Origin: Acidobacteriota bacterium
GTDB taxonomy: Bacteria; Acidobacteriota; Terriglobia; UBA7540
Reading direction: 5' to 3'
DNA length: 64,000 nt
Assembly (NCBI GenBank): GCA_902812415.1
Contig: CADDZJ010000005.1
Span: forward strand, 1 to 64,000
The notes beneath the pieces were generated by a model, which was not told the DNA's origin, did not search any database, and worked only from the letters and a program-made list of their open reading frames with translations. Made by a program: the position numbers and the translations under genes. This document shows positions 1 through 64,000 of this stretch, one piece after another. Within the stretch, counting starts at the first letter, position 1. Every line of letters starts with the position of its first letter.

Positions 1-881
1 AATAGGATGCTGAGCTGTCGCGGCGACCTGTGATCACCGACGATCGCGAACACAGATCGCCGCGTTTTTATTTTCAAAAATTTCAGCGAACATAGTTCGC
101 CGCGACAGCGGCGCGGACTATTTTTTTCGCAGCGCGGCAGGGCCGCAACCCATATGGCACGGCCGTCTCGGCCGTGGGCACGGGCGGGACGCCCGTGCCA
201 CACAAGGAAAATTTGTGCGAGCGGCAAACATTTTGACCTTTAGTAATACACTTTCTTACTGATCATGGTCTTTTGCGGCGCCGCAGAATAAGAGGCCGGC
301 TAGGTCGGTAGCCGAGGAGCCGCTGTTCAGATGCGCAGCTTGTCGTCGTGACAGTTGCACAAGCCAACGCGGGTCTGCCTACCTGCCCAAGGCTGCTCAA
401 TTTGGTCTGATTCCATGTCACCAAATGACGAACAATTTCCCGGTTTTTCCGTTAAGTCTATTATTTTCTGTATGATTGCGTACAACGAACAAATTAAATC
501 CATAAGCCTTTTATTATCTTTAAGATACATTGCGCCTTGGAAATTGTTCGTAAAGCCTGATCGAACAGGAAGCCAATAACATCCCTGCTTTCAGTTCAAT
601 AGATTCTTTTTTGCGCTCATCAGACCTAAACATTCTTTTTTTCTTGGGCAGTCGGTGGATTTTCGCGTGGCGCGATTGGAAGCCAACTGCTTCGCCACTC
701 CATTAAGGTCATGATCTTCCTCCACCAGAACAGGGATTTCGTCTTCCATCGAGGGGGTAAAGTTAACACCAGAGCGCGCATTGCGAGGGGAAGGGAGCGA
801 GCCGCCGTTTACCTGAAAGTTACCATTATCCCCCGCACGTCGTCAAGCAAGAGGAAAGCTGTGTGGATTCGCCTGCCAGCT
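1..881. other. Intergenic region without a supported gene
   Basis: No reading frame here has both a ribosome binding site and recognisable protein content. The stretch holds palindromic repeat pieces: GATCGCCG-type motifs near 50-115 and two tandem hairpins at 158-199. It then becomes AT-richer spacer (about 430-650). A 205-codon plus-strand frame at 711-1328 lies antisense to the small gene at 882-1139 and looks like a shadow. I see no promoter I would defend. Confidence 0.6.
158..199. repeat. Tandem palindromic repeat (two hairpins)
   Basis: Two perfect hairpins sit side by side. CACGGCCG-TCT-CGGCCGTG spans 158-176 and GGCACGGGCG-GGA-CGCCCGTGCC spans 177-199. The second stem recurs with the complementary loop at 33972-33990 (CACGGGCG-TCC-CGCCCGTG). 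That recurrence marks it as a dispersed extragenic palindrome, not a terminator of one gene; there is no T-tract. Confidence 0.75.
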
Positions 882-1139
882 TCACGCCCCCGCGCACTTC
901 TGAATGCGCCCATCCAGGAGTTGCCATACCAGGCTTTCCGGCAGGAAGGCCGGCTTGTCCAAAATCTGAATGGTGAGCTTTTCATCCGCCGAGCCGTAAG
1001 CGATGGCCAGCTTCACGCCCTGATACTCGATGGTCCCGCTATCCCCTTCGGGAGGCGTGATGCCCATGGATTGCAGGTCCTTCTTGAGGCAGTCGAGGGC
1101 GCTTCTTTGAATTCCGGGGTATTCCTTCTGATCAGCCAT
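882..1139 (-). CDS. Small protein of unknown function (85 aa)
   Basis: I do not recognise this family. The 85-residue product is soluble and mixed charged, with no signal peptide, membrane segment or metal motif. It starts MADQKEYPGIQ and contains a single short alternating beta-like stretch (about 40-65, TIEYQGVKLAIAYG). The main evidence that it is real is a strong AAGGAG ribosome binding site nine bases before the ATG. It is divergent from the downstream oxidoreductase, with about 250 bases between them, so the two may share a control region. It could be a small conserved housekeeping or binding protein; no function is proposed. Confidence 0.6.
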   Translation of the reverse strand: MADQKEYPGIQRSALDCLKKDLQSMGITPPEGDSGTIEYQGVKLAIAYGSADEKLTIQILDKPAFLPESLVWQLLDGRIQKCAGA

Positions 1140-1391
1140 GTGCGCTATCTCCTTCCTCAGATGGGCGGTTCCGCACGCATGCTCATAAGTAACACAGCGC
1201 GGCCTCGGTTGTCATGCAGCTTGAGCGTAGAGAGCGGGCGGCGCCCGCGCAGAAGTAACGAAGGCGCATGCCTTCCGCCCCGACTCGCAGAAAAATCGTG
1301 TGAGCAATCGCTTCAACTTGCGGTATGATGCGCAGTCTGGCCGGTTGACAAAGCCGAGCGCCCATTGAGACAGAAACGAGGAGGAATCAAG

Positions 1392-2633
1392 ATGGAAACC
1401 CGGAAGCGCGATCTGACGCGACGAGAATTTCTGAAGGAGACTGCCGTGGCGGGGGCAGGGATCGCCGCCCTGGGAGGGTTGGTTCCATCAAAAGTGTTAG
1501 GCGCGAACGACAGAATTCGATTGGCGTTGCTCGGATGCGGAGGGCGCGGGTCTTATGACATGACGGTATTTCTCGGCAATCCGGAAGTGGAGGTCGTGGC
1601 GGTTTGCGACGTTTACGAGCCGCACCGCCTGAAAGCTCAGAAAATCGCCGGACCGCAGGCTCAGGCTTACCTCGATTATCGCCAGGTACTCGACCGCAAG
1701 GACGTGGACGCGGTGCTCATCGGCAGCCCCGATCACTGGCACAAGCAGATGCTCATTGATGCGGTTCACGCCGGCAAAGACGCGTATTGCGAGAAGCCCA
1801 TCATGCACTCCATCCCCGAAGGCGTGGAAATGGTCAAGGCCGTGAAGGAGACGGGCCGCGTGGTGCAAACCGGAACGCAGCAGCGAAGCTGGCCGCATTG
1901 GGTCCTGGGCAAGCAACTGGTTGATGACGGAATCCTGGGGAAAGTCACCTTCGTCCACACTTACTGGTATCAAAACTATGTCGCTAATCGCGGATGGATG
2001 GCCAAGCATCCCGTCAATTTCGCGGAATTGAATTGGAAGATGTGGCTGGGCGATGCGCCCGATCAGCCTTTCACGGAAGAGAAATACGTTTATTGGCGGT
2101 TCTTCTGGGATTTCGGCGGCGGCATCCTCACCGATCTCCTCACTCACTGGATTGATGTGATCCAGTGGTATATGGGCCAACCGGCTCCCATGACAGCGAC
2201 AACCACCGGCGATCTCTACCTCATGAAGTGGCAGTGCCCGGATACGATCACGGCGGCCTATGAATACCCCGACAATTTTATGGTGACCTTTACCGGCGCG
2301 TTGAACGACAGCATCGATGATGGAGGCATTGAGTTTCGCGGCACCCAAGCCACTCTGAAGATCGATCGCGCGCATCTCGCCGTCTATCCTGAGGGCGTCA
2401 AATGGCAGCCGGGCAAGAATTATCCCGAACCTGAAATTTACGTGCGATCCGAACACGACGGGACCATTGATAACGTCCGAAACTTCCTGGATTGCATGCG
2501 GTCGCGCAAGTCGCCGAACGCCAATATTGAAGTGGGCTTCGAAGCCGCTCGCGCGTCGTGGATCGGCAACATCGCCCTGAAACGCGGCTTGAAAACGGTG
2601 TGGAACGCCCAGGAAGAAAAGGTGGTCTCGTAG
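1392..2633 (+). CDS. Tat-exported Gfo/Idh/MocA family oxidoreductase
   Basis: NAD(P)-dependent oxidoreductase of the glucose-fructose oxidoreductase/inositol dehydrogenase superfamily, probably acting on a sugar or cyclitol in the periplasm. The N-terminus is a twin-arginine signal (TRREFLKET followed by an Ala/Gly-rich hydrophobic run, cleaved near residue 35-38). A Rossmann fold follows (RLALLGCGGRGSYD, about 41-54), then the family EKP motif (CEKPIMHS) and a C-terminal alpha/beta domain. The length (413 aa) is normal for secreted members. I chose ATG 1392 because AGGAGGAA lies just upstream; a TTG 27 bases earlier has no such site. Such Tat-linked paralogues are abundant in Acidobacteriota and Planctomycetota. 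The substrate cannot be read from the sequence. Confidence 0.9.
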   Translation: METRKRDLTRREFLKETAVAGAGIAALGGLVPSKVLGANDRIRLALLGCGGRGSYDMTVFLGNPEVEVVAVCDVYEPHRLKAQKIAGPQAQAYLDYRQVLDRKDVDAVLIGSPDHWHKQMLIDAVHAGKDAYCEKPIMHSIPEGVEMVKAVKETGRVVQTGTQQRSWPHWVLGKQLVDDGILGKVTFVHTYWYQNYVANRGWMAKHPVNFAELNWKMWLGDAPDQPFTEEKYVYWRFFWDFGGGILTDLLTHWIDVIQWYMGQPAPMTATTTGDLYLMKWQCPDTITAAYEYPDNFMVTFTGALNDSIDDGGIEFRGTQATLKIDRAHLAVYPEGVKWQPGKNYPEPEIYVRSEHDGTIDNVRNFLDCMRSRKSPNANIEVGFEAARASWIGNIALKRGLKTVWNAQEEKVVS

Positions 2634-2732
2634 CAGGTTGCTGAGAAACGTTACGGAAAGCCTGTCATTTCAAACCTCTTCGCTGTCATTCCGGCGCTCG
2701 GCGCCTCCACACGGTCATTCTGACAAGTCGCA

Positions 2733-4604
2733 ATGACTGAAACGCGGCTCAAGCCTCTTCTGGTCTACGACGGCGAATGCGGCTTCTGCCGCTTTTGCGT
2801 GGACTACTGGCGAAAGCTGACCGGCAATCGGATCGATTACGCTCCCTTCCAGAAAGTCAGCCAGGATTTTCCTCAAATCCCGCTCGAACAATTTCAGCAG
2901 GCGGTGCAATTGATTGATCCCGAAGGGAACGTTCGGAGCGCCGCCGAGGCTGTCTTCCAGACGCTCAGCGATGTTCAGGGATACGGATGGCTATTATGGC
3001 TCTATCGGCACGCGCCCGGATTTGCTCCAGCCAGCGAACTGGCTTACCGTTTTGTGGCCCGCCGCCGTCCGCTCTTCGATAAGCTTCGTTGGCTGCTGTG
3101 GGGCCGCAGGCTCGATCCTCCATCTTATTTTCTGACGCGCTGGGTGTTTCTTCGGCTGTTGGGAATTGTTTATCTAGTGGCCTTTGTCTCGCTTTGGCCG
3201 CAGATCGCGGGCCTTGCAGGCGCGCATGGCATTCTGCCGGCTCAAGATTTTCTCGCTTCCGTGGCCCGGCATATCGGCCCCGCACGTTATCGCCTTTTCC
3301 CGACCCTGGCGTGGCTCACAGCAGGCGACGGCTTCCTGAAATTTCTGGCGGGCGGCGGCGCGCTGTTTTCCGCGCTGCTGATTCTGGGAATCGCTTCCGG
3401 CCCGCTTCTCCTGGCGCTGTGGGCGTTCTATTTGTCGCTGGTGACGGTTGGTCAGGACTTTATGTCGTTCCAGTGGGACATCCTGCTGCTCGAAGCGGGA
3501 TTCCTGGCCATCTTCCTTGCGCCCTGGAGCGGGCTTGAGAGCCATTGGAAGAAGCGTCAGGAAAAAATTGCGCAGCCTGCGCCCTCGAAAACTATCGTCG
3601 GGTTGCTTCGATGGCTTTTGTTCCGGCTGGTGTTCCTTTCGGGTTGCGTGAAGCTGTTGAGCCACGATGCGAGCTGGCGCAATCTGACGGCGCTGGCCTA
3701 CCACTATGAGACGCAGCCGCTGCCAACGCCCGCGGCCTGGTATGCTTTCCAGTTGCCCCTGTGGGTTCAGAAGTGCTCCACGGCCGGAGTATTTGTCCTG
3801 GAGCTGGGCGCGCCCTTTCTGATCTTCTCTCCGCGCCGGTTGCGTCTGATGGGCTGCGGTCTGCTCATCGCTTTTCAGATTCTGATTGCCGTCACGGGGA
3901 ATTTCGCCTTCTTCAACCTGCTCACCATCGCTCTTTGCCTGCTTCTGCTTGACGATCAATTCCTGCGCGCGATCCTTCCCCAGTCTCTGGTCGCTCGGGC
4001 TTTGCCGCAGCCGGAGCAGGCGCGGGCGCCCGCTCCCAAGCGCATCGGCCTTGCCGCGCTGACAGCGGTGATCCTGTTTGGGAGCGTCACACTTTTCGCG
4101 GCCACGCTCTGGGGAGCAAGAAGCGTGCCGCGCGCGGCGCTTGAGGCGACGAGATGGCTTGAGCCTTTCCATATTGTGAGCAGCTATGGGCTTTTCGCGG
4201 TGATGACGACCACTCGCCCCGAGATCATCATCCAGGGCAGCAATGACGGAACCCACTGGCAGAACTATTCATTCAAGTACAAGCCCGGGGACTTGAAGAA
4301 AGCGCCCGGATGGGTAGCGCCTTATCAGCCGCGCTTGGACTGGCAGATGTGGTTTGCCGCGCTAAGCGACTATCGCAGCAACCCCTGGTTTGTGAATCTG
4401 ATGATTCGGTTGCTCGAAGGGTCGCCGCAAGTGCTCGCACTTCTGGGGAAAAATCCCTTTCCGACGGCGCCGCCGCGATACGTGCGGGCTCTCACTTACG
4501 ATTATCGCTTTACAAATTTTGCTGAGCGCAGAGCTACGGGTGATTGGTGGCAACGCCAGCTTCTGGGACTTTACTTCCCGACCGCCGCCTTGCGAAGACC
4601 GTAA
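2733..4604 (+). CDS. DCC thioredoxin-like domain fused to lipase maturation factor-like membrane protein
   Basis: A 623-residue fusion. Residues about 8-120 are a DCC family (DUF393) thiol-disulfide domain with the hallmark YDGECGFCRFC. Residues about 130-610 match the lipase maturation factor (LMF1) type of polytopic membrane protein: many hydrophobic helices, then a soluble tail with the conserved region around GSNDGTHWQNYSFKYKPG and WQMWFAALSDYRSNPW. LMF1 in animals helps lipases fold in the ER; the bacterial role is unknown, but the redox domain fits a part in oxidative folding of envelope proteins. ATG 2733 lacks a clear ribosome binding site. A dispersed-repeat-like spacer precedes it. 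Identity by domain is firm, function is not. Confidence 0.85.
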   Translation: MTETRLKPLLVYDGECGFCRFCVDYWRKLTGNRIDYAPFQKVSQDFPQIPLEQFQQAVQLIDPEGNVRSAAEAVFQTLSDVQGYGWLLWLYRHAPGFAPASELAYRFVARRRPLFDKLRWLLWGRRLDPPSYFLTRWVFLRLLGIVYLVAFVSLWPQIAGLAGAHGILPAQDFLASVARHIGPARYRLFPTLAWLTAGDGFLKFLAGGGALFSALLILGIASGPLLLALWAFYLSLVTVGQDFMSFQWDILLLEAGFLAIFLAPWSGLESHWKKRQEKIAQPAPSKTIVGLLRWLLFRLVFLSGCVKLLSHDASWRNLTALAYHYETQPLPTPAAWYAFQLPLWVQKCSTAGVFVLELGAPFLIFSPRRLRLMGCGLLIAFQILIAVTGNFAFFNLLTIALCLLLLDDQFLRAILPQSLVARALPQPEQARAPAPKRIGLAALTAVILFGSVTLFAATLWGARSVPRAALEATRWLEPFHIVSSYGLFAVMTTTRPEIIIQGSNDGTHWQNYSFKYKPGDLKKAPGWVAPYQPRLDWQMWFAALSDYRSNPWFVNLMIRLLEGSPQVLALLGKNPFPTAPPRYVRALTYDYRFTNFAERRATGDWWQRQLLGLYFPTAALRRP

Positions 4605-4837
4605 CGACTCGCTGAGCCTTTCAAGGGCCTGGGAATCTCTTCCGTCCGATGTCCCTTACCCCCTCTCAATTCTTAATTTTCATGTTATTCTCTTGGGGAT
4701 TACTACGGTCTACGATTGCGTTTGGGACAACAGCGCATCTGTAATTTCGCCCTTCAGAGCGGCATGCTGGGCGTCAAGTCCGGCGATATTCTACCCAAAA
4801 CGGGGCAGAGCGCTGGTGTGATCGTTAAAGGAAATTT

Positions 4838-5704
4838 GTGGCTTCGCATAATCCGCCATCACCGTTCTTCAGCAGTCATCCTCAGGACCTTGGAGGGCTT
4901 TCCATACGAGTTTCTCCGTTAACCGACATCGGACGAAAACGGAAAAACAACGAGGATAATTACCTCGTGCTGCCTCTGGACGGCGAAATTCCCCATCATG
5001 AGACGGGAGAACTCATGTTTCTGATAGGCGCCGCCGGGTTGTTGCTTGCTGTAGCGGATGGGATGGGCGGGCATCAGTCCGGCGAAGTCGCAAGCCGCCT
5101 TTGCGTGGAACACCTGGGTGAAGAGCTTTTCCGACGCTTGCCGGAGGCCAACCGCCAAGACGAGGACATCACAGGGCCTCTTCGGCAGGCGGTTGAAGCC
5201 ACTCATCGCATTGTTTACAACGAATCGTTGAAAGACCCTGCCTACGAAGGTATGGGGAGCACGATCACCGCAGCGATCCTGCAGAGCGGACGCATAACAT
5301 TGGCGCAGGTTGGCGATTCCAGGGCTTACCTCTTCCGCCAGGGGGCTTTGAGCTTGATGACGGAAGATCAAACCTTGGGCAATCTGATGCGGGGCGATGA
5401 GGGGTTGGGGCTGGGCGGCCATGCCAGCGACATCCTGATACAGGCCATGGGCGCCCAGCCTGAGGTGAATGTTGTCATGACCTTTGCGCGAGTGGAGCCT
5501 TACGATGTGGTTCTCCTCTGTAGCGATGGCCTCTATAAAACGGTCTCCGATGAAGAGATCCTTCAGACTCTCGGCTCGGATGCTCCCCTCAAGTCCAGGG
5601 CGGAGAACTTGATCCGGCAGGCAAATGACAACGGGGGGCCGGATAACATCACGGTGATTCTGGCGGAAATCGAACCCCAAGGAGAAATTAACGCTCGAGC
5701 TTAG
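4838..5704 (+). CDS. PP2C-type serine/threonine protein phosphatase
   Basis: Metal-dependent protein phosphatase, expected to reverse Ser/Thr phosphorylation in the cytoplasm. All PP2C signature segments are present in order: NNEDNY (37-42), VADGMGGHQSG (72-82), GMGSTITAA (138-146), QVGDSRAYL (157-165), LLCSDGLYKTVSD (226-238) and DNGGPDNITV (264-273). The metal-binding aspartates are intact. There is no receiver or membrane domain, so it is a compact cytosolic enzyme of the PrpC/Stp type (288 aa). I used GTG 4838, with AAAGGA about six bases upstream. It lies about 380 bases before a large Ser/Thr kinase on the same strand, a usual kinase-phosphatase pairing. Confidence 0.93.
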   Translation: MASHNPPSPFFSSHPQDLGGLSIRVSPLTDIGRKRKNNEDNYLVLPLDGEIPHHETGELMFLIGAAGLLLAVADGMGGHQSGEVASRLCVEHLGEELFRRLPEANRQDEDITGPLRQAVEATHRIVYNESLKDPAYEGMGSTITAAILQSGRITLAQVGDSRAYLFRQGALSLMTEDQTLGNLMRGDEGLGLGGHASDILIQAMGAQPEVNVVMTFARVEPYDVVLLCSDGLYKTVSDEEILQTLGSDAPLKSRAENLIRQANDNGGPDNITVILAEIEPQGEINARA

Positions 5705-5922
5705 AAGCGCCGATATAGATAAGGGGGATTGTCTCCTTATGCGGGCAGGGGAATCCAGGGGCGCTCGGCAGACGAACATGCCAAGCATGCCTCGTCTCTC
5801 TCCAGTCCATAGCTGCATTCTTGTGATCAGGCGCTGATAACATCTCTGCGAAAAGTCGGATGACGATCCCCAGAAAGATATCGTGTCGTGTCACAGAAAG
5901 GGATTCACCAAGTCGAGTACTA

Positions 5923-6000
5923 TCATCCTGACCGCGGCGAAGGATCTCAGCATTTGTTTTCAATGAAATGCAGGGATGCTTCGCTTCGCTCAGCATGACA
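5923..6000. repeat. Dispersed intergenic repeat (decayed)
   Basis: This stretch (motifs such as GGATGCTTCGCTTCGCTCAGC and CATGACA, preceded by CGAAGGATCTCAGCATT) is of the kind of low-complexity palindromic filler seen many times between genes of environmental bacteria. Related decayed text appears near 2660-2720 and 24046-24185. An open frame extending the kinase upstream to 5976 begins inside it, which is a reason to reject that start. Confidence 0.5.
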
Positions 6001-6080
6001 AGGAACGCTCTGAGACGGGTCACGAATCACTGGGACAGGACAATAGAGCCGCGGGCGAGAAATTCTCTTTCAGGTCAGTT

Positions 6081-9000
6081 GTGAGCCAGAAAGTCGCGCA
6101 AAAATTCGGCAAATACGAAATTATTGGCGAGCTTGGCCAGGGCGGGATGGGCGTTGTCTATAAGGCTCGTGACCCTGCGATCGGGCGTCTGGTGGCCCTG
6201 AAGACCCTCACGCCCGAATTGCTTTCCGATCCGGAGCTTCTGCGGCGCTTCTATCGTGAAGCGCGCTCGGCGGGGAACCTCCAGCATCCCAATATCGTTA
6301 CCATTTACGACCTGGGAGAATCCGAAGGGCGGCCCTATATCGCGATGGAATTTGTTGAAGGCGAGAGTCTTCAGAAAATTATCGCGCGCCAGGACCCCAT
6401 CCCGCTCGCGCTGAAGCTTCGGATCATCTCGCAATGCTGCCAGGGGCTCGACCATGCGCATAAGCACGGTGTCATCCACCGCGATGTCAAGCCCGCCAAT
6501 ATCCTGGTGAAAAGCGACGGCACGGCGAAAGTGGTGGACTTCGGCATCGCGCACCTGGAATCTACGACCATCACAAAAACCGGCGTCTTTATGGGGACGG
6601 TCCATTATTCGTCCCCGGAGCAACTGAACGATGGGCGCGTGGATGTGAGATCGGACGTGTGGTCGATTGCGGTCGTCCTGTACGAGTTCCTCGCCTATCG
6701 CCGGGCCTTTGAAGGGGCAAACTTCGCCTCGCTGATTGCCAAGGTACTGAATACGGACCCCGAGCCGCTCGCGCGTTTCTGCCCCGATGTTCCGCCCGCT
6801 CTTGAAGCTTTAATCTTCAGATGCCTGCGAAAAAATCCCGATGAGCGCCCGCAGTCTCTCGACGAGCTTCTGCTGGATTTGACGCCGATTGAGGCCTCGC
6901 TCTCTCAGGCGTTGGTTCCTGAACTTGTCAGCCAGGCGCAGGACTTGAAGAGTAAAGGCGAGCTTTCCAAGGCCCAGGAAAAAGTGCGAAGCGCCCTTAT
7001 GCTCGACAGCGCTCATGCCGAAGCGAAATCGCTGATGAGCCAGATCACAGCGGAAATCAAGGCGCTTGAGGCGTCATCGAAGCTGTTTCAGCTTGTTAAC
7101 GAGGGCGAAAGGCTTTTGAAGCAGGGCGCATATGCCGAGGCGTTGCGCGCCCTCTCCGAAGCGCTGAAGCTTGATCCGCGCGATGAGCGCGCCCTGGCGC
7201 TGCGCGACGCGGCCTTGAAAGAACAGGAACGGCAAAAGCATGCGCGGGAAGCCATTGCGGCGGGTGAAAAGGCATTCAAGCAAGGCGACCTGACCGGGGC
7301 CGAAATCGAACTGCAAAAAGCCCTCCAGCTTGACCCCAGGAATGGCCGCGCCGCAAGCCTCCTGGACCTCATCCGTGAAGACCGCACCACGCGGGAGAGA
7401 AGCTTTGAACTAAAAGAAGCCATCTGGGAAGCTGAGAATCGCCTTGCCGAAGGGCAATATCAAGAAGCGCTCGCGCAATTGGTAGAGCTTCGCAGGAAGT
7501 TTCCGGACGATGCGAGGATTCAGCAATTGCATGAGACGGCGCGGCAAAAGGCCGCCGAGCTTCGCGCGGCCGGAAAGCCGAGCGCAGCCGATTCCGTCGG
7601 ACAAGACGCGCAATGGCTGGACGAGCAATTGATGGTGGCGGGCCATTTTCTGGAGGCGCAGGATTTCGTTCAGGCCACGCGAGTGCTGAGCGACGTTCAC
7701 AAGCAATTTCCGAATGAGCCGCGCGTCCAGCAACTGTTTGACCGGGTTAAAGCTGAAACTCACGTGCGCGCCGCCCCGATCGCGCAGCCCGCCCCTCCGG
7801 CCGTATCTGTTGCGCCGCCCGCCCAGCCGGCCAAGAGCAAACTCCCGATTATTATTGCGGCTGTTGTTGTGGCGGTTCTGGTCATTGCGGGCGCGCTGAT
7901 TTATTTTGAACTCGGCCATCATCACAATCAGCCTTCGACCGCGACGGCCCTGGAATTGCAGCTTCAGCAGGAAGCCCAGCAACTCCTTCAGCAAGGCGAG
8001 TTGGACGCCGCCTTGGCCCGCTGGAAGACCATTGAGGCGCAGCACGGCGTGCTGGCCACGCTCGCAGAGCAGGAGATCATCCAGATTCAGAAAATTGAAA
8101 AGAAAGAGCAGGGTCTTTTTGCGCAGGCGCAAGCCGCCCAGACACAGAAAAAGTGGGACGATGCCATCGCGCTTTACCAGCAGGTGGCGGATTTGAACGG
8201 GGCGCTCAAAACTCAGTCTCTTCAGGCCATCGCCAACGTCAAAGCTCTGCAATCCGGCCAGGATCTCACAACCCTCGAACAGCAGAAATTCACGCAGGCG
8301 CAAGCCGCCCTCCGGCGCCAGGACTATAGCCGGGCACGCGACCTCTTTGAACAAGTTGTCAATTTGAACGTCTCCGGGTCGAAACTGCTTCCTCAGGCTA
8401 AAAATCAATTGGCGACCCTTGAATCCAGACTTCAGGAACAACAGGAATTCAATGCCGCTGTCCAGCTTCAAAACAGCGGCCAGTTGGCGCAGGCGAAAAC
8501 GCAGTTCCAGGCGATTGTCCAGAAGCGCGGCGCTTTGCAAGCGCAGGCTCAAACCCGTCTTCAGCAAATTGATGAGCTGATCGCCAATCAACAGAAGCAA
8601 AAGCAGCAAGCTGCCGCTCTGGAAGCGAGTCTCCAGAGGTTCAAAAGCCTGGAAGCGCAGAAGCAATATGAGGAAGCCCGGGCAATGCTCGCCTCCATTG
8701 GCCAGCAGGGCGGCAATACAGGCCAGCTTGAAAATGAGGTGAACGCCCTTGAACAATCCGACTTTCAGAAGCTGACGGACCAGTTCGCTCAGGCTGAGTC
8801 CAGCAAAAATGCACACGATCTTCAGCAACTTGCGTCGCAATTCCAGGCGCTGGCCGGGCAGGGCGGCCCTATTGCCAGCGCCGCGCGCGATTACGCGACC
8901 CGGCTGATCCCTGCCGCAATCCAGCAGATCACGGTTGCCGCAAAACCTGCCGCAGCAGCATCCCCTCGCCCGGTTGCGACAACCCCCAGGCACGCTCCCG

Positions 9001-9326
9001 TCGTGACCGTCGTGACTTCCGGAACTTATCGGCCCTGGCAGGGCCCGATCCGCAAGGGCCAGTTGCTTCCAGAATATAACATTGACGGCGGCGTCAAGGC
9101 CGTGAGTTTAGTTGCGCCTCCGGTGGCCAACGCTCCCGCAGGCAGCTTTGTGACCATCAAGGTTAACATCGACGAAGAGGGCAACGTCACGCCAGACCAC
9201 ATCGTTCAGGATGCCAGCGGGATTGGCGCCGACCTGCTCGCTGCAGCGAAAAGCTGGAAGTTCCAGCCGCCTCGCGTGCGAGGCAAGCCGGTGCGCACCA
9301 GCATCCTGGTGAAAGTGCAATTCTAA
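6081..9326 (+). CDS. Large serine/threonine protein kinase with TPR repeats, one TM segment and C-terminal TonB-like domain
   Basis: A 1081-residue transmembrane kinase. The N-terminal Hanks-type kinase is complete: glycine loop GQGGMGV (19-25), lysine in VALKTL (41), catalytic HRDVKPAN (133-140), DFG (153-155) and SSPEQL (about 177-182). Residues about 300-570 are helical TPR-type repeats. A single membrane helix follows (about 588-612, PIIIAAVVVAVLVIAGALIY). A long Gln/Ala-rich repeat region on the outer side (about 620-950) comes next. The last ~70 residues resemble a TonB C-terminal domain (VTIKVNIDEEGNVTPDHIV, then SWKFQPPRVRGKPV). GTG 6081 is preferred: AGG lies just upstream and kinase sequence begins at once. 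An upstream ATG at 5976 would start within intergenic repeat. The adjacent PP2C gene is the likely antagonist. Confidence 0.9.
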   Translation: MSQKVAQKFGKYEIIGELGQGGMGVVYKARDPAIGRLVALKTLTPELLSDPELLRRFYREARSAGNLQHPNIVTIYDLGESEGRPYIAMEFVEGESLQKIIARQDPIPLALKLRIISQCCQGLDHAHKHGVIHRDVKPANILVKSDGTAKVVDFGIAHLESTTITKTGVFMGTVHYSSPEQLNDGRVDVRSDVWSIAVVLYEFLAYRRAFEGANFASLIAKVLNTDPEPLARFCPDVPPALEALIFRCLRKNPDERPQSLDELLLDLTPIEASLSQALVPELVSQAQDLKSKGELSKAQEKVRSALMLDSAHAEAKSLMSQITAEIKALEASSKLFQLVNEGERLLKQGAYAEALRALSEALKLDPRDERALALRDAALKEQERQKHAREAIAAGEKAFKQGDLTGAEIELQKALQLDPRNGRAASLLDLIREDRTTRERSFELKEAIWEAENRLAEGQYQEALAQLVELRRKFPDDARIQQLHETARQKAAELRAAGKPSAADSVGQDAQWLDEQLMVAGHFLEAQDFVQATRVLSDVHKQFPNEPRVQQLFDRVKAETHVRAAPIAQPAPPAVSVAPPAQPAKSKLPIIIAAVVVAVLVIAGALIYFELGHHHNQPSTATALELQLQQEAQQLLQQGELDAALARWKTIEAQHGVLATLAEQEIIQIQKIEKKEQGLFAQAQAAQTQKKWDDAIALYQQVADLNGALKTQSLQAIANVKALQSGQDLTTLEQQKFTQAQAALRRQDYSRARDLFEQVVNLNVSGSKLLPQAKNQLATLESRLQEQQEFNAAVQLQNSGQLAQAKTQFQAIVQKRGALQAQAQTRLQQIDELIANQQKQKQQAAALEASLQRFKSLEAQKQYEEARAMLASIGQQGGNTGQLENEVNALEQSDFQKLTDQFAQAESSKNAHDLQQLASQFQALAGQGGPIASAARDYATRLIPAAIQQITVAAKPAAAASPRPVATTPRHAPVVTVVTSGTYRPWQGPIRKGQLLPEYNIDGGVKAVSLVAPPVANAPAGSFVTIKVNIDEEGNVTPDHIVQDASGIGADLLAAAKSWKFQPPRVRGKPVRTSILVKVQF

Positions 9327-9402
9327 TGGGTGACACCATTATTCTCAGGATGCGAAACCGCCGCTTTTTTCAAAAGTGGTAGGGAGGCAGTACGGGGGTA
9401 GC

Positions 9403-9442
9403 GGCGGGTTGACCCCGCCATGCGTGGCGGCATAAAGCCGCC
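9403..9442. repeat. Tandem palindromic repeat (two hairpins)
   Basis: GGCGGG-TTGAC-CCCGCC (9403-9419) is followed by GGCGGC-ATAAA-GCCGCC (9426-9442). The second hairpin core, GCGGCAT[A/C]AAGCCGC, recurs at 61314-61328. Its position between the kinase and the ATP synthase promoter, with no T-tract, fits a dispersed extragenic palindrome. Confidence 0.65.
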
Positions 9443-9481
9443 TCGACATCCAACTCACCCACCACCTCAAAAGTGGCTTTC

Positions 9482-9510
9482 TTGACACCTTTTGAAACCG
9501 CATGTTACAT
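9482..9510 (+). promoter_or_regulatory. Sigma-70 type promoter of the ATP synthase operon
   Basis: A perfect TTGACA -35 box (9482-9487), a 17-base spacer and a TTACAT -10 box (9505-9510). Transcription would start near 9517, giving a 5' leader of about 45 bases before the first b-subunit gene. No other candidate of this quality is seen before the operon. Confidence 0.65.
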
Positions 9511-9561
9511 TTTATTTCTATTCAGACCTATTCATTGAAAACTAAGGGTTGTGGACGCTGA

Positions 9562-10038
9562 ATGGGCGACACACTAAGGTTGCTGCAACATGATTTCCTG
9601 AGCAGCATCCCCACCATTGTTTTTGTCATCCTCTTACTGATCATTCTGGAGCGCTTGTTCTTCCGCCCGATTGCGAAGACGATGGAGAAGCGCGCCGAAC
9701 GAACAGTAGGAGCGCTCGAACGCGCGAAAGAGTGGGTGGGCGCTGCGGAGGCCAAGTCGCGCCAGTACGAATCCGCGCTTCTAGCGGCCCGGCAGGAGCT
9801 TTATCATCGCTCGCAGGAAGAGCGCCAGAAGGCGCTGGCAGAGCGCGAGAAAGCGCTCAAAGCGGCCCGGGAGCGCTCGGAAGAGTTGGTGAAGAACGCG
9901 CAACAGGCGCTTGCAACTGAGGTGAGCGTCGCCAAGCAACAACTCTCGTCGTCGTGCCAGACTCTGGCTGAGGAAATCGCCGAAATCCTTTTGGCCGAGA
10001 GCGCGGTGCCGACGGCCGACAGGGGCAATCGATCTTGA
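9562..10038 (+). CDS. atpF: F-type ATP synthase subunit b (first copy)
   Basis: Peripheral-stalk subunit linking the membrane sector to F1. The 158-residue protein has one N-terminal membrane helix (about 16-35, IPTIVFVILLLIILERLFF). A long charged amphipathic helix follows, rich in Arg, Glu and Ala (about 36-145), the normal subunit b plan. It opens an operon with b-prime, delta, alpha, gamma, beta and epsilon; its TGA overlaps the TTG of the second b gene. Two different b-type subunits suggest a heterodimeric stalk like that of cyanobacteria and alphaproteobacteria. Which copy corresponds to b or b-prime cannot be settled by eye. The ribosome binding site is weak. Confidence 0.88.
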   Translation: MGDTLRLLQHDFLSSIPTIVFVILLLIILERLFFRPIAKTMEKRAERTVGALERAKEWVGAAEAKSRQYESALLAARQELYHRSQEERQKALAEREKALKAARERSEELVKNAQQALATEVSVAKQQLSSSCQTLAEEIAEILLAESAVPTADRGNRS

Positions 10039-10682
10039 GAAAAGCTCTGAAATGTAGCCTAGGCATCTTTTTTCTGAGCGGTTGCCTGGCAACGGCACCC
10101 CGGCTGGCGCAGGCGAAGATACCGCCGCCCAGTGTGCGCATTGCGACGATCCTTGCCGAGCCAGCCGTCCCCCTGGAAGCGCATCGTTCCGAATACATTT
10201 TTGACTGGGTCAACTTTGTCATCCTGATTGCGCTCCTGATTTATTTTTTGCGCAAGCCCATCGCGCAGTTCTTCAGGCAGCGCTCCGAGGATATCCAGAA
10301 GAGTCTTGAAGAAGGCCGCAAGGCCCTGGAAGCGGCGCAGGCTCAATTAGCGGCCGCCGAAGAAAGGCTAAGCCATCTCGAACAGGATATCGCCGCGCTG
10401 AAGGCGGACGCCGCCCGGCAAACGGAGGCTGAGCGCGAGCGCTTGCGCCAGGCAGGCGAACGGGAAGCGGAACGGATTTTGCAATCCGCTCGCCACATGA
10501 TTGACTCGGCCACGCAGGCTGCGAAGCTGGAATTAAAAGAACACGCGGCTGACGAGGCGATCCGCCTGGCAGAGAAGATGATTCGGGATCGGCTGGACGA
10601 GGCCGCTCGAGAGCGGTTGGTGAGCCGATTCATTCAGGGACTGGGTAACAATCTCCATTCCGGGCCGCACGTGCAGAGTTGA
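10035..10682 (+). CDS. atpF: F-type ATP synthase subunit b (second copy), with N-terminal signal or lipobox
   Basis: Second stalk subunit, 215 aa, translationally coupled to the first (TTGA overlap; TTG start with AGGGG upstream). Unlike ordinary subunit b it begins with an export-type sequence (MRKALKCSLGIFFLSGC) ending in a lipobox-like LSGC (residues about 14-17), plus a possible signal peptidase I site after AQA near residue 27. A short periplasmic segment follows. A membrane helix (about 57-75, FDWVNFVILIALLIYFLRKP) and then the long coiled coil (about 80-205) come next. The helix and coil are normal for subunit b. The leader may make it a lipoprotein anchored on the outer face, as known for Mycoplasma subunit b. 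Confidence 0.85.
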   Translation: MRKALKCSLGIFFLSGCLATAPRLAQAKIPPPSVRIATILAEPAVPLEAHRSEYIFDWVNFVILIALLIYFLRKPIAQFFRQRSEDIQKSLEEGRKALEAAQAQLAAAEERLSHLEQDIAALKADAARQTEAERERLRQAGEREAERILQSARHMIDSATQAAKLELKEHAADEAIRLAEKMIRDRLDEAARERLVSRFIQGLGNNLHSGPHVQS

Positions 10683-10749
10683 GGTGTTTCAGGCTCGCCC
10701 TCAGCCATTAAAACTTAAACTCAAAGCAGATGCCGTCCCGCTGAGCTTT

Positions 10750-10770
10750 GACAACTGACTACTGACAACT
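10750..10770. repeat. GACAACTGAC-type short tandem repeat
   Basis: GACAACTGACTACTGACAACT lies just before the ribosome binding region of the delta subunit gene. A close relative (GACAACTGGCAACGGACAAC and onward) lies at 53783-53809, immediately before the threonine synthase start. These are likely copies of one dispersed intergenic repeat. Confidence 0.5.
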
Positions 10771-10795
10771 TTTTTACCGAGGATCATATTGCGTT

Positions 10796-11332
10796 ATGTC
10801 AACTGCGGTAGCCCAGAGATATGCGCGCGCTCTCGCCGAAGCAGCGGGTCCGGCAGCGGATTTCCGGCGCATCGCAGAGGACCTGGAAAGCCTGGCGGCT
10901 ACCTATCGGGGAAGCGCCGAACTCCGCGACGTTTTTGAGAGCCCGGCCGTCTCCGTGCAGCAGAAGGCTAAGATTCTTGAAGCGATTCTCAACCGGCTCG
11001 GGGTGATTGACCTCACGCGGCGATTCGCGCGCGTGCTTCTGGCGCACTATCGTATGGGCCTGTTGGAGGAAATCCGCGCCGCTTTCCAGAGGATCGTGAA
11101 TGACCGCCTGGGCATCGTCCAAATGAAGGTGGTTTCCGCCGCGCCGCTTTCTGAAGATGCGCAGGCGGCGCTGGAGGCCCGATTCGCCGAACTGACCCGG
11201 AAGAAGGTGGACGCGGAATACCAGGTGGACCCCAGCCTTTTGGGCGGGATCATGGCCCAGATCAAGAGCACCATCTACGATGGCACGGTCCGGGGATATC
11301 TCAACCGGCTCCGCGAGCAGTTGCGGGCGTGA
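10796..11332 (+). CDS. atpH: F-type ATP synthase subunit delta
   Basis: Delta (OSCP-like) subunit that caps F1 and joins it to the b stalk. The 178-residue length is typical. The helical N-terminal domain (YARALAEAA, residues about 8-16) and the conserved C-terminal block SAAPLSEDAQAALEARF and DPSLLGGIMAQI (about 120-160) identify it. It lies between the b genes and alpha, the standard order. A short repeat-bearing gap of 113 bases precedes it, with GAGGATC upstream of the ATG. Operon regulation is presumably shared from the promoter at 9482. Confidence 0.93.
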   Translation: MSTAVAQRYARALAEAAGPAADFRRIAEDLESLAATYRGSAELRDVFESPAVSVQQKAKILEAILNRLGVIDLTRRFARVLLAHYRMGLLEEIRAAFQRIVNDRLGIVQMKVVSAAPLSEDAQAALEARFAELTRKKVDAEYQVDPSLLGGIMAQIKSTIYDGTVRGYLNRLREQLRA

Positions 11333-11498
11333 CGGCTCGCATAAATCTGAGGGCCATGACCGGCGGCCAGCGAATGCCTGCTCAAAGCTGTCAAAACGAC
11401 GGCGCGAGCTTTGTCTTTTATCCATGAATGTTTTTCCCGTCTTGATCATGAAGGGTTCTTTTTCGGCGGAATAGCCCGCAGAAGCAAAGGGATTGATC

Positions 11499-13034
11499 AT
11501 GCCAACTATCAAAGCAGACGAAATCACCAGCATTATCCGCGATCAAATTGAGAATTTTGATCGCAGCGTTTCGGTGAGCGAAGTGGGAACCGTCATCTCG
11601 GTGGGCGATGGCGTGGCCCGCATTCACGGCCTCGACAACGTGATGGCGGGCGAGTTGCTCAGCCTGCCGCACGAAGTGGCGGGACTGGCGCTGAACCTTG
11701 AGGAGGATCAGGTCAGCGCCGTGCTGCTGGGCGACTATACCAAGATCGAGGAAGGCGATATTGTCAAGCGCACGCGACGCATCATGTCGGTGCCGGTCGG
11801 CGAGGCGCTGGTTGGTCGCGTGGTCGATCCCCTGGGAAGGCCAATGGATGATCGCGGTCCCATTCATACCGAGGAGTTCAATCCGGTCGAAAGAATCGCG
11901 CCCGGCGTCGTAGACCGCATGCCAGTGCGAGAGCCGCTCCAGACCGGAATCAAGGCCATTGACGCGATGATTCCTATCGGTCGCGGGCAGCGCGAATTGA
12001 TCATCGGCGACCGTCAAACCGGCAAAACCGCTGTCGCCCTGGATACTATCATCAATCAGCGCGGCGGCGACGTGATCTGCATCTACGTGGCCATCGGCCA
12101 GAAGCGCTCCACCATTGCCCAGGTGGTGGCCACGCTCGAGCGGTACGACGCCATGAAATACAGCATCGTGGTGGCGGCCAGCGCCTCGCTGCCTTCTCCG
12201 ATGCAATATCTCGCGCCTTATGCCGGATGCGCCATGGGCGAATATTTCCGCGATCGCGGGCGGCACGTCTTGTGCATTTACGACGACCTCTCCAAGCACG
12301 CCGTGGCCTACCGCGAAATTTCGCTTCTTCTGCGCCGTCCGCCTGGCCGAGAAGCTTATCCGGGCGATGTTTTCTATCTGCATTCGCGTTTGCTGGAGCG
12401 CGCCGCCAAGCTGAACGAAGAGCAAGGCGCGGGGTCGCTGACAGCCTTGCCGATTATTGAGACGCAAGCGGGCGATATTTCCGCTTATATTCCCACCAAC
12501 GTGATTTCCATTACGGACGGCCAGATTTATCTTCAGGCGGATCTCTTTAACGCCGGCACGCGGCCAGCCGTCGATGTGGGGCTTTCCGTGTCCCGCGTAG
12601 GCGGCAACGCTCAGATTAAAGCCATGAAGCAGGTGGCCGGAACGCTGCGGTTGGAACTGGCTCAATACCGCGAACTCGCCGCTTTTTCCCAGTTTGGCAG
12701 CGACCTAGACAAGGCCACCCTGGCGCAGCTCAATCGCGGGCGGCGCTTGACCGAGATCCTGAAACAGAACCAGTACGAACCGTTGCCGGTTGAGAAGCAG
12801 GTGGTCATCATTTTTGCCGGAACCAACGGTTATCTGGACGACCTGGCGGTTGAAGACTGCCGTCCCTTCGAGAAGGGCCTTTACGAGTTTCTGGAGACGG
12901 CTTATTCCGGGCTGATGAATAAGCTCGTTGAGAAGAAAGCCTTGGATGACGGCCTGCGCGCCGAAATCCGCAAAGCGCTGGATGAATATAAAGCCAGGTT
13001 TGTGTCTGAGCAGCAAGCGGCGGTTCGAAAATAG
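11499..13034 (+). CDS. atpA: F-type ATP synthase subunit alpha
   Basis: Alpha subunit of the F1 hexamer, binding nucleotide non-catalytically. It has the P-loop [10 protein letters not shown] (about 170-179) and the alpha signature region with [14 protein letters not shown], and its 511 residues are the normal length. ATG 11499 is preferred over the in-frame TTG six bases earlier, because AAGGGA sits eight bases upstream. The gap of 166 bases after delta is unusually long for this operon but holds no gene. Confidence 0.97.
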
Positions 13035-13109
13035 CGGCCACATTCAAACAGGCCGCGCGATGCACAGGAAGCGGATTTTCCGGCTGCCTCATCCTGACTT
13101 CTGAATGCC

Positions 13110-13967
13110 ATGCCTAACGTTCAAGATCTGCGCCGACGGCTCCGGTCGGTGAAAAATATGCAACAGATTACCCGCGCCATGAAGATGATTGCGGCGGCGC
13201 GGATGCGCCGCGCCCAGGATCGAGTCCTCAGCGCCAGGCCTTATGAAAGGCAGATGCGGGCTTTTCTTGAAAGCCTCGCCGCGCGGGTTGAGGATCGTAG
13301 CCATCCCCTTCTTGCTGAAAGACCGATTCAACGCATCCTCCTGGTGCTCATCACGGCCGACCGCGGCCTGTGCGGAGCGTTTAATTCTAATCTGATCCGC
13401 GCAGTACAAAGGTACCTGGCCGAGCACTCCGACGTGGAAGTGCAGATGATTGCTGTGGGCCGGAAAGGCCGCGACTTTTTCCGCAAACGGTCCGTTCAGA
13501 TGGCGGGGGAATACGTCAACCTGTTTCAGCGTCCGGTGGCATTCGCCAGCGCGCAGCAATTGGCTGCTAAAATTGTTGAGCTTTACGGCTCCGAATCGGT
13601 GGATGCAGTCGATTTTATCCATAACGAATTCAAATCGTTGCTGGCTTCCAATTTGATCGAAGAGCGTTGCCTTCCTCTCAAGCCTCGCAAGCCTCAGGAA
13701 GGCGAGACGTTGGTGGACTATATCTATGAGCAGCCGCCCGAGGAAATCTTAAGCCGCCTGCTTCCACGTTACGTGGAAGCGGAGATTTACCGGGCCCTGC
13801 TCGAATCGCAGGCAGCGGAATTCGCGGCGCGCATGACGGCGATGGATACGGCCACGAATAACGCCAGCGACTTGATTCGATCCTTGACGCTTTATTTGAA
13901 CCGCGTGCGCCAGGCTGCCATCACCAAGGAGATCATTGAAATCGTCAGCGGGGCGGCAGCGCTTTAA
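13110..13967 (+). CDS. atpG: F-type ATP synthase subunit gamma
   Basis: Central rotor shaft of F1 (285 aa). The N-terminal helix begins LRRRLRSVKNMQQITRAMKM, the classic gamma start. The C-terminal helix carries MDTATNNASDLI and ends RQAAITKEIIEIVSGAAAL, the conserved tail that inserts into the alpha3beta3 ring. It lies between alpha and beta, as expected. ATG 13110 gives the usual N-terminus. Confidence 0.97.
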   Translation: MPNVQDLRRRLRSVKNMQQITRAMKMIAAARMRRAQDRVLSARPYERQMRAFLESLAARVEDRSHPLLAERPIQRILLVLITADRGLCGAFNSNLIRAVQRYLAEHSDVEVQMIAVGRKGRDFFRKRSVQMAGEYVNLFQRPVAFASAQQLAAKIVELYGSESVDAVDFIHNEFKSLLASNLIEERCLPLKPRKPQEGETLVDYIYEQPPEEILSRLLPRYVEAEIYRALLESQAAEFAARMTAMDTATNNASDLIRSLTLYLNRVRQAAITKEIIEIVSGAAAL

Positions 13968-15497
<1,530 letters not shown>

Positions 15498-15754
15498 TGC
15501 GACGAGTTGGGGTGCATGGCATATCTCGGAGCTTTAATGTTACGCTGAGCCGGTTCGCCTGTCATGCTGCCCTGAAAATTGCGCCGATATTTCGGCACGC
15601 AACCCAAACACCTGCCAGTCTCGGCGTAATTTTCATGCTTCGGGGTGTTGTAAAACGACATGGCAGACTGAGCGGTAGCGAAGAATCCCGCATTTCACTG
15701 AAAATATAGAGAGACCCTTCGCCAGCACAAGGTAAAGAGCGCAGACTCTTCATT

Positions 15755-16183
15755 ATGGATCAACCTCTTCCAACCATTCTCGAACTTCAGGTTGTAACAC
15801 CGGAGCGGCCCGTAGTCTCCAGTCAAGCCACGGCGATTTCGTTGCCTGGGAAGAGCGGCCGCCTTGGAATCCTGCCGGGCCACGCTCCGCTAGTCTCGGA
15901 GCTTGCTGCAGGGGTGCTTTTTTTCGAGCATGACGGCGCGACTCGTTATCTCGCGGTGAGCGGCGGGTTTGCCGAAGTCTTGTCGGGACGCGTCATTGTG
16001 CTGGCGCAGGCGGCTGAGCGCGCCGAAGACATCGACGTTGAAAAGGCGCGGCGCGCAAAGCAGCAGGCTGAAGAACAACTGAAGCGCGCCGGAGAGTCCG
16101 TGACGGAGCAAGGGCAGGCCCAATCGGCGCTCGATTGGTCGTCGGCGCAAATTGAGGCTGCGCAGCAAGCTGCCCGCGTGTGA
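15755..16183 (+). CDS. atpC: F-type ATP synthase subunit epsilon
   Basis: Epsilon subunit (142 aa), with the beta-sandwich start LELQVVTPERPVVSSQATAI and the family segment GKSGRLGILPGHAPLVSEL (about 29-48), followed by a two-helix C-terminus that can inhibit ATPase activity. The preceding gap of 257 bases contains repeat-like text but no gene. With this gene the F1 set is complete; the membrane subunits a and c are not in the window and must be encoded elsewhere. Confidence 0.95.
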   Translation: MDQPLPTILELQVVTPERPVVSSQATAISLPGKSGRLGILPGHAPLVSELAAGVLFFEHDGATRYLAVSGGFAEVLSGRVIVLAQAAERAEDIDVEKARRAKQQAEEQLKRAGESVTEQGQAQSALDWSSAQIEAAQQAARV

Positions 16184-16251
16184 CCCGCTATAATTCGGCG
16201 TGGAGGACCTGCTGGAGGTCAGGCTATCGCGCTTCCTCTTACAGAATCAGC

Positions 16252-16503
16252 ATGGTAAACGAAAAAATCCGACTGTATACCGCCCCCTGGTGCCCCGATT
16301 GTCGCCGCGCCAAGCAATTCCTTACGCAGCATTCAATCTCTTTTGTGGAAATCAACATTGAAGAAGTTGAAGGCGCGGCTGAATTTGTAATGGCCGCCAA
16401 TCAGGGCAAGCGGCGGATTCCAACCCTCGAAATTAACGGGCGCACCTTCCACTGCTCCCCCTACGACCCCGCAAAGCTACGACGCGAATTAGCGCTCGAA
16501 TAG
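16252..16503 (+). CDS. Glutaredoxin-like thiol oxidoreductase
   Basis: Small (83 aa) thioredoxin-fold protein with redox motif APWCPDCRRAK (active site CPDC, about residues 10-13) and the conserved cis-proline region RRIPTLEI. It resembles the NrdH/mycoredoxin group and would reduce disulfides or mixed disulfides in the cytoplasm. ATG 16252 is chosen because the open frame upstream overlaps the end of the epsilon gene and encodes no recognisable sequence. It may be cotranscribed with the ATP synthase operon. Confidence 0.85.
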   Translation: MVNEKIRLYTAPWCPDCRRAKQFLTQHSISFVEINIEEVEGAAEFVMAANQGKRRIPTLEINGRTFHCSPYDPAKLRRELALE

Positions 16504-16624
16504 GCGAAAAATCCTGTTTGGGAAGCGGTGAAAGCGATCCTCGGAGACTTTTCAAGCCCCAACGTAACCCTCAGTCACTTTCCATCGTAAAAAAACTAAG
16601 GGGTAGTCTCGGGAAAGGATCGCA

Positions 16625-17533
16625 GTGTACCGGATCTTGGGGCGGTTTGCACGCTCAGCGCGAGTTCTATTGGGCCGGGAGCGAGTGGGTCAGGGAGTAA
16701 CCGTCTGGCCAGACGATGTCTTCCTGGTTTCCTATCCGAAGTCCGGCAATACCTGGCTTCGATTTCTGGTGGGCAATCTGACGAATCCTCAAGATCCCGC
16801 AACGTTCTCCAACATTGAAGAGAAAGTTCCCTCAATCTATGTCAATCACGACCGCCAACTTCGGCGGCTTCCCCGTCCCCGCATCCTGAAAAGCCACGAA
16901 TCTTTCGTGTCGCGATACCAAAAGGTCATTTACATTGTCCGCGATCCGAGGGATGTCTGCGTTTCTTACTATCACTATCTCGTCAAGTACAGGGTGTTGC
17001 CGCAAGGCTATCCTTTAGGGCAATTTGTTCCGCGATTCATCGCCGACGAATTTGAGCACTATGGAGCCTGGGGCGATCACGTGTTGAGCTGGCTTGCGAT
17101 GCGCGGAAAGCAGAGCAATTTTCTGCTGCTCCGCTACGAAGATTTACTGGACGATCCGGAATTCCAACTGGCTCGGGTGGCGCATTTCTTGAAAATCCAC
17201 GCGACTTACGGAAACCTGGTAAGGGCCGTGTATCTTAGCTCAGCGGACCGGATGCGGTATCTGGAGAAGCGGCAGTCGCGCAAGTGGATTTCGACAAAAC
17301 GAAGCCGGCAAGATATGCCTTTTGTTCGATCGGCGACCGCGGGTGAATGGAAATCCGTGTTGAGCGCAGCTTCGGCGCTCCAGATCGAAAAAGCCTGGGG
17401 ACCGGTTATGCGCGCTCTGGGTTATAAAGTATGCGCCCTTCGCGGCGCGGGCTTGAATCTTTTACCCCTTCTTGGACGCGCAGCCTATGGACAGGGCGTG
17501 AGATCTATTCCTTGCAGACCGGGGTTTCCATAA
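16625..17533 (+). CDS. Sulfotransferase domain protein
   Basis: PAPS-dependent sulfotransferase of the cytosolic sulfotransferase type (302 aa). The 5'-phosphosulfate loop is YPKSGNTWLR (about 39-48) and the 3'-phosphate binding segment is YIVRDPRDVCVSYYHYL (about 103-119). The C-terminal GXWK-like region appears as AGEWKSVLS. GTG 16625 has AAAGGA upstream. It lies just before a polyprenyl glycosylphosphotransferase, so sulfation of a surface polysaccharide or glycolipid is a reasonable guess; the acceptor cannot be told from sequence. Confidence 0.88.
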   Translation: MYRILGRFARSARVLLGRERVGQGVTVWPDDVFLVSYPKSGNTWLRFLVGNLTNPQDPATFSNIEEKVPSIYVNHDRQLRRLPRPRILKSHESFVSRYQKVIYIVRDPRDVCVSYYHYLVKYRVLPQGYPLGQFVPRFIADEFEHYGAWGDHVLSWLAMRGKQSNFLLLRYEDLLDDPEFQLARVAHFLKIHATYGNLVRAVYLSSADRMRYLEKRQSRKWISTKRSRQDMPFVRSATAGEWKSVLSAASALQIEKAWGPVMRALGYKVCALRGAGLNLLPLLGRAAYGQGVRSIPCRPGFP

Positions 17534-17712
17534 GCCGCGCAGCTTTCCTGAGGCCATAACCCGCAATATTCATTGCGCGGTGGTTATCGGGTTTGAACCT
17601 GCTATCACTCAGCGGCTTCCCTTCCCCGCAGCGCCGTCCCTTCCTGTTGCCGTTCGGCGTTCTGCTACAATGAATGTGGCCTGAAAGCAGCGTTGCCTTC
17701 AGGGTTTGCCTC

Positions 17713-19143
17713 ATGTTTTCGCGCCACAACCAGATGATGGGGGTCCTTTACGCCCTCGCCGACGGCGTGCTTGCGGCGGCAAGCTTCGGACTGGCGCATT
17801 CGCTGCGGCTGAGCCTCGTTAACCTTCGCCCTCTCTATCCCGTCGCATATTATTTCTGGATATTTCCCTTCGTCGTGGCTTTGTGGCTCGCGACCGGCTG
17901 GGCGACGGGCCTCTACCGCGACGTTGAAGAACAGGACTTGCGCCGGGCGTTCGGCGGAACGTTGAAGGTCACGGTTATCGCCACGGTCGTCCTTTTTGCT
18001 TTCATCTTTGCCTTCAAAGTGGAATTCATCAGCCGGTTGCTCCTGGTTTTTTATGCCTTAATCGACTTTCTGTTGATGGCGTTCTTTCGCCTGGCAGCCA
18101 ACCGCTGGGGTGGAAGGATTAGCGCATCCGTAGCCGGTTTCAGCCAATTTCTCCTGGTGGGGAACACCCCTCAGGCACTGGAGATTGCCCGGATCATTGA
18201 GGCGAACGAGCACCGTGGCATGCGGCTCGCCGGCTTTGCCGTGGTTGCCTCAATCGGCCATCGGCAGCCTGCGGTCGATCAATCCGGGCTCCGCCATCGC
18301 TACTCGGTTTTTACCCTGGATCAGCTTCCGGAATTGCTACGCCGCCACGTGATTGATGAGGTCATTTTTGCCGTCAACCGCGATGAGTTGGACGCCCTGG
18401 AAAACACCTTCCTGCTCTGTGAGCAGGAGGGGGTGAAGACGCGGCTCTCGTTGAATTTCTTCCCGCACATCATTTCTCGAATGTCGTTCGAGCGCCTGCG
18501 CGAAATGCCGCTTCTCACCTTTTCGACGACGCCGGAAAACCAGTATCTCATGCTCATCAAGCGCGTGGCGGATTTTCTGCTGGCGGCAACTTTAGTGATT
18601 GTGCTTTCGCCGCTGCTCATCACGCTGGCCGCGCTGATCAGGCTGACCTCGAAAGGGCCTGTCTTTTATCGCCAGACGCGCTGCGGCCTGGGAGGCAGAA
18701 AGTTCACACTCTACAAATTCCGCTCCATGCGCTCGGATGCCGACTTGCTTAAGGAAGAGTTGCAGGCTCTTAACGAGGTGGATGGGCCGGTGTTCAAGAT
18801 CAGGAACGATCCGCGATGCACGCCCATCGGGCGCCTGATGCGGCGCATGAGCTGGGATGAATTGCCGCAATTATTCAACATCCTGAAAGGGGATATGTCA
18901 TTTGTAGGGCCAAGACCCCCGCTGCCCGAAGAAGTGGAACGCTACGAGCGCTGGCAGCGGCGGCGCTTGCGCATGCAGCCCGGTCTCACCTGCCTCTGGG
19001 CGCTCGAAGGTCGAAGCCAGCTTAACTTCAAACGCTGGATGGAATTGGACCTGGAATACATTGACCACTGGTCGCCGATGCTGGATTGCAAGATACTGCT
19101 GAAGACAATTCCGGTGGTGCTGCTGGGACGCGGGGCTTTTTAA
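17713..19143 (+). CDS. Exopolysaccharide polyprenyl glycosylphosphotransferase (undecaprenyl-phosphate sugar transferase)
   Basis: Initiating enzyme for surface polysaccharide assembly, transferring a sugar-1-phosphate to undecaprenyl phosphate. The first half has four to five membrane helices and a nucleotide-binding-like CoA-type domain (about 145-250). A further helix follows (about 280-305). The catalytic bacterial sugar transferase domain has KRVADFLLA, FYRQTRCGLGGRKFTLYKFRSM, DELPQLFNILKGDMSFVGPRP and QPGLTCLWALEGRS. Its 476 residues fit the WbaP/PssY-like class. I prefer ATG 17713, with AGGG nine bases upstream, over ATG 17674. No other polysaccharide genes are in the window. Confidence 0.92.
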   Translation: MFSRHNQMMGVLYALADGVLAAASFGLAHSLRLSLVNLRPLYPVAYYFWIFPFVVALWLATGWATGLYRDVEEQDLRRAFGGTLKVTVIATVVLFAFIFAFKVEFISRLLLVFYALIDFLLMAFFRLAANRWGGRISASVAGFSQFLLVGNTPQALEIARIIEANEHRGMRLAGFAVVASIGHRQPAVDQSGLRHRYSVFTLDQLPELLRRHVIDEVIFAVNRDELDALENTFLLCEQEGVKTRLSLNFFPHIISRMSFERLREMPLLTFSTTPENQYLMLIKRVADFLLAATLVIVLSPLLITLAALIRLTSKGPVFYRQTRCGLGGRKFTLYKFRSMRSDADLLKEELQALNEVDGPVFKIRNDPRCTPIGRLMRRMSWDELPQLFNILKGDMSFVGPRPPLPEEVERYERWQRRRLRMQPGLTCLWALEGRSQLNFKRWMELDLEYIDHWSPMLDCKILLKTIPVVLLGRGAF

Positions 19144-19204
19144 GCTCGGGACAAATTCACGGCGCGGCGTAAAGACATTTGAATTCCACCGGCCTGCGAC
19201 CCTC

Positions 19205-19951
19205 GTGCGTTATCTAATCCTCAGCGACATTCATGCCAACCTGGAAGCGCTGGAGAAGTGTCTGGAACTGGCGCGCGGCAAATATCAGAAAGTTCTCTGC
19301 CTGGGCGATCTTGTGGGCTATGGCCCCGATCCCAACGCCGTTGTCGAAATGATGCGGCGGACGGCTTCGGTCGTGATTCGTGGTAATCACGATAAAGCCT
19401 GCTGCGGCATGATGAATGTGGACGATTTCAACCCCTGGGCTCGGCAAGCCACTTATTGGACTCGTGAAATGCTCAGCCCGAAACACATCGCTTTTCTTCG
19501 CCAGCTTGCGCCCGGCCCGTGTACGATGCCGGGATTTGAGATGGTCCATGGCTCCGTCGAGAACGAGGATCAATACATTATCGAACCAGCGGAAGCCATC
19601 CCTGCGTTGCGGAGCCAGAGCGTGCAGTTGGTCTTTTTCGGCCACACACATCTTCAAGGCGGATTTTTGCTGAGTCGCGCGGGAGTCTTTCAAAAGATTT
19701 CCGGAGGATCGAGGGCAAGCGGACATATTCTGACGCTCGACCTGGAAGACGGAACACGCTATCTGATCAATCCCGGCTCGGTCGGCCAGCCCCGCGATGG
19801 CAACTGGCGAGCGGCATTTGCGATTTTCGACGAAACCAAGAGGCGCATCGACTTTTACCGCACGGAATACGACCTCGCGACGACCCAGGAGAAGATGAGT
19901 CAGGCCCGCCTACCCGAGCCGTTGATTCAGCGGCTGGAGTTTGGTCGGTGA
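19205..19951 (+). CDS. Metallophosphoesterase (calcineurin-like, YfcE/ApaH-type)
   Basis: Binuclear-metal phosphoesterase of 248 aa. All metal-ligand motifs are present: LSDIHANLEAL (about 5-15), LGDLVGYGPDP, RGNHD and VHGS, then FGHTH near residue 147, and a late LINPGSVGQPRDG that is typical of this subfamily. Substrates of close relatives range from cyclic nucleotides to dinucleotides, so none is assigned. GTG 19205 is used; the start gives the family N-terminus directly. It lies 61 bases after the glycosylphosphotransferase gene, on the same strand. Confidence 0.9.
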   Translation: MRYLILSDIHANLEALEKCLELARGKYQKVLCLGDLVGYGPDPNAVVEMMRRTASVVIRGNHDKACCGMMNVDDFNPWARQATYWTREMLSPKHIAFLRQLAPGPCTMPGFEMVHGSVENEDQYIIEPAEAIPALRSQSVQLVFFGHTHLQGGFLLSRAGVFQKISGGSRASGHILTLDLEDGTRYLINPGSVGQPRDGNWRAAFAIFDETKRRIDFYRTEYDLATTQEKMSQARLPEPLIQRLEFGR

Positions 19952-19969
19952 AGGATAGGCCTTGTAGCG

Positions 19970-19984
19970 GCGATCTATGATCGC
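19970..19984. repeat. GCGATC palindrome (dispersed repeat)
   Basis: GCGATC-TAT-GATCGC forms a short hairpin within TGTAGCGGCGATCTATGATC. Related GATCGCCG text occurs at about 50-110. It lies in the convergent spacer between the phosphoesterase and the LOG-family gene, so it may be a decayed repeat copy. There is no T-tract. Confidence 0.4.
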
Positions 19985-20103
19985 TGACCCGAGAATCTCG
20001 TCAGCCCTCAGCCGACCTTCGACCACCCTCTCCCAAAGGGAAAGGGCAGGAATCAAAAGTTGGATTACAACGGGTGTTCTCAGACGAACTTCTGAGAAGG
20101 AGC

Positions 20104-20709
20104 TTACAAGCCAGGAACTGCGAAGCTGCGGCAGTCCTCGGTCCAAGGGGGAGCGTTGCAGACGGCCTCGATCACCTGGTGAGGACTCTCAACCACTTTC
20201 CACATGGAGCGATGACGACCATCCATGAATTTCTCTGCGACACATCGCTCCAACAGTTCAATGCAAGGATCGAAGAAGCCTTGCACGTTGACCAGCACAA
20301 TAGGGCCGAAATAAAGGCCCAGCCGCTTCCAGGTGATGGCCTCGAACAGTTCCTCCAGAGTCCCGCAGCCGCCGGGCAAGGCTACAACAGCATCCGCGCG
20401 CTCCAGCATGGCGCGCTTGCGCTCGTGCATATCGTTAACCAGCACAAGCTCTGTAAGCTTCTGATGCCCCCATTCCAGTTCATCCATGAAGCGAGGGAGG
20501 ATGCCAATGATTCGTCCGCCCTCGCTGAGCGCCGCATCGGCAAGCCGGCCCATCAGGCCTCCTGCTCCGCCTCCATAAATGATATCGATGCCCTTGCGGG
20601 CCAGTTCCCGCCCCAGCGCTTCAGCGGCAGCGAAATATACCTCGTCGCATTCACGGCTGGAAGCGCAGTAAACACACACTTGACGAATGGGATTATCGTT
20701 CGCAGACAT
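20104..20709 (-). CDS. LOG family protein (cytokinin-type nucleoside monophosphate phosphoribohydrolase)
   Basis: Rossmann-like enzyme that in studied members cleaves the N-glycosidic bond of AMP-type or cytokinin nucleotides. It shows GGGAGGLMG (about 45-53) and the diagnostic PGGCGTLEELFE (about 112-123), which carries the catalytic Arg/Glu surroundings. The length (201 aa) is normal. It is the second gene of a two-gene minus-strand unit: its ATG is six bases after the stop of the PEP-mutase-family gene, so they are probably cotranscribed. The physiological substrate is unknown. Confidence 0.9.
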   Translation of the reverse strand: MSANDNPIRQVCVYCASSRECDEVYFAAAEALGRELARKGIDIIYGGGAGGLMGRLADAALSEGGRIIGILPRFMDELEWGHQKLTELVLVNDMHERKRAMLERADAVVALPGGCGTLEELFEAITWKRLGLYFGPIVLVNVQGFFDPCIELLERCVAEKFMDGRHRSMWKVVESPHQVIEAVCNAPPWTEDCRSFAVPGL

Positions 20710-20715
20710 CGAGCG

Positions 20716-21576
20716 TCACTCTGTACCTTGCCGGGATGACGTTGAAAACAGCCGATTTGCTTCGGCGTAAGGAATCGTATCCTGCGTAAAGGCTGCATAG
20801 CTGCCCGCGTCGTGGAGTTCGGCGGCAATCCGGCGGACCAGCGACAGGACGGCCCGCATGGGTCCGGAGCCTACGCTGACTCTGGCCACTCCCAGCGCCT
20901 CAAGTTCCTGAACCGGCGGAGTTCCTGCTGTGGCAAGGATGTTCACGGGGCCGGGAGCTTCTTGAACCAGGCCGGCGATCACTTCCGGATCGCTCACGCC
21001 CGGCACAAAAAGGCAGTCCGCGCCCGCTTCCCGATAGGCGGTGACGCGGCGAATCGCAAGCTTGAAACGCTCTTCCGGTTTGCCGACGGCGGCGAGATAA
21101 ACGTCCGCTCGGGCATTGAGCACAAGCGGAACGCCGGCGGCGGAGGCCGCTTCTCGGATGGCCCTGATCTTCTCGACTTGCAGGCTGATCTCCGCCAGCG
21201 GGTTCGCGGGATCGTCGGTTCCGTCCTCGAAGTTCATTCCGACGGCTCCAGCGGCAATGACAGCCCGGGCAGTGTTCGCAACTTCCTCCGGAGTTGCAGC
21301 ATACCCGGCTTCCATGTCTGCGGTAACCGGAACCGAAACGCTCCGGGCGATTCGAGTCACAGTCTCAAGCATCTCTTCCCGCCGAATCTTTTGCCGGTCA
21401 GGATAGCCCAACGAATAGGCGACGCCTGCGCTCGTGGTTCCAATCGCCCGGAATCCGGCTTGCTCGAAAATCCGCGCGCTGGCTGCATCCCAGGCGTTAG
21501 GCAGAACCAGAATTCGAGGACCCTGGTGAAGCTTGAGAAAATCAGCGGCCTTCTGTCTTTGAACGTGGATATCCAA
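20716..21576 (-). CDS. Isocitrate lyase/PEP mutase family protein
   Basis: TIM-barrel lyase of the isocitrate lyase/phosphoenolpyruvate mutase superfamily (286 aa). It starts with the family block ILVLPNAWDAASARIFEQAG. It carries metal-binding ADMEAGY (about 81-87) and the conserved GMNFEDGT. The catalytic-loop region differs from true isocitrate lyase (no KKCGH), so a C-C or P-C bond lyase or oxaloacetate-type hydrolase is equally possible. TTG 21576 is chosen because GGGGG lies about eight bases upstream. It forms a tight pair with the LOG-family gene. Confidence 0.87.
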   Translation of the reverse strand: MDIHVQRQKAADFLKLHQGPRILVLPNAWDAASARIFEQAGFRAIGTTSAGVAYSLGYPDRQKIRREEMLETVTRIARSVSVPVTADMEAGYAATPEEVANTARAVIAAGAVGMNFEDGTDDPANPLAEISLQVEKIRAIREAASAAGVPLVLNARADVYLAAVGKPEERFKLAIRRVTAYREAGADCLFVPGVSDPEVIAGLVQEAPGPVNILATAGTPPVQELEALGVARVSVGSGPMRAVLSLVRRIAAELHDAGSYAAFTQDTIPYAEANRLFSTSSRQGTE

Positions 21577-21834
21577 CGGGCGAATCCCCCTTGGGCTGCA
21601 TTTGAAAAGCCGGCATGCTTGTAGCGCTGCTTTTCAGGCCGGACTACCGACCGCAATCTAACGCAGATTCCAAATTTCAGATTTCAGAAAATAACCCTCA
21701 CAAAAACAAGATGCAAATCGCACGACAAAGAATTTTTGCGGCGTGGAATCGATCGATACAATCTCTACCAGATCCAAATCATCTCCTCACCCGATGAACA
21801 ATACTAAAGGATAACATCCTCTTCGGCGCTTTGC

Positions 21835-21863
21835 TTGACGCGCTTCCGGTTTGTCCCTAGACT
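21835..21863 (+). promoter_or_regulatory. Sigma-70 type promoter of the S55-family gene
   Basis: TTGACG (21835-21840), a 17-base spacer and TAGACT (21858-21863) predict a start near 21870. That gives a short leader of about 23 bases, including a G-rich ribosome binding site, before GTG 21893. Confidence 0.5.
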
Positions 21864-21892
21864 AATATTGGAATGTTGGGGGGTAACTTGCG

Positions 21893-23779
21893 GTGGGCAT
21901 GCAACGTATTTTCACCTTATTTCTGGCTCTTCTTGTCTTTTCTCCCTGTCTCCCGCTTCGGGCGCAGAAGGATATCCAATTCTTCCCCCTCGCTGACGTT
22001 CGACCGGGCCTGAAGGGCGCCGGACGGACCGTCTTTCAGGGAAACAAGGTTCAGGAATTCCAAGTCGAACTGCTGGGCGTTCTGAAGAATGTCCTGGCAC
22101 CCAAGCGGGATGCGATCCTGGCTCGCTTGTCCGGCCCTGCCATTGACAAAGCGGGCGTTGCCGAGGGAATGAGCGGCAGCCCGGTTTATGTGAACGGCAA
22201 GCTCCTGGGCGCGGTCTCGGCTGCTTTCCCGTTCTCAAAAGAGCCTTACACGCTGATTACCCCCATCCAGGATATGTTGCAGGTGGCTCCGGGTCCGGAT
22301 TCTGAGGGTCATGCAAAGCTCGCTTCGAGCATCCCCTGGTATAGCGCCGCCGCTCCTTCTCCCGACGGGATTATTCAACGATGGATTCCAAATGACGTTT
22401 CAACCCCGCAACTCTGGGCCAAGTTGCTTCAGCCCTGGGCCGGGCAGGAGTCCATTGATCTCGGCCATTTCCGTCTTCCGCTTCGATTTAACGGGTTTGA
22501 TCGTTCGGTGATTTCCGAGTATACGCCCTTGCTGCGAAACCTTGGGTTTGAGCCGATGGGGGGAGGCGTGCTCTCCGCCGGTTCCTCTTCGGACATCTCC
22601 TCAGGGCAGGAATCAGCGTCAACGCCAGACGCCAATATTGTCCCCGGCTCGATGATCAGCCTGATGCTGATGCAGGGCGACTTGAATCTGAACGTCGATT
22701 GCACGGTGACTTATCGCCAGGAGAATCGGCTCTACGCCTGCGGACATCAGGTGTTCACGCTGGGTCCGGCGCAAGTGCCCTTTGCTGAAGCGCGGGTTCT
22801 GGCAATCGTTCCGAGCCTGACAGCCTCGTTTAAGATCGATGCTCCCGGTCCGGTCGTGGGCAGCATCCGCCAGGATCGTTTCAGCGCGATCTACGGCGTG
22901 CTGGGGGATAAATCTCCCACCATTCCCGTTCAGATTCATCTGCATTCGTCGCTCGGAAAAGAAACGGACTACAGGTTTGCAGTGGCTCAGCAACCGCTTC
23001 TTTCGCCGCTACTCGTCAACATGGCCATCGTTTCCGCCCTGAGCAGCACGGAGAGGATGGTGGGGCCTTCCACAATTCAACTGAACGGCGAAATCCTGCT
23101 TTCGGATGGCGAGGCCGTGAAGGTGGATGACGTGGTTTCTTCGGAATTCAGCAGCGCGGGTTCCGCGGGCGCGGCAGTCGCCGTGCCCTTGAGTTATCTG
23201 CTCAGCAGCCAGTTCCCCGATCTTCATATCCGCGGGATTGACCTGAATATTATCTCCCAGAACGAGAATCGGGCGGCAGTTTTGGAACAGGTCTGGAGCT
23301 CGCGATCGGAAGTGCGGCCCGGAGATCACATTGAGGTTACTGCCGTCGAGCGAACGCCTTCTGGCCAAACCCTGACTCAGAAAATACCCATTGAAATCCC
23401 TGACAGCATCGATGACAAAACGCTTTCCCTGGTGGTGGGCAGCGGGACGGCCATTAATATGTTGCAAATGCAGTTTCTGCGCCCCGGAAATCCACCGCGC
23501 GACCTTCACCAACTGGTGCGAGAATTGAATCGCACCCGACGCGATAACCGGCTTTACGCCTTGCTGATGGCTCCGCAGCGTTCGTTTGTGATGGAGGGCA
23601 CGGAGTATCCCTCGCCGCCTCCTTCGCTACTTCAGACCTTCATGGCGGACCCAGCGGTGTCGAGCAAAATCACTTATCGCGGCACTTCTGTGGTGGGCGA
23701 TTATGAAACCAAGACGCTTCCTTACTCAATTCAGGGGGAACAGACGCTCTATCTGAGGGTGCTGACCAGCACCCGGTAG
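21893..23779 (+). CDS. Secreted SpoIVB peptidase S55 domain protein
   Basis: A 628-residue exported protein with a signal peptide (residues 1-25, cleaved near LRAQ). The S55 domain follows, with the nucleophile-bearing AEGMSGSPVYVNGKLLGAV (about 88-106), the SpoIVB signature. In Bacillus, SpoIVB is a serine protease that triggers pro-sigma-K processing. Nothing here suggests sporulation, so the role is probably another envelope proteolysis or signalling step. The C-terminal half (about 380-600) is unassigned beta-rich sequence. GTG 21893 has a GGGGGG site upstream; ATG 21899 is an alternative. Confidence 0.85.
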   Translation: MGMQRIFTLFLALLVFSPCLPLRAQKDIQFFPLADVRPGLKGAGRTVFQGNKVQEFQVELLGVLKNVLAPKRDAILARLSGPAIDKAGVAEGMSGSPVYVNGKLLGAVSAAFPFSKEPYTLITPIQDMLQVAPGPDSEGHAKLASSIPWYSAAAPSPDGIIQRWIPNDVSTPQLWAKLLQPWAGQESIDLGHFRLPLRFNGFDRSVISEYTPLLRNLGFEPMGGGVLSAGSSSDISSGQESASTPDANIVPGSMISLMLMQGDLNLNVDCTVTYRQENRLYACGHQVFTLGPAQVPFAEARVLAIVPSLTASFKIDAPGPVVGSIRQDRFSAIYGVLGDKSPTIPVQIHLHSSLGKETDYRFAVAQQPLLSPLLVNMAIVSALSSTERMVGPSTIQLNGEILLSDGEAVKVDDVVSSEFSSAGSAGAAVAVPLSYLLSSQFPDLHIRGIDLNIISQNENRAAVLEQVWSSRSEVRPGDHIEVTAVERTPSGQTLTQKIPIEIPDSIDDKTLSLVVGSGTAINMLQMQFLRPGNPPRDLHQLVRELNRTRRDNRLYALLMAPQRSFVMEGTEYPSPPPSLLQTFMADPAVSSKITYRGTSVVGDYETKTLPYSIQGEQTLYLRVLTSTR

Positions 23780-24374
23780 GCTGCGATGGTCAATATGCCT
23801 TAGATAAGGGGTCTCACGCAGTTCCGGTCGTCTTTCAAGGGATGAATAACGCAAGTTCCGCGACGGGTATACATAAAATTTCAGGAACGAACCCTAAGCG
23901 GTGCTACTCAAAGGTTGAGAGTTTCACAGAGTGAAATATTTGAGATTGGATTAATCCACAAGGGTGGCAACCCAATGTTGCTGGCTAGACTTTTGCTTGG
24001 TTTGATGAGTAAGGGGTTAGCAGGTCGCTGAGGAGCGGTTTCAATGTCTGTCATACTAAACTCTTCGCTGTCACCTTCGCGAAAGCGGGGGCTCGATGGA
24101 TTCCCGCTTTTGCGGAAATGACAGCGCCATTTTTATGCACTGTGGTAAGCCAGAGGCTCATGGCATCCCCGCTCAGCATGACAGGTGGCGGTTCTCAGCA
24201 TCCTGCAGGCAGATTCTCCATGGAGGCTCGCAAGTCTGCCTGCCGCTTTTCGCCCGCTGTTTTCTGGCGACCAGCGAACCTCGTTGAGGGGACAACGCCC
24301 AACACGAGCGTTATTGTCATCGTGTAACAAAGCTGCCCAACCTCCCGTCTTAATGATTAAAGAAAGGCCTTTGC
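23780..24374. other. Intergenic region with decayed repeats
   Basis: No supported gene. Between about 24046 and 24185 the text GGGGGCTCGATGGATTCCCG, TTTTGCGGAAATGACAGC and CCCGCTCAGCATGACAGG resembles the common GGATTCCCGC...GGGAATGAC intergenic repeat. The open frames here (about 60-100 codons) are read-throughs of this repeat. No terminator with a T-tract was found after the S55 gene. Confidence 0.5.
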
Positions 24375-26675
24375 ATGACTGATAGAAAGTTCTTTCCCGC
24401 ATGGCTCCTGGCCATTGCTTTCTGCGCGATTCCCCTCTACGCAACGCATACAGAATTCTGGAGGACCAGCAGCTTCAAGGGCTTTTTGAAGGGGAATTTG
24501 CAAGGCGTTTCGGTGAGCATGGACGGCGAATTGACGCTGGCTCCCGAAACCCGCGCCATCTTCAATCCCGATGAGACGGTAGCGCTATCCGTGGTGGCAG
24601 GGCGAAACGGCAGCCTTTACATCGGGACAGGTCATCAAGGGAAAGTCTTTGAACTCGACTCGGATCGCCACGGGCGGCTGATTTTCCAGGCGCCGGAGCC
24701 GGAAATTCTGGCATTGGCCATCGGTCCGGATCATGCCCTCTATGTCGGCAGTTCCCCGGAAGGAAAGATCTATCGCGTCACCCCGCGGGGCAAGTCCTCC
24801 GTCTTTTACGACCCCAAGGTGAAATACATCTGGGCTCTGGCTTTTGATCCTGAAGGTCGCCTCTATGTAGGCACAGGAGACCGCGGCGAGATTTTGCAAG
24901 TGGATCGTGACGGCAAGGGGCGCGTCTTTTTCGCCAGCAATCAGACTCACATCATGTGCCTCACGTTTGACCGCTCTGGGAACCTGCTTGCCGGCAGCGA
25001 ACCCAACGGCCTGATCTACCGCATCAGCCCTCAGGGAAAGGCCTTTGTCCTCTATCAGGCCAATCTGCCCGAAATTCACGCCTTGGCGACGGATGCTCAG
25101 GGACGCATTTATGCGGCGGCTTTAGGGAACAACGTTCCGGGGGCAGTGCCCGGATACGTTCTTCCTTCCACATCGCCAACTCTCGTCTCTTCCCCTGCAA
25201 CCACCGTGACGGTGGTCGCCTCCGCCGGAAACATGGCTGACGATCCTGTCAAAACGCAGCAACCGCAGCAGCCACAGCAACCGCAACGGGCGCCTCAGAG
25301 GCCCGGCAGGACTCCCTCGGTGAATCCTAACGTCTCGGCCGGTGTGCAACCGTATCATCAGTATGCGTTAGGTCGCGGCGCGTTGATCGAAATCCTTCCC
25401 AACTATACGGCGCAGACGCTTTGGACCTCAAATAACGAGAGTATCTTCGGATTGGCCACCCGCGGCTCCGACGTTTTGTTCTCAACGGATGCCAATGGGC
25501 ATATTTTTGATCTGAAGCCGTCTCCCGACGGCCCCAAGCTGACGCTTCTCACCGAAACCCGCGAGTCCCTGCCCACGCGGATTCTGCCCGAAGGTTCCGA
25601 TTTGTTCGTTGCCACCAGCAATATCGCCAAGCTGATTCAAATCGGCACCACCACGGGAACCGAAGGCACTTACGAGTCTCAGGTCAAAGACGCCGGGTTC
25701 ATTTCGCACTGGGGTGAAATTTCGTGGCGCGCGGAAGTGCCCGCCCATTGTGGCCTTCAGTTTTATACGCGGTCCGGGAATTCGGCACGGCCGGATAACA
25801 CCTGGAGCGACTGGGCGGGGCCGTACACGAACCCTCCAGGAAGCGCCATCCAGAGCCCGCCTGCCCGATATGTGCAATGGAAGGCTGTCTTCCATGGTTT
25901 GGATGGGCAAAGCCCCAGCCTGGTCGAGGTCAGCCTGGCCTATTTAAATCAAAATCTTCCGCCTGAGATTCGCAATCTGACGATTACCGCTGGGAACGAA
26001 AGGACCAGTCTCTCAGGCATTCCCATTATCTCGTCAAACCCGGTGATGACCGTCACGCCTATCAGCACCGTAACAACTTCGGCCAACTCGCCGACGGTTT
26101 ACGACACGTCGGGAGGACAGGTAGTGAGCAAGCATCCCATTTATGTAAGCTGGCAGGCTGAAGACCCCAACCGCGACCAGATTACTTACTCCCTCTATAT
26201 CAAGTCGGCAGATGAGCAGCAGTGGCACCTGCTTAAAGGGAATTTGAGGGATACGAATTTCACGCTTGAGCCGGATTCTCTGGCGGACGGTGAATATCAA
26301 ATCCGGCTGGTGGCCTCCGATGAGGCATCCAATCCGCCGGATCGTGCGCTCAAAACCGAACTGGTCAGCGCGCCGTTCTGGGTGGATAACACCCCCCCGG
26401 TGATTCAGACAATCAGCCACCAGGTGGATGGCCGGACGGCTGTGATCCGCTTTCAAGCTTTGAGCAAAGTTTCCCCTCTTGAGAAAGCAGAGGTCTCCAC
26501 GGGCGAGGATCACTGGAAGGAAATTCTATCGGACGATGGGATTGTGGACTCCCAGCGCGAGACCTTTACGGTAAGGCTTCAGGGACTGGCGCCGGGCGAG
26601 CATGTCATCTCGCTGCGGGCTTACGATACAGCCGGGAATATTGGGATTGGCAAGGCTGTTATCGAGGTTCGATGA
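24375..26675 (+). CDS. Secreted beta-propeller protein with Ig-like C-terminal region
   Basis: Predicted exported protein, 766 aa, with signal peptide MTDRKFFPAWLLAIAFCAIP (cleaved near residue 24). Residues about 55-260 hold repeats of about 45 residues with pattern LYVGTGDRGEILQVDRDGKG, as in NHL/WD40-like propellers. A Gln/Pro-rich linker follows (about 295-315). The propeller then resumes. The C-terminal half has fibronectin/Ig-like beta strands (about 520-766), including the phrase DGEYQIRLVASDEASNPP. No catalytic motif is visible. A cell-surface binding or scaffolding role is likely; the ligand is unknown. It sits just upstream of an ECF sigma operon. Confidence 0.75.
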   Translation: MTDRKFFPAWLLAIAFCAIPLYATHTEFWRTSSFKGFLKGNLQGVSVSMDGELTLAPETRAIFNPDETVALSVVAGRNGSLYIGTGHQGKVFELDSDRHGRLIFQAPEPEILALAIGPDHALYVGSSPEGKIYRVTPRGKSSVFYDPKVKYIWALAFDPEGRLYVGTGDRGEILQVDRDGKGRVFFASNQTHIMCLTFDRSGNLLAGSEPNGLIYRISPQGKAFVLYQANLPEIHALATDAQGRIYAAALGNNVPGAVPGYVLPSTSPTLVSSPATTVTVVASAGNMADDPVKTQQPQQPQQPQRAPQRPGRTPSVNPNVSAGVQPYHQYALGRGALIEILPNYTAQTLWTSNNESIFGLATRGSDVLFSTDANGHIFDLKPSPDGPKLTLLTETRESLPTRILPEGSDLFVATSNIAKLIQIGTTTGTEGTYESQVKDAGFISHWGEISWRAEVPAHCGLQFYTRSGNSARPDNTWSDWAGPYTNPPGSAIQSPPARYVQWKAVFHGLDGQSPSLVEVSLAYLNQNLPPEIRNLTITAGNERTSLSGIPIISSNPVMTVTPISTVTTSANSPTVYDTSGGQVVSKHPIYVSWQAEDPNRDQITYSLYIKSADEQQWHLLKGNLRDTNFTLEPDSLADGEYQIRLVASDEASNPPDRALKTELVSAPFWVDNTPPVIQTISHQVDGRTAVIRFQALSKVSPLEKAEVSTGEDHWKEILSDDGIVDSQRETFTVRLQGLAPGEHVISLRAYDTAGNIGIGKAVIEVR

Positions 26676-26826
26676 AGCCCTTGATCCCACAGACCCTGCC
26701 CCCGGGGCCTCCGGGACCCTTCCCGGCAGCCAGGCAGGGAGCAGGCCTTTACCGGGGATACAACTTTCAATTCAGACGCCGCATCACAACCCAGAGAAAT
26801 TGGAAGTGCGGCGCGAATGAAATCAT

Positions 26827-27453
26827 TTGGCCCAAGATCAAAACGCAGCTCCGAAGCCAGCGTTGGAGAGCCAGCTTATCGCGCGCGCACAGCGAGGCGA
26901 GGAGGAGGCATTCGCCGCTCTCTATGGACTTCACAAACGGCGAGTCTACTCCTTATGCCTTCGCATGACGGGTGATACAGCGGAAGCTGAGGACCTGACC
27001 CAGGAGGCCTTTCTTCAGCTTTTTCGCAAGATTTCAACGTTCCGTGGAGAATCTGCATTTTCCACATGGCTGCATCGCCTCGTGGTGAACGTGGTTTTGA
27101 TGCATCTCCGCAAAAAGGATATCCCGAGAGTTTCCCTCGACGAGATGGATAACTCTCAGGAAGAGCCGGTGAAACGCGAGTACGGAGATGACGACCGCCG
27201 GTTGCTGGGTTCGGTAGACCGCATTTCACTTCATAACGCCATTGAGGAACTGCCGCCGGGATACCGGGCTATCTTTGTTCTTCACGACGTGGAAGGCTAC
27301 GAGCATAATGAGATTGCGCAGATTATGAATTGCTCGGTGGGGAACTCAAAATCCCAACTCCATAAAGCCCGGGTGAAGCTGCGGGAGGTTCTGCGACGCG
27401 ATGAGAACAAGCTGGCGCGGCAGGCGACGCCGGCAAGGAGAAAGGCGCAGTGA
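26827..27453 (+). CDS. ECF-type RNA polymerase sigma factor
   Basis: Extracytoplasmic-function sigma-70 factor (208 aa). Region 2 is clear ([20 protein letters not shown] then [16 protein letters not shown], about 34-70), as is region 4 ([20 protein letters not shown], about 138-158, with [20 protein letters not shown]). It would direct RNA polymerase to envelope-response promoters. The only upstream start in frame is TTG 26827, nine bases after a stop; an internal TTG at 26863 is possible. Its end overlaps the next gene's GTG by four bases, coupling it to the anti-sigma gene. Confidence 0.9.
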
Positions 27454-28160
27454 TTGATGAAGGGGTGGAAGAAGATATGAAGCTGGGGAACGCGTGCGAA
27501 AAGTTTGAGGCGAATCTCGCCTCCTATCTGGAAGGCGATTCCAACCCTGAAGCGCTCTCTCACGCCAGCGAGTGCGACTTCTGCCGGTGCTTGCTGGCAG
27601 ACCTTGATCTGATCCGCAAGGTCAGTCCGGAACTGGGGACTGAGGAGCCTCCGGCAAGGGTTTGGGCGAACGTTCGCGCAGTTCTGATTGAGGAAGGAAT
27701 CGTTCACGATCCGGTCAGCTTTTGGAGGCGCTGGGCGCCGTGGGGCAGCAGAAGCCTTGTGAGGCATCCCGCCCCGTTTGCGGCAGCGGCAGCGGCGGCC
27801 GTGATGGCAGTTGTTTTATTCAAGGCTCCGGGTTATCTTGTTCATTCGAACGCGCCGCCGGCCAATGTCATCCACTCGGTGGTGTTCACCCAGGATTATA
27901 TGGCGCCCAGGGATATTTCGAGCCTTCGCTTGACCATTCAGCAACTTGAGCAGGCTTACCGCGCCAATGAAGCTTCACTGGAGCCTTCCATGAAGGCGAC
28001 TTATCAGAAGAGCCTCGATTCGCTCGATGGGGAAATCCGGGAATGCGAGCTTTCGATGAAGCAGCAGCCTGAAAACGACCTCGCGCGCGAATATCTTTCA
28101 ACCGCTTACGTCCAGAAGGCGGAACTGCTTCAATCAGCGCTGGAGTATAACCTGCGATAG
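27450..28160 (+). CDS. Membrane zinc-finger anti-sigma factor-like protein
   Basis: Probable anti-sigma factor for the ECF sigma encoded just upstream (GTGA overlap, AAGGAG nearby; ATG 27477 with GGAAGAAG is an alternative start). The N-terminal part carries a zf-HC2-like cluster, [12 protein letters not shown] (His then CxxC, about 40-51). A single membrane helix follows (about 110-135, Ala-rich then VMAVVLF). A C-terminal helical region of about 100 residues lies outside, perhaps the sensor ([20 protein letters not shown]). Length 236 aa. The pairing with the sigma gene is the best evidence for its role. Confidence 0.75.
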
Positions 28161-28184
28161 AGAGGGCAGGCCGATGATGGCCGA

Positions 28185-29075
28185 GTGACGCGGATGAATT
28201 ATCACGTAGACAGGAAGTTTTGGGCAGCGTTCCTGATTCTCCTGGTGCCTGCCAGCGCCTGGTGCGAGGGCCCTCTCCAGCGCTCGAACACATTTAACAC
28301 TATCCCAGCGCCCCGTATCACTGTGACGAATCTTACCGGCACGGTCGAAGTGCGCGGTTGGGAAAAATCTGTAGTCCACGCGGTTTATATGATTGCTTCG
28401 CCGCGCATTGAGATTGACACGGAAGAGGTTCCCTCCCAGGGAGATGCGGAGAAGATTCACCTTGCGACTCACCTTCTGGACCGAAATCTTCAGGGACCGA
28501 ACGCCAAAGTGGATTACACGCTGGACGTACCTGTGGGATCCAGCATGGAAATCCGCAATCCCCAGGGATTGGTCCGTATCGATAAGCTGAATGGAGATGT
28601 CTGGGTGGAGTCCGTAGGCGGAAATATCATTATCAGCGACGCCGCCGGGGAGATCGTAGCGCGATCGGTGGGCGGGCAGATTCAGATTGTTCGCCCGTCC
28701 GGTTATGTGGAAGCGTCTTCTGTGAACGGAAATCTTGAATTCCTATCTCCCTCCAGCTCGCGCATTCATGCGCGGACAACCTCGGGAAGGATTGTCTATG
28801 AAGGGAACCCCATCGCCGCCGGGGAATATGTGATGTCCTCCTATAACGGCGATATCGACGTCTTCTGCCCGCCTTCCGCGTCGTTTGAACTCAATGCACG
28901 GTCGGTGCACGGCAAGCTGATCGATGACATGAAACTGACTCATAAGCGGTACCATCGATCAGTTTCCTTCTACGGCAACGCGCTTCTGGGCATGCACAAC
29001 CAGGGCGCAGCCACCCTCGAGCTAACCTCTTATAGCGGCACCATTCGGATTCGCCCGCAGACTACCCAACCCTAA
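28185..29075 (+). CDS. Exported DUF4097-type beta-helical protein
   Basis: Predicted secreted protein of 296 aa with a signal peptide (about residues 4-28, cleaved near SAWCEG). The body is a repetitive beta structure with motifs such as GDVWVESVGGNIIISDAAG, GQIQIV and EASSVNGNLEFLSPSS, matching the DUF4097 adhesin-like fold. The family is common beside ECF sigma/anti-sigma pairs, as here, and may be a target or sensor of that system. GTG 28185 is used; ATG 28194, three codons later, is equally likely. No catalytic residues are apparent. Confidence 0.8.
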   Translation: MTRMNYHVDRKFWAAFLILLVPASAWCEGPLQRSNTFNTIPAPRITVTNLTGTVEVRGWEKSVVHAVYMIASPRIEIDTEEVPSQGDAEKIHLATHLLDRNLQGPNAKVDYTLDVPVGSSMEIRNPQGLVRIDKLNGDVWVESVGGNIIISDAAGEIVARSVGGQIQIVRPSGYVEASSVNGNLEFLSPSSSRIHARTTSGRIVYEGNPIAAGEYVMSSYNGDIDVFCPPSASFELNARSVHGKLIDDMKLTHKRYHRSVSFYGNALLGMHNQGAATLELTSYSGTIRIRPQTTQP

Positions 29076-29165
29076 GGTTTGGCATTTCCACCCTTCTTCG
29101 CTGCGCTCGCGGCCCTTGCCAATCTTCCAGGCTGGTTTTTATAATCAGGCTCTTACTGAGATAGA

Positions 29166-29678
29166 ATGGCTCGTCATCGCAAAAAGCTTATTTACCTCCT
29201 GGGATTCATGGGGAGCGGCAAATCCACCGTGGGGAAACTGCTGGCCCGCAACATGGGTTGGCCTTTCATCGATCTGGACGCCACGATTGAGGCGGGGCAA
29301 GGCGCTACCATCCGGCAGATTTTTGAGCAGGATGGGGAACCCTTTTTCCGACAGATCGAGCATGCAGCTCTCACTGAGGCCTCCAAAACCGAGCCGGCAG
29401 TTATTGCCCTGGGCGGCGGAACCTGGGTGCAGGAGCCTAACCTCGAATTCATCCGCAGCACAGGTGGAGCGACCATCTGGCTGGATTGCAGCCTGGAGGA
29501 GTTGCGCAGGCGGTGCGCGGGCATCGATGATCGCCCCCTGTTCCGGGATCCCGAAAGCTTTGCTCAATTGTTCAACCAGCGGTTGCCTTATTACCGCCTC
29601 GCTGAATTTCGCGTTGCAACGGATGGGCAGGCGCCCGAAGAGGTTGTTGAACGCATCCTGCGCCTGAAGGTTTTCTGA
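29166..29678 (+). CDS. aroK: Shikimate kinase
   Basis: Phosphorylates shikimate at O-3 in the aromatic amino acid pathway. The P-loop is LGFMGSGKSTVGK (about 12-24). The substrate-binding D-x-D area appears as FIDLDATIE (about 35-43), and ALGGGTW (about 79-85) is the shikimate-binding GGG motif. The length (170 aa) is typical. No other aro genes are nearby. The next gene's ATG begins directly after its TGA, so the two are likely transcribed together. Confidence 0.93.
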   Translation: MARHRKKLIYLLGFMGSGKSTVGKLLARNMGWPFIDLDATIEAGQGATIRQIFEQDGEPFFRQIEHAALTEASKTEPAVIALGGGTWVQEPNLEFIRSTGGATIWLDCSLEELRRRCAGIDDRPLFRDPESFAQLFNQRLPYYRLAEFRVATDGQAPEEVVERILRLKVF

Positions 29679-30458
29679 ATGGCTTATTGGCTCCTTGCGG
29701 TCTTAATCGCCGCCTCACCCTCCCTTTTCTCCGCGCCTCCACAATCACCGCCTGTCACCGAGGACGAGGGCTGGTTTATTCTGATGCTGAACGGGCAGCA
29801 GATCGGGACAGAGAAATTTCGCATCCACGCGCGCGGGGAAGATCTCGAGGCCAGCGCCCGCATTGAGTTTCGCGCCGCCCAGGACGGCAACCCGGTAGAC
29901 TTCAAGACGTTTCCTGACCTGATCCTGAATTCGCAGCTTCAACCGCTCACTTACACGTGGAGCCAGAAGGGCGCTCGCTCCTCCCGCCTTCAGATGGATT
30001 TCAGCCAGCGGGTGGCCAGGATTCGCTACCACACGGTAAATGGCCGCCAGGATGACCGTGAGTTCAACCTGCCGCGAGACGTCGTCATCCTGGATGACAA
30101 CGTGATCTATCAGTACGAACTCACAGCGTGGCGCTACGCGATGACCCCAGGGGGGCAGCAGACCTTTACGGCCTTCATCCCGCAGGAAGCTTTGCCCGGA
30201 ACCCTCACCGTGACGAATGCAGGCAAGGAAACCATCAAGATCGGCGGGAAGAAGGAGACCTGCAAACATCTCGTCATTTCCACCGATCTTGCGCGCATCG
30301 ATCTCTGGTTGGATGCAGAGTGGCGGCTGGAGCGCGTGGATCGCGCTTCTGAGCAATTCGTTGCTCTCCGCGCTAGCATTAAATTGCAGCGAAGGCCGAC
30401 TGACGCTCAGCGGTTATCTCTGGTTCGCCATCACCAGATCAGTTTCAACCCGAATTGA
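29679..30458 (+). CDS. Exported protein of unknown function
   Basis: A 259-residue protein with a signal peptide (about 1-20, MAYWLLAVLIAASPSLFSAP). It has a beta-rich body, with segments such as GWFILMLNGQQIGTEKFRI and LPGTLTVTNAGKETIKIGG, that resembles DUF6134-type outer-surface or periplasmic beta-barrel-like domains. No catalytic motif is visible. It abuts the shikimate kinase gene with no gap. Its 3' end overlaps the end of the convergent TonB-dependent receptor gene by 28 bases. I would not assign a function. Confidence 0.6.
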   Translation: MAYWLLAVLIAASPSLFSAPPQSPPVTEDEGWFILMLNGQQIGTEKFRIHARGEDLEASARIEFRAAQDGNPVDFKTFPDLILNSQLQPLTYTWSQKGARSSRLQMDFSQRVARIRYHTVNGRQDDREFNLPRDVVILDDNVIYQYELTAWRYAMTPGGQQTFTAFIPQEALPGTLTVTNAGKETIKIGGKKETCKHLVISTDLARIDLWLDAEWRLERVDRASEQFVALRASIKLQRRPTDAQRLSLVRHHQISFNPN

Positions 30459-33400
30459 ATTTGCCGCGAGCTTGTGGAAGTGCTATTGATCACGCCGGCG
30501 GTCGCAGACGGCCCCGCCGAACCGGAGGTAAAGACGACCGCGTTCGGCGTATTGAAGTTGGCTCGGTTCAGAATGTTGAAGAACTCCGCCCTGAACTGAA
30601 GACTCATTCGTTCAGAAAGGGAGGTATTCTTCATCAAAGATAAATCGAGAGATGCCAAGCCAGGGCCAATCAGCACATCTCTGCCGACGTTTCCATAAGT
30701 GCCATTGGGCGGCACGATGAATGCAGCAGGATTGAAATACTGGGCAGGGCCGCCCTCAATCAGGTTCCCATGAAAAGCAGGATTCCATGAAGGGCGTATG
30801 GGATTCCGGGTATCGCCGTTGTTGGTGGGGTTAAATCCCAATTGTGGAGTGAAAGGAAATCCCGACTGCAAGGTTTCGATTCCGCCCAGCATCCATCCGC
30901 TGACCAGTTTTCTCTCCCAACCGCTGCCGCCGTTCAGGAACGCCTTGCCTGTCCCAAAAGGCAGCTCATAAGTTCCGTTAATCGCTGCGAGGCGCCTGGC
31001 GTCAAATGGAGAAAGCCCCCAATCGAGCCGCGGATCGAGCGGAAACATCACGAAGCCGGGGGAATTGGCGGCGACGCTGCTGTTCCAGGCCGCGCCATCA
31101 TCCAGACTTTTGGAATAGGTATAGACTCCTCTCAGTTGCAAACCATGATTGAAGTGGTGATTCACATCAACCTGAAGCGCGTTATAGGAGCTGTCGCCTG
31201 CCGATATCCAGGTTGTTGTGTTCGCCACCTGGGGGTTGGCCAGGGGAGAGCCAGGGGCATAATAGACGGTTCCAGACGCAAGGCTGGACGGGCATGGGGC
31301 CGCGGGGCAGACCGCCGGAATCGGCTCGTTCATGTCGGCAGCCAGGATTTCATGATAGCCGCGCGATCCCACGTAGCCGACGCTCAAGGTGGTCCTCGGC
31401 GCGATTTGCTGTTCAACCTTCAACGTATAAGTGATGACGGTTGGGGTTTGGACCGTAGGTTGAATGCCGCCAGGAGAAACAAGGCCTCCCGCAGGCAGGG
31501 GCGCGCCCGGCACGATGTTCAGCGATGAGAGCGGCACATTCTTGAGAACCAGGGTTGTGTTGAAAGGAGGATTCTGGTCTAACCGGTAACTGAGATTATC
31601 CAACAGATCGGGGTACAAACCGAATCCAGCGCGAATCACGGTCTTGCCGGCGCCGAACGGGTCCCATGCAAGTCCCACACGGGGCTCGGGAAGAAACCGG
31701 GCGTTGTTCTTGGTAAAGACCGAACGCCCCACAAGGGGCTGAGTTTCAATGACGCCATTCGAATCGAACAGATAATTGGAAGCCCTGCCGTGAGCTTCAT
31801 TCCAGCCATTCGTGAATTCATTGCGGAGACCCAGAGTCAACGCAAGGTTGTGCCTCAATTTGATGGCATCCTGAAAATAGAGGGCGCCTTCGAGCGAGCG
31901 CCAGCCCATCAGCGACGACGAGGGAACGGCCGTGAAAGTGCTCACAGTGCCCTTCAGAAAATTGGCGAGGCTTGAAAAAGACGCCTGGCCGAACTGCCCC
32001 TGCGCCATATTGTCGTTCGCCTGAATCCTCTGGAACCAGACTCCGCCACTCAGTTGATGAATGCCCTTGCTCACATCCACGCGATCTTCATAGGTAAAGA
32101 GATTGCGCACCGCGATGAAGTTGCTGCCCACGTTACTGCCGGCGGGGCTGATCTGCGTTGCGGCGTTGGAGGCTGTCCCGCCCCCGATCACAATAGCGCC
32201 GGCAGGCGCTCCGGCGATGAATCCGGGCGCGTTCACAGTAGGCAGACCTGTGAAGAAGTAACCCCCGCGGGAATAGCCGAAACGCGCGGTATTGAGCGCC
32301 GTAGGCGACAAGACGTGAGTCTCCTGCAGGCTGACTACCTGCTCCCTGAGACTCTCGAAATTGACGCTGAAGGGATTCACCGTGGGAGTCCGATCCGCGC
32401 TGTCATCCACGGTATAGACGCCGAAAATTGAGTCTTTTTGCGAAAAGGTATGGTCAAGCCTTGCGGTTCCGAAATCCTCGCGAATATTTTGCAGCGGGTG
32501 GCTGAAAGCCTCGCCGATCCCGCCTCCCAGAGTGGGTCCATTTTCGACCGGCCATAAGGAAAGCAGAGGCGCGACAGACGGCGCCACGCCGACGTGAACC
32601 AGCGTTCCGTCAGCGCCGGGCAGGTAGCCCAGACGCGCGTTGTTGTCAGGAACTAGGGTCACATCACTGAGGCCGAGTTTCTGCCGGAACCCTTCGTAAT
32701 TCCCGAAGAGGAACGTCTTATCCTTCTGAAGAGGCCCTCCAAGCGCACCGCCAAATTCGTTACGCTCGAATTGCGGAATCGAGTCCTGATCGAAGAAGTT
32801 GCGCGCATCCAGAGCGCTGTTCCGCAGGAACTCGTAGCTGGTCCCGTGCAGTTTGTTGGAGCCGGAGGAGGTCACAATACTCACTTGCGCGCCCGGGCGT
32901 TTTCCATATTCGGCTCCGTAGGCGTCGGTGATGACGTTAAATTCCCGAATGGCGTCCACTCCTAGCAATTCGCCGCTGGCTCCTCCCGGGGTCAGGTTAA
33001 TTTCGCTCGCGCTTGTATATTCAATCCCATTCAGGAGGAAAAGATTCTCCTGCGGACGCCTTCCTGAAACCGCGAACATGTTTCCGATGGCTGAATTGGA
33101 AACGCCGACGCCTCCCGACCGTTCGGCCGTGTAGTTCACAATGCCGGGATTCAGTGTCATCAGCCCGTCATAGCTGCGGCCATTCAGCGGCAGGTCCTTC
33201 ACTTGTCGCTCTCCGACTAATCCCGATGTCTCCTGGGTCGTGACGTTCACCATCGGGCCTTCGTCCTTGACCGTGATCACCTCCTTGACTTCACCGGGTT
33301 GAAGCGTCAGGTCCACCACCGCTTGCTGTCCGACGACGAGAGTCACTCCTGTTTTCACTTCGGACTTGAACCCTCTCATTTCAGCCGTCACATCGTAACG

Positions 33401-33658
33401 CCCGAGGGGTAAAGACGGCAGGTCATACCGCCCGGCTTCATTGGCGATAACTTTTCGAGTAAACCCGTTTTCCAGGTTCTTTGCGGTCACCGTCGCGCCC
33501 GCAATCACGGCGCCTGAACTGTCGGTAATGATTCCGGTGATCGAAGCCTCCACCTGCGCCCAGGCGGACGCTGTGAGCGACAGCAGAAGGAGAAATAACA
33601 GAGATAGCCTCCAGAACATACTGCGGGCGAACTCAAATTCGTTTTCACTTACGTTCAT
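30431..33658 (-). CDS. TonB-dependent receptor with carboxypeptidase-regulatory domain (Oar-like)
   Basis: Outer-membrane receptor of 1075 aa. It has a signal peptide (about 12-35), then an N-terminal carboxypeptidase D regulatory-like domain (ITGIITDSSGAVIAGATVTA, about 40-60, and GRYDLPSLPLGRYDVTAEM). A plug with VKDLPLNGRSYDGLMTLNPG (about 155-175) and a C-terminal 22-strand-type barrel follow, ending FGLKLIW with a terminal aromatic as expected for the barrel. This long Oar-like class is a hallmark of Acidobacteriota and is usually linked to uptake or surface display of polymers. The ATG has a textbook GGAGG seven bases upstream. The substrate is unknown. Confidence 0.92.
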   Translation of the reverse strand: MNVSENEFEFARSMFWRLSLLFLLLLSLTASAWAQVEASITGIITDSSGAVIAGATVTAKNLENGFTRKVIANEAGRYDLPSLPLGRYDVTAEMRGFKSEVKTGVTLVVGQQAVVDLTLQPGEVKEVITVKDEGPMVNVTTQETSGLVGERQVKDLPLNGRSYDGLMTLNPGIVNYTAERSGGVGVSNSAIGNMFAVSGRRPQENLFLLNGIEYTSASEINLTPGGASGELLGVDAIREFNVITDAYGAEYGKRPGAQVSIVTSSGSNKLHGTSYEFLRNSALDARNFFDQDSIPQFERNEFGGALGGPLQKDKTFLFGNYEGFRQKLGLSDVTLVPDNNARLGYLPGADGTLVHVGVAPSVAPLLSLWPVENGPTLGGGIGEAFSHPLQNIREDFGTARLDHTFSQKDSIFGVYTVDDSADRTPTVNPFSVNFESLREQVVSLQETHVLSPTALNTARFGYSRGGYFFTGLPTVNAPGFIAGAPAGAIVIGGGTASNAATQISPAGSNVGSNFIAVRNLFTYEDRVDVSKGIHQLSGGVWFQRIQANDNMAQGQFGQASFSSLANFLKGTVSTFTAVPSSSLMGWRSLEGALYFQDAIKLRHNLALTLGLRNEFTNGWNEAHGRASNYLFDSNGVIETQPLVGRSVFTKNNARFLPEPRVGLAWDPFGAGKTVIRAGFGLYPDLLDNLSYRLDQNPPFNTTLVLKNVPLSSLNIVPGAPLPAGGLVSPGGIQPTVQTPTVITYTLKVEQQIAPRTTLSVGYVGSRGYHEILAADMNEPIPAVCPAAPCPSSLASGTVYYAPGSPLANPQVANTTTWISAGDSSYNALQVDVNHHFNHGLQLRGVYTYSKSLDDGAAWNSSVAANSPGFVMFPLDPRLDWGLSPFDARRLAAINGTYELPFGTGKAFLNGGSGWERKLVSGWMLGGIETLQSGFPFTPQLGFNPTNNGDTRNPIRPSWNPAFHGNLIEGGPAQYFNPAAFIVPPNGTYGNVGRDVLIGPGLASLDLSLMKNTSLSERMSLQFRAEFFNILNRANFNTPNAVVFTSGSAGPSATAGVINSTSTSSRQIQFGLKLIW

Positions 33659-34021
33659 TCAGACCCTCCGAGTTAAAAGTTAAGCGAGTGGCTTTCCTCA
33701 AACATTAAGGAATCACGAAACCGCGCGAATGCTTTAGAGATAAAAGCTGCGGTGAACCGCAGCCTACACAGGAATATTATTGGGCTGAGTGGCGGGAAGC
33801 AGGCGTTAAATCCTCGTAAAAACTGCCTTACAAAGATTTAATCTGCAAAGTGTGGGGATTCTAAATACATGGAATAATTTGGTGGCTCTGGCTTCGGGAA
33901 TCCAGTTATGTGTCACTAACGTTTCTGAACAATGGGTGATCATGGCCAAGATGGCTATGCCACAACCGTGGCACGGGCGTCCCGCCCGTGGGCTCAGTCC
34001 AGGTATTGATGTGACATATGA
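33659..34021. other. Intergenic region upstream of the TonB-dependent receptor
   Basis: No gene is supported. It contains a hairpin GCTGCGG-TGAA-CCGCAGC (33746-33763 with flanks), part of a phrase (GGTGAACCGCAGCCTACACA) of dispersed-repeat type, and the palindrome at 33972-33990. The receptor promoter probably lies close to 33660-33720 on the minus strand, but I found only a weak candidate (TTGAGG, spacer 17, TTTTAA). Confidence 0.4.
33972..33990. repeat. CACGGGCG palindrome (dispersed repeat)
   Basis: CACGGGCG-TCC-CGCCCGTG is a perfect 8-bp stem with a 3-base loop. It is the second copy of the palindrome at 177-199, but with the complementary loop sequence. It lies between the HAD hydrolase and the TonB-dependent receptor. 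Confidence 0.7.
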
Positions 34022-34636
34022 CTAGCGGGTTTCGATGCCCAGCGCCTGCATTTGAGTTTCGAGTTGCTTTGGGGCCTGACAGTGAATGGTTTGGATGCCG
34101 CACTGGTCAGCGCGCTCAATGTTCAGCAAACGATCATCCACAAAGAGGCATTCCGCAGGCTGGCGCTGGGTCAGGGTCAAGGCGAGGCGATAAAACGCGT
34201 CGTGAGGTTTTGTAAGGCCGAGAAAACAGGAACTGAAGAAGACAGAGAAAATTTTCCGCAACCCGAATCGCTCAATGCGATATAAATTCAGCGGTCGGGA
34301 TTCATTGTTAAGCGTCGCCAGAAGATATTTTCCGGATGCCGCGAGACGCCGGTACAGTTCCAACGATTCCGGGAAAGGTTGCGATTGCGCAAACATGAAT
34401 TCCCGAAACTGCTCTTTCGTGAAGTCTCGGGACCGATAAAAGACTGTTCGATCGAGATATTCGTCGAGGTCAAGCTGGCCCATTTCAAAGGCGTTCACCA
34501 CCAGTTCGTGACGGTCCTCAAATTCAACCCAATCCAGTCTGAATTGTTCGGCGGCTTTTTTTCGGGATTCCCGGTCCCAGCCGTTGGTGGCCAGAACGCC
34601 TCCAACATCCGAAAAGATAGCTGTGATGCGGGCCAT
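34022..34636 (-). CDS. HAD-superfamily hydrolase
   Basis: Haloacid dehalogenase-like phosphatase of 204 aa. Motif I is IFSDVGGVLATNGWD (about 7-21), with the nucleophile Asp and the GGVL variant seen in the YihX/epoxide hydrolase-like branch. Motif II Ser/Thr follows in LLATLNNESRPL, and motif IV is AECLFVDDRLLNIE. It should dephosphorylate a small metabolite in the cytoplasm. GAGGAGG six bases upstream of the ATG supports the start. It is preceded on the same strand by the siroheme reductase gene (41 bases away), so the two may be cotranscribed. Confidence 0.88.
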   Translation of the reverse strand: MARITAIFSDVGGVLATNGWDRESRKKAAEQFRLDWVEFEDRHELVVNAFEMGQLDLDEYLDRTVFYRSRDFTKEQFREFMFAQSQPFPESLELYRRLAASGKYLLATLNNESRPLNLYRIERFGLRKIFSVFFSSCFLGLTKPHDAFYRLALTLTQRQPAECLFVDDRLLNIERADQCGIQTIHCQAPKQLETQMQALGIETR

Positions 34637-34677
34637 GAGAGCCTCCTCAGGAGCACAGCACTTTCTGATTTAGAAGT

Positions 34678-36381
34678 TTAACAGGGGACAGCGTCCAGGG
34701 AAGGATTTTCGGAGGCGCTCACTGCTATCTCGCCAGCGAGAGCGGCCCGAAGTTCCTCATCCGCTGCGCGCGCGCAGAAGTTGCGGAAATTCTCGCCTTC
34801 TTCCCGTTCGCCCAGGTAGGCGTAGAGCAGGCGGGTGATGGCATCCGGCACTTCATCAGCCGGGCAGCGATAACCGATGTGGCGGGAAAACGCCTGGTGT
34901 TTTCCCACGGCCCCGCCCAGGCAGAAGTAATAGGCGTCCACCAGTTTCCCGTCAATTTTGATGCGCTTGCCTTCAAGTCCGATATCGGCGATCCAGTGCT
35001 GGCCGCAACTGTTGGGGCAGCCGGTGACGTCAATTTTCAGATGTTGATTGAAGCCAGGCATGCGCTTTTCCAGTTCTCCTACCAGCCAGCGCGTGAATCC
35101 CTTCGTTTCGGTAATCGCCAGCTTGCAGAACTCGGTGCCCGTGCAGGAGATGGCGCCGCGCCAGAAAGGCGATGCGGAAATGCGCAATTCTGCCGCCTCA
35201 AGCCCGTCCGCCAGAGGGTCCACATGATGCTTGGGCACGTTCACAATCAACAGGTTTTGCATGCCGGTGATTCGCGCCTCGCCGCTCCCATAGCGTTCGG
35301 CAAGATCAGCGGCGGCAGCCAGTTGCTGGGCCGTCACGCGCCCGCGCAACACCGCTATGCCCACGTAGAAGCGCCCAGGCTGCTTTTGCGGATAGATGCC
35401 CACATGGTCGCGGTAAACGTCTGAAGGCGGCTCTTCAGGTTCCGGCGGGTCCAGATGAAAACCCAGGCGCTCTTCGAGCCCTTGGAGGAAGCTTTCAGCC
35501 GTCCAGCCGTGGCGTAGAAAGAGATATTTCAAGCGCGCCCTTTCGCGGGCTTCGCGCAGGCAATCGGAATCGCGGAAAATTTCGGCAATGCCTTTAACCA
35601 CCGGCATCGCCTGGTCCCAGCGCACGAAAGCGGGTAATCGCACAGCAAAGTGCGGCTGCGAGGACAGCCCGCCGCCCACGCGCACGGAGAACCCCGTCTC
35701 CCACTGGCCGTTGAGTTTTCGCTTTTGGGCTGTCAGGCCAACGTCATTGATTTCCGGGTAAGAACACCAAACCGGGCAGCCCGTGATGCAGATCTTGAAC
35801 TTCCGAGGGAGATTGTAGAATTCCTCAGCTCCCACCAGCATCTTCTGCGCTTCAAAGACCAGCGGCGAAGCGTCACAAATTTCAGCCGCGTCGACACCGG
35901 CCAAGGGGCAGCCAGTAATGTTGCGAGTATCGTCGCCGCAGGCAGCCATCGTCGTCAGCCCGCATTGCCAGAGGGTGCGGAAAATCTCCGGCAGCGACTC
36001 AATCGTAACCCAATGAAGCTGAATATTCTGCCGCACCGTCAGATCAGCAAACCCTCGCGCATGCTTCTCGGCAATTCGGGCTACGGTTCGCAGCTGATCG
36101 CTGCGCAAAAACCCGTTAGGAATCCGAATGCGCACCATGAAGTAAGGCGCGGCCTTGCCTTCTCCGCCTTTGCCGCCCAGAACGCCTGCTCCATCCCCCT
36201 GAGTATAAACACCCCACCAGCGGAAGTAAGTCTTCAGCCATTCCTCGGGGATGGAACCAAACCCTTGCTTTGCAAATTCCTCGATTTCAGCAAAGCATTC
36301 CCAGGGATTCTTTGCTTTCTTAAGCCGCTCTGCCCTTTGCGCCTTGGTTTCCTTGAGGACGCCTGTATTTCCCTGCTCCAC
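34678..36381 (-). CDS. Siroheme-[4Fe-4S] ferredoxin sulfite or nitrite reductase
   Basis: Six-electron reductase of 567 aa from the GTG start. It has the siroheme/Fe-S family organisation: duplicated halves, DLTVRQNIQLHWV near the N-terminus, and NITGCPLAGVD. The cluster ligands are C-x5-C in SCTGTEFCKLA (about 410) and C-x3-C in TGCPNSCGQH (about 455). Family members reduce sulfite or nitrite; sequence alone cannot separate them. The cysteine-rich leader upstream favours sulfite assimilation. GTG 36381, nine bases after GGGAGG, is preferred. An upstream ATG at 36414 is rejected because it lies inside the terminator hairpin. Confidence 0.9.
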   Translation of the reverse strand: MEQGNTGVLKETKAQRAERLKKAKNPWECFAEIEEFAKQGFGSIPEEWLKTYFRWWGVYTQGDGAGVLGGKGGEGKAAPYFMVRIRIPNGFLRSDQLRTVARIAEKHARGFADLTVRQNIQLHWVTIESLPEIFRTLWQCGLTTMAACGDDTRNITGCPLAGVDAAEICDASPLVFEAQKMLVGAEEFYNLPRKFKICITGCPVWCSYPEINDVGLTAQKRKLNGQWETGFSVRVGGGLSSQPHFAVRLPAFVRWDQAMPVVKGIAEIFRDSDCLREARERARLKYLFLRHGWTAESFLQGLEERLGFHLDPPEPEEPPSDVYRDHVGIYPQKQPGRFYVGIAVLRGRVTAQQLAAAADLAERYGSGEARITGMQNLLIVNVPKHHVDPLADGLEAAELRISASPFWRGAISCTGTEFCKLAITETKGFTRWLVGELEKRMPGFNQHLKIDVTGCPNSCGQHWIADIGLEGKRIKIDGKLVDAYYFCLGGAVGKHQAFSRHIGYRCPADEVPDAITRLLYAYLGEREEGENFRNFCARAADEELRAALAGEIAVSASENPSLDAVPC

Positions 36382-36397
36382 TCTGACGAACCTCCCG

Positions 36398-36443
36398 AAA
36401 AATAAAAAACCCATCGCCGGGTTTTGTTTCTCCCGACGATGGG
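36398..36443 (-). terminator. Intrinsic terminator between leader ORF and reductase (attenuator terminator)
   Basis: On the minus strand, a 12-bp stem (CCCATCGTCGGG with CCCGGCGATGGG, one G-U pair) closes a 10-base AGAAACAAAA loop. The tract TTTTTTATTTTT follows directly. The reductase start codon and its GGGAGG site lie only 17 bases beyond the T-tract. A terminator here, inside the leader of a single gene and not after one, indicates conditional read-through. Confidence 0.85.
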
Positions 36444-36483
36444 CCTAACCTACAGGATCACGAATGGATAATCGCGTCTGGCG

Positions 36484-36567
36484 TCAACCCACGGCCGGGG
36501 AGATGGGACAACAACAAGAGCAACAACAGCCCTGGTGCTCCATAGATTGAATGCGGGTATTAGCCAT
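36484..36567 (-). CDS. Cysteine-rich leader peptide (27 codons)
   Basis: A short ORF upstream of the siroheme reductase, on the same strand, reading MANTRIQSMEHQG, then CCCSCCC (codons 14-20, six Cys within seven codons), then PISPAVG and a TGA stop. An internal in-frame ATG at 36543 would give 19 codons. The first ATG (36567) lies six bases after a -10-like AAAATA, so it may be translated from a leaderless mRNA. Stalling at the cysteine codons during cysteine shortage would be the sensing step. The peptide itself probably has no function. It is too short to appear in ordinary gene calls. Confidence 0.72.
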   Translation of the reverse strand: MANTRIQSMEHQGCCCSCCCPISPAVG

Positions 36568-36573
36568 CCTCTT

Positions 36574-36603
36574 TATTTTCCTGATTTCGCGGGTTTCTGT
36601 CAA
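36574..36603 (-). promoter_or_regulatory. Candidate promoter of the reductase leader
   Basis: On the minus strand TTGACA (36603-36598) is followed by an 18-base spacer and AAAATA (36579-36574). The predicted start coincides with the first base of the leader ORF's ATG at 36567, which would give a leaderless transcript. The -10 box is a weak match. A second -10-like TAATAC at 36562-36557 is an alternative, giving a short leader before ATG 36543. Confidence 0.45.
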
Positions 36604-36674
36604 TCTAATTTTAGGACGTTCTTTCGCTTCATCTCAGCGACAAGACGCAAATGTCGCTGAAATGGCAGGTGTTT

Positions 36675-37433
36675 ATGGCAGAAAAGATTTTAGTTGGAAC
36701 CTCCGGGTGGCATTACGATCATTGGAAGGGACCCTTTTACCCTGAGCACGCGAAGAGCGACGAGTTGTTAGAATTTTACGCTCGCCGGTTTTCTACCGTC
36801 GAAATCAACAACTCTTTCTATCATCTACCGAACCAGAAAACTTTTGCCGCCTGGAGAGACACCACACCGCCCGTTTTTGTCTTCGCGGTGAAGGCCAGCC
36901 GGTACATCACCCATATGAAGAAGCTTAAAGACCCCGAAAAGGCATTAGAGAAATTCCTCTCCTGCGCCGGCGAACTGGGGCATAAGTTGGGGCCGATTTT
37001 GTTCCAATTGCCGCCGCGGTGGAAACGCAATGCGGAAAGATTTCGCGATTTCCTGGCCATTTTGCCTAAGAATCATCGCTACGCATTTGAGCTGCGAGAC
37101 CCTGATTGGTTTCACGGGGAGATTTTTTCGCTACTGGAAAAGCGCAATTGTGCTTTATGTCTCTTCGATATTGCCAATCAGAAATCGCTCCATCGCCTCA
37201 CCACTGATTTCGCCTACATCAGGCTCCATGGACCCTCCCACCAGAAATATGCGGGGCGCTATTTGAAGGCCCAACTGCGCCAGTGGCTCGGGCACGCTGA
37301 GAAATTTCTTCAGGAGGGCGCAAAGCATGTCTTCATCTACTTTGACAACGACCAGCAGGGCTACGCAGCTTTGAATGCTCTTGAGATTCAGCAGATGGCC
37401 GGTAGAACTCCCTTCCAGGCTGACGAGCGTTAG
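36675..37433 (+). CDS. DUF72 domain protein
   Basis: TIM-barrel-like protein of 252 aa in the widespread DUF72 family, with the diagnostic start ILVGTSGWHYDHWKGPFYP (about 4-22), then FSTVEINNSFYHLP. The fold is known from structures, but the function is unknown; links to DNA or tRNA metabolism have been suggested. ATG 36675 is preferred over ATG 36651 because AGG lies six bases upstream and relatives start close to the VGTSGW motif. It is divergent from the siroheme reductase leader with about 70 bases between promoter and start, so the control regions are close. Confidence 0.88.
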   Translation: MAEKILVGTSGWHYDHWKGPFYPEHAKSDELLEFYARRFSTVEINNSFYHLPNQKTFAAWRDTTPPVFVFAVKASRYITHMKKLKDPEKALEKFLSCAGELGHKLGPILFQLPPRWKRNAERFRDFLAILPKNHRYAFELRDPDWFHGEIFSLLEKRNCALCLFDIANQKSLHRLTTDFAYIRLHGPSHQKYAGRYLKAQLRQWLGHAEKFLQEGAKHVFIYFDNDQQGYAALNALEIQQMAGRTPFQADER

Positions 37434-37490
37434 CCCACCCACGTTACCTACGATTGAGGAAATAGGGTGGGGATAGAACAATTTGACATG

Positions 37491-38606
37491 CTAGGGCTTG
37501 AGTGTCCGACCGCTGAGCGTTTCAAGCGCCGATTTATCCAGCAGGATAGTCCGGGTGGGGAACGGCATATCAATTCCTTCTTTTTCAAAGCGTTGCACGA
37601 TTCTTTTGCGAAGCTCGCTCTGGACGAGATATTGGTCCACGAAACGCCGCACCTGGACATTAAGTGAAAAATCGAGGGAGGAAGCTCCGAAACCCGGGAT
37701 GAAACGGACGGAGGGTTCAGGATCAGCGAGGAGGCCGTCCAGCCCGTCTTTGGCCGCCTCGCGAGCGATTTCAAGCAAAACTCGCTCCACGCGATTCGGG
37801 TCCGTTCCGTAGGCTACGCTGACCTGAATGCCTATGGCCATGCGATCTTCCGGACGCGAATAGTTCGTGATCACCGTCTTGGCCAGGCTGGCATTGGGCA
37901 CGAAGATGAGGTTATTGGCCAGGGTGCGCAGCGAAGTGGCTCGCCAGCCAATCCGAACCACATAACCTTCATACCCTCCCTCAAGTTTCACATAGTCGCC
38001 GGGGGCTACCGGCTGATCTGCCATGATGTACAATCCGGCGAAGGCGTTACTGAGCGTTTCCTGTAAGCCCAGAGCCACCGCCACACTGCCAATGCCCAGC
38101 GTGGTCCAGATGGCCGTCAGATGAATGCCCAGGTTGTCCAAGATGATGATGATCGCCAGAATGATAAAAACGAGACGGATGACGAAGGAAGTGGGTTGGG
38201 TGATGCGCTCGAGCTTCGGCTCGCGCAACGCCAGGCGATGCATGAAGCCCACCAGCCCCTTGGTTATGAAGTAAAAGATGACGATGACGACGAGCGTAAA
38301 GATGAGTTCCGACCCGGCCTTGCGATAGCGGCTGGGCAGAGTGAGAACTTCCATGAGGGTGTAGACAGCCGTGAGCAGCAGCAGCGGAATGGGTAATTCC
38401 GCAAGCACGGCGAGCAGCAACTCCCCCACCGGGGTGCGCGCCCTCTTCCGATAACGCTGAAAAAGCCGCTTCAGCGCGTAACCAACAACGAAAGCTATGA
38501 TGAGAGCGCAGGGGATCGACAGATAGATGATCACTTTTGGAGTGGTATGTATAAAATGGCGAACATATCCGAGATGGCGGGCATGTTGGGCCTCCCTGAA
38601 GGGCAT
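37491..38606 (-). CDS. MscS-family mechanosensitive ion channel
   Basis: Small-conductance channel-type membrane protein, 371 aa, that would release solutes on hypo-osmotic shock. There are five or so N-terminal helices (about 26-48, 72-90, 102-125, 145-165 and 170-190). The pore helix carries ALGLQETLSNAFAGLYIM (about 195-212). A cytoplasmic beta domain follows with DYVKLEGGYEGYVVRIGWR and NLIFVPNASLAKTVITNYS. ATG 38606 has AAGGAG nine bases upstream. It is divergent from lon across a 244-base spacer. Confidence 0.92.
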   Translation of the reverse strand: MPFREAQHARHLGYVRHFIHTTPKVIIYLSIPCALIIAFVVGYALKRLFQRYRKRARTPVGELLLAVLAELPIPLLLLTAVYTLMEVLTLPSRYRKAGSELIFTLVVIVIFYFITKGLVGFMHRLALREPKLERITQPTSFVIRLVFIILAIIIILDNLGIHLTAIWTTLGIGSVAVALGLQETLSNAFAGLYIMADQPVAPGDYVKLEGGYEGYVVRIGWRATSLRTLANNLIFVPNASLAKTVITNYSRPEDRMAIGIQVSVAYGTDPNRVERVLLEIAREAAKDGLDGLLADPEPSVRFIPGFGASSLDFSLNVQVRRFVDQYLVQSELRKRIVQRFEKEGIDMPFPTRTILLDKSALETLSGRTLKP

Positions 38607-38850
38607 GAATCGCGTCTCCTTTTAAGCCTCTATGGTCGTTTGAGCATACCGTGGGGCGGTCTTGGCGCGCAACCGGGCGACTGAATCACAAGGTCTTAAG
38701 TCTGCATCTAAATTAAGTGGATATTTTGATTCACCTTAAAGTATGCTTTGCAGTGTTTTCACGCGAAAGCGAGCGCTGGCGCCATCGTTGAGCCGAACCC
38801 CCGAGAGATGGTAAACCTCGGCGTCACTGCGAAAGCGAGGTTCATTTTTT

Positions 38851-41277
38851 ATGGCTGCTCCCAATAACAAAAAAGTGAGCGATCTCAGTCAACTGCCGAT
38901 TCTGCCGGTCCGCGAAACGGTTCTATTTCCCAACGCCATTCTGCCGCTGACGGTGGGGCGGGAAAGCTCGCTCAAACTCATCAGCGATCTAAAAGAGGAC
39001 GAAAAATTCATTGGAGTCCTGGCCCAGCGCGATCCGCGGGTTGACAACCCGCAGCTTGTAGACCTTTTCCAGATCGGCACCCTGGCCTTCATTCACAAGA
39101 TCATCAAGTTGCCCAGTCAGAATCTTTTCATCTTTGTCGAAGGACTTCAGCGAATCGGGATTGAGGAAATCGTCGGCACGGAGCCTTATCTGCGCGCCAG
39201 GGTAAAACCTCTCCAGGATGTCCTGCCGGCGCAGGATACGCCCGGCTTCGACGCCCTCGTCCGCAGCGTGACGTCGCTTTTCCAGCAGGTTGTGCAGCTT
39301 TCTCCAAGCCTCTCCGACGATCTGCAAACGGTGGTCATGAATATTGAAGATCCGGCGCGCCTGGCGGATTTCATCGCCGCCAACCTTCCCTCGATTTCCA
39401 ACACCGAAAAGCAGGAACTGCTTGAGAGCCTGGACCTTTCCGCTCGGCTTGAACGCCTCAATCGCCACCTTGCGCGCGAGGTGGAAGTGCAGCAGTTGCG
39501 CTCCAAGATTCAATCCGAGGTGCAGGACCAGGTCACAGCGAGCCAGCGCGAGTTTTATCTGCGCGAGCAGATGAAGGCTATTCAGAAAGAATTGGGCGAG
39601 GCCGACGAGCAGCACGAAATAGAAGAGCTGCGCCAGAAGATTGAGGCCGCGGGAATGACTGAAGAAGCCCGAAAAGAGGCTTTGCGGGAACTCAACCGCC
39701 TCTCCAGGATGTCGCCTGCGGCGGCAGACTATCATGTAACCCGAACCTACCTCGACTGGCTGGTGGCGCTTCCCTGGAATAAGGTCAGCGAGCTCAAGGT
39801 GGATATCCACAAGGCCCGAACGATTCTGGATACCGACCATTACGATTTGGACAAGATCAAGGAACGTATCCTCGATTATCTGGCAGTCTTGCAATTAAAG
39901 CCGCAATTAAAGGGGCCTATCCTGTGCCTGGTGGGGCCGCCGGGCGTGGGCAAGACCTCGCTGGCAAAATCCATTGCAAAGTCCCTGGACCGGAAGTTTG
40001 TGCGGATGTCGCTGGGCGGCATTCACGATGAGGCGGAAATTCGCGGTCACCGCAGGACTTATATCGGCGCCCTACCCGGACAAATTATTCAGGGCATCCG
40101 GCGCGCCGAAACGCGAGACCCCGTGTTTGTGCTCGATGAGGTCGATAAGATCGGACGCGATTTCCGCGGCGATCCTTCCTCGGCTTTGTTGGAAGTGCTT
40201 GACCCGGAGCAGAACGCGACTTTCCGAGACAACTATCTGGACGTCCAATTCAATCTCTCGAAGGTGCTCTTTATCTGCACGGCCAACGTGCTGGATACCA
40301 TTCCGCCGCCCTTGCTGGACCGCATGGAAGTGATTGAGCTTCAGGGCTATACCGAGGAGGAGAAAATTGAGATTGCCTTCCGGCACCTGATTCCGAAACA
40401 GACGGAAGAACACGGCGTTCGAAATGGCGACCAGATTGAATTTACGCGAGAAGCTCTCGCTTATGTGATTCAACATTACACGCGGGAAGCAGGGGTGCGC
40501 AATCTGGAACGGGAGATCGCAACGCTCTGCCGCAAGCAGGCGAGGCGCATCGCCGAGGGCCAAAATGAAAAACTTCAGTTAACTCCGGAGAATATTCAGG
40601 ACTTCCTGGGAGTTCCTCGTTTCCGCCTGGAGACGGAGATTGTGGAACGCACGCGTCGGCCCGGCGTGGCAGTAGGGCTGGCCTGGACGCCTACCGGCGG
40701 CGACGTGCTCTTTGTGGAAGCCACAGCCATGAAAGGTGGAAAGCATTTCACGATGACCGGACACGTGGGACAGGTCATGCAGGAATCCATGCAGGCCGCA
40801 CTGGCCTGGGTGCGGGCGCATGCAGCCGACTACGATATCGACCCGGACTTCTTCCAGTCGTACGATATCCACGTTCACGTGCCGGCGGGCGCTATTCCCA
40901 AGGACGGTCCGTCCGCAGGAGTGACTATGGTGACAACGCTCGTGTCAGCGCTTACACGCAGGCCGGTGCGCGAGCGCCTGGCCATGACGGGTGAAATTAC
41001 GCTCAGCGGTCAGGTGCTGCCGGTAGGAGGCATTAAGGAAAAGGTGCTGGCCGCCAAGCGAGCGGGCGTTCAGGAAGTCCTCCTGCCCAAGGAAAATGAA
41101 CCGAACGCCCGCGAAGACCTTTCGCCGGAACTGTTAGGCGATCTCAAGCTGCGCTACGTCAAAACCATTCAGGAAACGCTCGACCTGGCTCTCGAAAAGG
41201 AGCCGGTCCTGATTCAGGACGGCCAGCCGACGCGAGAAGTCGCCTTCGCGCACCCTACGCCTGGCGCGCCAAATTGA
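38851..41277 (+). CDS. lon: ATP-dependent Lon protease (LonA)
   Basis: Cytoplasmic AAA+ serine protease of 808 aa that degrades misfolded and regulatory proteins. The order is N-terminal substrate-binding domain ([14 protein letters not shown], about 15-28), coiled region with [20 protein letters not shown], Walker [10 protein letters not shown] (about 362-370), sensor and arginine-finger segments, and the protease domain. The catalytic Ser is in [10 protein letters not shown] (about 683-692) and the Lys in [14 protein letters not shown] (about 726-739). All key residues are present. The ATG is preceded by GAGG. No CIRCE operator or clear heat-shock promoter was recognised upstream. Confidence 0.97.
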
Positions 41278-41298
41278 CGCAGGCCAGAGCCTTCAGGA

Positions 41299-42462
41299 TC
41301 ACCAGTCCGCGACGGAGCCATCCTTGTGAAAGTACGCCATGATGACTTCGGGTTGAAAAGGATGCTTGGCCGCCTCCTCTTCGTTGATGTCAATGCCAAG
41401 GCCCGGAGCTTGCGGCGGTTGCGCGACTCCGCCTTCCATTCCGATCGGCTCGGTCACCACGTCATTACGCCAGGGAACGTCTTTGCGCACCACTTCCTGG
41501 ATGAGATAATTTGGAACCGCAAATCCAACGTGCAAAGACGCAGCCGTGCTGATTGGCCCTTGCGGATTGTGACAGGCCACGGAGATATTGTAAGTCTCCG
41601 CCATCGCCGCGATGCGGCGAGCCTCACTGATGCCTCCGCAATGAGAAACATCCGGCTGAACAATGGCGCAGGCGCGCTTTTCCAATAACTCTCGGAATTG
41701 CCAGCGCCCAACCAGCCGCTCGCCGGTGGCAACGGGAAAGGGCAACGCCCGCGCCACTTCCACCAGGCCGTCCACATGCTCAGGCCAGCAAGGCTCTTCA
41801 TACCAGTAAAGGTTATACTCGGTCAGCAATCGTCCAAACTGGATGGCAGCGGCGGGCGTAGTCCGCGCATGAAGATCGAGCATGATATCGATGCTGTCTC
41901 CGGCGGCTTTACGCATGGCTTCCACGCAGCGAGCAGAATGCTTCAGCGCATCAGCGCTCTCGATCATTTCGGCCACGGGAATGGGCATGGCCTTGACGGC
42001 CGTGAAGCCCTTCTGGAGGCTTTCCTGAATCTTGTCGGCGAACTCTTCGGGCTCTGCCGTCTTGTACATCCCCTCTAATGTTCCGCCTCCAAGATGATCG
42101 TAAAACCTGAGCCGATCGCGCACCGGGCCTCCCAGCAGTTCGCACACCGGCCTGCCCAACTCTTTTCCCTTGATATCCCACAAGGCTTGATCGATACCGC
42201 TCAGGGCGCTCATGGCGACCACCCCGCCTCGCCAGAAATATTGGCGGTGCATCATTTGCCAGAGGTGTTCGATCCGCCGCGGATCCTGCCCCAGCAAAAG
42301 GACCGAAAGGTCTTCGATTGCGCCCACGACGCCTTTCGTCTTCCATTCCAGAGTTGCTTCACCCCATCCATAAATGCCTGGCTCATTGGTTTCCACCTTG
42401 ACAAAAACCCAGTTGCGCATGCGGGCGTTGACAATTGTGGTCGAAATCCGTGTGATCTTCAT
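41299..42462 (-). CDS. Mandelate racemase/muconate lactonizing enzyme family protein (sugar-acid dehydratase type)
   Basis: Enolase-superfamily enzyme of 387 aa, likely a sugar-acid dehydratase (galactonate dehydratase-like). Metal ligands are visible: DIMLDLHARTTP (Asp), YWYEEPCWPE (Glu) and ATGERLVG (Glu). A late ACHNPQGPI supplies a His. The Lys of the catalytic motif is in TAVKAMPIP, a KxM rather than KxK arrangement, so it is not a racemase of the usual kind. GGAGG lies eight bases before ATG 42462. It ends only 21 bases from the lon stop (convergent). Substrate not assigned. Confidence 0.88.
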   Translation of the reverse strand: MKITRISTTIVNARMRNWVFVKVETNEPGIYGWGEATLEWKTKGVVGAIEDLSVLLLGQDPRRIEHLWQMMHRQYFWRGGVVAMSALSGIDQALWDIKGKELGRPVCELLGGPVRDRLRFYDHLGGGTLEGMYKTAEPEEFADKIQESLQKGFTAVKAMPIPVAEMIESADALKHSARCVEAMRKAAGDSIDIMLDLHARTTPAAAIQFGRLLTEYNLYWYEEPCWPEHVDGLVEVARALPFPVATGERLVGRWQFRELLEKRACAIVQPDVSHCGGISEARRIAAMAETYNISVACHNPQGPISTAASLHVGFAVPNYLIQEVVRKDVPWRNDVVTEPIGMEGGVAQPPQAPGLGIDINEEEAAKHPFQPEVIMAYFHKDGSVADW

Positions 42463-42544
42463 ACGCTGGCCTCCAAGGCTTGTGTAGCTCGAAAATTAAG
42501 GAACACGAGGAAATTCAGAGAAAGTTAATTCTGAGTGACAGCCA

Positions 42545-42880
42545 TCAGTACTCTTTGACAACGCCATCCTTCCCATCAAGATCGAGACGCATCATCCATT
42601 CCACATTGACGTGGTGATGCTCAAACCACTTTTCTAGTGTGGCTTGATCGGGCGCTTCGACTTCCGTCAGCATGCGGCCCGCCAACTGACTGGCAACGCA
42701 GCGACGAACCTTGAGATCGGTCGAAGCCATGAGATTGCTCATTAGCTCCCGGAGAGCTTGTTTGGTAAGACAAGCAATAGTGTGGGCTGAAAAATAGAGG
42801 GCCATTTCTTCCTCAAATCGAACGGGTTTTAATAGGTTGCCGAGGATACGCTGGGGCATCCTTGCATCAAGTTGAAACAT
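42545..42880 (-). CDS. Protein of unknown function (111 aa)
   Basis: I do not recognise this family. Starting from ATG 42880 (MFQLDARMPQRI) it is a helical, soluble protein with no signal or membrane segment. It includes a Leu/Met-rich helix (LTKQALRELMSNLM) and a His-rich end (WFEHHHVNVEWMMRLDLDG). An upstream GTG (42916) has no good ribosome binding site; the ATG at 42880 is preceded by GGAGAA at slightly long spacing. It lies after the enolase-family gene on the same strand. Codon pattern and its lone, non-overlapped position suggest a real gene. Confidence 0.5.
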   Translation of the reverse strand: MFQLDARMPQRILGNLLKPVRFEEEMALYFSAHTIACLTKQALRELMSNLMASTDLKVRRCVASQLAGRMLTEVEAPDQATLEKWFEHHHVNVEWMMRLDLDGKDGVVKEY

Positions 42881-43061
42881 TCTATCATATTCATTCTCCG
42901 CGCCTTGCGTGGGCACAACTTTGGCTTTGGTTTTGTGTTTAAGTTTAAGGGAGTCTTAGCCCTGAGGCCGGGATGCATCCCAGTCTTCTGGGCAGCATTC
43001 CACCGGTGGACGGGCAGACGGACTCAGCGGCCTGGCGCAAATTACGTTCTTCAACCGATGG

Positions 43062-43652
43062 TCAGTGATTTTTCTCGACCGCTGAAACCAGAAGATCGGC
43101 CTTTTCGGCTAGCTTTAAGGATTGCTGCAAGTCTCCCTGCTTGACGGCGGTATCCGATTGACTCAGGAACCTTCGAGCGTCATTCAAGGCGCGGCGGTCC
43201 TCGCTGGAAAGGCCAAGACGGCTGAGGCGGCTGATCCGCAGTTGGATGCCCTCCTTCAATGCGCCAATTTGCTGTTGAAGAGCAGTCTTCTGCTGCATGC
43301 TGCTAAGCGGCTCGAGCTGGGGGGCATTGGGGGGAGGCAGCGCTTCAGGCTTAGGAGGAGTGGAATCGACGGTCTCGCTTCGGTCAACCTTTCGCGATCG
43401 CGTTGGCTTAGGACCCTCCGACACTACAGGGGGCGTTTCCTGTGGCTTTGAGGGCGCGGCTTCCGGTTGAGGTGGCGCAGGCTCTTGAATGATTAAGACA
43501 TTGCCTTGTTCTGCGGTGGTCGAACTCGGCGCCGGCGGGGGACCGGGCGCATAGACCAGCCGCACCGTTGTCTGCCGCCTGGCGCAACCTGCAAGCGTCA
43601 GGAGAATACCTGCAATAATGGATAATCTTGCTATCTTCAAGATGATTTCCAT
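43062..43652 (-). CDS. Predicted lipoprotein with proline-rich linker and helical C-terminus
   Basis: Envelope lipoprotein of about 196 aa. The start MEIILKIARLSIIAGILL leads to the lipobox LAGC (about 22-25), followed by a Pro/Ser/Ala-rich linker (about 40-105). A C-terminal alpha-helical domain (about 115-195) carries leucine-rich motifs (LKEGIQLRISRLSRLGLSS, LNDARRFLSQSDTAVKQGDL). The last part resembles a TPR-like or coiled-coil pair. No domain name is certain. I chose ATG 43652 because the earlier upstream start adds unlikely sequence before the signal peptide. It is divergent from a BON-domain lipoprotein. Confidence 0.65.
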   Translation of the reverse strand: MEIILKIARLSIIAGILLTLAGCARRQTTVRLVYAPGPPPAPSSTTAEQGNVLIIQEPAPPQPEAAPSKPQETPPVVSEGPKPTRSRKVDRSETVDSTPPKPEALPPPNAPQLEPLSSMQQKTALQQQIGALKEGIQLRISRLSRLGLSSEDRRALNDARRFLSQSDTAVKQGDLQQSLKLAEKADLLVSAVEKNH

Positions 43653-43868
43653 TCTAGCATCAAGCTGCGCAGTCAACTTACGCTTTGCGCCAGCCACGGG
43701 TTTAAGATGGGGTTATCTCTCACGCAAACTAACTGAGAGGTAGGGCAAGGCAGATTGCGAGCCACCCATTCCCAAGCTATAGTAAGTATATATCCAGTGC
43801 GCAGACAACCTGTTTGCAAGCGGCTGAATCGAAAAACCGTATCTAAACTCTCGTTTTTCGGGGGCTTT

Positions 43869-44954
43869 ATGAAGAGATGGGGCAAAAGCTTTATTTCAGT
43901 TCCTTTGGCGTTGATCTTGCTTTGCGGTGCCTGCTCGCATGTTCCAAATGACCAGCAGATTGTCTCGTCTATCCAGGCAGGGCTATATCAAAATCCTGAC
44001 TTAAAGACGCTTTCAGTTAACGTCACTTCGGACCATGGAGTGGTCACGTTAAGCGGCGCTGTGAATACACCCCTGGAAAAATTGGCCGTAGAAGACTTGG
44101 CCCAGAAAGCCCCGGGCGTGAAGCGCGTCATTGATCAGATGACGGTAGCTCCTTCGGCCTTGAACCAGTCACCCGCGAGCGCGGAGACTCCGGCGGTTGC
44201 AATGTCCGACACTGTCGAGCAGCCTGCTCCTGTGTCCCGAACCACGCATCATCGCCGCCAGAAGAGGCACACAGAACAGTATGCCGAGGCCAGCGCCCCG
44301 CCCGCTTCGAATCAGGACGAGGAACGTTCCACCCCTTCGGAGCCTCCGACCTCAAGCTCGAAAATGGCGGCGGCAAATCAGGCTGCCCCGGCCCAAGCGC
44401 AGCAGCCTGCGCCGCCTCCGCCGCAGCCAGTGCGCGTGACGATTCCATCAGGGACTGTGGTGACGGTGCGGATGATTGATCCGGTCAGCTCGCAAACGGC
44501 GCAGGCAGGGCAGGTATTCGCCGCAAGCGTCTTTTCCCCGGTAGTCGTCGGCAATCGCGTCGTGATTCCCCAAGGCGCGGATGCCAAGGTGCGGGTCGTT
44601 CAGGTGCGAAGCGCCGGGCATTACCAGGGGCAGTCGGAATTAAAACTGGAATTAGTCGCTGTTAACGTGAATGGCGAAGACCAGCCCGTTCAAAGCGGCT
44701 ACTACGATAAGCTGGGCGCTTCGCGCGGCAAGAACAGCGCCGAGAAAATCGGAGGCGGCGCCGGGTTGGGAGCGTTGATCGGCGGACTGATCGGCCACGG
44801 AAAGGGCGCTGGCATCGGTGCGGCAATCGGCGCGGCGGGCGGAGCGGTAACTCAAGAAGCCACTCACGGCCAACAGGTGACGATCCCCTCTGAAGCCAGA
44901 ATTGACTTTGTGCTGAGAAGTCCCGTAACCATAACCCTCAATCCAGAGCAGTAA
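43869..44954 (+). CDS. BON-domain lipoprotein with glycine-zipper C-terminus
   Basis: Predicted envelope protein of 361 aa. It has a signal peptide ending at an unusual lipobox-like LLCGACS (Cys-Gly-Ala-Cys rather than Leu-x-Gly-Cys; about 17-21). A BON (OsmY-like) domain follows (IQAGLYQNPDLKTLSVNVTS then GVVTLSGAV, about 30-65). A Pro/Gln/Ser-rich spacer (about 100-190) and a conserved beta-domain come next. A glycine zipper (GGAGLGALIGGLIGHGKGAG, about 297-316) may insert in a membrane. GGGGG precedes ATG 43869 well; a longer frame to 43755 is rejected. Role likely in outer-membrane stability. Confidence 0.72.
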   Translation: MKRWGKSFISVPLALILLCGACSHVPNDQQIVSSIQAGLYQNPDLKTLSVNVTSDHGVVTLSGAVNTPLEKLAVEDLAQKAPGVKRVIDQMTVAPSALNQSPASAETPAVAMSDTVEQPAPVSRTTHHRRQKRHTEQYAEASAPPASNQDEERSTPSEPPTSSSKMAAANQAAPAQAQQPAPPPPQPVRVTIPSGTVVTVRMIDPVSSQTAQAGQVFAASVFSPVVVGNRVVIPQGADAKVRVVQVRSAGHYQGQSELKLELVAVNVNGEDQPVQSGYYDKLGASRGKNSAEKIGGGAGLGALIGGLIGHGKGAGIGAAIGAAGGAVTQEATHGQQVTIPSEARIDFVLRSPVTITLNPEQ

Positions 44955-45076
44955 TTGCTTGGCGATTGAGCGATTTCCGCGCAGTCTTTTGCGCTTTTAC
45001 CAGCATGGAACCCGCAGAAGGTGAAGGATTTTTCCGCTTCAAGACGGATCGGATTCATGATATTTAGATAGAGGCG

Positions 45077-46354
45077 ATGCCGACCCTTGATCACTCCATA
45101 CCGCTTGCACCCTTCAGAACCCTGACAAGAACTGCTGCCAGCTTGCCGGAATTAGCCGATCTGGATTTGGCGATCCGGCAGAGCCTGGCCAGTCTCTCTC
45201 TGCCGCCTAAACGCCTAGCCCGCCGGCGTATTGCTATCACGGCAGGCAGTCGCGGCATTGCCAGCTTCAAAGAAATCGTGCGCGCCATCTGTCAGTGGCT
45301 GTGCGATCAGGGGGCTCAACCCTTTGTGATTCCAGCAATGGGAAGTCATGGAGGAGCAACCGCCGAGGGCCAGCGCTGCATTCTGGAAGAATATGGCGTT
45401 TCAGAAGGCTTCATCGGCGCCCGGATACTCTCTTCCATGGAAACCGTCTGCGTGGGCGAGACGCCGAATGGATTTCAGGTATTTATGGATCGACACGCTT
45501 GGGAAGCCGATGGCGTATTGGTGATGAACCGAGTCAAGCCGCACACCGATTTTACGGGGAAAATCGAGAGCGGCCGGCTTAAGATGATGGCTGTCGGGCT
45601 GGGTAAGCGCCAGGGCGCTGAGGAGGTTCATCGGTGGGCCCGAAAATATGGTTATGAGACCACAATCCGGGCCATCAGCGAGAGAATTCTGGCCAGCGGC
45701 AAGATCCTTTGTGGGTTGGCTGTGGTCGAGAACGAGATGCATCGCATTTGCCAGGCCAGGGCGGCGCGTCCGGAAGAATTGATAGCTCAGGAAGAAGAGA
45801 CCTTGGCGCTTGCCCGTCGGCTTGTACCGCGGCTTCCTTTTTCCCAGGTTCAATTGCTGATCGTCGATGAGATGGGTAAGAACATCAGTGGGACAGGCAT
45901 GGATACTAAAGTCATTGGACGAGGCGTGGAACTCCCCTCCGGCGAGGCCCCAACGATCGACCTGATTTATGTTCGCGATCTCACCCCCGAGAGTGGCGGC
46001 AATGCGGTGGGCATGGGCAATGCCGATCTGATTCACGAGCACTTCTATCGCAAGGTGGACCTGGAAAGAACCTACATCAACGCGCAGACCTCGTTAAAGC
46101 CCGGCAGCGTTCGCCTTCCCATGTATTTGCCCTCAGACCGGGCGGCGCTGAACTTTGCGCTGGGAAGCCTTGGCTCTCCCGATCCCCAAAAGCAGCGCGT
46201 GGCGTGGATTCACAATACTCTCAACCTCAACCGGATTGCGATTTCGGAACCACTGACGAGCGAGGCGGCGAATCTCCCAAGATGGGAATTATCGCCGGAG
46301 ACTTTTCAGCCGCGTTTTGACGCCGAAGGAAACCTGGTCACCGGGCCTGCCTAG
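45077..46354 (+). CDS. DUF2088/LarA-like protein (lactate racemase N-terminal type)
   Basis: 425-residue protein of the LarA-like nickel-pincer superfamily. The family motif AMGSHGGATAEGQ (about 90-102) and VKPHTDFTGKIESGRLKMM (about 154-172) supply the conserved histidine and lysine neighbourhood. True LarA is a lactate racemase with a Ni pincer cofactor; relatives act on other 2-hydroxy acids. No larB/C/E cofactor genes are in the window. The start ATG 45077 is reasonable, with a GAGG nearby. It precedes an MsbA-like exporter gene but has no obvious link to it. Confidence 0.8.
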   Translation: MPTLDHSIPLAPFRTLTRTAASLPELADLDLAIRQSLASLSLPPKRLARRRIAITAGSRGIASFKEIVRAICQWLCDQGAQPFVIPAMGSHGGATAEGQRCILEEYGVSEGFIGARILSSMETVCVGETPNGFQVFMDRHAWEADGVLVMNRVKPHTDFTGKIESGRLKMMAVGLGKRQGAEEVHRWARKYGYETTIRAISERILASGKILCGLAVVENEMHRICQARAARPEELIAQEEETLALARRLVPRLPFSQVQLLIVDEMGKNISGTGMDTKVIGRGVELPSGEAPTIDLIYVRDLTPESGGNAVGMGNADLIHEHFYRKVDLERTYINAQTSLKPGSVRLPMYLPSDRAALNFALGSLGSPDPQKQRVAWIHNTLNLNRIAISEPLTSEAANLPRWELSPETFQPRFDAEGNLVTGPA

Positions 46355-46415
46355 CAGATCGCCCTGACGGCATTTTCGCTTTCGGCGAACCCCCACTCCG
46401 GACGATGTTTTCTCG

Positions 46416-48224
46416 ATGATGAAAGCCAGCCGGCTGATCGGCCTGATACGGCCTTACATCCCGCGCTTTATTCTGGCCATTCTCCTGATGGCGGTGGTCG
46501 GAGCCTGCGAGGCCCTGTTTGCGCTTCTGATCAAGCCTGTCTTCGACCGTGTGCTTGACGTTCATCAATCCATAGCGCCCATTCTTCTTTTCAAGCTGCC
46601 CTTTCACGGCCCGGCAATTTACCTTCAGGATTTCATTCCGCCCGGCATTCATTCCCCCTGGGCGATGGTGGCCTTTGCGATCGTGGCGGTGACTTTCATC
46701 AAGGGAGTCTCGGTCTACTTTGCCACGTATTCGGTGAATTACATCGGCCAGTCGGTGGTGCGCGATCTGCGCAATATGCTCTATACCAAGATCATTGCGC
46801 AGTCCATGTCATTTTTTTCCCAGAATCCCACCGGCAGGCTCATGTCCACGGTTACGAACGATATCGAGCGCATCCAGGATGCGGTCTCGCACGTGACCGC
46901 GAATTTTCTGAAGCAATCCTTCACTCTTCTGGGCCTGCTGGTGGTGATTTTTTATCTCGATTGGCATCTGGCGCTTGCTTCGCTCATATTGGTTCCCTTT
47001 GTGGTGTTTCCTTCCGCCAACATCGGGCGCTACATTCGCGCTTCCAGCCGCAAGAGTCAGGACAAAATGGCGGAAATCGCCAATATTCTTCAGGAAACTT
47101 TCAGCGGGATTCGCGTTGTCAAGGCTTTCGGAATGGAATCCTTTGAAGCCCGCAAGTTCATGGCAGCCACGCGGCGGCTGCTGAAAGTTAACCTGCGCTG
47201 GGTGCGCGCTCACGCTCTGACCTCGCCTCTCATGGAGCTTTTCGGCGCCATCATGATCGCGGGTTTCCTGCTCTACGCCCGCAATGAGATTGTGCACCAT
47301 GCCCATACCATGGGCGGATTCGTAGCCTTTCTGTTCGCCCTGATCAAGATGTACGAGCCGATCAAACGGCTGACCAGCGTCAATAATGCCTTCCAGTTGG
47401 CCGTGGGAGCGTCCGAGCGAGTCTTCGATTTGCTGGATGTGAACGCCGAGCTGAAAGAGAAGCCCAATGCCGTCGCGCTTCCTCCCTTTCATCAGGAGAT
47501 CATTTTCGATCACGTCGACTTCAGCTACGACGATGCCCCGATTCTTCAAGGGGTTAATCTGAGAATCCGCAAGGGCGAAGTGGTGGCGATTGTGGGTTCA
47601 AGCGGAGCAGGCAAGACGACGCTGGCCAATCTGATCCCGCGCTTCTTTGATGTGACCCGTGGTCGCATCCTCTTTGATGGCTGCGATCTGCGGGACGCCA
47701 CGCTGAGCTCGCTCCGAGCACAAATCGGCATTGTGACCCAGGAGACCGTTCTGTTTAACGACACGGTCTTTAACAATATCGCCTATGGACAACAGTCGGT
47801 CAGTCCGGAGTCAGTTGAGGAGGCGGCGCGAGCGGCTTTGGCGCACGAATTCATCACGGAGCTGCCTGAGGGCTATCAAACGGTGATCGGCGAGCGCGGC
47901 CAGCGGCTTTCGGGTGGCCAGCGCCAGCGCATCGCGATCGCCCGCGCCTTGTTGAAGAATTCACCGATCCTGATACTGGACGAAGCCACTTCTTCGCTCG
48001 ATACCGAGTCTGAAGCGCTGGTGCAGAAGGCCTTAATGAACCTGATGGTGGGGCGTACGGTGCTGGTGATCGCCCATCGCCTCTCCACAGTTCGGCGCGC
48101 AGACCGGATTGTGGTGCTTGACCGAGGCTCCATCTCTGAGATCGGAACTCATGAGGATCTGGTGACGAGGGGAGGAATTTACCAGAGGCTGCACGACCTG
48201 CAGTTTGTGGACGTGGAACCCTGA
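46416..48224 (+). CDS. msbA: ABC exporter, MsbA/lipid A flippase type
   Basis: Half-transporter ABC exporter of 602 aa. Six N-terminal membrane helices (about 1-310) include the segment VVRDLRNMLYTKIIAQSMSF. The ATPase domain has Walker A GSSGAGKTTLANL (about 392-404), Q-loop VTQETVLFNDTVFNNIAYG, signature LSGGQRQRIAIARAL and Walker B ILILDEATSSLD. It probably flips lipid A-core or a related lipid across the inner membrane, as for MsbA; other lipid or drug substrates are possible. It starts ATGATGAAA, and the upstream site is weak. Confidence 0.88.
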   Translation: MMKASRLIGLIRPYIPRFILAILLMAVVGACEALFALLIKPVFDRVLDVHQSIAPILLFKLPFHGPAIYLQDFIPPGIHSPWAMVAFAIVAVTFIKGVSVYFATYSVNYIGQSVVRDLRNMLYTKIIAQSMSFFSQNPTGRLMSTVTNDIERIQDAVSHVTANFLKQSFTLLGLLVVIFYLDWHLALASLILVPFVVFPSANIGRYIRASSRKSQDKMAEIANILQETFSGIRVVKAFGMESFEARKFMAATRRLLKVNLRWVRAHALTSPLMELFGAIMIAGFLLYARNEIVHHAHTMGGFVAFLFALIKMYEPIKRLTSVNNAFQLAVGASERVFDLLDVNAELKEKPNAVALPPFHQEIIFDHVDFSYDDAPILQGVNLRIRKGEVVAIVGSSGAGKTTLANLIPRFFDVTRGRILFDGCDLRDATLSSLRAQIGIVTQETVLFNDTVFNNIAYGQQSVSPESVEEAARAALAHEFITELPEGYQTVIGERGQRLSGGQRQRIAIARALLKNSPILILDEATSSLDTESEALVQKALMNLMVGRTVLVIAHRLSTVRRADRIVVLDRGSISEIGTHEDLVTRGGIYQRLHDLQFVDVEP

Positions 48225-48299
48225 GAGACGAAATGAGCCTGTAGATTCGTGCCATCCGCGACTCCAGGAGTCCGTCAAGGTGAGCGACGTCTTCTTCTT

Positions 48300-49193
48300 A
48301 TGATCTATAGCATGACAGGTTACGGCATGAGCCGCACCGAGGATGAGCGCTTTTCCATCTCCATCAGCCTCAAGAGCACCAACCATCGTTTTCTGGACGT
48401 TCAGATGCGGCTCCCCGCAGCGCTCGACTCTGTTGAGCCGAACATCCGCCGAATTCTGAAAACCCATATCCAGCGCGGGCATCTTGAAGTCACCGTCAAC
48501 CTGGAACGTTTGAACGAAGCCGATCTGCGGTTGAACCGCAAATTACTCGAGGCTTATCTCAAAACTTGCGAAGCTCTCAACAAGGAATTTGGATTTTCCT
48601 CCCAGCCGGATCTGGTGGCGCTGTTGCGCGTTCCGGGCGTGGTGACGGGCGGAAGCGATCTTTCGGAAGACGATCTGGGAAAGGTGGAACAGGTTGTGGA
48701 GAAGGCTCTGCTCGACGCGATCGAGCGTTTGAACGAGATGCGTCAGCGCGAGGGCGAGACCCTGGCGCGTGACTTTGAAAGTCGTCTGGCCCATCTTCAG
48801 GAATTGGGCATCAAGCTGAATGAGCTCTCCAGGCTGACGGCGCCCGCTTTCCGCGAGCGGTTGGAGCGGCGCATCAAAGAACTCACCCAGGGCCAGGAAC
48901 TTGATCCATTGCGCCTGACGCAGGAAGTGACGGCTTTGGCGCTTCGCTCCGACATTACCGAAGAGGTCACACGATTTCAGAGCCACGTCGGGCAGGCCGG
49001 GCGCCTGCTCAAAACGGGAAAAGACGTCGGCAAGAAACTGGATTTCCTGCTTCAGGAAATGAACCGTGAAGCCAACACCATGTTGGCGAAAACCACCGGC
49101 GTGCCGGAAGCGGGCGCTGAGATTGCCAACTGCGCCATCGAAATGAAAGTTGAAATCGAGAAGCTCCGCGAACAGGCGCAAAATATTGAGTGA
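48300..49193 (+). CDS. yicC: YicC family protein
   Basis: Conserved protein of about 297 aa belonging to the YicC family (UPF0701), which in Escherichia coli is a ribonuclease-linked regulator of RNA turnover. The N-terminal MIYSMTGYGMS is the family start and gives ATG 48300. The C-terminal domain (AREAL-rich, with DPLRLTQEVTALALRSDITEEV at about 200-221 and FLLQEMNREANTMLAKT) is the catalytic-core region. It lies just upstream of guanylate kinase and omega, a common arrangement. Confidence 0.92.
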   Translation: MIYSMTGYGMSRTEDERFSISISLKSTNHRFLDVQMRLPAALDSVEPNIRRILKTHIQRGHLEVTVNLERLNEADLRLNRKLLEAYLKTCEALNKEFGFSSQPDLVALLRVPGVVTGGSDLSEDDLGKVEQVVEKALLDAIERLNEMRQREGETLARDFESRLAHLQELGIKLNELSRLTAPAFRERLERRIKELTQGQELDPLRLTQEVTALALRSDITEEVTRFQSHVGQAGRLLKTGKDVGKKLDFLLQEMNREANTMLAKTTGVPEAGAEIANCAIEMKVEIEKLREQAQNIE

Positions 49194-49307
49194 TCCCCCT
49201 GATCTCGCTGGCATTTGAAAGGGGCCGCCGTTAAGCTTGATGCTCCGCTACATTTTCTCAGCAACTTCCGGGTGACGCGCCGGTGCTCTGACAGGCTATA
49301 ATATTAA

Positions 49308-49946
49308 ATGGCATCGAATCAGACCTCACCAGAGGGAGTGGGAAATATTGTCATCATTTCAGCGCCCTCCGGTTCGGGGAAATCAACCCTTGTTCGCCGG
49401 CTTCTGGCTTCCACGCGCGGGCTTGAGTTTTCGATCTCCTATACTACCCGCCGTCCCCGGGCTCATGAGCGGGAAGGCAGGGATTACTTTTTCATTACCG
49501 TCGCCCAATTCAAACGAATGATCGCCGCCCGCGAGTTTGTGGAGTGGGCGAACGTCTACGGCCACTATTACGGAACGCCGCGACGCCAACTGGTCGAGGC
49601 CAGGCAAGCCGGCAAAGACATTTTGCTGGATATCGACGTTCAGGGCCACCGCAAGGTGCGCCGGCAATTGCCCGAAGCGATCAGCATTTTCCTGCTGCCG
49701 CCCTCCTTTCAGGAGTTGCGGCGACGCCTTATGCGCCGCCACTCCGACGCTCCTCAGACGATTGAGAAGCGCCTGGCGGCGGCCCGTGAGGAAATCAGGC
49801 ACTGGCCGGAGTATGACTATATCGTGGTCAATGACCATGTGCGTCAGGCGACTGGCGCGCTGCGGAGCATTCTGGCCGCGGCGCGTTTTCGACAGACCAA
49901 TCAGCAGGAAAAAATTCGACAGATTTTGAAGACGTTTGGAGGATAA
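49308..49946 (+). CDS. gmk: Guanylate kinase
   Basis: Converts GMP to GDP with ATP, in the purine nucleotide pathway. The P-loop is SAPSGSGKSTLVRRLL (about 16-31). The GMP-binding motifs follow, with FSISYTTRRPRAHEREG (about 43-59) and the LID region YGTPRRQLVEA. Length 212 aa is normal. Its last codons carry GGAGG, which probably serves as the ribosome binding site of rpoZ seven bases downstream. Confidence 0.96.
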   Translation: MASNQTSPEGVGNIVIISAPSGSGKSTLVRRLLASTRGLEFSISYTTRRPRAHEREGRDYFFITVAQFKRMIAAREFVEWANVYGHYYGTPRRQLVEARQAGKDILLDIDVQGHRKVRRQLPEAISIFLLPPSFQELRRRLMRRHSDAPQTIEKRLAAAREEIRHWPEYDYIVVNDHVRQATGALRSILAAARFRQTNQQEKIRQILKTFGG

Positions 49947-49952
49947 ATCGAA

Positions 49953-50171
49953 ATGGACATACCCCAGGGAATCGACAGCAAATTCCGCTTTATTTTGGTT
50001 GCGGCCAAACGGGCGCGCCAATTGCAGTCTGGCGCCAAACCTTTGGTTCAAACTCCTTACAAAAAACCCACCAAAATCGCCATGGCAGAGCTAGAGGCAG
50101 GCTTGGTGCCTTTTGAAGTGCCCGGCTCTGCGCTCTCCGCTTCTGCAAACGAAGCTGCTGAAGGGCGCTAG
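49953..50171 (+). CDS. rpoZ: RNA polymerase omega subunit
   Basis: Small core-assembly subunit of RNA polymerase (72 aa). It shows the conserved segment FRFILVAAKRARQLQSG (about 11-27) and KPTKIAMAELEAG (about 38-50), in the expected position after gmk. The ATG lies nine bases beyond the GGAGG at the gmk end, so the two are translated in series. Confidence 0.9.
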   Translation: MDIPQGIDSKFRFILVAAKRARQLQSGAKPLVQTPYKKPTKIAMAELEAGLVPFEVPGSALSASANEAAEGR

Positions 50172-50289
50172 CTTTACACAGAGAGATCACGAACCGCGTA
50201 GAAGCAAAGAAGGTTTCTTCCACAACCCGCAGTTTGTCGCCGGTGTTGCCGGCTCAGACTTTTCCTGCACGCCGATCCTTATTGCCAAC

Positions 50290-50560
50290 CGCCGCGCCCC
50301 CGCGCTCCCGTGGCGCGGAAGGTTCCGAGAAAGAGAAAGACCACCAGCAAGACAAGCAGCAGCACCTCCACCAGCGTCTTCAGGACTTCTCGCAACGATT
50401 CAGTGATGAAGAGGGTTGAATCCATCGTGACGCTGTACTTGATCCCCGGGGGAAGTTTTTAGCCAGGCGATCCATAGTCTGGAGCACCCCTTTGGCGGCG
50501 GTGAGGGCATTGGCGGCAGGAAGCTGATCGAGAATGACGGGGGTGGAGGGCAAGGGGATG
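50290..50560 (-). pseudogene. RND efflux pump fragment with a frameshift
   Basis: The minus strand here reads like a piece of an AcrB/MexB-type RND transporter. Frame one gives QLPAANALTAAKGVLQTM then DRLAKNFP. After a single missing base in a run of C (CCCCCGGGG) the homology continues in a second frame: GIKYSVTMDSTLFITESL, then REVLKTLVEVLLLVLLVV and FLFLGTFRAT. There is no start or full-length protein; the remainder of 50172-50797 has no supported gene. It is a relic, separate from the intact RND gene at the window's end. Confidence 0.7.
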
Positions 50561-50797
50561 AAGGGGAGCGTGACCCTGCGCCTGCTGTAAGCGGCTGTTG
50601 TTCGCTTCGCGCGAAGCGCGATCATTTCTGGTACAATGGGAAGCTGATCCTGGAAGTGACGAAAAAGCCTGCAATCCATTACCCGCTGTCTCAGTTTGTC
50701 AGGCGCTGGCTTGCCCGATGAACGCGGCGCCGGCATATTGCCGCTTCCTGAGGGCGAAAGTCGTTGACCTTTTTGTCAAGCCATTGAAGCCACAATT

Positions 50798-51727
50798 ATG
50801 GATTACGACCAACTGACGAGTTTTTTGGAGGTCGCAAAACTCCAGAGCTTTTCGCGCGCGGCGGAGAAAATCTATCGCACCCAGCCGGCCATCAGCGCCC
50901 AAGTGCGCTTGCTCGAACAGGAATGCGGGGAGAGGCTTTTTGATCGCAGCGGGAAAAAAGTGTTGCTGACGCCGGCCGGCGAGATTCTGCAACGCTACGC
51001 CCAGAAAATCATCCAATTGCATCAAGAGGCGTTGCAAGCCGTCGCCGAGCTCAACCAGACAGCGCGCGGAAAACTGCAAATCGGCGCCAACGAAGCTACC
51101 TGCCTTTACGTGCTTCCGAAAACCTTCGCCCGTTTCAAACAGCTCTATCCCCTGGTCCAGATCAGCATTTACCGCAATTTCAGCCATAAGATCGTTCAGA
51201 AAGTTCAGGAGGGCGCTGTCGAACTTGGCATCATCACCTTGCCCCTGAACGTCAGCAATATGGAAGTGATTCCCGTCTTTCGAGATGAAGTTCAGGTGGT
51301 AGTGCCTGCGAATCATCCTCTCGCCAAGAGTCGCAGCGTGACGGTGGATGAGGTGGCGAACCATCCGTTGATTCTGCCCAAGACCGGCCACACGCGGGTG
51401 GTGCTTGACCGCCTGCTGCGGGACTATCGCGACCACGTGCAGGTTTCGATGGAGCTGGCGAGCGTCGAAACCATCAAGAAATTTGTGGGCGCCGGTCTTG
51501 GCATTTCTCTGATCAGTCGAACCTACGCTCAGCCTGAAGTGGCGGCAGGCTTGTTGAAACTTATCCCTCTGGAAGATCAGAAACTGTACCGTGAGCTCGG
51601 TCTTATCTACCGGCGCGACCGCTATCTTTCGCTCCCTGCCAAAGTCTTCATCGAGGTTGTTCGCGAGTCCACCAAGTCGTCCAATTCGGGCGCGAATTCC
51701 ACCCCCAAGACTCCATCGATTAAGTAG
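50798..51727 (+). CDS. LysR-type transcriptional regulator
   Basis: DNA-binding regulator of 309 aa. Its N-terminal winged helix-turn-helix is clear (FLEVAKLQSFSRAAEKIYRT then PAISAQVRLLEQECGERLFD, about 9-48). A substrate-binding type II periplasmic-like domain follows (about 90-300, with IGANEATCLYVLPKTFARF). It probably responds to a small effector. It is the first gene of a same-strand set (LysR, aspartokinase, threonine synthase, PEP carboxylase), though spacers of about 85 and 590 bases separate it from the others. It could regulate lysC; no operator is visible. Confidence 0.9.
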   Translation: MDYDQLTSFLEVAKLQSFSRAAEKIYRTQPAISAQVRLLEQECGERLFDRSGKKVLLTPAGEILQRYAQKIIQLHQEALQAVAELNQTARGKLQIGANEATCLYVLPKTFARFKQLYPLVQISIYRNFSHKIVQKVQEGAVELGIITLPLNVSNMEVIPVFRDEVQVVVPANHPLAKSRSVTVDEVANHPLILPKTGHTRVVLDRLLRDYRDHVQVSMELASVETIKKFVGAGLGISLISRTYAQPEVAAGLLKLIPLEDQKLYRELGLIYRRDRYLSLPAKVFIEVVRESTKSSNSGANSTPKTPSIK

Positions 51728-51812
51728 CCCGCCGAGGGCCTTCTTAACCTTCGGTGGGCGCGAGCGAGGCAAGACTCGTCACGGGAAATCTCTGAGAAGG
51801 GGGGTTAGAGCT

Positions 51813-53225
51813 ATGGCGAAATCGGAAAAGCCGCTCATTGTCATGAAATTCGGCGGAACCTCGGTGGGCAGCGCCGAGCGCATGCAGAATGTGGCAGAAC
51901 TGGTGAAGGAACATTCCAGGCGGGCGGAGATTGCCGTGGTGGTCTCAGCCATGGGCGGAGTCACGGATATGCTGATCCGCGCGGCCACGGAGGCCAGCCG
52001 TGGAGATCGCGAACAATGGAAAAGTGTGCGGCAGGAGATCGCGCGACGTCATCGCGAGGTGGCGGATAGAACGCTTTCCGCCAGCGAGCAGGCGGTGGTG
52101 CTGCCGCGTCTGGCGGAGCAGGTGGGAAATTTCGAAAACCTCTGCTCGGGCTTCTCGCTGGTGCGCGAAGTGACGCCGCGCGCAATGGATACGCTCTCAA
52201 GCCTGGGCGAGGTGATGTCCTCAACTTTGCTTGCGGCCATCCTGCGCTCACAAGGCGTGCCCGCCGAGGCCGTGGACGCGACAGAATTGATTGTGACCGA
52301 CGATAAATTCGGCAATGCCACGCCGCTGTTTGAAGAAACCAATCAGAAAATGCGAGCGCGGCTGGCCTCCCTGCGCCGGCGCGGAGAGATTCCGGTTATT
52401 ACCGGCTTTCGCGGCGCCACACTGGATGGACATTGCACGACACTGGGCCGTGGCGGATCCGATTACAGCGGAACCCTGGTGGGCGCGGCGCTCGACGCCG
52501 ATGAAGTCTGGATCTGGACCGACGTGGACGGCGTGATGACGGCGGACCCGCGATTGGTGCCGACCGCGCACATTATTCCCGAGATTTCTTATCGTGAAGC
52601 GATCGAGCTTTCCTTTTTTGGAGCGAAGGTGCTGCATCCGAAAACAATTCAACCCGTCATCAAGCGCAAAATCCCAGTCTGGATCAAAAACACTTTCAAT
52701 CCTTCCTGTCCTGGAACCAAAATCGGGCCCTCCGCCGCGAATGGCAAACCAGGAGTGAAAGCGATCACTTCGGTCAGTAAAACGCAACTGATCACGCTGA
52801 CAGGCCGGGGCAATTTGACCTTCGCCAGCCTGGCCACCAAGGCGTTTGCAGCGCTGGGCGCTGAGGAAGTGGATACGCTGATGGTGACGCAATCCTCGGC
52901 GGATAATGTATTATGCTTTGCCATTCGCGATAGCGACCTGAAGTGCGTGAAGACGCACCTTGAAAAAGTCTTCGAGCTTGAGCTGCTGCACGACAATCGG
53001 GCTTCCATTGAAGTGATGCCGCACGTGGCGATTGTCGTGACCATTGGCGAAAACATGAAGGGAACGCCGGGAATTGCTGGAAGATCGTTTAGCGCGCTCG
53101 GACGAAAGGGCATTAACATCATCGCCATCGCTCAGGGTTCATCCGAGATCAGCATCTCGTTTGCCGTGAAAACGTCTGACGTGAAGGAGGCGGTGCAGGC
53201 CATTCATGACGAATTTCAGCTTTAG
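51813..53225 (+). CDS. lysC: Aspartate kinase
   Basis: Phosphorylates aspartate, the first step toward lysine, threonine and methionine. Length is 470 aa. The ATP and substrate region starts IVMKFGGTSVGSAERM (about 9-24). The catalytic core continues to about 300, with FGAKVLHPKTIQPV. Two C-terminal ACT-type domains (about 320-470) include ITLTGRGNLTFASLATKAF and GINIIAIAQGSSEISISFAV, indicating allosteric feedback by amino acids. The single-chain ACT-bearing kind resembles LysC isoform III. ATG 51813 has AAGGGGGG upstream. A longer open frame to 51591 overlaps the LysR gene and is rejected. Confidence 0.93.
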   Translation: MAKSEKPLIVMKFGGTSVGSAERMQNVAELVKEHSRRAEIAVVVSAMGGVTDMLIRAATEASRGDREQWKSVRQEIARRHREVADRTLSASEQAVVLPRLAEQVGNFENLCSGFSLVREVTPRAMDTLSSLGEVMSSTLLAAILRSQGVPAEAVDATELIVTDDKFGNATPLFEETNQKMRARLASLRRRGEIPVITGFRGATLDGHCTTLGRGGSDYSGTLVGAALDADEVWIWTDVDGVMTADPRLVPTAHIIPEISYREAIELSFFGAKVLHPKTIQPVIKRKIPVWIKNTFNPSCPGTKIGPSAANGKPGVKAITSVSKTQLITLTGRGNLTFASLATKAFAALGAEEVDTLMVTQSSADNVLCFAIRDSDLKCVKTHLEKVFELELLHDNRASIEVMPHVAIVVTIGENMKGTPGIAGRSFSALGRKGINIIAIAQGSSEISISFAVKTSDVKEAVQAIHDEFQL

Positions 53226-53814
53226 GGATCTATTGAAAAACTTCGGCAGGCCCTCGTCCTGAGGAGCCGAAGGAGGAAAAAGCGTCTCAAATGTCTCATC
53301 TGTCTCCCTCCGTGCCACCCGCTCTGCTATGCTGAAATCGCGATGAAAAGCAGGTGTCGTGCTACGGCTCGAAGGCTTGGAGAGAATGAGAACGAACCAA
53401 CGATGTTGTTGAAATCAAGGGAGTTGCAAAGATAACATGCGAGTCCCGATTTGGATTCAAGGCCAAGGGCGAGGGCGTGCGCAACGATGGGCAATCCGTG
53501 CTTCCGGCCAGGGGGGCAAAGATTGCATTGGGGGAAGAGACTTGGTGGGGAATAGACGGTGGAAGTAATTTTCGAGAGAGCCGAAGGCGGCGAAGAGTTC
53601 GCATTTTGCCCAAATTCTCAGGGCTTCGGATCGCAGGCCGAAAGATCGGCGTATTTTCAGGGCAGAATGGCAGTGGGGTAATGGTAGTCGCGGTTAATTC
53701 GCAGTTTGAGTTAACTGTGGCTTTCTCCTCATCATGTTGAGCCTTTCGCTTCTCATCCTGCGTGAGCGGGGCAAGGGCCACAGACAACTGGCAACGGACA
53801 ACTGACAACAAACC
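53226..53814. other. Intergenic region between lysC and thrC
   Basis: No gene is supported in these 589 bases. Small open frames are repeat-like. The end carries a GACAACTG-type short repeat (53783-53809), directly before the threonine synthase start. A stem-loop at about 53240-53272 (CTTCGGC with GCCGAAG) lacks a proper T-tract and is probably part of a dispersed repeat rather than a terminator. Confidence 0.5.
53783..53809. repeat. GACAACTGAC-type short tandem repeat (second copy)
   Basis: GACAACTGGCAACGGACAAC then TGACAAC, related to 10750-10770 before atpH. Here it ends six bases before the thrC ATG, leaving no room for an ordinary ribosome binding site. Confidence 0.5.
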
Positions 53815-55107
53815 ATGTCATACGCTTATCTCCAATGCATTGAAGAAAGCTGCCGATTGCGGCAGGACCCCAAGCGCGACGCGTATCACTGCGTGGCCTG
53901 TGGCGGTCTGCTGGAGGTGAAGTATGATTTTGATCCATTTGATCCTGAAGAGTTGCGTGAAACCTGGCATCGCCGCCGCCTGAGCGGGGAACCGATTGAC
54001 CGCAGCGGCGTCTGGAGATTCCGTGAATTGATTCCGTTTGTGGACCCAGCCACACGAATTATTTCCCTCTCCGAAGGATCGACACCGCTCGTAGGCACGC
54101 GGCGGGCAGGCTACTGGGCCGGCCCCGTCCATCTCACGATTAAGCATCAGGGCAACAATCCAACCGGTTCCTTTAAAGACCTGGGAATGACGGCCTGCAT
54201 CACGCGCGCCAGTTCGCGCAACGTGCGAATGGTGGCATGCGCCTCGACCGGCAATACCTCTTCTTCGATGGCCGCCTACGCGGCCCGCGCCGGGATCAAG
54301 GCGCTGCTCTTTGTTCCCTATCGTCAGATTTCCGCCGCCAAGCTGGCTCAGGCGCTCGATTTCGGCGCGATCGTCGTGGAAGTGGGCGACACTTTCGATC
54401 AGGCTTTCCGGCTGCTGCGCGAGATCGCTCCGGAGTTGGGGCTTTACCTGGTGAATTCGGTGAATCCCTTCCGAATTGAGGGGCAGAAGACTATCGTGGC
54501 GGAAATGATGGAGCAGCGCGCGTGGCGCCCGCCCGACTATATCGTCGTCCCGGGAGGCAATTTGGGCAACGCTTCCGCCGTCGGCAAAGGCTTGCAGGAA
54601 CTGCTGGAGCTTGGCTTCATTGAGAAAATTCCGCGCGTTGTCGTGGTGCAGGCAGCAGGAGCGAATCCCTTTTATCAGATGATCAGTTCCGGTCTGCCAG
54701 ACCTGATTCCTGTCGAAGACCCTAACACGCAGGCGACGGCCATTCGCATCGGGCGCCCTGCCAATTGGAAGAAAGCGCGGCGGGTGCTGGAGTGGACAGG
54801 CGGGCTCTCGGAATCGGTGACGGATGAAGAGATTTTTGAAGCCAAACGCGTGTTGGCCGAGGATGGCGTGGGCTGTGAACCGGCTTCCGCCGCAACGATT
54901 GCCGGAGTGAGAAAGTTGTGCCGGGCGGGCAAAATCGAGCGCCACGCGGACGTAGTGGCCGTACTGACTGGCAATCAATTGAAGGACACAGACTACATCA
55001 TGCGCCATCGCTCCGCCAGCGAGGAAAACCGGCAGCGATGGTGCGTGGAGCCCAACCTGGATGCCTTGCGCCGCGCGCTCGATCAAGCACTGGGTGTGCC
55101 AGTGTGA
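53815..55107 (+). CDS. thrC: Threonine synthase
   Basis: PLP-dependent enzyme (430 aa) converting O-phosphohomoserine to threonine. The N-terminus carries a zinc-ribbon-like cysteine pattern (LQCIEESC then YHCVACGG). The PLP lysine is in NNPTGSFKDLGMTA (about 112-125), and ASTGNTSSSMAAYAARAGI and PGGNLGNASAVGKG are the phosphate-binding segments. It follows aspartokinase, so the window supplies two steps of the threonine branch; homoserine dehydrogenase and homoserine kinase are not here. The start lacks a Shine-Dalgarno site and directly abuts a short repeat. Confidence 0.93.
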   Translation: MSYAYLQCIEESCRLRQDPKRDAYHCVACGGLLEVKYDFDPFDPEELRETWHRRRLSGEPIDRSGVWRFRELIPFVDPATRIISLSEGSTPLVGTRRAGYWAGPVHLTIKHQGNNPTGSFKDLGMTACITRASSRNVRMVACASTGNTSSSMAAYAARAGIKALLFVPYRQISAAKLAQALDFGAIVVEVGDTFDQAFRLLREIAPELGLYLVNSVNPFRIEGQKTIVAEMMEQRAWRPPDYIVVPGGNLGNASAVGKGLQELLELGFIEKIPRVVVVQAAGANPFYQMISSGLPDLIPVEDPNTQATAIRIGRPANWKKARRVLEWTGGLSESVTDEEIFEAKRVLAEDGVGCEPASAATIAGVRKLCRAGKIERHADVVAVLTGNQLKDTDYIMRHRSASEENRQRWCVEPNLDALRRALDQALGVPV

Positions 55108-55193
55108 AAGGGCGTCGGATGGCGCCGATACGCCGCCGCGCTCTCTGAATGCAAACCGCTTTATGGGCAGGATTTCAACCGCGATAAACCCCT

Positions 55194-57887
55194 ATGCAGG
55201 AAGCTTTACGACGAGAAGTTCGATGCCTCACAACCCGATTAGGCGCGATTGTCCAGGAACAGTGCGGAAACAGAGTTTTTACCGCCATTGAAGAACTCCG
55301 CAATCTTTCGAAACAGATCCGCCAGCGGCCCGACCCGGCGCTGCTTGCGGCAAACGATCGAGCGGTAGGCAAGCTGAAGCTGGACGAAGCGGCAAATGTG
55401 GCCCATGCTTTCAGTCTTTTCTTCCATCTGGTGAACCTCTGCGAAGAGCGTGAACGTATTCGGCGGCTGGCTGGTTACGAGCGGCAGGAGGCGGGCGCGC
55501 CCATGTCCTTGCGGCGAGCGTTCAATGAATTAAAGCGCCATCGCGTCTCCTCTTCGTCGCTCAAGCGGCTGTTGGCTTCCATGCAGGTTGAGCCCGTGCT
55601 GACGGCGCACCCTACCGAGGCGAAGCGGCGCAGCATCTTCAATCATGTTCTGCGCATCGGGCAGACGCTGGAGAGTTTCTGTGGTGAAATGGGGCCTGCG
55701 CTCGAACAGCAGATCGATCCCTGGATCGAGGCGCTCTGGCTGACGGATGAGGTCCGCGAGCGGCCCGTAACGCCCCAGATTGAAATCGAAAACACGCTGG
55801 TCTACTTCGAGCGCTCGATTTACGACCTGGCGAGCAGTTTTTGGGAGGGGTTCCGAAGGGAACTCCAGCGGGTTTACCCCGGCGTGCCCGAGCCGGCTCC
55901 GTTTTTTCGTTTTGGCTCCTGGGTGGGCACGGACCGCGACGGCAACCCCAACGTGACGCCGGAGGCCAGCCTTCACGCTGCCGAGGAACACCGGCGAAGC
56001 ATCCTGAATTATTATCTGCGTTTCTGCCAGCGTCTGCTGGCAGTGGTTTCGTTTCCCTGCCACGATTCCGAGGGCTGCCGCAAAATCGAGAGGGACTTGC
56101 GGAGCTTCATGCAGCGCTTTCCCGCCACCCGAACTTTCGAGGAAAAAGATCAGCCCCACGAGCTCTATCGCCGCAAGTTGCGAATGATGATCTGGCGGCT
56201 GGAGCGCACCCTGGAGCGCGCCGAAGGGGCCTACGATGAGCCTGAGGAATTCGTGCGCGACGCGAAGCTTCTCGAAGAAATGCTGGCCAAGCAGCGAAGC
56301 CCTCGCATTTCGGCTTTAGGTCCAGGGCGATTGCGCGTGGCGGCGCAAGTGTTTGGATTTCACAGCGCCAGTCATGATTTCCGTCAGCATGCCACATGCA
56401 CCCGCGCCGCTGCGGGCGAATTGCTCGAAGCCGCCGGCCTTCCCGCCGAACCGCCCGAGGCGCGTATTCATTCCATTCAACGCCTCCTGATGAGTGACTC
56501 GCTTCCTGAAGCGCAATCCGAAGCGGCGCAGAAGACCCTGAAAGAATTCTGCACCTTGAAAGAAATTCAAGCGCGTTATGGCGAGCCAGCAGCCCACCGT
56601 TTTATCCTCAGCATGAGCACCCGCGCCGCTGACATCTGGGATTTGCTGCTGCTGGGCCGCAAGGCAGGTCTGGTAGAGGTTAGTCAGGGACGCTTGCAGT
56701 CTTCGTTTGATGCTATTCCACTCTTTGAGACCTATGAGGATCTCATCCACTGCCCAGAAATTCTCGACCAATGGCTCCGCGATCCGATGTACCGCCGCGT
56801 GCTTCGCTCGCGCGGAAACTTTCAGGAAATCATGCTGGGATATTCCGACTCGGTTAAAGACAGCGGGTATCTCGCAGCTAACTGGTCGCTGTTTCGCGCT
56901 CAAGAGAAATTGGAAGAAGTGGCGGAGCGACGCGGCGTGCGTCTGGGATTATTTCATGGGAAGGGTGGAACCATCGATCGCGGGGGAGGCATGTCGTACC
57001 GCAGCGTTCAAGCTCAGCCTCACGCTGCACCTGGCGGAAGACTCCGCATCACCGAACAAGGCGAAGTGATCTCGTTCAAGTACTCGAATCCGGCTATTGC
57101 GCGCCGCAATCTGGAACAGTTGGTTTCATCCGTACTTGTCGCTGACCTGGTTCATCCAAAGAGCGTCCCCAAGGCCCAGCTTGCGGAATGGGAGAAACAC
57201 GCGCAGGAGATGGCCGAGGCCAGCCGCAGCTTCTATCGTCGCCTGGTTTATGAGACCCCTGAATTTCCCCAATATTTCTTCCAAGCCACGCCGATTGATC
57301 TGATCGATCAATTGCGCCTGGGGTCGCGTCCCAGCCGCCGATTTCGGTCGCAGGAGCTCGAGAATTTGCGTGCTATACCCTGGGTGTTTGCCTGGACTCA
57401 ATCGCGGCATTTTCTGCCTTCCTGGTATGGCGTGGGTTATGCTTTTGACCGTTTTATTCAGGAACGGGCGCCGCGCGGTCTCGATCTGTTGCGGGCTATG
57501 TATCAGGGTTGGCCTTTCTTCGCGGTACTGGTGGATAACGCGGAGATGTCGTTGGCGAAGACCGACCTCTATATCGCAGGCCGGTACGCGGCGTTGGTGC
57601 GTCCCGCCAGCCTGCGGGAAAAAATCTTCCGACAGATCGAAGAGGAATATCAGCGCACCGTGCAACGCATTCTGGAGATCCGAAATAGCCACCATTTGCT
57701 GGAGCAACAACCCGTGCTCGCAGAATCCATCCGCTTGCGTAATCCTTACGTCGATCCCTTGAATTTCCTCCAGATTCGTTTCCTAGACGAATGGCGACGG
57801 AACTCGAAGGCAGCAGCGCCGGAACTTCTGCATCTGCTGCAAATCACAGTTGGCGGCATCGCCTTCGGAATGAAGAGCACCGGCTAG
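55194..57887 (+). CDS. ppc: Phosphoenolpyruvate carboxylase
   Basis: Carboxylates PEP to oxaloacetate, replenishing the TCA cycle and aspartate family. The 897 aa length matches bacterial Ppc. Catalytic motifs are visible: VLTAHPTEAKRRS (about 136-148, with the catalytic His), GYSDSVKDSGY (about 548-558) and FHGKGGTIDRGGG (about 586-598). The C-terminal region carries LAKTDLYIAG and ends GGIAFGMKSTG, in place of the usual QNTG-type tail. It is the last gene of the lysR-lysC-thrC-ppc stretch, supplying oxaloacetate for the same pathway. ATG 55194 is used; no perfect site precedes it. Confidence 0.95.
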   Translation: MQEALRREVRCLTTRLGAIVQEQCGNRVFTAIEELRNLSKQIRQRPDPALLAANDRAVGKLKLDEAANVAHAFSLFFHLVNLCEERERIRRLAGYERQEAGAPMSLRRAFNELKRHRVSSSSLKRLLASMQVEPVLTAHPTEAKRRSIFNHVLRIGQTLESFCGEMGPALEQQIDPWIEALWLTDEVRERPVTPQIEIENTLVYFERSIYDLASSFWEGFRRELQRVYPGVPEPAPFFRFGSWVGTDRDGNPNVTPEASLHAAEEHRRSILNYYLRFCQRLLAVVSFPCHDSEGCRKIERDLRSFMQRFPATRTFEEKDQPHELYRRKLRMMIWRLERTLERAEGAYDEPEEFVRDAKLLEEMLAKQRSPRISALGPGRLRVAAQVFGFHSASHDFRQHATCTRAAAGELLEAAGLPAEPPEARIHSIQRLLMSDSLPEAQSEAAQKTLKEFCTLKEIQARYGEPAAHRFILSMSTRAADIWDLLLLGRKAGLVEVSQGRLQSSFDAIPLFETYEDLIHCPEILDQWLRDPMYRRVLRSRGNFQEIMLGYSDSVKDSGYLAANWSLFRAQEKLEEVAERRGVRLGLFHGKGGTIDRGGGMSYRSVQAQPHAAPGGRLRITEQGEVISFKYSNPAIARRNLEQLVSSVLVADLVHPKSVPKAQLAEWEKHAQEMAEASRSFYRRLVYETPEFPQYFFQATPIDLIDQLRLGSRPSRRFRSQELENLRAIPWVFAWTQSRHFLPSWYGVGYAFDRFIQERAPRGLDLLRAMYQGWPFFAVLVDNAEMSLAKTDLYIAGRYAALVRPASLREKIFRQIEEEYQRTVQRILEIRNSHHLLEQQPVLAESIRLRNPYVDPLNFLQIRFLDEWRRNSKAAAPELLHLLQITVGGIAFGMKSTG

Positions 57888-58100
57888 CTCCAAAACCAGT
57901 AAAGCTGTTTTCATCAGACGGCAGGCGATGTAACGTCGCGCTTTATGCCAGGCATGCCGTGACCTTTTTTCTGCCCCTCTTTTTGGGGGAGAGTGGATCG
58001 CGTAGCAAGCTGGGTGAGGGGCCGTGTTGCACTGAGGTGAAGCCTTCTTAGCGCTTTATTCGACGCGCCGCCCCGAACGAAAAGCGCCGTTCGTTTTAGC

Positions 58101-58130
58101 TTGCGCGGAATCACGGGCCTTGCCTATACT
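58101..58130 (+). promoter_or_regulatory. Sigma-70 type promoter of tRNA-Ile
   Basis: TTGCGC (58101-58106), an 18-base spacer and TATACT (58125-58130) predict transcription from about 58137, 49 bases before the tRNA. The rest of the 57888-58185 spacer shows repeat-like text (CCCCTCTTTTTGGGGGAGAG) and no gene. Confidence 0.6.
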
Positions 58131-58185
58131 AAGAAAACGAATGGCGGGTGAAGCAACTGCCCGAGCCCGCGTGTCATCTTCATTT

Positions 58186-58262
58186 GGGCCTGTAGCTCAG
58201 GTGGCTAGAGCGCACCCCTGATAAGGGTGAGGTCGGTAGTTCAACTCTACCCAGGCCCACCA
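58186..58262 (+). tRNA. tRNA-Ile (anticodon GAT)
   Basis: A complete 77-base cloverleaf. The 7-bp acceptor stem GGGCCTG pairs with CAGGCCC. D arm GCTC...GAGC, anticodon stem CACCC/GGGTG with loop CTGATAA (anticodon GAT at its centre), and T arm with TTCAACTC are present. The CCA end is encoded (58260-58262). The 3' end serves as the attachment core of a decayed integrated element (see the repeat at 58254-58272). Confidence 0.97.
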
Positions 58263-58272
58263 ATCCATTCAA
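58254..58272. repeat. attL-like direct repeat (tRNA-Ile 3' end)
   Basis: GGCCCACCAATCCATTCAA spans the tRNA acceptor end, CCA and ten bases beyond. The identical 19 bases recur at 59552-59570. Similarity extends a further six bases with one mismatch (TGACTT against CGACTT). Confidence 0.85.
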
Positions 58273-58369
58273 TGACTTAGCGACACCCCCGATTTTGGCC
58301 TTCCTGAATTTGGTGTCCCTCACCCTCAAAAATGGGCGCTTTTCCACAGGCGGGGGTGCTTGCCTTGGC

Positions 58370-58596
58370 TCAGGATTTTGCCAGAGTCAGAAATTCATCT
58401 ACGCTCAGTCCAGCGTGCCGGATGAGGGCGCGGAGTGTCCCGATAGAAAGTTCTTTGTGTTGCGGAATGGAAGATTGGCGCGGAAGCCTGGCTTCGTCAT
58501 TACCACGTGACTCCCTACTTGCCCGGCAACCCTCCACCCGGCTTACTCGAAAGCCTTCACAGCTTCCTTGCCGGAAATGTTGGCGAGCCGGGCCAC
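58370..58596 (-). pseudogene. hicA: Broken hicA-type toxin gene
   Basis: Minus-strand remnant of a HicA (YcfA-like) mRNA interferase. From GTG 58596 it reads ARLANISGKEAVKAFE, then a TAA stop. It resumes as AGWRVAGQVGSHVVMTKPG, with the catalytic GSH motif intact. A frameshift follows. The end continues in another frame as SIPQHKELSIGTLRALIR then HAGLSVDEFLTLAKS. Both lesions should destroy function. Its start overlaps the hicB end region, the usual operon arrangement. Confidence 0.8.
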
Positions 58597-58600
58597 CGGA

Positions 58601-58813
58601 TTAGACAGAGACGAGGATTTCAGGCTGGTCAGAGTGCGGGGATTCGGCTAAGGCTTTCTGGTCTTCAGCCCAAAGCCAGCCGGAAATGGCTTCCTTGATG
58701 TTCGTAATGGCCTCTTGCTCATCTTTGCCCTGAGAGACACAACCGGGGAGCGCTGGGCATTCAGCCACAACCCAGCCATCTTCGGCCTTTGTAAGCGTGA
58801 TATGAAACACCAT
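58601..58813 (-). CDS. hicB: HicB-type antitoxin
   Basis: A 70-residue HicB family protein, typical N-terminal partial RNase H-like fold (FHITLTKAEDGWVVAECPAL then PGCVSQGKDEQEAITNIKEA). In intact systems HicB neutralises HicA, an mRNA-cleaving toxin, and often represses the operon. Here the reading frame is whole while the downstream hicA is broken, so it is an orphan antitoxin. Many HicB-like proteins of this short kind exist alone, so DNA binding is uncertain; no ribbon-helix-helix tail is visible. Confidence 0.82.
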   Translation of the reverse strand: MVFHITLTKAEDGWVVAECPALPGCVSQGKDEQEAITNIKEAISGWLWAEDQKALAESPHSDQPEILVSV

Positions 58814-58817
58814 GTTT

Positions 58818-59300
58818 TTATACTACCGATTGTTGCGACTTGATATCAAGCGATATTTCCGCAGGCTCATATGGGGCGCGCGGGAGTAATTGAATCGCCC
58901 TGGCGCGTGCCTTCCAGGGTTTCTTAGAGGCAGGCTCCGGCTGGCGGCTTGAGATGGCATCGACGGCGGCCCGCTTCGCGGCAAGCCGGATGTGGGAGTA
59001 ATGCTCCAGCATCCTCGGGGAGACGTGAGCCGCAATGCTCATGATGGTTTGATCGGAAGCCTGAGACTCGGCCAGTTTCGTAATCGCGGTATGCCGGAGA
59101 TCATGGAAACGGACGGTTGGCAGACCGGCGGCCTCGCGAGCATTGCGTCACGCGGTGCGCCAAGACTTGATTGGACGGCCCGGATCAACCTTGCTGTAAT
59201 CGCGGTTCGCGGTATCAATGCGGGCATTCTCGCAAGCGGCGAACACGTAATGCTCCGGCTTACGCTCCGGAAAGTGATCGGCCCCAGCCTGCCAAGGCTC
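58818..59300 (-). pseudogene. Broken tyrosine-recombinase (integrase) C-terminus
   Basis: The minus strand encodes the C-terminal catalytic domain of a phage-type integrase. PERKPEHYVFAACENARID is followed by PIKSWRTA, then a TGA at 59148-59150 where Trp is expected. It continues RNAREAAGLPTVRFHDLRHT (the box II HxxR in HDLRH), then SPRMLEHYSHIRLAAKRAA (the catalytic Tyr in EHYSH). No N-terminus or start is found before the right repeat. The stop ends five bases from the hicB ATG. Integrase, hicB and hicA probably formed one transcript. Confidence 0.82.
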
Positions 59301-59551
59301 TTGTGGCGTCAGCGTTCGGGCGCAGAGATCACCATTGTCACTGAGGAAGTGGCATATTGTGACGGCTCCGAGTGCGGCTCGGCCATGCCGAATGAGAACG
59401 GAGAGTTGGAATTGTTATCCCCTCACTGGCACATGATCTAGAGAGGAAGATCACCAGAGGCGGGGCTGCGTTGCTATCCGATTTGGTAAGCAAGCTGCCG
59501 CTGCCAGTCGCGCTCTTGCTGGTAGGTTGAGGTTCTAAGATCGTCAACCAG

Positions 59552-59570
59552 GGCCCACCAATCCATTCAA
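59552..59570. repeat. attR-like direct repeat
   Basis: The same 19 bases as 58254-58272, outside the element. This repeat marks the right edge of the integrated relic, 1.3 kb from the tRNA. Confidence 0.85.
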
Positions 59571-60161
59571 CGACTTCGTGCGACCCATTACTTCACTTTC
59601 TGGCATTCGACCATTATCGCGAAAGAGACTGAGGTGGAAATCCAGCTTCTTCTTTCGGCTGCTTTAATCCGCACTTCAACCTCCTCGATCCCAAACCGAA
59701 ACTCCCGATTCCCAATATGGAACTCGATCACGCAAATTCCCGTCTCTAAGCGATGTTTGTATCCCCAATTCTCAGAAGGTTCATCCTCAGATCAAAGTTG
59801 TATTAGAACCCACTAATCTCCGACGAAGCCAGCGTTCAAGGCCTCTGCCTTTTCTCACAGCCCTTCAGCATCTGATTGATCCCACTCGATTTATCTCGTA
59901 AACGCTCGGAATTTTATCTCCTCTTGATCTTCAATCCTTCGATCCAAAGGCATCAGAACGACCATCCTCTAAACCCGCCAAGTCCCCGGTTCGTAAGCGA
60001 TCCGTGGGCCTTCTCCTTGCCTGATTAAACGCTCCGAAGACTTGGCATACAGCTTGCTCTCTTGAGAGATGCGCGGCGAGAACGAATCTGAAAAGCGGGT
60101 TCGTTAAGAGGCGCGAGCGGGTTGGAAACGCTCACTCAAATCTGTTGCAGAGGATAATCTG
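59571..60161. other. Intergenic region before the FliA/WhiG-like sigma gene
   Basis: No gene is supported in these 591 bases. The stretch is slightly AT-richer than its neighbours and has only short open frames. The last 15 bases hold AGAGGA, seven bases before the downstream ATG. No promoter of good quality was recognised. Confidence 0.5.
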
Positions 60162-61091
60162 ATGGCCACTTACGATAGCGTCGTCCGAAAGACTCAGGAA
60201 AAGCAGTCCCCGTTCCGCTCCCGCCGGCCTGCTCTCAAAGCCAGGAGTACGGCACTGCCGCACCCTGCGGCTTCGTCTCAGCCCCGCGCGCTGCGCGGTC
60301 GCGCCCCTGCGCAATGCTACCCTGAGCGCGACGGACTTGCGGTGAAGCTGCTTCCGCTGGTCAAACGAGTGGCCTTCGAGCTGCGCGAGCATCTTCCGCA
60401 GCACGTCGAGGTGGACGATCTTACTGGAGCGGGCGTCCTCGGTCTCCTGGACGCGGTGCGCAAGTTTGATGCCCGCAAGCATGTGAAGATTGAGACATAC
60501 GCTCGCCATCGGATTCGCGGAGCCATCCTCGATAGCCTGCGCGAGATGGACACAGCTTCGCGCGACATGCGGAAAAAGAACAAGCACGCCGAAAAGGTCT
60601 ACCGCGAGCTTGAAGCCACGCTGGGCCGCTCCGTGACCGATGACGAAATGGCGCAAGCCCTGGGCATGAGCCTGAAGAAGTGGTATCGCACGGTCCAGGA
60701 ACTCAACAGCGTCGGAATTGAGTGGATGCGACCCAATCAGATTCCTGAAGTAACGATGACTGATGAAAGCGCCCTGCCAGCGGATGACCGGGAAAATCCG
60801 TTTAATCTATGCTACCGTCAGGAGCAACGCGAAATCCTGGCGCAGGCGATGGCGCAACTTTCGGAGCGTGAGCGCACCGTGGTCTCACTCTATTACGAGG
60901 GGGAAATGACCATGAAGCAGATCGGTGATCAGATTGGAGTGGATGAGTCCCGCGTCTCGCAGATCCACAGCGCCGCCCTCAAACATCTTCGCGCGAAGGT
61001 GCGCAAAGCCTTGCAGCCACGGCCGGCATCAGTGCCTCCGGCTTTCATGGTGGCGGAGATTTTACCTTCCCGCCCGTTTGCCGCTTACTAA
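60162..61091 (+). CDS. FliA/WhiG-type alternative sigma factor
   Basis: Sigma-70 family factor of 309 aa with a long basic N-terminal extension (about 1-60). Region 2 is DLTGAGVLGLLDAVRKFDAR (about 88-107), then THARHRIRGAILDSLREMD-type sequence. Region 3 carries RSVTDDEMAQALGMS, and region 4 is LSERERTVVSLYYEGEMTMK (about 233-252) with the helix-turn-helix QIGDQIGVDESRVSQIHS. The arrangement is that of sigma-28 family members (FliA, WhiG, SigD). No flagellar gene is in the window. It is followed by an intrinsic terminator. Confidence 0.9.
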   Translation: MATYDSVVRKTQEKQSPFRSRRPALKARSTALPHPAASSQPRALRGRAPAQCYPERDGLAVKLLPLVKRVAFELREHLPQHVEVDDLTGAGVLGLLDAVRKFDARKHVKIETYARHRIRGAILDSLREMDTASRDMRKKNKHAEKVYRELEATLGRSVTDDEMAQALGMSLKKWYRTVQELNSVGIEWMRPNQIPEVTMTDESALPADDRENPFNLCYRQEQREILAQAMAQLSERERTVVSLYYEGEMTMKQIGDQIGVDESRVSQIHSAALKHLRAKVRKALQPRPASVPPAFMVAEILPSRPFAAY

Positions 61092-61201
61092 AGACGCCGG
61101 GGTTTTCGGGCGCGAACTGTGGCATCAGAGAGCTTTCTTAAGAAGTCGCTCCTTGGACGGAGGCTGAAAAGTTTAACCCTCCTCAAACAGTCCAACCTCC
61201 C

Positions 61202-61240
61202 GCGCAGGGTCCAGGCAACTGGCCCTGCGCTTCTTGTTTC
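61202..61240 (+). terminator. Intrinsic terminator after the sigma factor gene
   Basis: GCGCAGGG and CCAG pair with CTGG and CCCTGCGC around a GCAA loop (one unpaired T in the 5' arm), followed by a T-rich TTCTTGTTT. This is the clearest terminator of a plus-strand gene in the window. Confidence 0.75.
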
Positions 61241-61341
61241 CGGGCAAGCTCTGCCTGGGAATTTCGCGGCGATTTTACATCGCCACCCACCCTACGCTTG
61301 CGATGCGCCCCGAGCGGCATCAAGCCGCTGCTACACCTCAT

Positions 61342-62349
61342 TCAGTGCCGCTGCACAGTTGCGAGATTTCGGAAGCTGAACTTCTTTTCAACAGAATCAA
61401 AAGGCTTGCCATCCACTTCAACGTAAGGATAGACAAAATAATTCACGGGCGGCCCATCCTGCTTTGGTGCAAGCGTCAAATCCCTGCCGGTTGAAAAGAG
61501 CACACGGTTCGGGTCCAAGCTTCCAAAGAAAAAATCATGCTTGGAAGGGTTCTGCCACGCTTCTGAGATATCCACCGGCGTCCAACCTAATCCCTGAACG
61601 TAAAATTCAGCCCAGCAATGGTAGCCCGGGATGGTCCCCTGATCTGCCTGAGGCAAGGGAAAGCCGATATCAAATCGCGTCGGAATTTTTTCGGCGCGGG
61701 CCAGGGCCATGAAAAGCGAGTGAAAGTCGGTGCAATTGCCATGCTTGGCATCGCAGGCCCAGATCGCGTCGCCTCGACCCCAGCCTGTTCCCGATTTGTC
61801 ATAACGCATGTTGTGGAAAACGTAGTTGTAAAGCGCGTAAGCCTTTTCGACTTCGCCTTCTTTCCCCTGGGTATTCTCCTCAGCAATTTGCGCAATAATC
61901 CCGCCGGTCGGCACTAGGCGGTCCGGCTCGACAAATCGCACCAGACTCACTGGAACTTGAGCAGGATCGCGGTTATAACTCATCAGGGTTCTAAAGTCTC
62001 CCCGCGAGTACTCGTACCGCGTCACCGCGTAAATAACCTTTAAGGAAACGGTTGAAGAAGGATGATGAATCACGGCGTAAAGCATGCGGTTCCCGAAAAC
62101 CGGATCCTGAGTGATCTGCGCGGGCACTGACGCAACCCTTCGGATGATCTTTACAGTCTGGTGGGGATTGGAGGAAGCTATAGGAATCCAGATCCGAACT
62201 GTATGGGCTGTGGAAGGGATATTTTTCAGGGTAGCCTCATAGGTGAATTCGAAGCTGCGAGCGTGCTGCGCAGCCTGGACCGTGAGCGTGATGGGCGAAA
62301 AGAGAAGAAAGCACATGGATGCTGCTAAAACCGCATTGAGGTGTCTCAT
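61342..62349 (-). CDS. Exported transglutaminase-like domain protein
   Basis: A 335-residue protein with signal peptide (MRHLNAVLAASMCFLLF, about 1-27). Its catalytic core is that of the transglutaminase/protease-like superfamily: Cys in HGNCTDFHSLF (about 205), His in GYHCWAEFY (about 243) and Asp in PVDISEA (about 258). The order and spacing match the family. It probably acts on peptides or proteins in the envelope; the exact chemistry is not known. ATG 62349 is chosen because GGAG lies six bases upstream; two in-frame ATGs before it would add unneeded sequence. Confidence 0.88.
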   Translation of the reverse strand: MRHLNAVLAASMCFLLFSPITLTVQAAQHARSFEFTYEATLKNIPSTAHTVRIWIPIASSNPHQTVKIIRRVASVPAQITQDPVFGNRMLYAVIHHPSSTVSLKVIYAVTRYEYSRGDFRTLMSYNRDPAQVPVSLVRFVEPDRLVPTGGIIAQIAEENTQGKEGEVEKAYALYNYVFHNMRYDKSGTGWGRGDAIWACDAKHGNCTDFHSLFMALARAEKIPTRFDIGFPLPQADQGTIPGYHCWAEFYVQGLGWTPVDISEAWQNPSKHDFFFGSLDPNRVLFSTGRDLTLAPKQDGPPVNYFVYPYVEVDGKPFDSVEKKFSFRNLATVQRH

Positions 62350-62665
62350 GCCATGCTCCATCAAAATGTGAATTCGGCGGTAGCCGTCGCGGGGGCGCGA
62401 GGGATATACGGACATCGGTAAGAGGGGGATTCTCCGGTGATTTCACAGGGTGATCGTCATGAAAAATCAAGACATTCTACATCGTAGCAAGCTGCATCAC
62501 CGGGCGTCAAACTTCCTGACCTGGGACGCCAATGGTGACAATCTGCATCAATTTGCGGGTCTTCTGCAACCTTCTTTTTATTTGATACGTCATCTTATTT
62601 ACACTGAAGAAACTCTATTGTGAAAACCCGGCTTGAAAAAGCCCGGGAATGCAGGCAGGTACGCC

Positions 62666-63898
62666 ATGGCAACACAGGATGTCTTATCACGAGTCCCGGA
62701 GAGTTATACCGGCAGCCCTCACCAACCTGGACGGAAATGGGTTCCGTGGCTTTTGGCCGTAGTATTCGCCGTGGTCGCGGTGCTCGGCTGGCGAGCCGCC
62801 ACACGGCGGCGGCAGGAGGAACAAGCTCTGCGAGCCCAGCAGGCTCGCGCGGCTGCGCTGCGGCCTGTTCCTGTAGCGGCAGATCCTGCTACCCGGCGGG
62901 ACTTCCCGGTTTATCTTACCGGCCTCGGCTCGGTGACGGCGTATAACACGGTCACCGTTCAGCCCCACGTTGCCGGTCAGATCATGAAGCTGTTTTTTCA
63001 GGAAGGCCAGCATGTCCAGGCCGGCCAGCCGCTGGTCGAGATTGACCCCCGGCCCTACCAGGTGCAGTTGCAGCAAGCGCAGGGACAGCTTGCCCACGAC
63101 CAGGCGCAGCTTCACGAAGCTCTTCTGGATCTGGCGCGAGACAAAGCGTTGGTAGGCGATGGGGTGATCCCCCGGCAGCAATTTGATACCCAGCAGGCGC
63201 TCGTGGAGCAACTCCAGGGATCGCTCGCGGCGGATAAGGCGCAAATTGCCAACGCCCAACTGAATCTTTCCTACTGCCAGCTTACCGCTCCGATTTCCGG
63301 GAAAGTGGGCTTGCGGATGGTTGACGTTGGAAATATCGTGCAGCCCTCAACAGGTATTCTGGTGATCACTCAAATGCAACCCATCGCCGTCATTTTCACA
63401 CTGCCGGAGGAGCAGTTGACTCCGGTGCTTCGCGGCCTCCGGCTGGGGCGATCTTTCCCGGTGGATGCTTATGACCGCTCGGATGTGCACAAAATTGCGA
63501 GCGGAGCGCTGCTTGCCACTGATAATCTCATTAATCAGACCACCGGAACCCTGCGCCTAAAGGCAAAATTTTCGAACCAGGATGAGTCACTGTTTCCCAA
63601 CGAATTCGTGAATATTCACATTGAGACCGAAGTTTTGCGCAACGCCACCGTGATCCCAGCCTCAGCCCTCCAACATGGCACGCAGGGCGACTTTGTTTTT
63701 GTCGTGCGTCCTGACCGCACGGTTGAGGAACGTTCTGTACACGCCGAGATGACACAGGGCAACTATGTTGTTCTCAGTTCCGGACTTCAGCCCGGAGAAA
63801 TCGTAGTGACTGACGGCCAGGACAAGCTGCACGTCGGCAGTCATGTTACCCCCCAGACGCTCCACACAACCCATTCGCCTGGAGAGCAGAGTTCGTGA
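62666..63898 (+). CDS. RND efflux periplasmic adaptor subunit (MFP/HlyD)
   Basis: Membrane fusion protein of 410 aa connecting an RND pump to an outer-membrane channel. One N-terminal membrane helix (about 31-47, [15 protein letters not shown]) precedes the lipoyl/barrel-sandwich domain ([18 protein letters not shown] then [18 protein letters not shown]). A helical hairpin and beta-barrel domain follow, with [13 protein letters not shown]. It is the first gene of an RND operon, its last bases overlapping the permease start (GTGA). It resembles AcrA/MdtA-type adaptors. ATG 62666 follows AGGTACGCC; an earlier TTG is less likely. Confidence 0.92.
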
Positions 63899-64000
63899 AC
63901 CTCTCCCGCATTTTTATTCTCAGGCCCGTTGCAACCTCGCTGTTGATGGCGGCTATTCTGCTGGCCGGCTTCGCCGCTTACACGCAGTTGCCGGTTTCGG
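63895..64000 (+). CDS. RND efflux permease, N-terminal part (cut by window edge)
   Basis: Only the first 35 residues are in the window: [20 protein letters not shown] then [15 protein letters not shown]. This is the classic start of an AcrB/MdtB-type RND inner-membrane pump. The GTG at 63895 overlaps the adaptor stop by four bases, so it is cotranscribed. The reading frame runs off the window end. Confidence 0.9.

Follow-up and report, generated by a model that had tools for sequence, protein, structure and literature searches.

The DNA upstream of a siroheme reductase gene of an Acidobacteriota bacterium very probably encodes a ribosome-mediated, trp-type transcription attenuator that reads the supply of cysteinyl-tRNA, a conclusion reached without expression data. 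The element lies on the minus strand of the 64,000-nucleotide stretch of contig CADDZJ010000005.1 analysed here (the window). A Cys-leader transcription attenuator had been proposed at this place by an earlier reading of the letters alone (the sequence-only reading), and the proposal is well supported, because a Cys run, a terminator and an antiterminator exclusive with it are conserved and sulfur-assimilation genes lie downstream in relatives. These elements, together with the mutually exclusive 2:3 and 3:4 pairings and the position of the promoter, were established from sequence and comparison; that the leader is translated, that ribosomes stall in it and that read-through depends on cysteine is inferred, in the absence of transcript, ribosome-profiling or reporter data.

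The leader ORF and its cysteine codons

The leader ORF (27 codons, 36484..36567, minus strand, translated as MANTRIQSMEHQGCCCSCCCPISPAVG and then a stop) was defined from the sequence and from homologous leaders. Its putative regulatory Cys codons 14-20 (TGT TGT TGC TCT TGT TGT TGT) occupy positions 36508..36528 of the minus strand, and all elements of the sequence-only description, a short minus-strand ORF at 36484-36567 with six Cys in seven codons, were found in place. Our chance estimate showed that the leader is the single site in the window with six Cys codons of seven, and 20 shuffled windows gave only one five-of-seven site in total; the leader Cys run is not a product of chance. The pattern TGY3-N3-TGY3 has two sites in the entire 4.8 Mb genome, the leader and one other on contig C51, which was rejected as a leader, as the opposite strand would read poly-Gln there. 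A further stretch with five TGY of seven, interspersed with GGN (TGCGGTTGCTGTGGCTGCTGC), was seen at 25276-25285 of the minus strand.

The codon TGT accounts for 5/6 of the leader Cys codons, against TGC for 23/30 of those in six window genes (Fisher p = 0.010). The homologous Cys runs (n = 59; 234 TGT and 83 TGC) also favour TGT (Fisher p about 6e-8 for all leaders versus the window genes), and slower decoding or avoidance of structure may be behind this preference. Since both codons are used in the runs, it is the amino acid and not a DNA word that is kept.

The reductase gene

The gene downstream of the leader (34678..36381, minus strand) was assigned by homology and motif to a SirA/NirA-type siroheme reductase of 567 aa with a GTG start and an LPRKFK motif. 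The Lys of RKxK marks sulfite-type enzymes, and nitrite reductases have RKWN. Comparison of the motif showed LPRKFK in the window reductase, LPRKYK in M. tuberculosis NirA (1zj8, E 2e-96), its closest solved relative, and LPRKWN in the plant-type nitrite reductase 3b0l. The siroheme reductase recognised in the sequence-only reading could be specified by structure match and LPRKFK as a SirA/NirA-type sulfite reductase; the scores of the NCBIfam models on this protein were all under their cut-offs. The GTG at 36381 also has, as had been claimed, a Shine-Dalgarno site of its own (GGGAGG, 36391..36396, minus strand, read from the sequence), which lies outside the terminator. In relatives, the genes after the reductase are CysH, ATP sulfurylase, siroheme synthase and tetrapyrrole methylase, so we place the reductase in the context of sulfate assimilation. 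A HAD hydrolase gene follows the reductase in the window itself and in its closest relatives.

Conservation of the leader and its promoter

Eighty reductase loci were fetched for comparison, and 60 acidobacterial loci, all with upstream DNA, and 17 from Rokubacteria/Methylomirabilota were counted. The sequence-only reading had proposed searching relatives for a Cys-rich ORF and a terminator before the reductase, and this search was positive at 56/60 acidobacterial loci and at 0/17 of those from Rokubacteria/Methylomirabilota. Among the four acidobacterial exceptions, one has an assembly gap at this place (L067) and another has a leader with four Cys and a weaker hairpin (L023).

A -35-like hexamer, TTGACA (36598..36603, minus strand), was identified from the sequence and from a promoter scan of 58 homologous leaders, and is followed after 17 nt by a -10-like hexamer, GAAAAT (36575..36580, minus strand), which is a weak match and ends 7 nt before the leader ATG. 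A sigma-70-like promoter with a TTGAC-type -35 and an in-frame start 6-12 nt past the -10 was found at 43/58 leaders versus 0.32 in shuffles. The transcript is thus predicted to start, probably, at or next to the leader ATG. This promoter position would leave a 5' UTR of about 0-5 nt, too short to hold a Shine-Dalgarno site; the ORF is probably leaderless or almost leaderless, no start having been mapped.

The terminator and the putative antiterminator

Folds and the alignment delimit two arms on the minus strand: region 3 (GCCCATCGTCGGG, 36432..36444), which is the 5' arm of the terminator and would also be the 3' strand of the antiterminator, and region 4 (CCCGGCGATGGG, 36410..36421), the 3' arm of the terminator. 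A U-tract, TTTTTTATTTTT (36398..36409, minus strand), follows in the sequence. The arms of this hairpin (36410-36444) fold at -22.4 kcal/mol, and the strong intrinsic terminator placed after the leader at 36398-36443 by the sequence-only reading was recovered as hairpin and U-tract at 36398-36444. On a MAFFT alignment of 46 loci, 91% of the cells of the 3:4 helix were paired, with 18 double changes (0/500 shuffles), and by this measure the helix is conserved with strong covariation.

Region 2 (CCCCGGCCGTGGGTT, 36486..36500, minus strand) lies at the 3' end of the leader ORF and copies the terminator 3' arm imperfectly; it is the putative 5' strand of the antiterminator, as indicated by folds, by the alignment and by shuffles of the window (p = 0.006 with mononucleotide and p = 0.017 with dinucleotide shuffles). 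The 2:3 pairing would join the final leader codons to the terminator 5' arm and enclose the leader stop codon; the spacer (36445..36485, minus strand) would form the inner part of the hairpin, according to folds and to a count of the inner helix on homologues. As isolated hairpins in the window, 2:3 and 3:4 have energies of -30.0 and -22.4 kcal/mol, respectively.

The window region 2, CCCCGGCCGTGGG, pairs with CCCATCGTCGGG, and in most relatives region 2 contains CTGGCG, which codes for a conserved SGAG-type tail and pairs with CGCCAG. The 2:3 pairing thus tracks the change of the arm sequence, from CCCGGC with GTCGGG in the window to CTGGCG with CGCCAG elsewhere. Region 2 also matches the arm before other genes (GGCGGTGGGCT with AGCCCACCGCC, L154) and in another family (CAGGGCAGCAGGTTT with AACCCGCTGTCCTC, L194). 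In the alignment of 46 sequences, 85% of the cells of the 2:3 helices were paired, versus 27-51% when the helices were slid (1/500 shuffles), and per-locus shuffles gave a median p of 0.064 over 59 loci. The shuffle controls for the pairings were not corrected for the relatedness of the loci, and the figures are indicative only. RNAalifold on alignment A2 returned only the outer five 2:3 pairs with almost no covariation. The reasons are that the main group hardly varies in this outer helix and that the sequences of the window's group sit one or two columns out of register.

The sequence-only reading had suggested that CCCATC, a copy of the 5' arm, could compete for the 3' arm. The copy exists (36502-36507), but its pairing is not conserved: 5'-arm 6-mers recur in 3/59 leader tails, against 32/59 for 3'-arm 6-mers, so the CCCATC pairing is probably incidental. 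On these counts, the copy of the 3' arm that would pair with the 5' arm is the better candidate for the antiterminator. A possible region 1 (ACCCGC, 36553..36558, minus strand) could pair with GTGGGT of region 2, but is weakly supported. The 1:2 pairing gave a median shuffle p of 0.13 per locus, with 16/59 below 0.05 and perfect copies in individual loci. The alignment gave no support to a fixed 1:2 helix in the CGCCAGA/TCTGGCG columns, and this helix was rejected.

Folding with a masked ribosome and the proposed mechanism

We modelled the switch by cutting the RNA before region 4 and masking a ribosome at set codons. The probability of 2:3 before region 4 was 0.89 when the ribosome was at Cys1 or Cys3, but fell to 0.11 at Cys6 and to 0.00 at the stop codon; a ribosome on the final Cys codon partly covers region 2, and 2:3 is then weak. 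Folding with and without a ribosome on the Cys codons, also put forward in the sequence-only reading, gave mutually exclusive 2:3 and 3:4 pairings. In the model, and in computation only, stalling would free the antiterminator, and a ribosome that has reached the stop codon would block it. For the full-length RNA at equilibrium, the terminator remained favoured when the ribosome was stalled (P(3:4) 0.80-0.99), and the switch must therefore be kinetic. RNA without any ribosome likewise folds into 2:3 ahead of region 4 synthesis, which means that the model does not account for the untranslated state.

In the mechanism that we propose, transcription would begin at or beside the leader ATG and a ribosome would load on the leaderless 5' end, an inference drawn from the promoter. 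With ample cysteine, this ribosome would pass the Cys codons to the stop codon and cover region 2 (36486-36500), the 3:4 terminator would form and the sulfite reductase would not be transcribed. Under a shortage of charged tRNA-Cys, the ribosome would stall in the Cys run and leave region 2 free to pair with region 3 (36432-36444) before region 4 exists, and transcription would enter the reductase gene.

Alternative explanations

Translational attenuation or coupling, with the leader ribosome gating the reductase start and the hairpin being no terminator in practice, would use the same polyCys, leaderless-type leader, and two papers describe the mycobacterial polyCys ORFs as translational attenuators (PMC13236596, PMC9031893). 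We nevertheless consider it improbable at this locus: a long U-tract follows the hairpin in nearly all loci, the distance from the hairpin to the reductase match ranges from 6 to 211 nt, the reductase Shine-Dalgarno site is outside the hairpin, and region 2 matches the terminator 5' arm and not a ribosome-binding site.

The composition of the leader peptide bears on a second possibility, a functional Cys-rich small protein for metal binding or redox sensing that is co-transcribed with the reductase, the terminator setting a fixed ratio. Cys clusters can bind metals, and a C-terminal SGAGRLLT is kept in many relatives. The codons of this C-terminus are, however, RNA region 2, which changes along with the terminator arm, and the N-terminus is not conserved, the number of Cys per run varies from 3 to 8 (usually 4-7) and the leader ORF has no NCBIfam family match, all of which makes a small protein very unlikely. 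An unknown small-molecule riboswitch or protein-binding RNA before the terminator, with the ORF incidental, could explain the conserved nucleotides around the leader stop codon, but hardly deserves credence, as synonymous changes preserve Cys in the run, Cys codons also stand before other sulfur genes in RNA of a different sequence, and the curated Rfam covariance models at gathering score matched only tRNA in the window, with no riboswitch or T-box.

Similar leaders before other genes

Leaders that would fit the ribosome-mediated transcription attenuator were sought in relatives and in the phylum with a covariance model and with a promoter-plus-Cys pattern. The searches recovered Cys-rich leaders with terminators ahead of a second reductase subfamily (with about 33% identity to the window reductase) and ahead of genes for a TauE/SafE permease, CysH, cysteine synthase B and a YeiH-type transporter. 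In three genomes of one family (G258, G297 and G337), the pattern count was 7-9 per genome versus 0-1 for the reversed control. The covariance-model search of the window's own genome found this copy only, and leaders of divergent sequence may have been missed. The covariance-model matches before MetY (L164) and the similar L165 were rejected as frames with only two or three scattered Cys, and most pattern matches from other families of the phylum fell in ordinary coding sequence.

At 10/24 of the other leaders, region 2 is complementary, in differing sequence, to the terminator arm of its own locus (p<0.05), and the 2:3 pairing was not significant at the YeiH, peroxiredoxin and encapsulin leaders. 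Some polyCys leaders have no terminator; together with the non-significant pairings, this means that not every leader need work alike.

Several further leaders were observed. A Cys-rich leader (e.g., MTFAGQTMCCARCMV...) and a terminator precede genes for rhodanese and a type 2A encapsulin (SrpI-like) at L148, L149, L151, L160, L163, L242 and L251, and cysteine-controlled sulfur storage is possible at the encapsulin leaders. Up to six consecutive Cys codons and a terminator precede 1-Cys peroxiredoxin genes (L158, L162, L240, L252), and a polyCys leader, a terminator and a matching region 2 (p = 0.010) precede a RimK-like ATP-grasp protein (L159 and L198, G128:C7). At L200, L205, L218, L247 and L249, polyCys leaders stand before genes for outer-membrane proteins, of the OMP_b-brl_4 kind or similar, that have a CarboxypepD_reg domain; the substrate of the OMP_b-brl_4 proteins is perhaps a sulfur compound. 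Paired polyCys leaders in opposite directions were seen in two genomes of one genus (L235 and L236, G297:C1:895194-895678; G337:C57:99077-99235), their promoters lying a few hundred bases or less apart. A short CCC-run leader without a convincing terminator precedes an FGE-sulfatase-domain protein (L248, G258:C7:382260-385100).

Relation to known attenuators and significance

In the E. coli trp and his attenuators, leader codons, a 2:3 antiterminator and a 3:4 terminator are combined, and the position of the ribosome decides between them. The acidobacterial leader differs in that Cys replaces Trp or His, the leader is predicted to start at or near the 5' end and the 1:2 pairing is not established. 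The mycobacterial ilvB1 attenuator resembles it in having uORF codons, a terminator and an antiterminator in a non-enteric bacterium, and differs by its branched-chain amino acid codons and its long leader of 166 nt (PMC13236596). The uORFC-8-2 motif before cysS in Rhodobacterales, for which sensing of cysteinyl-tRNA by transcription attenuation has been proposed, likewise has uORF Cys codons followed by an intrinsic terminator (PMC8632094). That motif, however, has two tandem Cys codons near positions 14-15 and is found in Alphaproteobacteria exclusively before cysS (PMC8632094), whereas the window leader has six Cys codons before a sulfite reductase gene, and its counterparts in Acidobacteriota also precede other sulfur genes.

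Leaderless polyCys short ORFs that respond to cysteine precede sulfur and cysteine genes in mycobacteria (PMC13236596, PMC9031893 and PMC9094748, citing Canestrari et al. 2020), and the mycobacterial cys operons showed no conserved terminator hairpin in their upstream regions (PMC1262725). The mycobacterial parallel drawn in the sequence-only reading holds for the run of Cys codons in a short ORF of leaderless type, as predicted here, before sulfur genes. It does not extend to the mechanism: the mycobacterial systems are described as translational (PMC13236596), they lack conserved terminators (PMC1262725), and the acidobacterial leaders, in a different phylum, have a conserved intrinsic terminator and antiterminator.

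Our literature search, which did not cover most subscription papers, found no description of a Cys-codon attenuator in Acidobacteriota, in agreement with the earlier expectation of a new occurrence. Cys-codon attenuation itself was already known; a sulfur regulon of this kind in Acidobacteriota appears to be undescribed. Leaders of this length escape routine gene calling, and those tested are covered by no NCBIfam or Rfam model.

The presence of similar switches before many sulfur genes suggests that cysteine shortage is sensed by ribosome stalling in this phylum. A broader proposition, which we consider as apt to fail as to hold, is that Cys-codon attenuation with leaderless leaders, up to about nine per genome, is a main sulfur-regulatory system of Acidobacteriota, that it evolved independently of the mycobacterial one and in combination with terminators, and that it controls sulfate assimilation, cysteine synthesis, transport, encapsulin-based sulfur storage and peroxiredoxin. 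A cyanobacterial relative of the type 2A encapsulin is induced by sulfate starvation (PMC8049743), and this encapsulin is here linked to a possible cysteine sensor. Our results suggest that leaderless polyCys leaders exist outside Actinobacteria, coupled there to terminators, and so that cysteine stalling has been put to use convergently. For the family of leaders before sulfite reductase and other sulfur genes in Acidobacteriota, one of the commonest soil phyla, the proposed attenuator would supply a specific signal, cysteinyl-tRNA, and a mechanism.
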